Positions 1 to 64,000 of a DNA stretch of 64,000 nt are shown piece after piece. The notes beneath the pieces are model-generated. The model worked only from the letters and a program-made list of their open reading frames with translations, was not told the DNA's origin and did no database searches. The stretch is taken from contig OY997640.1 of NCBI GenBank assembly GCA_963921795.1, positions 55,370,613 to 55,434,612 of the forward strand, written 5' to 3'. The stretch comes from Nannobrachium achirus (lineage: Eukaryota > Chordata > Actinopteri > Myctophiformes > Myctophidae). Positions within the stretch are counted from its first letter, which is position 1; every line of letters starts with the position of its first letter. Position numbers and translations under genes: made by a program.

Positions 1-410
1 CCAGTATAAAGAAGAGTGCAGATTCAATGCTGTGCTCTAAAGTCAGTCTCATCCCAACATGGCACATCCGGTTGGACACCATAATCAGAGCATATATTGA
101 GCGGCTGTTTAAAAAAATCTGCAGACCTAAGATGGTGTTACCAATCATCAGCCTCTTAGTAGTTCAAATCATTCACGTACAAAGCATGGTGTTGTTAGTA
201 GCCCTAAATATCATAATCCATGAGGCACAGTCAGTTATACAACAATGCTAAAAGGATAACACAAAAACTTGTTTCAGTTGCCACATTTGACCTCGATACT
301 CGGGTTGGCATACCAGTAGTATGCCAGGATTCTTATCATGCTGTCATGCACGCACCTTTGAAAAATGCATGTAGCAGTAGCCTAACCTTTTCCTTTTTGT
401 CCTTCCTCAG
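1..410 (+). other. tk1: tk1 intron (partial)
   Basis: Non-coding. The stretch ends in a good polypyrimidine tract and AG acceptor at 409-410, directly before the first recognisable tk1 exon. No earlier tk1 exon is visible, so the upstream exons must lie outside the window. Confidence 0.6.
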
Positions 411-1176
411 CCGTTTGGCAATATCCTGAGCCTGGTTCCTCTGGCTGAGAGCGTGGTGAAGCTGAATGCTGTCTGTATGGTGTGTTACAAAGAGGCTTCC
501 TACACAAAGAGACTGGGAGCTGAGAAGGAGGTGAGTTTAGTGAAGGTTGAGAAGGAGTGGGGTGGATGAGATGAGGGAGGAGGAATGGATGATGCAGGGA
601 GAGTGTGATGATGAACCGTGTGTGTTAAAATCAGGTAAACTGCAGGTTTCATATAATCTGTACGGACTGGATATAATGAGTGTTATGAGATCATGACATG
701 ATGTCATAAGATGATCGGTTTCTTTTAATTACCTAATTTTATTTAGCTCATTTCATAATATGTGTTCATGTCAGTCAGTCGGCAATGTGTGGGTTTATAT
801 ACAGTCAATGGCTGGTACCCCTTTTCTGCATTCTGCCAATCTGGGAACCCATCGCCTTTTATTTATACAGGGAGTACTTAATTTGTTGTGTTTGCACCAC
901 CAAGGTGAAGTGAGCGGTGGATGTGAGGAAAGAAGAAAAGAGTTCCTTTGAATTGAATTGTAAGACGCAAAATCAACCTTTTTACTGTTGTCATAGGTAG
1001 AGGTGATCGGTGGAGCAGATAAGTACCAGGCAGTATGTCGGAAGTGTTACGGAGGCCTGATGTCCAACAAAGAGAACTGTTCCCCTATGAAGGAGGACAC
1101 TCCACCACAAGCGCTCACAGCAAAACAGCTAGACTCTGGTGTTCCCAGGAGGCTCTTCTCCACCCTACAGCTCTGA
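411..1176 (+). CDS. tk1: Thymidine kinase 1, cytosolic (last two coding exons, 5' partial)
   Basis: Thymidine kinase 1 phosphorylates deoxythymidine to dTMP in the cytosolic pyrimidine salvage pathway. The two exons are 411-530 (40 codons, ending at a GTGAG donor) and 997-1176 (59 codons plus TGA); both junctions are phase 0. The first exon encodes [18 protein letters not shown], the C-terminal part of the kinase fold including the lasso loop that covers the thymidine base. The CxxC pair (VCMVC) and the later CRKC supply the zinc-binding cysteines. The second exon begins [18 protein letters not shown], as in vertebrate TK1. SNKENC contains a KEN box, the degron used by APC/C-Cdh1 in TK1, which suggests conserved mitotic-exit turnover. 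The P-loop and catalytic glutamate lie upstream of the window. The extreme C-terminus (RRLFSTLQL) is lineage-variable. Confidence 0.96.
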
Positions 1177-1915
1177 ACGTGAACGACGTTCAAACATTAT
1201 GATTGGGTGAATTGAGGACAGTTACAAGAGCAAAAGTTATTTGTGTGTACATACAGTAGGTATTTGTGTAATGCATTGTGGTTACTCGTGTGGTTATCGA
1301 ATGTTACACTTTTTTTTGTTTTACAATGGAAATGTAACATACACCAGCAATTTTAATTAAGCACAAGCTGAGTTTACGGAGAAATGTAACTATAGAAAAT
1401 GATTATCAGTAGAAGCTATTGTGGTATATAAACATTCTATACCTTATACCTGACAGTTTACATTTGGTGTACATTTTATACTGCTTTGTTCTTTTCCTTT
1501 GTGTGGTTAGAGAGAGACGTATAATGTGGTGTTTATGTCACCATTAAGGCATTTGACTTGACAGGTTATGTGGCTGCAGTTTGACTTGGCAGCCACTAGA
1601 CCTCTAAGCTATAGGTTATGAATGTAATCCTAGTTTTGTGAAACCTGGGCCTTTATGTTATTTACCTATGCTTTTGAAAATGTCATTTGTAATGACAATC
1701 TATACGGTGAAACTTGTACTGTAAGTACTGTACTGCTACTCAATTGCAGCCATGGAGACGAATATAGGCAGTGATGTCCCTCAGATTTAATATTTGTTTT
1801 ATCACCAATTTGTTTTGTTCTTAAAATGTGATTATTTTAATGTTTTGTCTACTTTGGGGGGGAAGTTATGTAATTCTACGACATGTAAATAAAGAGAGTA
1901 TGAGTTAACCAAGTG
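1177..1915 (+). other. tk1: tk1 3' untranslated region with poly(A) signal
   Basis: AT-rich non-coding stretch after the tk1 stop codon. A canonical AATAAA lies at 1888-1893, about 710 bases after the stop. The end near 1915 is inferred from the signal, not observed. Confidence 0.6.
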
Positions 1916-2071
1916 CAAAACATTGGTCGTACAGTCAAATAACTAATGAATATCAAGCCACATGCAGTGTGTGATGTATTATGGTGAAATGCTTCTAGAA
2001 TGCCCAGGATCTGCAGCAGCTAACCCTGATGTGTACTGTGTACAAACATGTCGGTTTGTATAATATATGCT

Positions 2072-2880
2072 TCAGGCCGCATTCACACACATGCGTGAGA
2101 CATCTTCTCCGTATCGTCTGAGGCTGGACTCATATGCGTGAAACATCTTCTCCGTATCGTCTGAGAATGGCCACTGGGGGCGCCGTACTAATGCATTGTC
2201 AATGGAAGGTGGTTTGGTTTTTTGTCGTTGCCGTGTCTCAAGCTCAACCGCAGCCTGTCTTTTGGCCAAGAGACACGGCAACGACAAAACACCAAACAAC
2301 CTTCCATTGACAATGCATTAGTACGGCGTTCCCAGTGGCCATTCTCAGACGATACGGAGAAGATATTTCATGCAAATGTCTGTACGGCGCCTAAGAATGA
2401 GGGGGATCCAATGCATTGTCAATGGAAGGTTGTTTGGTTTTTTGTCGTTGCCGTGTCTCTTGGGCGCCCTACACACAGTTGCGACAGCTATCGTGTCTGT
2501 GTAGTCTGAGATTGAGGGGGGGGGCCCGATCCAATGCATTGTCAATGGAAGGTTGTTTGTTTTTTTGTCGTTGCCGTGTCTCTTGGCCAAAAGACAGCCT
2601 GTGGTTGAGCTAGAGACACGGCAACGACAAAAAAACAAACTACCTTCCATTGACAATGCATTGGACTTCCCCTTCTCAGACGATACGGAGAAGATGTTTC
2701 ACGCATATGTGTGAGTCCGGCCTTGCTCAACCGAAGGCTGTCTTTTGGCCAAGAGACACGGCAACGACAAAAACCAAACAACCTTCCATTGACAATGCAT
2801 TGGACCTGACCCTCCCCCCTCATTCTCAGACTACACGGACATGATAGCTGTCGCAACTGTGTGTAGCGCGCCTCGGTCAT
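2072..2880. repeat. Cluster of nested inverted repeats (six copies of one ~50-bp module)
   Basis: A module starting AATGCATTGTCAATGGAAGG and ending GTTGCCGTGTCTC occurs on the + strand near 2190, 2410 and 2532, and on the - strand ending near 2319, 2661 and 2800. The longest hairpin has arms of about 110 bases (2131-2240 against 2270-2376) and a ~30-base loop. A second boundary motif, CTTCTCCGTATCGTCTGAG, flanks several modules, also in both orientations. Open frames here exist only because the repeats lack stops; their translations resemble one another on both strands and match no family I know. It is probably an array of foldback or MITE-type elements. Confidence 0.8.
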
Positions 2881-5800
2881 TGTATGCAACCTCAGTGTTT
2901 GTCATGTGATTCAATGCAGCCAGTCACATTGGAGGACCAATGGCCTGTTTAATTACAGACCGGTTCTACAGCTAATTGCAAAACTAAAGCCTGATTTGTT
3001 CTTGCATGACTGTTACTTATTTTGGCGAGCGACATGTCGTCGATGTGATGAAGCATAAATAAATTGTGCCAAACACCTGCAACTTTTATATTTACCATAT
3101 ACCACTTCTGTAGCTACATACGTAAACTTGGGTTTAAGCAAAAGGTAGTTTGGCAGTACAGTAGGGTGTTAATGGGTGAGAGTGCTATGATTGAACTTTG
3201 CCCACACCTGGCCACTACCTTTCTATGACTTACTCTTTTCTAGTGTGTGCATAAAAGGTATTTGAGGTTGAGGAAAATACTCTGCATTTGAACCATCATA
3301 TTAGAAACAGTATGCAGGTCCAAGTGAGTACAAACAGCTCACAGACCTCAACACGAAGCCTTGAGGAGGCAGGGATTGAACCGAAGGCTTTCCGATTCTA
3401 CCTTATGAGCAACAGCTGCTCCAAATTTAGGAATTCACTTCTCAAGACTATTCTGTGGATAATTTTATTCCATGACTCTCAAGGACGGGGTTGTTAAAAT
3501 GGATGTTATTGTGCTATTCACAATTAATGACATGGAATGGCATGCAGTTTAACATAACTTCCCATCAAAGCACTGTAATGGTACTGTATGCACTTGATGA
3601 AAAAGATTTCTGTGCATTAAGGAACACAAGTGCAATTCTATTCAGTACTCCTTTTGAGTCATGTTCAAATCTATGCAGAACATTCACTGTACAAATCCTG
3701 TGATTAATATCTACAACGCTCAGATCTGCAACGAGAGCCTGAATTAAATAAATGCAATTCAAATGCAAATGTCATAAATACAAAACAGGCTAAACTTAAG
3801 ATTGAACAGAAATCCACAAGACTCAAATGTACTGATTTACTACTCATTCATTTAACATCACAATCAGCAAACCTCATTTTCACCACTTGCTCCATTTACA
3901 GTAGTAAGCCAAAATAAATAACTATAAGCAGACGGTGAAGACAAGAAAATCATTACATTTTAGGAATTATTTAGCCAATGCGCTTCACCAGGGCAACTTA
4001 TGGGTAAGGGCTGTGTTTTGCTGATGGACAAGTGAGTAGTTGATAATGCATACTTAAAGGGAATTAAGCCCATAGCCCAAGAGTAATGGGGCAACCTCAA
4101 ACAATAGCACCACCCAAATCCTTAATGCAACACTTTCAAGTTTAACTTTTATGTAACAAATTGATAATATTGACGGCATATAAGATAGAAGACATCATTT
4201 GGCTAAATGGAAACCATTGCTGATGGAAAAGATGGCTCAAATATGGCATAAGCACTAAGCACATATATTTTTTGTCCCACAAAGTCAAAAAGAGTTAACT
4301 ACTTTGACAATTGAACCGTGGCAAACATCATGACATGGGTAGGAAATGGAAAATGGAACAAGAATGTCTTAACTGCTCTTTGTTAACCTGTTTATGAATA
4401 AAAATATTTACGAAAAAAAGGCTAAGGTGCTTAAGCCATGCATCTGCCATTGGCAAAAACATAAATTGTCTAAATTACTTTTCCATTAAAGGCATTTGCT
4501 GACATCCTTGTCCAGTGTATAATGGTTAGACTACTGCACACACCTGTGATCCTAGAATGATCAGTTTTGAAATTAGGGCCAGGTTAGGAATTTAACAAAA
4601 AGGGTTGGAGAAGTAAGGGACTAAACAAGTCTTTATCTGGACCAAATAAACAAGACTTATGGCATCGGATTTACATCAGCCATTTGGTTTATCTGATATT
4701 CTCTTTCAGAGTGGCTCACGGGTGAGCAGACATGGTGGTCAGTACTCGCCTCTACCTTTCATGCACAGGACAATCTATCCGTTATCCTGTTACTGTTTAG
4801 TGTGAGGGGCAAACCTGGTGAGCCACAGGATGAAGTCATTCAATTACTAACTACACTTATCTAAATGGCAATAAATACCTCTACCTCCAGTACTGTCAGG
4901 ACTTTATAGGTTCAAACATCCCTATACTTATCTTCAGTTCCCTCCCTACTGGATATCACAATATCTGGGCTAAAAGCTTTATCAAAGGAGAGTTGGTGGA
5001 CTTTGCTGTTTCCATGTTATTGAGAAAAACATACTCAATAATTAAACCTGCTATGAGGTTGAACATAGACATACTGTGTATCATCTTCTCTCTTATAGGG
5101 AGGCCTTATGGTTATCAGGTCATCTGAGAAACTGAGCTAAGAATAGAAATGAAAACAGCAGTTTGTCATTTCTACAGATAACATATAAGGCCACAAACAC
5201 TTCCTCAAACAGATAGTGTCTGTGTGTAGGAGGGCATTAGGCTGGTTTCATAGTTGGCTGTTCAGTAAAGTCTCTAAAGGTATTCCTGCATTAACTAAAA
5301 TCATATTCACTAAGCATTGTGCTCATAAGTTCTCTTAAACACAAAGATCAACATAAAACGAAACAAAGAACACAACAACAAAATAAAAAACACAGGCACA
5401 TAGAACCATTAAAAATGGTAGCTTTGCATAGTGAACATCTATGTACAGATACACATTCTTCTTCTGCAACAAAGGCACCAGAGTTCAATGTCCAGAACAG
5501 AGAAGAAAGAAGAAAGGAACATAAATTAAGTGCTGGCCATTTCCACAAGAGCACTTCTTGGCTGATACTTTCCGTGATCTCACATTGCAGGACCTTTGAC
5601 CGCACAGACATTCCGTTTTAACTCTTCCCAATTCAAAATTAGTATGTTTGAGGTAAAAACTTAAATTTGACACACTCATTCTTGATTTACAAATCTTCCA
5701 ACGCTGATCTCAAACCTCAGGCTGATGTGTTCAAGATCTGACCACAGATCATACATTATATACGTGACCCCCTTGGCAACACTGTGTTAAACTCTTAAAG

Positions 5801-6278
5801 CTTAACTTAAGAATAATAAACAATTCAAGTACCGGTTTTCCAAGTCTCACTGCTCAGACTCAATCAAGGCTGCACCACTTTGGCTATTGATTATCAATGA
5901 TAATCACTTGATGAGTTATCTATACTGTAGATTACAATAATATTGATAAATAATATAAATAATTGCAGTTACTAATGAACATTTTCACCATTATGTCTAA
6001 ATGAATACATTTGATTATTTTAGTCAAATACCACATGATGATTACAGGTAGTCTTTAAGACTAGTGGGGTAAATTATTTGTACAATAGTAGGCCATTTTT
6101 GTATTTGAAATAAAATTGCAATTGTCATCCTCAGTGGCCATTCTAAATTAAATTAAATATATTGCAAACATGCCCAATGTTATGAATTATCCATTGTGGA
6201 AACTTAGGATCATGACAGACACCTAAACTCCACTAATTGTGTGGTCCTGACCTGGATGATCCTACACATCCACTCTAT
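2881..6278. other. Intergenic region between tk1 and syngr2 (tail to tail)
   Basis: About 3.4 kb of AT-rich sequence. Apart from one SINE-like remnant (3310-3421) I see no exon, RNA gene or clear transposon. Part of it may be the syngr2 3'UTR, which ends at an unidentified site downstream of 6646. Confidence 0.5.
3310..3421 (-). repeat. tRNA-derived SINE-like remnant
   Basis: Read on the - strand, this contains a GGTTCAATCCC block resembling the B box of an internal RNA polymerase III promoter. It is preceded by a tRNA-like segment (GCTCATAAGGTAG). Body and tail are degenerate. Confidence 0.4.
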
Positions 6279-6540
6279 TAGTAGGGTCTCAAACCAAGGT
6301 TCTGTGAATGTTTTTTATGCAAAACAGATGTTTGCAATGGATTCAGAATCATGAAAAACCCCTAGTTTGACCCCTCATATGTTACTTAAAGCAGATACAT
6401 TTTTTGCTTTTTTTTCCCTGTAATGTAAAGTTAATGGGACACCAACTAAATCTTTTATAAAGGGTCCATAGAGGTCAAATCAATCATCAAAACATCCTTG
6501 CCAGAGGATGGTCACAGAACCTTGGTTTGAGACCCTACTA
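6279..6540. mobile_element. MITE with ~29-bp perfect terminal inverted repeats
   Basis: The 5' end TAGTAGGGTCTCAAACCAAG is matched perfectly in inverse orientation at the 3' end, over about 29 bases. The internal segment (GCAATGGATTCAGAATCATG and following bases) is also found in the MITE at 17128-17609, so the two share an interior but not termini. It may lie within the syngr2 3' flank. The target-site duplication is unclear. Confidence 0.75.
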
Positions 6541-6645
6541 TATGATTGTGTGCCAAGCAGCAGACTATCAACAGGTGACTTGTCTTGGAATACCTACTCA
6601 GTGACTCCTCCACCCAGCGACCCACCCACTCCCGTCCCTCTGGAC

Positions 6646-16377
<9,732 letters not shown>

Positions 16378-16998
16378 GTCTCCCCGAGAAAAGTATTCTC
16401 CCGCCCGCTCCTCTGCGTTTACAACGCCGCGATTATATATTCACTGACAGTTTAATGACTTGCTTTTCCCCAGCGAGCCTCTGCGAATGCAAGCGCGAGG
16501 TGCATCCGTGAAACCGCCTCCGTAAAAAAAACAGCAGCCTACTCGAACGTTAAAACAACCACAATAATACAAAAAAGAGCTTCCGGTAATATGTCAAAAT
16601 AAAATTATTTTTGGCGTTTCATTTAAAAAAACAGACACACAATTGATTAAACACACATATTATAGCACTCTTGATTTAAAATAAATAAATAAATTATCCT
16701 CAGACTTTGGAATGCATATGTTGGCCAATCAAGTCAACCCAAAGAAACGGGTCAAAGCAGGTTGTGCTTATATTTTGCAGTCACAAAACCTTGTATTTTC
16801 CGGTCTCGTTCTGACATCGTCTCGCAAGATGACAGTTGAAACTTGAAAGTTTACGAATGCAAACGCCAATCTGTCAATCTGCCAGGCCCAGTGTATGCAG
16901 TACACTCTATTCGTTCGTATTTATCAAGTGATGCGCGAGTAATATTGTTGTTGAAACGAAAATAATACAATGAGGGACGGTCCCTCATTGCTTGGGCC

Positions 16999-17051
16999 CT
17001 GTGCTTCCACCTGGTGGTCCCTCAGGGAGGGACCACCAGGTGGAAGCACAG
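16999..17051. repeat. Perfect hairpin, 25-bp arms and 3-base loop, upstream of syngr2
   Basis: Arms 16999-17023 and 17027-17051 are exact reverse complements (arm core GTGCTTCCACCTGGTGGTCC). It lies about 620 bases upstream of the syngr2 start codon, in the syngr2 to receptor A intergenic region. A second short dyad (GGGACGGTCCC, about 16975-16985) is next to it. Confidence 0.9.
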
Positions 17052-17127
17052 AGCGCAACATCGTAAATCATATTTGTCAGGGCCAGGGGATATTAATAAA
17101 ACCTGTGAATAAATTACCAATAAGTTT

Positions 17128-17609
17128 CTTCACCAATGTGTTTGTAAAGGTGTCTAGAAACAAGACTGAAATTCAGTTCTGGTGAATTTTTGACAGTTGC
17201 TGAAAGTTGGGGTCCTATTCATAAAAAAAGAAAAAGAAAAAAAATCGGATTTAAGTTTTCATTATTCTGAATCCATTGCAAGCATTTGTTTTGCACGAAA
17301 AACTCTCCTTGGGCGTGGTACAAAAACGGCCCAACAAAAAAATGGTTTAGTGATGACAATTAAGTGCATGGCTATGGCCGTTTTTAGCCCAAGGTGTGCT
17401 TTTCGTGCAAAACAAATGCTTGCTTGCAATGGATTCAGAATCATGAAAAAACCCTATGTGACCCCTCACATCATGGTATTTAAAGCAGATTCTTTGGGGG
17501 AATTTTGTTCCTGTATAGTAGGCCTATAGCTATAGTAAGTGAATGGGACCCCAACTTTCATGAATTTCAGATGTGTTTCTAGACACCTTTACAAACACAT
17601 TGGTGAAGA
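17128..17609. mobile_element. MITE with ~35-bp terminal inverted repeats and an internal hairpin
   Basis: The 5' end TCTTCACCAATGTGTTTGTA is matched in inverse orientation at the 3' end. A second inverted pair lies inside (AAAGTTGGGGTCC/GGACCCCAACTTT) and a third around GAATCCATTGCAAGCATTTG, giving nested arms. The interior is related to the MITE at 6279-6540. Confidence 0.75.
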
Positions 17610-18147
17610 CATTAGAATATATTCCCAGATGTGACATTATTCTGATAATATTCCCTGCCTAACACAGTGTCAGACAGGTACACATTGAATGCCTCTATTA
17701 AAAGGAATTTCACCAAAAGGGCAATTTGTTAGATTGTTCATAAAAAAAATACTTTATTTTACAGTAAGTGTCTACTGAATATAAAATACAGTTCCGTTAA
17801 ATTAATTTAAATCTATGTTCCTATTAATGTATAGTCATGCATATTGCTTAATTTCCATTATATCACTGTATGATGGATTGATTGCGTGAATATTTTATTA
17901 GACAGAAATGTAAAACAGCAGTACAGTCAAAACACTTAGTCTAAAGGGTTTACACAAAAAAAGAAAAAAAAACATTCAATATCTTCACAAGTATAAAAAC
18001 ACTATATGTACAGAGTAAAGAAGTGTGGGGGGAGGTGAATTTTCAGGGCTGTTTTAAAGGAAGCCAGTGAACAAAATTTTAATGGAATTCCACATTTGAG
18101 TGGCAGTGCTGTAGAAGGAGAATTAGGTCTACCCATGTGCTGTAACT

Positions 18148-18634
18148 CAGTGGTCCTCAACCTTTTCAGGCTGTGACCCCCAAAATAATCATATTTTAAC
18201 TGGGGACCCCCAAAATAATCATATTTTAACTGGGGACCCCCCACCTTGCACAAGCACTTGGAATTGTAGGAGTTGGCATTACATTTGGTTTGACTCGATC
18301 TATTCCATTGTGAAATAGATCATGCTCACAACGCCTCGCGTTGCGAGGCGTTTGCGAGGCGTTGTGAGCATGTAGATCAGCTATTTTCAAAATGTCAGCC
18401 TCTAATATTTCACAATTTGACCAATGTTTGACCAGAGGTACTAAAAGGGTCTTTAAAGTCCTTAAATTGTCACTTTAAATATGTGCAGATACCCTCTATA
18501 CACTTCAACTTTATGTTGGTTTGACTACTGTTGAGTGAGAAAACAATGTTCACATTTAGCTTAACATCTGGGGACCCCCCAAAATAATTTGGGGACCCCC
18601 CTGGGGGTCCCGATCCACAGGTTGAGAACCACTG
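18148..18634. mobile_element. hAT-type MITE with exact 8-bp target duplication
   Basis: Ends are CAGTGGTCCTCAACC and GGTTGAGAACCACTG. Flanking CTGTAACT at 18140-18147 and 18635-18642 is an exact 8-bp duplication, diagnostic of hAT insertion. It contains a 31-base tandem duplication (18178-18240) and a strong internal hairpin (about 18310-18371, arm ATGCTCACAACGCCTCGC). It sits just downstream of receptor A, possibly in its 3'UTR. Confidence 0.9.
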
Positions 18635-18818
18635 CTGTAACTAACGTGAGATCGGTGATTTAGGTCATCCTGATATCACACTGGGGGAGGACAAATTGTG
18701 ACCAGTGACTCAATTAAATGCAAGATTGTCAAAAGCTCTTCTTGGGTATATTGTGGCTTATAGCATACTAAAATGTCCCATTATGGCTAACTATTTATCT
18801 GGATTGAAGATCCTCCAA

Positions 18819-24682
<5,864 letters not shown>

Positions 24683-25488
24683 TCTCTAAGCTTATCCAAA
24701 TAATCCTGCAGGAGCATTGAAAAAATATAATCTTCTTTAATGAGATATAAAAATGTGGCAACAAATTTTGAAACTGAGAATGATGGTGGTCTGGAGTCAT
24801 GGCAGTTTTGAATGGAGGGACACACTATGAGGGTAAAACAGTTGATGCTGACGCACAGACACACGCACTTTAAAACGTGCAAATGACTGATAGTGTTGAC
24901 CTACAGTAGACCACCCCACCATAGACCCTCCCACGTTCTTCAGCTTGATGATTCAAATTCATGCACGTTTGTATATTTTTTTAAATATTTTAATATGGAA
25001 CACTTAAAATATATTTTAAACACAAAAGCACAATTTACAAAATGAAAAAGAAACTTTAAAATGTAAAAAAAAGAAAGAAAAAGGATTAAACACATATGAA
25101 AAAAAGGAGCAAAAGAAAAAAGATATATGCATTGTACAACAAAGCCCAAATACAACAATGCAATCTTAAAGGCCTGATCCAAATCATAAAAAGAAGTCAG
25201 GTTGGCTAAATACAGTATTTTCTAATTGTCAATACCAAAATCCTACAAAGGTATTTCTGCCTAAAAATAAATGAAATGACTCAATAAAGGACATCAGAAA
25301 TACATCTGTTCATATTAACTTCCTAATTATGTTCATTAAAAGTCAATCACTGTTTTTTTATTTTTTTATATATATATCCACAGTATAATAGAGAGACTGG
25401 AAAACTAAAGAGCAGAGAGGGAGGAAGACATGCAAAAACAGTTCTCAAGCTGGAATACTCTGCTCAGGCTCATGATGATGACATCACA
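24683..25488. other. Intergenic region between receptors A and B
   Basis: About 800 bases separate the start of A from the stop of B. It is AT-rich with no further exon. A minus-strand AATAAA (TTTATT on the + strand at 25358-25363), about 125 bases downstream of the B stop codon, is a likely poly(A) signal for B. The A promoter must lie in the remaining ~650 bases; I see no clear TATA box. Confidence 0.55.
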
Positions 25489-27687
25489 TCATACGGTGAT
25501 CTCTATGGTCTGAAACAGGAAAATAGAGACAGCAGTCATTATTATTTCTTGTACAGCGAATCAAATATCAGTTCAACATATTTCAGATAGAGACTGACTG
25601 TAGCAAAAATGGACAAAGTGTGCCTGTTGTTGTCTCTAGACACCCTCCCCTGTATCTTTCTTATGTTATTTTAACCTTTCTTTTAGAACCACTGTACTGT
25701 ACCTGGTTGTGCACAGTAGTTTCCACACTGGAGGCAGGGTCTGCATGTTTGCCTACAGACCTGGAGGTGATGTCAGACAGAGGAGACGACTCTGAGCTGG
25801 GGAGGAAGAGAATTATAGCTGATATACTGTATGTTTGCAGGGTTTTTGATTTTCTGGGGGGAATGGGGGTCATTCATTTTCATTTTTTTATGGGGATATG
25901 TTTTATCCCTGCTTCTTTTCAGCATGAATTAAATGCTGTTCCTTTTGAGAAATGTAGACTGTCTTATTTTATCGTGAACAATAGTGAGGACCAATTATAC
26001 AAAGATAGGTTGAAAAGTGGTGAAGTCGTCCATTAACCACATTAAACCTGGCATCCCTATTTTGGGCAAATTCTCAAACTTCTTCCCATATACATTATTG
26101 AAAACACCCCTAGTACATTCGCTATTTTCGCTATGTGTTGTATGATGAAGTATATGGGGCTAAGTCGTTAAGAAATAAGACAGTGGTTTTAGATAAGACA
26201 GCTTACTTTGTGGCTGCATTCATGGCACCATTGGCTGTGAAAAGTTAGATGGTACATAAAATAAATAGAGGTAAGGGTAGTGATTTAAACCATTGTCCAC
26301 TTTTTAAATCGATTACTAAATCTTATCACACATTCTGAGTGAGACACGCATCTAATGAGACACGCATCGACACATGAAATGGGACATTCTGCATAATGAA
26401 TACTTTCTACTTTTGATACTTTATACTTTGATAGTAGCTATACTGTTGAAATGTTTTTTCTTCTGAGAAGCAAGCATGCTAGTAGCCTACATTTTTATAC
26501 CAATACTTTTGTAAGTAAATATTGATTACTTGTAACAGAGTACTTCGACATGGCAGTATTGATACTTTTCATTAAAAAACATACCTTTCTTGTGGTCAAA
26601 CATTCTCATCACACAGGCAACGGCCACTGCTAGAGCCAACAGCAAGAAGCAGCAGAAAGCTATGGCGAAGACCTCTATGGGTGTCATGGTGCCCACTGTA
26701 TGAGACAATGCACAGCTTGGTGAACGCTGTGTGCCCACTTTGAAAGAAAAGAAAATTACCCAAATTAATAATCTGTCATTGATCTCTCAAAAAAAGTATG
26801 TAATAGTGATATAAAACATCAACCTAATCCCAGCGTCGGAAATGTAGGCAGAAAGGTAGGCAGAAGTCTTGGAATTGCATAAGTGCCTTCCTGAGTTGTA
26901 ATCAATAATTCTCTTCATTAGAAAAAGCATGACATTTAGCTTCACTCCATGTTAACCATGTTGGAAGGAACTGATAAAAAAAATCAGCAAATCTGTCCAT
27001 TCTTCATTTACTTGTAAATTGTTGTATTTGCTTGAAATGGGAGAAGTTTTCCTTTTATCACAGAAGAATCTATACAATAAATAGTAATTGAAATGCAACA
27101 TTTCCATTGTTGTCCAACAATCTTGAACATTCCCATTTTCTATGGATATTTTGTATATAACATTGCTCCATTTTATGTCTAGGTATAGTCAACATTAATT
27201 TCAATGCAACTCCTATAAATAAACCAATAAATCAATCAATCTTATTCAGGCCTGCCTACCTGAGTGAAAATATGAGGGCAGCGATGAATGCTTTGTGATA
27301 ATTTGTTTATCACATACCCATAGCCTTATTTATTCACAAAGACAACAAGAAAATATCGTTTTAACAATTTAATAGTCACTATCTACAATAGTGTGGGGAG
27401 AGAGTTGGCTCAGAAGTTTTGGGCATGCCTCACCTTTGCATGGTACGCTACGCAGCCATTCTGTGAACCGTGTCTTCTCAGCCGTTCATTCTACCAAAGT
27501 TTTGTCCTTGTCAGTTCAGCGCATGGTGGAACATTTGCTGTACCGATTGATCAGTTGCTATATATTCCTTAGGGAAGATATGACAGCTGACCAATCAGTG
27601 CAAGCATATCAACATCTTGGCCCTCACCCAGGGCATAGAAAGGCTGGGTATGTGATAATAATGTGTTATTATCACTTATACATACAG

Positions 27688-27735
<48 letters not shown>

Positions 27736-27753
27736 AGTGTGTGTGTGCGTGTG

Positions 27754-27789
<36 letters not shown>

Positions 27790-28241
27790 TATGTGTGTGC
27801 ATGTGTGCGTGCGTCATAGTTGAATGGGAACCCTAGCCAAAGGTTCTCATCTGAACCAAAGCACAGTCCATCTCACCAGTCAAATTGATGAGCACTGGCT
27901 TGCTCTCCACCCAAGGGGAGGAGTTGTCGTAGCTGTCCCTCGCCCTGCAGCGATAATACCCAGAGTCCTCTGGGCCCAGCTGGAGGAGGATGAGTGTTCG
28001 GCCATGGTCATGGAAGGTGTAGTGAGGTTTGGAGGGTGGGTGCAAACGAGGGTGTGTGTCGTGGGTCTCGGTGCGAAGAAGAGAATTGTTAAGGAGCCAC
28101 GAGAAGGAAGGGAAGGTTCCTTTGCTCAGGTTACAGTGCAGCATGATGGCAGACATTTCAGAATCATCTCTGTAGAGATGCTCCACCTCCACCTTAACAT
28201 GGCCACTCACTGGGGCTGGAGGATGGAAGGAAGAGACAGAG

Positions 28242-28306
<65 letters not shown>

Positions 28307-31300
28307 ACACAGACACCCTTGTGAGCACATTTCTTTTCTTTTCAGTGTTTTTCTTCGTGAAAACTTCACTATATACAGTGTATACAGTGTACATTCATTG
28401 CTATAGGAGCATTTTCTATTGTGCATATGTTTTTTATTTTCATAGTGAGAGAGGGCGGCCATAGCTGAATGGTTGCCTGGGAAGCCAAAGATCCCAGGTT
28501 CCATTACAGGTTTCGACAATGTGTCTTAAGTGTCCCTGAGCAAGACATTTAACCCCTAACTGCTCTCTGAATGCTACAACCAACAGTGACAAAAGATAAC
28601 AACCTAAATTATAATTATAGTGTTTTTTTATTTTTGTTTATTTGTCATTTGGATAATATTGTTTCTACACTATCTTTGTAAGAACACACACACATTCGTA
28701 CCGACTTCCAAAGTGAGAGTCTTGCTCATTGACTGCTGCACCTCACTCTCCACCCGGCACTGGGCTGTGCCAAAGTCTCGTCCGGGTACCATAGCAACAG
28801 GGAAGGAGGCAACCAGGAGCCCGGTGGCTTCAACGGAGCCCTCTTCTCTGTTGTCCAGCAAAAACCGAAAGGTCACAGGGGGGCTGCCCTTCGAAGACCA
28901 GCAGGTAACGTTACCATGGTAATCGAAACCCTCCTTGGAGATAGAGAAAGCGATCCTGGGAGTCGAGAAGTGCACTGGGGTGGGGAGGAGATGGGGGGGG
29001 GGGGGTGAAGGAGAAAGATGGAGCGAGGGACAGAGAAATGGAGATGTATAGATCATTAGTTCTATTCTCTACTGTCCTAAGATTATTCTCCACATTCATA
29101 GAGGCCTTTGCTGTGTTATTTAGACTACTGTTTTCCCCCCTGCACCAACTAGTGTCTGTTCACTGTGCTTTCTATTGCTCAACTACAATTCTCACTTTCT
29201 ATTTCATGTGACCACAACCTACGCAGGTATCTTCCTGGTCTCCCTGTGCCACGTCAGCATGTGCTACATGTGACCTATAAGGTCATGTGGTTAGAAATTA
29301 TCCTAGACAAATGTCATCAACACAAAGGTGCCCTATACAAAGGCAAACAGTAACATTAGTGCTCTAAAGATCATATACGTCACTATGAGGAAGTTAAGAA
29401 GTAAAAACGAAATCTATCAACGAAATACAAATCCCCCTGAATATCCACACAACATCCTCTTTGCAGGGCAGAAGAAGGTAATCCGTCAGTTGCGAGATAG
29501 TATGCGGAGGGCAGAAATGTGTGTACACAAATTGTCATCCTTTACCTTTGACTATCACTTGGACCACGTCACTACTGGAGAATCTACTGTCACCCCCCAC
29601 CATAGTCAGTGTTTTTGCCATGCAAGAATAATTCCCAGCATGCTCTGGGGTCACCCTCTCCACCAGAAGCTTGTTTCCTGCTGGGCGGAGCCAAAGTGGG
29701 GTTGATGATGACAGCTCCTGCATGTTGTAGAACCAGGTGTATGACAGGTGGGATCCCCTGGAGACGTCACAGCTGAGGAGGAGCCGGGACCCCTCAAACA
29801 GGATGGGCGGCGAGGGGTCAGAAGTGACTCTGGTTCCTGAGGCAGGAGCTGAAATAGATGTGATGAGGATGGAGTTTCTTATAACAAGAGACTGACTGTC
29901 CAATAGTGCGACGATTCGTAAGGATCAAAGCTAGTTCAGGGGGCGGTCCCAAGGGAGCGCGCGCGCGGAGGGGGGTGGGTCACTAGGTCCTGCCCCCCCC
30001 TTACCCATAGTTCTTAGGGAAGTCAGATGGTGGGACTCAGTCTTGTTGCATAGCACTGCTGCTGCTACCACGCTGCAGTACACACACAAGTGCCACACTT
30101 GTTGCTTGCAGATAGCTGTGCTGTTGCCCACCGCTTGGAGAGGGTGCCTAACTTGGCTGAGTATTTCTGGCTGTTTCTGCTATTTTTACTATCGCTCAAT
30201 TCATGTTCTTAGCTGCCAAACTAAGAAGCTGTGTTCTTGGCCAGGTTGTATGGGAAGTTTGAGATTGTTATTCTGGTAATCGCTGAATTCTAAACTGCTG
30301 TTTCAAGGTTCAGATTTCTTGCTATCGTTGCTGGTGCCTAGCTGATTTCTGTACTTGCAGTTGTTTGTTGCTAAAGCTATTTCAAAGGTGCTACAGGCTT
30401 GCTAAAGTTGCTAAAGGTAAACTCAGTATCATAGAAGTTGGCTGTGGCTACGGGCTAAATGCTAACTTATTTCGTGCCCTGGTGGGCCTTTACTGGGCTA
30501 CCATGAGTTAAAGTAATCTCAGTTGTTAGGTTTGTCGATAACAATGTCAGTACTTTGCAACGGCGCGGGCCGTATCGGCTAGCGCGGAACAACAGGGTTA
30601 ATGTACAGTCAGCTAGGAGCTAGGTGGCTATTGCTAGCCGGCTATTTCGGTAAGGATGCTGTTAGCTGGTAAATCAATGGCTAGCCATGTCAAGGCATAG
30701 AGCGGCGGCCCGCGTGAAAACATGGCCCCGTAGCAAGTAATGAATCACGCTAGGAGGATTCAGTTTGTAGGTTGCAGGTGTCTGTAAACGGCAGCGTTCA
30801 CCTAGCTCTGAGCTAGCCGAGTCACGTCAAGCGGTGATTTACGGCATGACGTTCGGCAGCGAATACTAAGCGCTGCGTGTGGGAAATGTAGTTCTCTATC
30901 ATGCCAAGCTCGGCGTCGTGCTAGTAGCAAGAGTCGTATGAATTACTAGTCACGTCAGGCCAGGAGGAAGCTTTCGATTCAAGCTTCGCTCGCAGCATGC
31001 TTAATCTAGTTAGTATGGGGCTATATTGCTTCTGCCTCGCCTCGGGTTATGTGTATGTTTTCCTCATTTTGCACTGTCTGGCCGTCTTAACAGCTGCTGC
31101 TTATGAGGTGCTAGTTGCTATACCATAGCAGCTAAATGGTTTCTGTCGCTTCTTGGACCACAGTAGGGCTGCTGCCAGTTACCGTGGCGTAGAAGCCCTC
31201 GCGGGACGAATTATTAAATACAGTAATCGCCTCTCTTTGAGAAGCCTATAAAGGATGTCTGTCTGCGTGGGCTCCTGAGAGGAGGAAACCCGCAAGCTCA

Positions 31301-34300
31301 TAGGTGCCACAGTTTACGTGCAAACAATGTTTTGCTTCCGCTAACGCAAGTCGTGCTGTCTGTCCTGACGTCACCAGTTGAACTCGCTAGTGCATGCAGG
31401 GAATCGTAGTCTTCTCTATATGCTCGGTAGCTCCAGCTAAATATTCTCTTCTGCTACGGTAGGAGCCATCGTTCATTCCAGCCACGAGCTGTCTGTTGAT
31501 GGTCGGCTAGCTTGCAACTCAGAACTCATGTAGCTAAAGAGGTTTGCTAACGTTCCGTAATGACTCTTCAAGCTGCCTATTCCATGGGGGTTGCGTGTGT
31601 CCGTGGTCAGCAGCTACCTAGCATACAGGCTAGCAGAGGGTAACGTCACAAAGCGAAGGGTGGCGCACGGTCTGCGCATTCTGAGCACATGGGTAATGTG
31701 GCTCTCTAGCATTTAACCTCCATGTCACCTGGTCCGTTACGATTCTTTTTCGTTATTATATTATTTTATGTGCACGCGCAGTTTAATAGGGCAGGGATGC
31801 GCATGTATTATCAATGTCTATGCTTCGATTGTGCCCACTGTACAAGCTTAGCATACAGGCTTCGTTTGCTGTTCATGAGGTTTTGCCTGGTCTCGGTTAA
31901 TGCTAGCTTTGCCCAAGCTGCGGCTGCCTGCTGGCATAGCAGCTGATGATGGTTGCCGATGCTACTCTGGTGAAAACGCTAACATCTGTTTATGTTTGCA
32001 GCTCGGGCCAGAAACTGCCGCGTGTCTGTTGGCATCAGGGCGGCGTCGAGTGTGGCAGCGTTGAAGTCATTGGATACTATCCTCTATCGAGCTGCCGTAT
32101 TGTTTCAATCTAAGGTTATAGTTCTGGGTCTCTGCGTATCGCACTGTATGCCCTTGTGGTGTTTCCGTAGCTGCGGCACTCGAGCTAATAATTACAGCTA
32201 AGGCTACTGCTAGTGAAAAAAATGACGAGTTGTTTATCTTTACAATCACATTAAAGCGGCTACAGGACTGTTGCATCATGTTCACCATTGCAGCTCCAGG
32301 ATAAAGGCTGCTAACGCCATGCTTTCTTTTCAGCTCAGGCTAAAGTGCTACATGTCTGTTGCTGCAGCTCACGCCAAAGCGAATACTTGTTGGTTGCTAA
32401 CATTCTGTTTATTATTTCAGCTCCAAGCCGGAGTGGCTGCAGGCCCACTGCTACGTCATCAGGTTATCATGGCAGCTTTAGGCTAAAGCGGCTACATGTA
32501 CCACTAGATCGCGTTTTTCTTTATAGCTTCGGGCCACGGCTGCTACATGTTGCTGCTAACATCATGTTTGTCCTTTCAGCTTCTTGCCGGAGCCGCTGCA
32601 TAGCGGCTGCTACAGCATGCCATCATTGCAGCGTCGCGCTGCAGCGGCTGAGTGTTTTCTGCTAACATGTTTATCTTTATAGTTTCGTCCACTACTGCAT
32701 AATTCCATGAGACCAGTCAGGAGTCGGTTAGCACTGGAGAGGGCATTGATACTACAGCTTCCGCTACTTTTGCCGCTACCATGAGCTGCCAGCCTGCCCG
32801 CCCGCCCTCCCGCCCGCATGCCTGCCCGCCTGCACGCGCCATATTCAGCAGACGGAAGTGGCCTACCGCCAGCCCGCCGCCGCCTGCCTTCCCGCCCGCC
32901 TGCCTTCCCACCTGCCTGTCGGCCCTCCCGTCCGGCTGCCCGCTCGCCCGCTACAGCATCAGTTAATGCTATTACTGCTGCTACCATGAGCATGATCCAG
33001 CGCTGCGTCGTGCTGGAAGCCTGTGGTGCCGGCCCATCTTCCGGAGGCGCTGTCAGGTTGCGACCGTCGTCGCCACCGCCAGGTCACAAGGGAACATGGG
33101 AAGCTGCAGTTCCAGCACCAGCGGTGGGAACTCCATTCCTCTCGCCAGCTGCAGCTTTCCCAGATGCCCTGAGGAGCCACACTCTAGCAGGTAAATAGCA
33201 ACGCATTTGCTTGTTCGATTCTGTGAGCGTTCAGCCGCTCTCTAAGCTTGCTAATAATAGGCAACCATTATAGTTACATAGCAGCGACTTACTTGTACTG
33301 AATGTTGGGCTTTAGCCGCTCTCTAGGCTTGCATAGCTTGCCTTTAAAGGTCAAGACGGGTATCTCGTGGAGATTCTCATATGTGCAGCAGCAGACTCTG
33401 CAGCAGAGCGCTCCGTGGGCTGCGAAAATGTTCTCTGTGATCCTAAAAATCAGCGACCTTAGGCGTGGTTTCCTTGTTATGGTCAGCTAAAGCTAAGATG
33501 GTAATTTCTGCGGCAAGCACATGCGGTCACCAAGGCCAGGCTTAAGATGCGACTAGCACATGGCCTCTGAAGATTGCAGCTCGCAGTTTAAGCAGGGAAG
33601 GTACACCAGTGTCAGTCGCAGAACTAACTCTCCCTTCTGTCCTTTCATGTCCATGCTGAACACCGGGCTGTCTGCCCGACGTCCTCGTCTCACGACCCCC
33701 GGAGAGAGCTGCCAGATTTGCGGCCCGCCCCTCTTCACTCTGCATTCTCTCCGGATCGGAGCAGCCACACCACCAGCACTTCTGGTGCCCTCAGCTAACT
33801 CAAGATCCTGCACGCCAAGCTATCAAGCACACACAACACAGGACTGACCGAAGCGTAATGGTTCCAAGCTGGAGTTGGACGCGTTTCAGTTAACGCTTCT
33901 GCTGCTGATGCTAATAGTGCTGCAGGCACTATTAACAGGGTTGTTCCATAGGGTTCATTTTGCTGCTTCTGCTGCGTTACTCGGGGCACGCGCCCCTGAT
34001 AGGTTGCATGTTTTATTTGCTGCTTCTGTTGCGTTACTCGGGGCACGCGCCCCTATCATGCAAAAGCTAGGTGGTTGCTGGGGTGTTAGTTAGGTAGGAT
34101 GTGAAGCTGTATGGCGCTGTAGTTATATGAATTAAAGGTTTCATCGCTGCTTCTGGTTCTGCTGTCTATATATATATACGTCCATGTTGCTGCTCCCGCT
34201 TTTCTCTAGGGTGTTTTAGTATGGCTTCAGTCAGATTGCAGTATATCGTTATAGTCAGCAGTACCACCTTCCTCACCGTTGGTTCGGTCTGCCAGCTGCT

Positions 34301-36958
34301 AACATTCTTAATTATTAAATTGCTTTAGCAGTACTTATAGCGTTTTTGGCAAGCTGCCAATATCATTGCTTAGTATTTTGCTTAGTAATATTCGCTCTGC
34401 CAGATGCTAATATGCTTAATTATTATTTTTGCGTTAGCAGGAAAGGCAGTTCATAGTTTGCCCCGCAGTAATGATAACTTAATCGCTAGAGTCACAGCAG
34501 AGCTGCCTTCCTCGCAGTTGGCTAGCACTGGCATGGGATTCTGAGATTTTGGCGTGCTTTGGGGGTTTGTAGTTTTGGGGGGTATCGGGCCAGGGCTCGC
34601 TGTAACTAAATTATGCCCTCGATGCTCATGGTAACATGAGGATCGTGGGTTCAGCGAGCCATGGCCCGAGGCAGAACCCCATGCCAAACCATGCTAACTT
34701 AGGCTATAGATTCTATGCTGTCTTATAGTAGAGCTAAGGTAGGCTGCCAATACTATGCGCTTAGATATAGGCTTAGATTCTATGCTGTCTCTATATTAGG
34801 GTGCTCAATATGCCATGCTGTGTGATGCTTGCTTTCTGCCTTCATTCTGGTCAATAAAGTATATCTTAACCCAAGTGATCGTCTCCTGAAATAGTGCGAC
34901 GATTCGTAAGGATCAAAGCTAGTTCAGGGGGCGGTCCCAAGGGAGCGCGCGCGCGGAGGGGGGTGGGTCACTAGGTCCTGCCCCCCCCTTACCCATAGTT
35001 CTTAGGGAAGTCAGATGGTGGGACTCAGTCTTGTTGCATAGCACTGCCCCGCCACCACCCCAGCGCCACCTTCAGGTTCTGCCTTTGATCCCCCTCGGGG
35101 GGTATCGGGCCAGGGCTCGCTGTAACTAAATTATGCCCTCGATGCTCATGGTAACATGAGGATCGTGGGTTCAGCGAGCCATGGCCCGAGGCAGAACCCC
35201 ATGCCAAACCATGCTAACTTAGGCTATAGATTCTATGCTGTCTTATAGTAGAGCTAAGGTAGGCTGCCAATACTATGCGCTTAGATATAGGCTTAGATTC
35301 TATGCTGTCTCTATATTAGGGTGCTCAATATGCCATGCTGTGTGATGCTTGCTTTCTGCCTTCATTCTGGTCAATAAAGTATATCTTAACCCAAGTGATC
35401 GTCTCCTGAAATAAAAATGTTAGGATATTTGTGTAAAAACAATAGAGGAGGGAGACCACTGTAAAATACAAAAGAATAGTTTCAATGCCTTCAAACAGTA
35501 ATTGGCTTAAAAAATGATAGACTATACTCAGGAACACGTTTCGAGTATCTTTCTTGGGCAGCCTTTTGTTTGTTTGTTTGCCAAAACAAAAGTTGGGGGA
35601 AAAAAAGAACAGTGGTCTCTCTCCTCTATTGTTTTTGCATTGGATTTTTTGCCTCCTTGGGAACCCAAGGAAGGACTCTCCACCTTTTTGTGTGGCACTC
35701 TTTCTGTGCCAAATGCCAAAATGGCTCCAAGGTTCATGTGCCACCCATGATTTTTGATTTTTTTTTTGATTTTTTTTGAAAATTTTGATTTTTTTTTTTT
35801 TTTTTTTACACAAAAAACACAAAAAAAAGAAAAGACGTCATTGGCACTGAATGAGTTTAGTGTGTTACCATGTAAAATGTTGGAATGTATCTCATGCCAT
35901 GTATGGCATATTACTCACTTACTACCATCAGCCTGATGCTGTTGCTCACTGCCGTGCCCCGCTTTGTCGTCGCCTTGCAGTGGTATGACCCTTCCGTTCC
36001 CATGGCAACCTTCAAGGAGAAGTTGGAGAACGTTGCCATTTGGTCACCTTGGAGACCGGCCCTTGTAGCAACCAGGTGATCGCTGTCCTTCACCAGCTGG
36101 TAGGTGATTGGTGTAGAGGAGTCATGTGACTTACAATGGAATGCCACTTTCGAGCCCAGGTAGGCCATCTCTGGACCAGTCAGCAGCACTGGAGAAAGCG
36201 ATCCACCTACTAACGGAGTAGACAGGATTACCTAAAAGCAGTTTGGACCCTTGATGCACCACAAGCTTAGCCATAAACCTGATGCTTAGGCATCTACAGG
36301 CAACTCAAGATGAGTGACATTTATCCTCAGTGAGAATTGTTTATGTCAAATCTTAAATGATGATGGCAGAGGAAACCATGCAACCTTCATTTCCCTCTCC
36401 ACCTCCTACATAGAGCTACTGTATACTGCACATATACACACCCCTTCACAAAGTGCAGATTAGTATTGTAAATTATTGTTCCTTTTTTGCTCCAACCCAA
36501 GAAAATAAAGTCAACATTGTTTTTTGTAGAAGTTCCAAAGATTCTGTGATAACTGGATAAATGGGAGTCATTAAGAGTTTTGTTAAGTACTGTTTGTTTT
36601 GAACTGTCTGCAGGCTAGATATAAATACTGGACAAAATGTGGAAAGTTTTCACAAAAGCTTTCACTGATTGCGTTCACAATGTATCAACCTACAATGCCA
36701 TCACAATACATAATAGTATAGTAAAATATAGTACTCAACTGTGTAGTAACAAAAAAAGAAAGAGCCAGATTACTGGTTTGATAAACTTACTTGTCTGGGA
36801 GACAAAACTTGCCAAAACTGTAAAAGAAAAAGACGAACAAAACAATGTTTTCATAATATTAGTCTATTAAATGACTGGTTAAAATCGAAATGTCTTCTTT
36901 AACAATCTTTTCACTCACCCAAAACTGGCAAGAAATAAAGTGCCTCTAGCTTCGTCAT
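25489..36958 (-). CDS. Receptor B: PECAM1/Fc-receptor-like Ig-superfamily receptor, four Ig domains, tyrosine-free tail
   Basis: Ten exons (- strand): 36958-36919, 36817-36791, 36209-35919, 29848-29546, 28974-28702, 28215-27877, 26695-26585, 26234-26207, 25796-25703, 25509-25489; 1527 bases, 508 aa, all phases agree. The signal peptide (MTKLEALYFLPVLVLASFV) is split; its second exon is 27 nt, the size reported for PECAM1. Ig domains lie at about 23-119, 120-220, 221-311 and 312-424, each with a cysteine pair (AFHCK/YHCKA, LSCDV/YSCMA, VTCWS/AQCRV, LHCNL/YRCRA). PITYQLVKDSDHL in domain 1 recalls PECAM1. One transmembrane segment (about 431-453) precedes a ~55-aa Ser/Thr-rich tail with no tyrosine, ending TIEITV. 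Domains 2-4, the transmembrane exon and a 28-nt tail exon parallel receptor A, indicating tandem duplication. The ~6-kb intron after domain 1 holds the 5.5-kb tandem element. Confidence 0.88.
27672..27815. repeat. (TATACA)n followed by (GTGC)n
   Basis: About nine ATATAC units (to 27735), then GTGC units to 27815, in the receptor B intron between domain 4 and the transmembrane exon. Confidence 0.95.
28244..28301. repeat. (GA)n microsatellite next to a receptor B exon acceptor
   Basis: In the transcript this is a ~58-nt CU tract starting about 28 bases upstream of the acceptor of the domain 4 exon, so it may act as an extended polypyrimidine tract. Confidence 0.95.
28453..28575 (+). repeat. 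tRNA-derived SINE
   Basis: TAGCTGAATGG fits a Pol III A box and GGTTCCATTAC a B box, spaced as in tRNA. A body follows with CCTGAGCAAGACATTTAACC, typical of widespread teleost SINE cores. Truncated; lies in a receptor B intron. Confidence 0.7.
32230..32700 (+). repeat. Degenerate repeats carrying splice-acceptor-like motifs inside the long element
   Basis: At least five diverged units of about 80-110 bases contain GCTAAC, then a T-rich run ending TTTCAGCT, TTGCAGCT or TTATAGCTT, then a GGCC/GCCGGAG block and GCTGCTACATG. Further versions occur near 31978-32035. The pyrimidine run plus CAG looks like a 3' splice site repeated many times. Confidence 0.5.
32785..32955. repeat. CCCGCCTGC-type minisatellite inside the long element
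   Basis: Strongly strand-asymmetric, C-rich array of imperfect CCCGCC/CCTGCC units. It creates spurious Pro/Ala-rich and Gly/Arg-rich frames on the two strands. Confidence 0.75.
33957..34056 (+). repeat. Tandem duplication, 59-bp period, inside the long element
   Basis: The unit TGCTGCTTCTGCTGCGTTAC followed by TCGGGGCACGCGCCCCT is present twice with one internal difference. Each unit contains the dyad GGGGCACGCGCCCC. Confidence 0.8.
34577..34680 (+). ncRNA. Candidate structured RNA domain of the tandem element (copy 1)
   Basis: Outer stem 34586-34602 (CGGGCCAGGGCTCGCTG) pairs with 34652-34668 (CAGCGAGCCATGGCCCG) over 17 bp with one mismatch. Inside, CCC/GGG, CGAT/ATCG and CTCATG/CATGAG stack to a GTAA loop (34631-34634), a GNRA-type tetraloop. 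Flanking GGGG (from 34577) and CCCC (to 34680) could extend the stem. Function is unknown and expression is not shown. Identical structure occurs at 35097-35200. Confidence 0.5.
34894..35409 (+). mobile_element. Short copy (516 bp) of the tandem element
   Basis: Directly follows the long copy after AATA (34890-34893) and is followed by AATA (35410-35413). It consists of the same 154-base head (34894-35047), a unique 49-base centre (35048-35096) and the same 313-base tail (35097-35409), including AATAAA at 35373-35378. It could be a long terminal repeat, an internally deleted derivative, or the basic unit into which 4.5 kb was acquired. Confidence 0.7.
35097..35200 (+). ncRNA. Candidate structured RNA domain of the tandem element (copy 2)
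   Basis: Same fold as at 34577-34680, shifted by 520 bases: outer stem 35106-35122 with 35172-35188 and a GTAA-capped inner stem. No base differences from copy 1 were noticed. Confidence 0.5.
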
Positions 36959-37024
36959 TCCACTGGTCTATTAATTGTGGGCATGTTTTGTTAACTAGGT
37001 TGACTGTGCCTGTGTGTCTGTAAC

Positions 37025-37043
37025 ACGCACGCACGCACGCACG

Positions 37044-37092
<49 letters not shown>

Positions 37093-37097
37093 GCACA
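37025..37097. repeat. (GCAC)n-(AC)n microsatellite just upstream of receptor B
   Basis: Starts about 70 bases upstream of the receptor B start codon, so within its 5'UTR or core promoter. Alternating purine-pyrimidine sequence of this kind can adopt Z-DNA. Confidence 0.95.
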
Positions 37098-37382
37098 TAT
37101 TTGTGTGTAAAAGATAGGGCTGTTGTTGCACATTCTGTATGCTACAGATAGATAACATACTGTGTGCTGTACGTTTGCGTAACTTGCGTAACGGTCTATG
37201 AAGTAGTTTTCAACTGTATTGTGCAAATACAATTAAAGACACAAAGGTTTATTGCTTAGCACCTTAGTGAAATGAAATGTTTATACAAACATTGGATCAT
37301 GAAAACCCATGCAGAATAATGGGCTCATTTTGACATCATCCATGTCATGTGCTTTGAGCATTATACCGGTACATATCCTTCT

Positions 37383-37577
37383 TTTTTTAAAGATTTGTTT
37401 TTGGGCTTTTAATGCCTTTATTTGATAGGATAGTAGACTGACAGGAAATGGGGAGAGAGATGGGGAATGACATGCAGCAAAGGTCGTCCGGATCGGGAAT
37501 TGAACCGGCGACGCCAGCAGGCATCATAGCCTACTATGTGGTATGTGCCTTGACCACTAGGCCTGCGGGCACCCCTC
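37383..37577 (-). repeat. tRNA-derived SINE (minus strand), copy 1
   Basis: On the - strand it starts with a tRNA-like head with B box GGTTCAATTCCCG and ends in an AAAAA-rich tail at the low-coordinate side. The body contains the reverse of GACATGCAGCAAAGG and GACTGACAGGAAATG. A sister copy is at 39248-39425. Confidence 0.75.
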
Positions 37578-37671
37578 ATTATACATATCTTTCAACGGAA
37601 ACCTGAGTATATAGCCTTTGATTTATCTCTCCCCAGACAGGACATGTAAGGAGTGTTGTTAGGCGAGATCA

Positions 37672-37920
37672 GGCGTGGAAAAAGTAATATATTTCTTTAT
37701 TTAAGTCAAATTTAACTATCAATACTGCAATGTAGAAACACTGTTACAAGTAAAAGTTCAGTAATCAAAATTCACTTGAGTGTACAAAAGTATTGAGGTA
37801 AAAGTACTCATTGTGCAGAATGTCCTGTTTCACAAGTTATCATATAAAATGTATTGAAATCCTTTGAAAAGAGCAGATATACAAGCAGTAAAAAAGTACT
37901 ATATTTGCACTTCACTCAGA
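37672..37920. repeat. AAAAGTACT-family MITE fragment
   Basis: Contains GTGGAAAAAGTAATAT, ACAAGTAAAAGTTC and GGTAAAAGTACTCATTG, matching other family members in this window. No clear ends. Confidence 0.5.
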
Positions 37921-38059
37921 ATCCTCTAGCGAGATCTAGCCATGGTGTTTGACACAGGAAATGATGTAAGTTCAGTTCACTCTGGTATTTCCTATAAAGC
38001 TACTTAGGTTTGTCTTAAGAATGGGTGTGAGTATTCAGACAGATAGACCACGTCCATCA

Positions 38060-38935
38060 CACACATGTCCAGACTATAATTGCGACCGAAGGTCGCATAT
38101 ACTCTGAAGAATCGTGTCGCTTGAGTGTCCTTCCTTCCTTCCTTCCTTCCTTCCTTCCGTATCCTCGTGACCGTCCTTCCGTATCCTCTGTGATGTCAGT
38201 GTGATGTCAGCGAGTTGTGACATCACTTCCTGTACAGGGCGGCTACACGAAATGTGGATAACACTATATATGGAGATAGTCCAGTCCATCATGTCATATG
38301 GGACTACCGTCATAGAAAGTAGCCATTGTTAGGCCGGAGTCATTGGCTGTCTAAACATGGAGATGTGGATAACACTATATATGGAGATAGTCTAGTCCAA
38401 TATGTCATATGGGACTACCGTCATAGACAGTAGCCATTGTTAATCCGGAGTCAATGGCTGACTGTCTGTACAGGAAGTGATGTCACATGACATACTTTTT
38501 ATGCCCATATATGAGTCCTAACATGGAGATGTGGATAACACTATATATGGAGATAGTCTAGTCCAATATGTCATATGGAACTACCGTCATAGACACAGCC
38601 ATTGACTCCGGCCTAACAATGGCTACTGTCTATGACGGTAGTCCCATTATGACATGATGGACTGGACTATCTCCATATATAGTGTTCTCCACATTTCCAA
38701 ATTCCATGTTTAGGCCCCATCGCTCACACCCTCGATGGGGTTGGCGATAGGGCCTTTCTGTGTGGAGTTTGCATGTTTCCCCGTGTCTCCTAGGGTTGAT
38801 ACCCTCACAAAAACATGAACAAACTCCCCCCAGAATGATAACAACTAGAATCGTCAGAGAAACACTGTGGTTGGCCAGATAGTCAAGAATTGGCGATGTC
38901 ACCCTGAGGTGTCTTACTAGTACTGAAACTCTGAA
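38060..38935 (-). repeat. Complex repeat family, copy 2 (inverted relative to 19190-19925)
   Basis: Shares with copy 1, in reverse orientation, GCGACCGAAGGTCGC, a TTCC run (38130-38158), CACATCTCCATGTTTAGG, CATGAACAAACTCCCCCC and GCGATGTCACCCTGAGG. Within it a ~105-base unit (AACATGGAGATGTGGATAAC, then CTACCGTCATAGA) is repeated about three times directly (about 38255, 38355, 38520) and once inverted (about 38590-38700). Confidence 0.8.
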
Positions 38936-39247
38936 ACGGCGGTTATAGCAGGAATAATGGGAGTGTCCTAGCACAATTTGGAAACTGATCATGCCCATTC
39001 AGCCCATGATGTTATTATGTGGCATATTGTCATTTATTTGTATGTTTCATGTTACTGTATTTCTTATTGCTGCTGTTTTCTTGGCCAGGTCTTCCTTGTA
39101 AAGAATATCCACCTCAACTCGTCGTTTTAATGGATGTAAAAGTCTGTTGTTTTGCCTTGCTGTGTAGATGGGTGTTGTCGGTAGAGCAGAAGTAATCTCT
39201 GTTCTTTTGGTGAAATGCACATTTAACAACAATCTTGAATGTCTTTT

Positions 39248-39425
39248 TGTTTTGGTAAATTTTTTAGGCTTTTATGCCTTTATTGACAGGACAGTAGGCT
39301 GACAGGAAATGAGGAGAGAGAGTTGGGGAGTGACACGCAGCAAAGGCCGTCAGGGTCGGGACTCGAACCCATAATAAGGCAACACTGAGCCAAGGTGCCT
39401 GGACCGCATTGCCAGTGGTCCAGGC
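39248..39425 (-). repeat. tRNA-derived SINE (minus strand), copy 2
   Basis: Shares GCTGACAGGAAATG, AGTGACACGCAGCAAAGG and a B box (GGTTCGAGTCCCG on the - strand) with the copy at 37383-37577. It lies about 60 bases downstream of the tmc8 stop codon, probably within the tmc8 3'UTR. Confidence 0.75.
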
Positions 39426-39488
39426 CCACCATCTTGAATCTCTTTAGGTGTGTGGAGAGGGGTCTTTCTCCGTTCTCAAATGGCTGTC

Positions 39489-55140
<15,652 letters not shown>

Positions 55141-55264
55141 ATTGAAAATGGCTGGACAGAGGAGAGGTGTGAGATTAGTGATAATAACTTTAACTACTTT
55201 GTATAGCAGTGCTTAGACAATAGCAAATGACACATAGTCAAATAAATAAAATACAATAAAAACG

Positions 55265-55370
<106 letters not shown>

Positions 55371-55649
55371 ATACTTATACCGTATACAATAAATGTGACA
55401 TTGTAAAGTTGAATATGCCGAGAATATGCTAGAGAAGACAGATGTAACACTTCTGTTTATACTCAAGAACTGATCAGGAAGTAGCTCAACCACCATGAGT
55501 ATCGAAACAGACAGATGTTCGTTAGAGGAACGTTACGTATCTTCACTTTATTTAGTCGAGATTTGAGAATCCAAAAGTAGTAAATGTAACAAAGTAAATG
55601 TAACCTGCAAGAATATGAAAATGAATGAATGTGAAGATATCATATAATG

Positions 55650-55783
<134 letters not shown>

Positions 55784-55940
55784 AAACAAAAGTTCTATGC
55801 CTACCTGAGAGGAGTCTTGAGTCTTGATCGTCCATGTTATTGTCCCAGCATCCCCCCAAAATTACATCTACATTAACACACCTCCTAAAGTGCATAGAAC
55901 ATTGATCCACATCCACTATAACCCATCACCAACACTAACA

Positions 55941-55968
55941 CCCTAACCCTAACCCTAACCCTAACCCT
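55941..55968. repeat. Interstitial telomere-like CCCTAA repeat
   Basis: Four and a half CCCTAA units. Two and a half TTAGGG units also lie at about 47981-47996, at the 3' tail of the LINE. Confidence 0.85.
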
Positions 55969-56234
55969 TGTATGAAACAAACAAATAAACCCTCAGTTGG
56001 GTACGCTTCTGTGCATTACACAGCACTCTGATCACTTAAAAACCACACATAAGGCGTTGTATACTGATCCGACTGGTGAGATATCAGTTCTAGCAGATGG
56101 AAGAGATTAAGCCATAAGAAACAGGAAGTGTTACAGGATGTAGCATGTGTGGTTACTTTGGTGGTTGAAACATAAAGTGCAAAGGGACGAAATAACAGCA
56201 ACAGCACAGGCACACAAATGCAAAAACACAGGTG

Positions 56235-56238
<4 letters not shown>

Positions 56239-56307
<69 letters not shown>

Positions 56308-56503
56308 GGCTGAAGTAAAAGCGGATGAGGTTAGGAAGATGAAGACAGTGTGGTGAGTACAAATCCTTGAGGAAGGATAGCTGATTGTTTTTCTCGGCCA
56401 TTAGGAAAGACACACACACACGCACACACAGACACACACACACGCACACACACACACGCGCACACGCACAGTCGCGCACACACAGCGCGCACACGCACAT
56501 ACA
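56239..56503. repeat. Two neighbouring CA-rich microsatellites
   Basis: Pure CA at 56239-56305; CA with CG interruptions at 56408-56503. Confidence 0.95.
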
Positions 56504-57610
56504 CAACAACTGCCGGGCTCTCTAAATAGCCTGAGAGAACTGAAGGTTATTTTTTCTCAGGCTATACTGTGCATGTGCAATTTAACAGCGGTAGGCTACC
56601 CAACTTGTCTTACCTTTGGATGTCTGAAAAGAATATGTCATATTATGAGATACAGAAAAAATAGGCAGAAAGTTAAACAGACAGCGAGTGAGACAGATAT
56701 ACATTTAGATAACCATGCCAGTGATAGGCCTACAAGCATAGCAATAGTAATAAAATGTATTTGAACAGCACAATTTATCAATGAACACAGCTAGTTCAAA
56801 GTAAAGCAACAGAAAAGAACATTTCCATTTAGTTCAATGGAGAAGTGAGACCATGTTAAATTCGGTTCCTCAAGCTATATAGGCTACTTTAGCTCAGCTC
56901 ATTCAATGATACAGATGTAGACAACAAGACAGAGAAAACAGACAGAATACAGTTAGTTAACAAGACTAACCCATATTAATGCCTTGTTACTTTTTCAGTG
57001 TAATGGAATCAGGTGACCACTTTTAAACCTGGTTACTGCAATCCTGTTTACTCATCACCAGCCACCATGTCTTTCATGTGAACTGCATGGCACATACAGT
57101 ATATCTGAGTTTCAGTGGAATTTAAACCAATGTGATCAGTCATTCAGGAACTGGTGGCTAAATCTGACTAGAGACCAATCAGGAGCCTCCCACTCCACCA
57201 CAGACACATCACGGGGCATCCGTCGTCTGAAACCAACATACATCAGCTTTGTCTACATACTGAAGTCAATTCCCGTAAGCACTGCATGATTTCAACATAC
57301 TGACGTGACGTCCACCTCACCATTGCACAGCACTTTGTTACCAATTCCCCCCCTCTGTTTACTGACAACCAGGCAGTGGGAAGCTGAAAGGAAGATAACA
57401 TAGGTGAGTCACCTATAGTGATGAAGATTATGTGATGCTGGTAGGAGGCTAGGATGGGGCACATGTGGGTCCACAGAAGGGTCTTATACAGTAGCCTACT
57501 ACAATACCATCTCTTGGAACAGTAGACCTATGTTGTGTTAGGAAAAATATTGTATATTCACATAGTACCACCCAGCACACATAGAGCCAGGCTGCCAGAA
57601 TACACATGCC

Positions 57611-58007
57611 TCTTACAAGCTAAAAGAATAATTGCATTATCTTGGAAGAGTCTGGGCAAACCGAGTATTTCTCAATGGTTCAGAGAACTGTGTTCATGTC
57701 TACCTCTGGAAAAGATTACATATATTTTGAAGGACAAACAAGAGGTATTTCAGAAGATATGGGGTTGTTTCATTCAATATATGAAAGATTGTAACTTGGG
57801 ACACTTAATGTCAGAACAGGGGGGGGAGTAGTGCTGTTGTTGTTTTTCTTTTCTATGTTTTTTTTTTTTTTTTGTCATGTATTTTTTTTTCTCTCGCTTT
57901 TGCATTTTGTATGTAAAAAAAAAAAAAAAAAAAGTGTAACAATTGTAACAATTGAATTTCCTGTGAAAAAAAGAAAATTTTAATAAATATATTGTTAAAA
58001 AAAAAAA
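57611..58007 (+). mobile_element. 5'-truncated L1 retrotransposon insertion
   Basis: Encodes the C-terminal end of an L1-type ORF2 (CLLQAKRIIALSWKSLGKPS, then EKITYILKDKQEVFQKIWG), followed by a T-rich/A-rich 3'UTR, AATAAA and a poly(A) tail. The 14-bp AGAATACACATGCC flanks it (57597-57610 and 58008-58021), a perfect target-site duplication typical of target-primed reverse transcription. Too short to be active. Confidence 0.92.
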
Positions 58008-58602
58008 AGAATACACATGCCATATTAACCGATTCATGAAAACAGGCCTCATGCCCAAAAGTAAACCACAGCCCATAACTGTTAATGCGCTGTCATTTTG
58101 GGCATAAGGCCTGTTTCAGTGAATCATGTTTAAGCCCGCCATGCTGTGTCATAAGGTTCATAACTGTAAATAATTTCAGCTTAGTGAGAATATTACATGA
58201 TAAATATAGCTTGACTTATATGTGCTGCTGACTCCTGACCTATTACAGCTGTAGAATAGAGTGGTAAACTGTCCTAGTATGATCCTTTGACCTCTATGGT
58301 TCTTAATTGGTTTGACTCACTCTGTTGGCTTATTTGACCCCCAGGGGATTTTTTTCCCATTTCTTTTGTATTATTCATACAAGTGTTTGTTGGTGACATG
58401 TATTTTATGTTAATATTGTATGCTGTTGATACACAACTAAGTCCTCCTTTTAAACTGTGCATTATGCAGCATATCAAAAGATATATTATTTATGCACAGG
58501 GAGTGCTTTGTGGAAACAATAACCATGCCAGTTTATGAAGACCAGCATCAGTCATAGCATAAGCATTTCATTGATGTTTATTCTCCAAAGGTGTGGCCAG
58601 GC

Positions 58603-58629
58603 CAGGCAGGTAGGTAGGTAGGTAGGTAG
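58603..58629. repeat. (AGGT)n tetranucleotide repeat
   Basis: Six AGGT units. Confidence 0.9.
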
Positions 58630-59299
58630 CACACTGTTGCTATCCGTTAGACTGAGAACTTGAAGAGAGTCCAGTCCACTACGTCAACTACTTTATAGCC
58701 TACTGTTACTGCTCGCAACAACAATAGAACTTTTTTGGGGGACATTTCACCCAACTAGCACACAAAGGTAGGCCTACTTTACATCACGATTCCAATTATA
58801 GGTCTATGTGTATTTCTTCTTTGTATGTAGTCGTTTAAACGACTCGTTTATGTAATTTTCGTAGCGGCATATTGCGATTGCGAAACAGTTACACCTGGCA
58901 CGCACTGACGGTAGAATGTTAGGCTGTAGTAGCCTACTATTAGGTCTGTATTAGTTACTCAGCAACATTGCTGTTGCATGTGTTTACTTTGAATGATATT
59001 AACGAAATAACGTATTGATCTCTGAAGTATTAATCGATAGTGGGAAGCGGCAGTACAGTACAGTTACTTACAAGTCAGTACAGTAAAGTTACAGCAGAGA
59101 TTTCAACCGTGATACAGGACCGACCGAACCATTTGCGGAAACATTTTGTCAAGTTAATTGCACGCGTACAGTATCAGTATCAGCCTATGTAGGCCTAGTA
59201 GGTTGTCACCGTGATATTATTGAAGGTAAACGAATTGGTTGATTTATCTTCTCTGACAGTTTGTAAACAAACGTTACTTTAGACTTTAGGATTAGAGAA

Positions 59300-59440
59300 T
59301 CCACCCCTCAAGGAAAATGGTTGCGCCTGGTTGGTTCCACATGCCGACGGGTTTTCTATTGTGATCGACAGACTGCACAGTAACAACATAGGAAGCAACC
59401 GGTTGGACGGGTTTGCAAAATTGCAGACTTTGAGCACTGG
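59300..59440 (+). other. Possible non-coding first exon on the + strand
   Basis: A GC-richer stretch ends GAGCACTGG followed by a consensus GTGAGTGA donor at 59441. There is no ORF. Human TMC6 and TMC8 are head to head, so this would be the expected place for a tmc6 first exon. This is inference from gene order plus one good donor; tmc6 coding exons are not in the window. Confidence 0.25.
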
Positions 59441-59606
59441 GTGAGTGAACTGTGTCTTCTGAAACTAGATGACTGTTTACTTTATTGCTTGTTTACAAAC
59501 ACGGCGTATGGGAATTGGGTGATAAGACGATTTCGGGAACATTTGACAGGTAGACCCAGCACTGTTTTGGCTGGATAGTTTTAAAGTTGGTGAAGAAATC
59601 GCTGTC

Positions 59607-59607
<1 letters not shown>

Positions 59608-59650
<43 letters not shown>
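59608..59650. repeat. (GT)n microsatellite
   Basis: Dinucleotide tract about 170 bases after the candidate donor at 59441. Confidence 0.95.
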
Positions 59651-59651
<1 letters not shown>

Positions 59652-60313
59652 TATTGGGATGCAACAACTGTTACTCTTAAAAATGCTAGACTTTGACTGA
59701 CTCTGCTAAGTTTAAGTTGTGACTGACCATCTGGAGAGAGATATTTCCACGATTGGATTGATTGTCACTTAAAGTAGTCTACTTGTTTTGTAGAAAACTG
59801 CTGTGACATAGCCTACATACTGTACATATTAATAGTGCCAATACAGTTATTTGCAATTGATATTGAATTTAAAAGAGATGGAGTTTTAGGAATTGCATAC
59901 ACTAACTGTGACAACAATGCAATGCAATTTGGTAAAATAATTTGCAGTTTATAATGCAGGACATGTGATGTGGCTGAATTGTAAAGTAGCCTATATTTTC
60001 CTAAGAGGACTTACAGTACCAAGGGCTTCTTAGAGGTGTATTGCATTTACGCAATTTGCACAATATGGGAGTCTTGTGTTTAATTGATCATGTTAGCACA
60101 TTGTAGCCAAAAGGCAAATGTACACATTTGTGGACAGTATAATGTTACCTCCTCTTGCAGAGCAGAGGAAAACCTCCCACAAACCTCCTGGCTCTGTTTA
60201 GGAGTTTCCAGTCTCTGTGATCTAGCCAGCAGAGAGCCTGTAACGTTGCTGCGATTCCTGTGAATGAAGTGGCCAAGGCTTTTTAAATGGTTATGATAAT
60301 GCTTTAATTTTTT

Positions 60314-60475
<162 letters not shown>

Positions 60476-62150
60476 AATCTAATAGCAAATTGATCATTAT
60501 ACACTAAATGTTCTGGCCCCTATCTCCTTGTCAGTCACACTGCTATCTCTCCATTCTCTCTCCTTCCTCTGTTTTACTGTACACTCTGTGAAGTCCTTTA
60601 TCTGGACCTGGCCTTTGTCAAACTACAATTTCCTTCCCTCACTCTCCAGTACGAAAATAGTCAACACCACCACAATTACATACCTCTGTACCAAAATACG
60701 TCTGAGCTCAATAAATTGGCCTGCCCTGTAGTCGTATGTTATCAAAACAGCAAATCTGACGCATTTTATGATAGACATTCAATTGGTTTTATTGATTATT
60801 CACTTTGTTGCTTGTTTACAAGCTGGTCATTGATGACATCAACTCGTGGGAGGTGTTTAATGACATGATATAAACTACAGTACATGTGCTTCTGCTTTCC
60901 AGTCCACATTGTTGCCCCCCAGCCCCCACCCTTTCATATGACGCACAGTAATGACTAATTGAAAACATCAGGGACAAACCCCTGGCTTGTCCTCAACATG
61001 AAGCTGAGCACTTCTCTGTCCCCCTGTTGGGCTTTTGTTGGAAGCCTGGGGAAGACGATCAGGGTTGTTCTTTTAGCCGTGGTCACAAACCAACTTTGTT
61101 GGTCGAGCCGGATTTACACTGGCAGCCAAATCCAGCCTGAATTGATCTGTGTCACATCCCAATTGGAATCTGATTGGTTCCATGTGACCATTTAAACCAA
61201 TCGGATTCCAATCTGGAAGTGGCTTAGATCTGATTCAGGCTAGGTTTGTCTGCAGTCTAAATCAAGCAAACTACAAAATGACGTCACTTGCAACTTCTGA
61301 AAAGCATTACCCCGAATTTGAGTTCGGAAAGCTGCAAAGGTTTGGTGGTGGAGACAGTATAGACAGCCCTTATGTGTTGCACAATGTTCGTCTGTCTGTG
61401 TGTCTGTCCTTCCGTCTGTGGACAGCTAATCTCTGCCACCGTTGGCACGTTGGCAGCGAAACTGTGCATGCACAGTCCCTGGGCCCCAAAGTTTTGACAT
61501 GCTTTTATAGTGCCACTGCCACCAAGTGGCTGATTTGTTCCAAAGTTTGCAGGAATGCTCCGTTTTGAACAAAAATGCCTCAAATCATGAACACAGAAGT
61601 TTTGCAAGTGCATTCCCACTAGGTTGAGAAACAAATGCACCCTTTTCACATTGGCCTGTTATGGCACCAACAGGTAAACTTTTGCAAAACACATTTTTGG
61701 AACAAAATGCCTCAAATCATGAATGCAGCATCCGATTGCTGCAAAAAGCCAAAGAAGACATGGCACCTTTTTCACATTGGCCTACTATAGTGTCACCAGG
61801 AGGCCACAACAAGTTCTCTATCTTTCTGACTACCAGCATGTGTACCAGCTTAATGTGACCCAGTAATGCTTTGTTCATAATAATCTCTTACTACATTCAT
61901 GTGTTGTAGTTTACTTTATTCCGTCCTATATCCACACTCTCTGTAAACTGAGATACAGTAAATCTGAGTTTCATCATATCCTACTCTTTCTTTCTCACTG
62001 TGTTTTGTTTGGCCTTAGTACAGTTTAACTGTGACCTCTCTGTCAGATTGAGTTCATCCAGAGACTCACCCACCCACCCTCCACCAAACCCTCTGTTTCC
62101 TTCACCCCCACAGTGTCCTAGGACAGAGGGACTGCATTAGAGATTGTTAT

Positions 62151-62281
<131 letters not shown>

Positions 62282-62654
62282 CATGGCCATACTGGTCACA
62301 CAGTTGGAAGAGTGACAGTGAAAGATGGAGAGAATGACTTGCTAAGTCAGCAATGCTGAAGACATCTGTTCTGTTCACTCCAGAACTGTGTCTATATTGT
62401 CTGTCTTTGGACTTGCTGAAGCAGAGACTGACACAAACCAATGGGAAAGCAGGGAAAATGGACAGAACAGAATACAATGGAATGGAGACAGAATACAAAC
62501 AATGTTCACTTTTTGTTGGCACAGGACCTTTGTCTGGATACTAAGCACTGCCGTACAGAGCCAAAAGAACACTGAATGAATAGTGAAAAGATAACTCCAA
62601 GTTGAAATAATCCTTTGTCCTGGCTATGCTGTCCTATGCTACCTACATTTCACC

Positions 62655-62970
62655 AGTGGTGAAGTGGTAAAGTAACTAAGTACATTTACTGTACTAGTGA
62701 TGCGTTTTGCATCATATGATGCAAAATGCAAAATGCATCACTAGTCATGCTGAAATACTAAAATATCTAAAAACACAGACTGAACACAAAAGATAACTCA
62801 GGATTGTGTTGATCGTGTCCTAAACAACAATAAAATAAGATAAGGTTGTCCCAGAGGTGAAGTGGCCCTTTAAGTACTGTACTTAAGTGCAATTTTGTCT
62901 TTACTGGAGTATTTCCAATAATTTTACTTCTACTCCACTACATCTGGGATCCAAATATTGTACTTTTACT
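62655..62970. repeat. AAAAGTACT-family MITE with an embedded palindrome
   Basis: Begins CAGTGGTGAAGTGG and contains GGATCCAAATATTGTAC, the reverse of a segment of the element at 24232-24645. A 53-base inverted repeat (62693-62745, ends ACTAGTGATGC and GCATCACTAGT) interrupts it. Confidence 0.65.
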
Positions 62971-63487
62971 CTAGCCTGATACTTCAGTCCGCACATCACC
63001 ACCCCCTGTTGGTGGGTGGTGTGTAGTGTGGACTGAACCCGGAGATATTTTATTTTATTTCAAGCGCGCCTGAAGAGCGGGCGCATTGAATGGGCCAATC
63101 AGGGCTGTAGACTTGAGGCACGTGGTATGCTGGTCCGGTCCCAGCCCCCTCCCTTCGGAGCTGTTCTGCCCACGTGAGATTCCGTAGTGGACTCTGATTG
63201 GTGCTCTTCTGCCCACGTGAGCCGCTAGTGGACTCTGATTGGTCCGTGAAAACTGTCATGGCGGAGTCAGACTCGACTCGAATTCTTTTAATAAACAATA
63301 CAATAGTGCCGTTTCATTACGTTTTAATACCATTTTGCACTAACGTAAACATGCAGTCATCCTATAATTAGAGAGAGAGGTCAGTCAGTCAGTCAGTCAG
63401 TAGGTCACAAAATGCATTATCTATTCACTCGCTTCAGCGACTGAGCTCAAATTTAACATGGCATTGGTCATTAGCATTATACACACG

Positions 63488-63886
63488 TAACCTGACTTTC
63501 GCCAGATAGTTGCAGCAGTGCGTAACGCTCTGCCTTACATCTGGGCGCTCTCGGGCAGACTCGATGTAAGGGGTGGGCCATTTTTTGAATTTCTGTAGCA
63601 GGTGATTGGATGTGGCCGTTTCTATCACAGTCTGGGAGTGCCAACTCCAACCACTCATATTGGCCTGTCTGCATGACGTTGCACCCAGAATCCGCCTCCT
63701 GGGTTTCCACGTGGTCTGCAATCAGACTCTATTGGCTCAGAGCCGCTCAGAGCCCGCCCATAGCTGCCGCTGATTGGTCCGGCCCGGGACTTTACGAGTG
63801 TTATCAACTCTGGCCGAGCAAGCCCAGATGGTAAAAGCAGAGCGTTATATACGCAATGCTGCCACCATCTGGCGAAAGTCAGGTTA
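63488..63886. mobile_element. MITE with ~45-bp inverted ends and exact 9-bp target duplication
   Basis: Ends TAACCTGACTTTCGCCAGAT and ATCTGGCGAAAGTCAGGTTA are perfect inverted repeats, with similarity extending to about 45 bases (to GCAGAGCGTTA). ATACACACG flanks it at 63479-63487 and 63887-63895. A 9-bp duplication is characteristic of Mutator-like elements. Interior GC-rich and non-coding. Confidence 0.9.
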
Positions 63887-64000
63887 ATACACACGGTGAC
63901 GGAGCCCGAATTTCATTTTTCCCACATTCTAGCGATTTATTAGCGTTTCTTCACTCTACAGCTCTACAGCCTCTTGTCAGGGTTACGGTCCGTTCCTCCA

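Follow-up and report, generated by a model that had tools for sequence, protein, structure and literature searches.

To our knowledge, circle making and insertion by retrotransposons that use a tyrosine recombinase (YR) are known mainly from structure. LARD-type elements are non-autonomous LTR retrotransposons whose terminal repeats enclose a large non-coding interior and which are mobilised in trans; they go with LTRs, a DDE integrase and target duplications. Among YR retrotransposons, Ngaro, PAT and VIPER possess split direct repeats, with A1 at the 5' end and B1, A2 and B2 following towards the 3' end (PMC9210276, PMC4157794, PMC8547959, PMC6681497, PMC8969392), and elements of the DIRS order are described as lacking target duplications (PMC8969392), as far as the available parts of these papers go. 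Isolated AB units, likened to solo LTRs, are reported for the Ngaro-like elements of Cafeteria in the available part of the respective paper (PMC8547959). One non-autonomous relative was met in the accessible portions of this literature, namely SIRE of Trypanosoma cruzi, which is described there as a truncated non-autonomous version of VIPER and joins 185 bp from the 5' portion of VIPER, via about 30 bp that belong to SIRE itself, to 220 bp from the 3' end, a composition equivalent to A2-B2 (PMC6681497). For Ectocarpus, the part of the source at hand counts 15 Ngaro families and discusses non-autonomous families as a general matter (PMC12477816). Within the accessible portions of the open-licence literature, no description was found of a large gene-less Ngaro/DIRS-type member with all four repeats.

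A stretch of 64,000 nucleotides from Nannobrachium achirus (hereafter the window) harbours an element of 5.5 kb which is very probably a tyrosine-recombinase retrotransposon of the Ngaro/PAT type, large, non-autonomous and built on split direct repeats. Its layout and presumed mechanism are those already known, and the large gene-less member looks like a new variant of them. An element of this build may be misread as two unknown elements in tandem, and an earlier note on the window had indeed described a head-to-tail pair that it could place in no known class.

Anatomy of the element

The element is composed of the following parts, all on the + strand, which would be the strand of the element judging by an AATAAAG close to the right end and by the similar build of an autonomous-looking relative (L049, described below).

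29903..35410, +: whole element, 5,508 nt, ATAGTGCG...CTCCTGAA; ends taken from 20 left ends, 21 right ends and 7 empty-site copies
29903..30059, +: A1, left split direct repeat, GC-rich, 157 nt, identical to A2
30060..34576, +: centre, 4,517 nt, apparently non-coding; common to 18 complete fetched copies, in L013 in part
34577..34890, +: B1, internal copy of the right repeat, 314 nt, with AATAAAG and terminal TGAA, identical to B2
34887..34896, +: B1/A2 junction TGAA|ATAGTG, where the right terminus meets the left one as in a circle
34891..35047, +: A2, internal copy of the left repeat, 157 nt, identical to A1
35048..35096, +: 49-nt spacer between A2 and B2, present at 98-100% identity in all 20 fetched loci
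35097..35410, +: B2, right terminal repeat, 314 nt, with AATAAAG and terminal TGAA; end fixed by empty sites
35097..35200 (same letters in B1, 34577-34680), +: strong predicted RNA hairpin at the start of B, from folding against shuffles

The matching ends of 154 and 313 bases claimed earlier are real. Positions 29902-30059 equal 34890-35047 over 158 nt, and 34577-34893 equal 35097-35413 over 317 nt, in both cases with no mismatch and with the AATA found at 29902, 34890 and 35410 counted in; without AATA, these blocks are the two of the earlier note. The two centres, of 49 and 4,517 nt, are also different, as had been said: a BLAST comparison of the short one with the window returned, besides itself, three 11-nt matches, none of them inside the long centre. 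The resulting order (A1, 4,517-nt centre, B1, A2, 49 nt, B2) is the split direct repeat layout A1-internal-B1A2B2, and the previous remark that a large insert splits one terminal unit describes such repeats exactly.

The hairpin at the start of B has a predicted energy of -63.8 kcal/mol, where 200 shuffles average -35.7 (z = -7.87), and one might guess at a recognition structure. A promoter may lie in A1. The inverted arms ATCGTC / GACGAT, which surround the B1/A2 junction, were weighed as possible half-sites of the recombinase and set aside as a weak idea, the single-stranded DNA fold being no better than that of shuffles (z = -0.14). Within the centre, degenerate repeats that look like splice acceptors (TGTTTAT..TTTCAGCTC) occur at 31985-32581; the distances among three of these are 127 and 159 nt. 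There was no Rfam match in the whole window at gathering level, nor in 29880-35430 at E up to 1, and ARAGORN, run with bacterial settings, detected no tRNA anywhere in the window.

Distribution in the host genome

The host assembly comprises 1.66 Gb in 564 contigs, and scoring among 648 candidates gave at least 40 copies of the 516-nt A2-49-B2 unit, 38 of the 40 scored copies being directly preceded by a B1 match. A 30-nt pattern spanning B1/A2 and allowing up to 3 mismatches recovered 242 junctions genome-wide (130 + 112); a reversed control pattern recovered none. From the 39 scored places besides the window, 20 loci were fetched, taken from the top of the match ranking, so that the sample leans to the youngest copies. 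The whole layout A1-centre-B1-A2-49-B2, with the same centre (in L013 in part), is present in 18 of these 20. Both centres therefore belong to each complete copy, and the head-to-tail pair of two elements gives way to a single one. These loci together with the 242 junctions also exclude a misassembly private to the window, which had been named as a possible refutation. The two incomplete loci are L010, a lone A-49-B unit that may have arisen by recombination between A1 and A2, and L016, in which some 5 kb are present to the left of the centre match, yet there is no A1 and the centre lacks its first 1.86 kb; its left part is truncated, rearranged or misjoined.

Including the window copy, 19 complete elements can be compared, which range in length from 4,899 to 5,508 nt, with centres of 3,913-4,522 nt. 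Outside gaps, the centres are pairwise 98.5-99.8% identical in 18 of the 19; that of L013, at 88-90%, is rearranged or divergent. The centres split into two subfamilies, the smaller being formed by the window copy, L009, L015 and L018. The last of these combines a centre of the window-type subfamily with A repeats of the 158-nt type, as in the other subfamily, which is possibly a case of recombination between the two. In addition, two B1/A2 junctions lie 519 nt apart (G000:C8:53582462 and C8:53582981), which suggests a copy with an extra A-49-B unit, that is, a real tandem of the short unit.

Within each copy the repeats are alike. A1 and A2 are identical or show 1 difference in all 19 complete copies, and when A1/A2 and B1/B2 are taken together 14 copies have no difference and the other five have one in all. 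Such repeats point to recent movement, in line with the recent activity suspected previously for a mobile element. Ten minority states are common to both repeats of a copy (3 in B, and 7 in A that represent one indel shared by seven copies), and five occur in one repeat only. The shared states and the identity of the repeats fit a scheme in which both repeats would be regenerated from one template at insertion.

Termini and target sites

All 20 readable left ends begin with ATAGTGCG and all 21 right ends close with CTCCTGAA, the bases outside being variable in both cases. The flanks of 20 copies (L016 dropped) were joined and matched to uninterrupted paralogous sites within the fetched sequence, which were available for seven of them: L012, L014, L019, L020, L021, L022 and L026. 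Identity to the best paralogue was 99% for L026, 96% for L019 and 81-91% for the other five; for L012, the gap is shifted or ambiguous in some of the weaker paralogue alignments. Each of the seven usable empty sites fits insertion of ATAGTG...CCTGAA with zero duplicated bases. The AATA that had been noticed before, between and after the supposed copies is thus present and is, as one of the two earlier suggestions had it, terminal in nature, ATA being the left terminus and the A after TGA part of the right one; the other suggestion, a target duplication, fails on the empty sites and on the flanks, since AATA stands on both sides in two of the 20 copies with both flanks readable.

The target can be written A|HT. 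Compared with the composition of the window, A is found at -1 in 16 of 20 (p = 4e-6) and T at +2 in 20 of 21 (p = 1.5e-10), and G at +1 is absent from all 21 (p = 0.006). The element termini are not TG..CA, and the motif A-N-T is common to element and target at the crossover, the B1/A2 junction reading TGA-A|AT-AG. This shared motif would suit a tyrosine recombinase acting on a circle.

Coding capacity

The longest listed open reading frame inside the window copy encodes 127 aa, a minus-strand frame of 165 aa merely crossing the right end of the element. Stop-free runs reach 157 codons in the window centre and up to 214 in other copies (L021), whereas 200 mononucleotide shuffles gave runs averaging 139 codons and reaching 270 at most. 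A tblastn search of the centres with the RT and YR frames of L049 gave a best E of 0.19, the control on L049 itself recovering both frames, and the four centre ORFs submitted to Pfam had no match. No gag, RT, RNase H or YR is recognisable in the element, which by these searches appears to be non-autonomous and without recognisable coding capacity, a short or unusual protein being still conceivable. The encoded RT/RNase H and YR that characterise autonomous members are absent, so the element is claimed only as their non-autonomous relative, and it would have to borrow its enzymes from other elements.

Tyrosine-recombinase elements of the same genome

The Pfam phage-integrase model has at least 51 matches in the assembly (139 of 1,097 candidates scored). 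With one of the matching proteins as query there are at least 115, at 32 to 100% identity (114 of 704 candidates scored), and in many of them the open frame measures about 357 aa. By our own grouping, the lineages besides that of L049 match this query at about 62, 60, 58, 52, 49, 45 and 32% identity. Among the YR elements read, an RT frame lies upstream of the YR in L049, L030 and L031; L038 shows no RT segment longer than 120 aa in the stretch read. In L049 the RT frame measures 538 aa (Pfam RVT_1) and the YR frame 358 aa (Pfam phage-integrase); the RNase H part of the former, which has no Pfam match, is our own reading, and neither frame has an MT match in Pfam. Downstream repeats of the form B1-A2...B2 are present, with the junction AGTGAA|ATGTTG, and no A1 appeared in the 1.7 kb read on the upstream side of the RT frame. 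By its domain order and repeats, L049 may be called Ngaro-like. Beyond B1A2...B2, the region 4297-6957 of this locus contains a repeat with a spacing of 726 nt, whose two members, 5010-5240 and 5736-5966, each hold the end of B and the beginning of A, and the 498-nt stretch between the repeats recurs at 7704-8201.

The 5.5-kb element resembles L049 in several respects. The B repeats of both end in AATAAA...AACCCAA...TGAA, so that AATAAA lies near the B end, and both share the TGAA|AT of the junction. They differ in their terminal sequences, and there is no significant nucleotide similarity between them (best E 0.042 over 21 nt). A fold confined to the final 398 nt of B in L049 gave no comparable hairpin (z = -0.94), so the B hairpin is not established as a feature common to both. 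The A|HT target preference is absent from right ends of the L049 lineage, where, among the B ends that do not lead into A, T stands at +2 in 2 of 9, versus 20 of 21 in the present family (p = 1.3e-4). Since that lineage differs in end sequences and right-end bases, another YR lineage is the likelier helper. No helper with matching A or B ends was found, the ends compared being those of the L049 lineage. An exact A end followed by A or G, that is, by neither known centre, occurs at two places, and in both cases a listed junction lies about 4.8 kb away (a diverged A would escape this search). For 119 copy positions, which consist of 100 listed of the 242 junctions and 19 scored copies and amount to about half of the 242, none has a YR match within 57 kb on the same contig, against the at least 115 YR matches of the genome.

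Across L029-L048, B ends of the L049 lineage are followed by A2 in some loci and by unrelated sequence in others, and on the two sides of the junction the arms GTGTGATCTT/AAGATCACAC give way jointly to GTGTGGTCT/AGACCACAC; a conserved inverted recombinase site is possible.

Classification and alternative explanations

The assignment to YR retrotransposons, which supplies the class that the earlier note could not name, is based on the split direct repeats and on insertion free of target-site duplication. A classical LTR retrotransposon or endogenous retrovirus has the order LTR-internal-LTR, TG..CA ends and a target duplication of 4-6 nt, and is rejected here by layout, termini and empty sites alike, as the earlier note had supposed from the layout. 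That two insertions of one terminal unit (LTR-like or a DNA element), with different centres and AATA target duplications, came to lie head to tail is scarcely credible: AATA before, between and after both units in the window would speak for it, but the same two-unit layout with the same two centres recurs in the fetched loci (the long centre of L013 in part), few copies have AATA on both sides, all seven empty sites fit no duplication and the termini are not TG..CA.

Cryptons, by contrast, leave no target duplication, and a Crypton-like DNA transposon that inserts in tandem with no RNA step would explain the empty sites and a junction that looks circle-derived. Cryptons likewise use a YR, according to the part of the source at hand (PMC3212892). 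This origin is nevertheless very unlikely, given that A1-internal-B1A2-49-B2 in 18 of 20 loci, with alike repeats and shared minority variants, fits regeneration from one template, and that YR elements read in this genome have an upstream RT frame (L049, L030 and L031; L038 shows no RT segment longer than 120 aa in the stretch read). It is also highly improbable that the copies are the decayed leftovers of an autonomous Ngaro and not a family spreading without genes. Such decay would account for the lack of recognisable coding capacity; however, the centres (L013 excepted) are nearly identical, no remnant of the RT or YR of L049 is found in them and the repeats of a copy differ by one base at most, which indicates that the sampled copies, leaning young as they do, did multiply in the gene-less state.

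As a non-autonomous YR retrotransposon, the element has the layout A1-[internal]-B1A2B2 of the Ngaro-like elements of Xenopus and Cafeteria and of L049 (where B1-A2...B2 is seen), and its lone A-49-B unit L010 is akin to the isolated AB units of Cafeteria; it departs from Ngaro-like elements in the lack of recognisable gag, RT, RNase H and YR and in its own terminal sequences. SIRE is a counterpart of A2-49-B2, although it consists of the A2-B2 piece alone, whereas here a centre of 3.9-4.5 kb and all four repeats are retained. With LARD elements the shared traits are the large non-coding centre between terminal repeats and, presumably, mobilisation in trans, and the differences are in layout and empty sites. 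It can be proposed, tentatively and with considerable doubt, that an undescribed class of large non-autonomous 'LARD-like' Ngaro elements exists, gene-less and 4.9-5.5 kb long, with a non-coding centre of 3.9-4.5 kb and four split repeats, which would parasitise Ngaro enzymes with different end sequences, the architecture and the TGAA|AT core alone being common. If so, the shared centre and the B hairpin would carry the recognition signals.

A possible cycle

The cycle envisaged here follows the model for split-direct-repeat elements. Transcription would start in A1 and stop past the AATAAAG of B2, which would yield an RNA without the outermost bases. A reverse transcriptase supplied in trans would copy this RNA, and the B1/A2 segment, in which both termini are joined, could act as a bridging template by which the ends are restored and a circle with TGAA|ATAGTG is formed. 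A YR, likewise supplied in trans, would then recombine the circle junction with a host A|HT site, so that one copy enters without target duplication. As the element seems to be gene-less, the cis requirements of its spread can reside nowhere but in A, B, the 49-nt spacer and the shared non-coding centre. The family is young, has at least 242 junctions and combines exact ends with readable empty sites and a target preference, which makes it a clean test case for such a scheme.

Surroundings of the window copy

A minus-strand ORF with an Ig domain (29535-29903; Pfam Ig_3, E 7.8e-12) adjoins the start of the element at 29903. Its likely splice acceptor, at about 29849, lies some 50 nt from the element, which would accordingly sit antisense in an intron. 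About 20 nt to the right of the element, a 31-nt inverted repeat (35432-35462 / 35609-35639, 94%) is possibly a small MITE.
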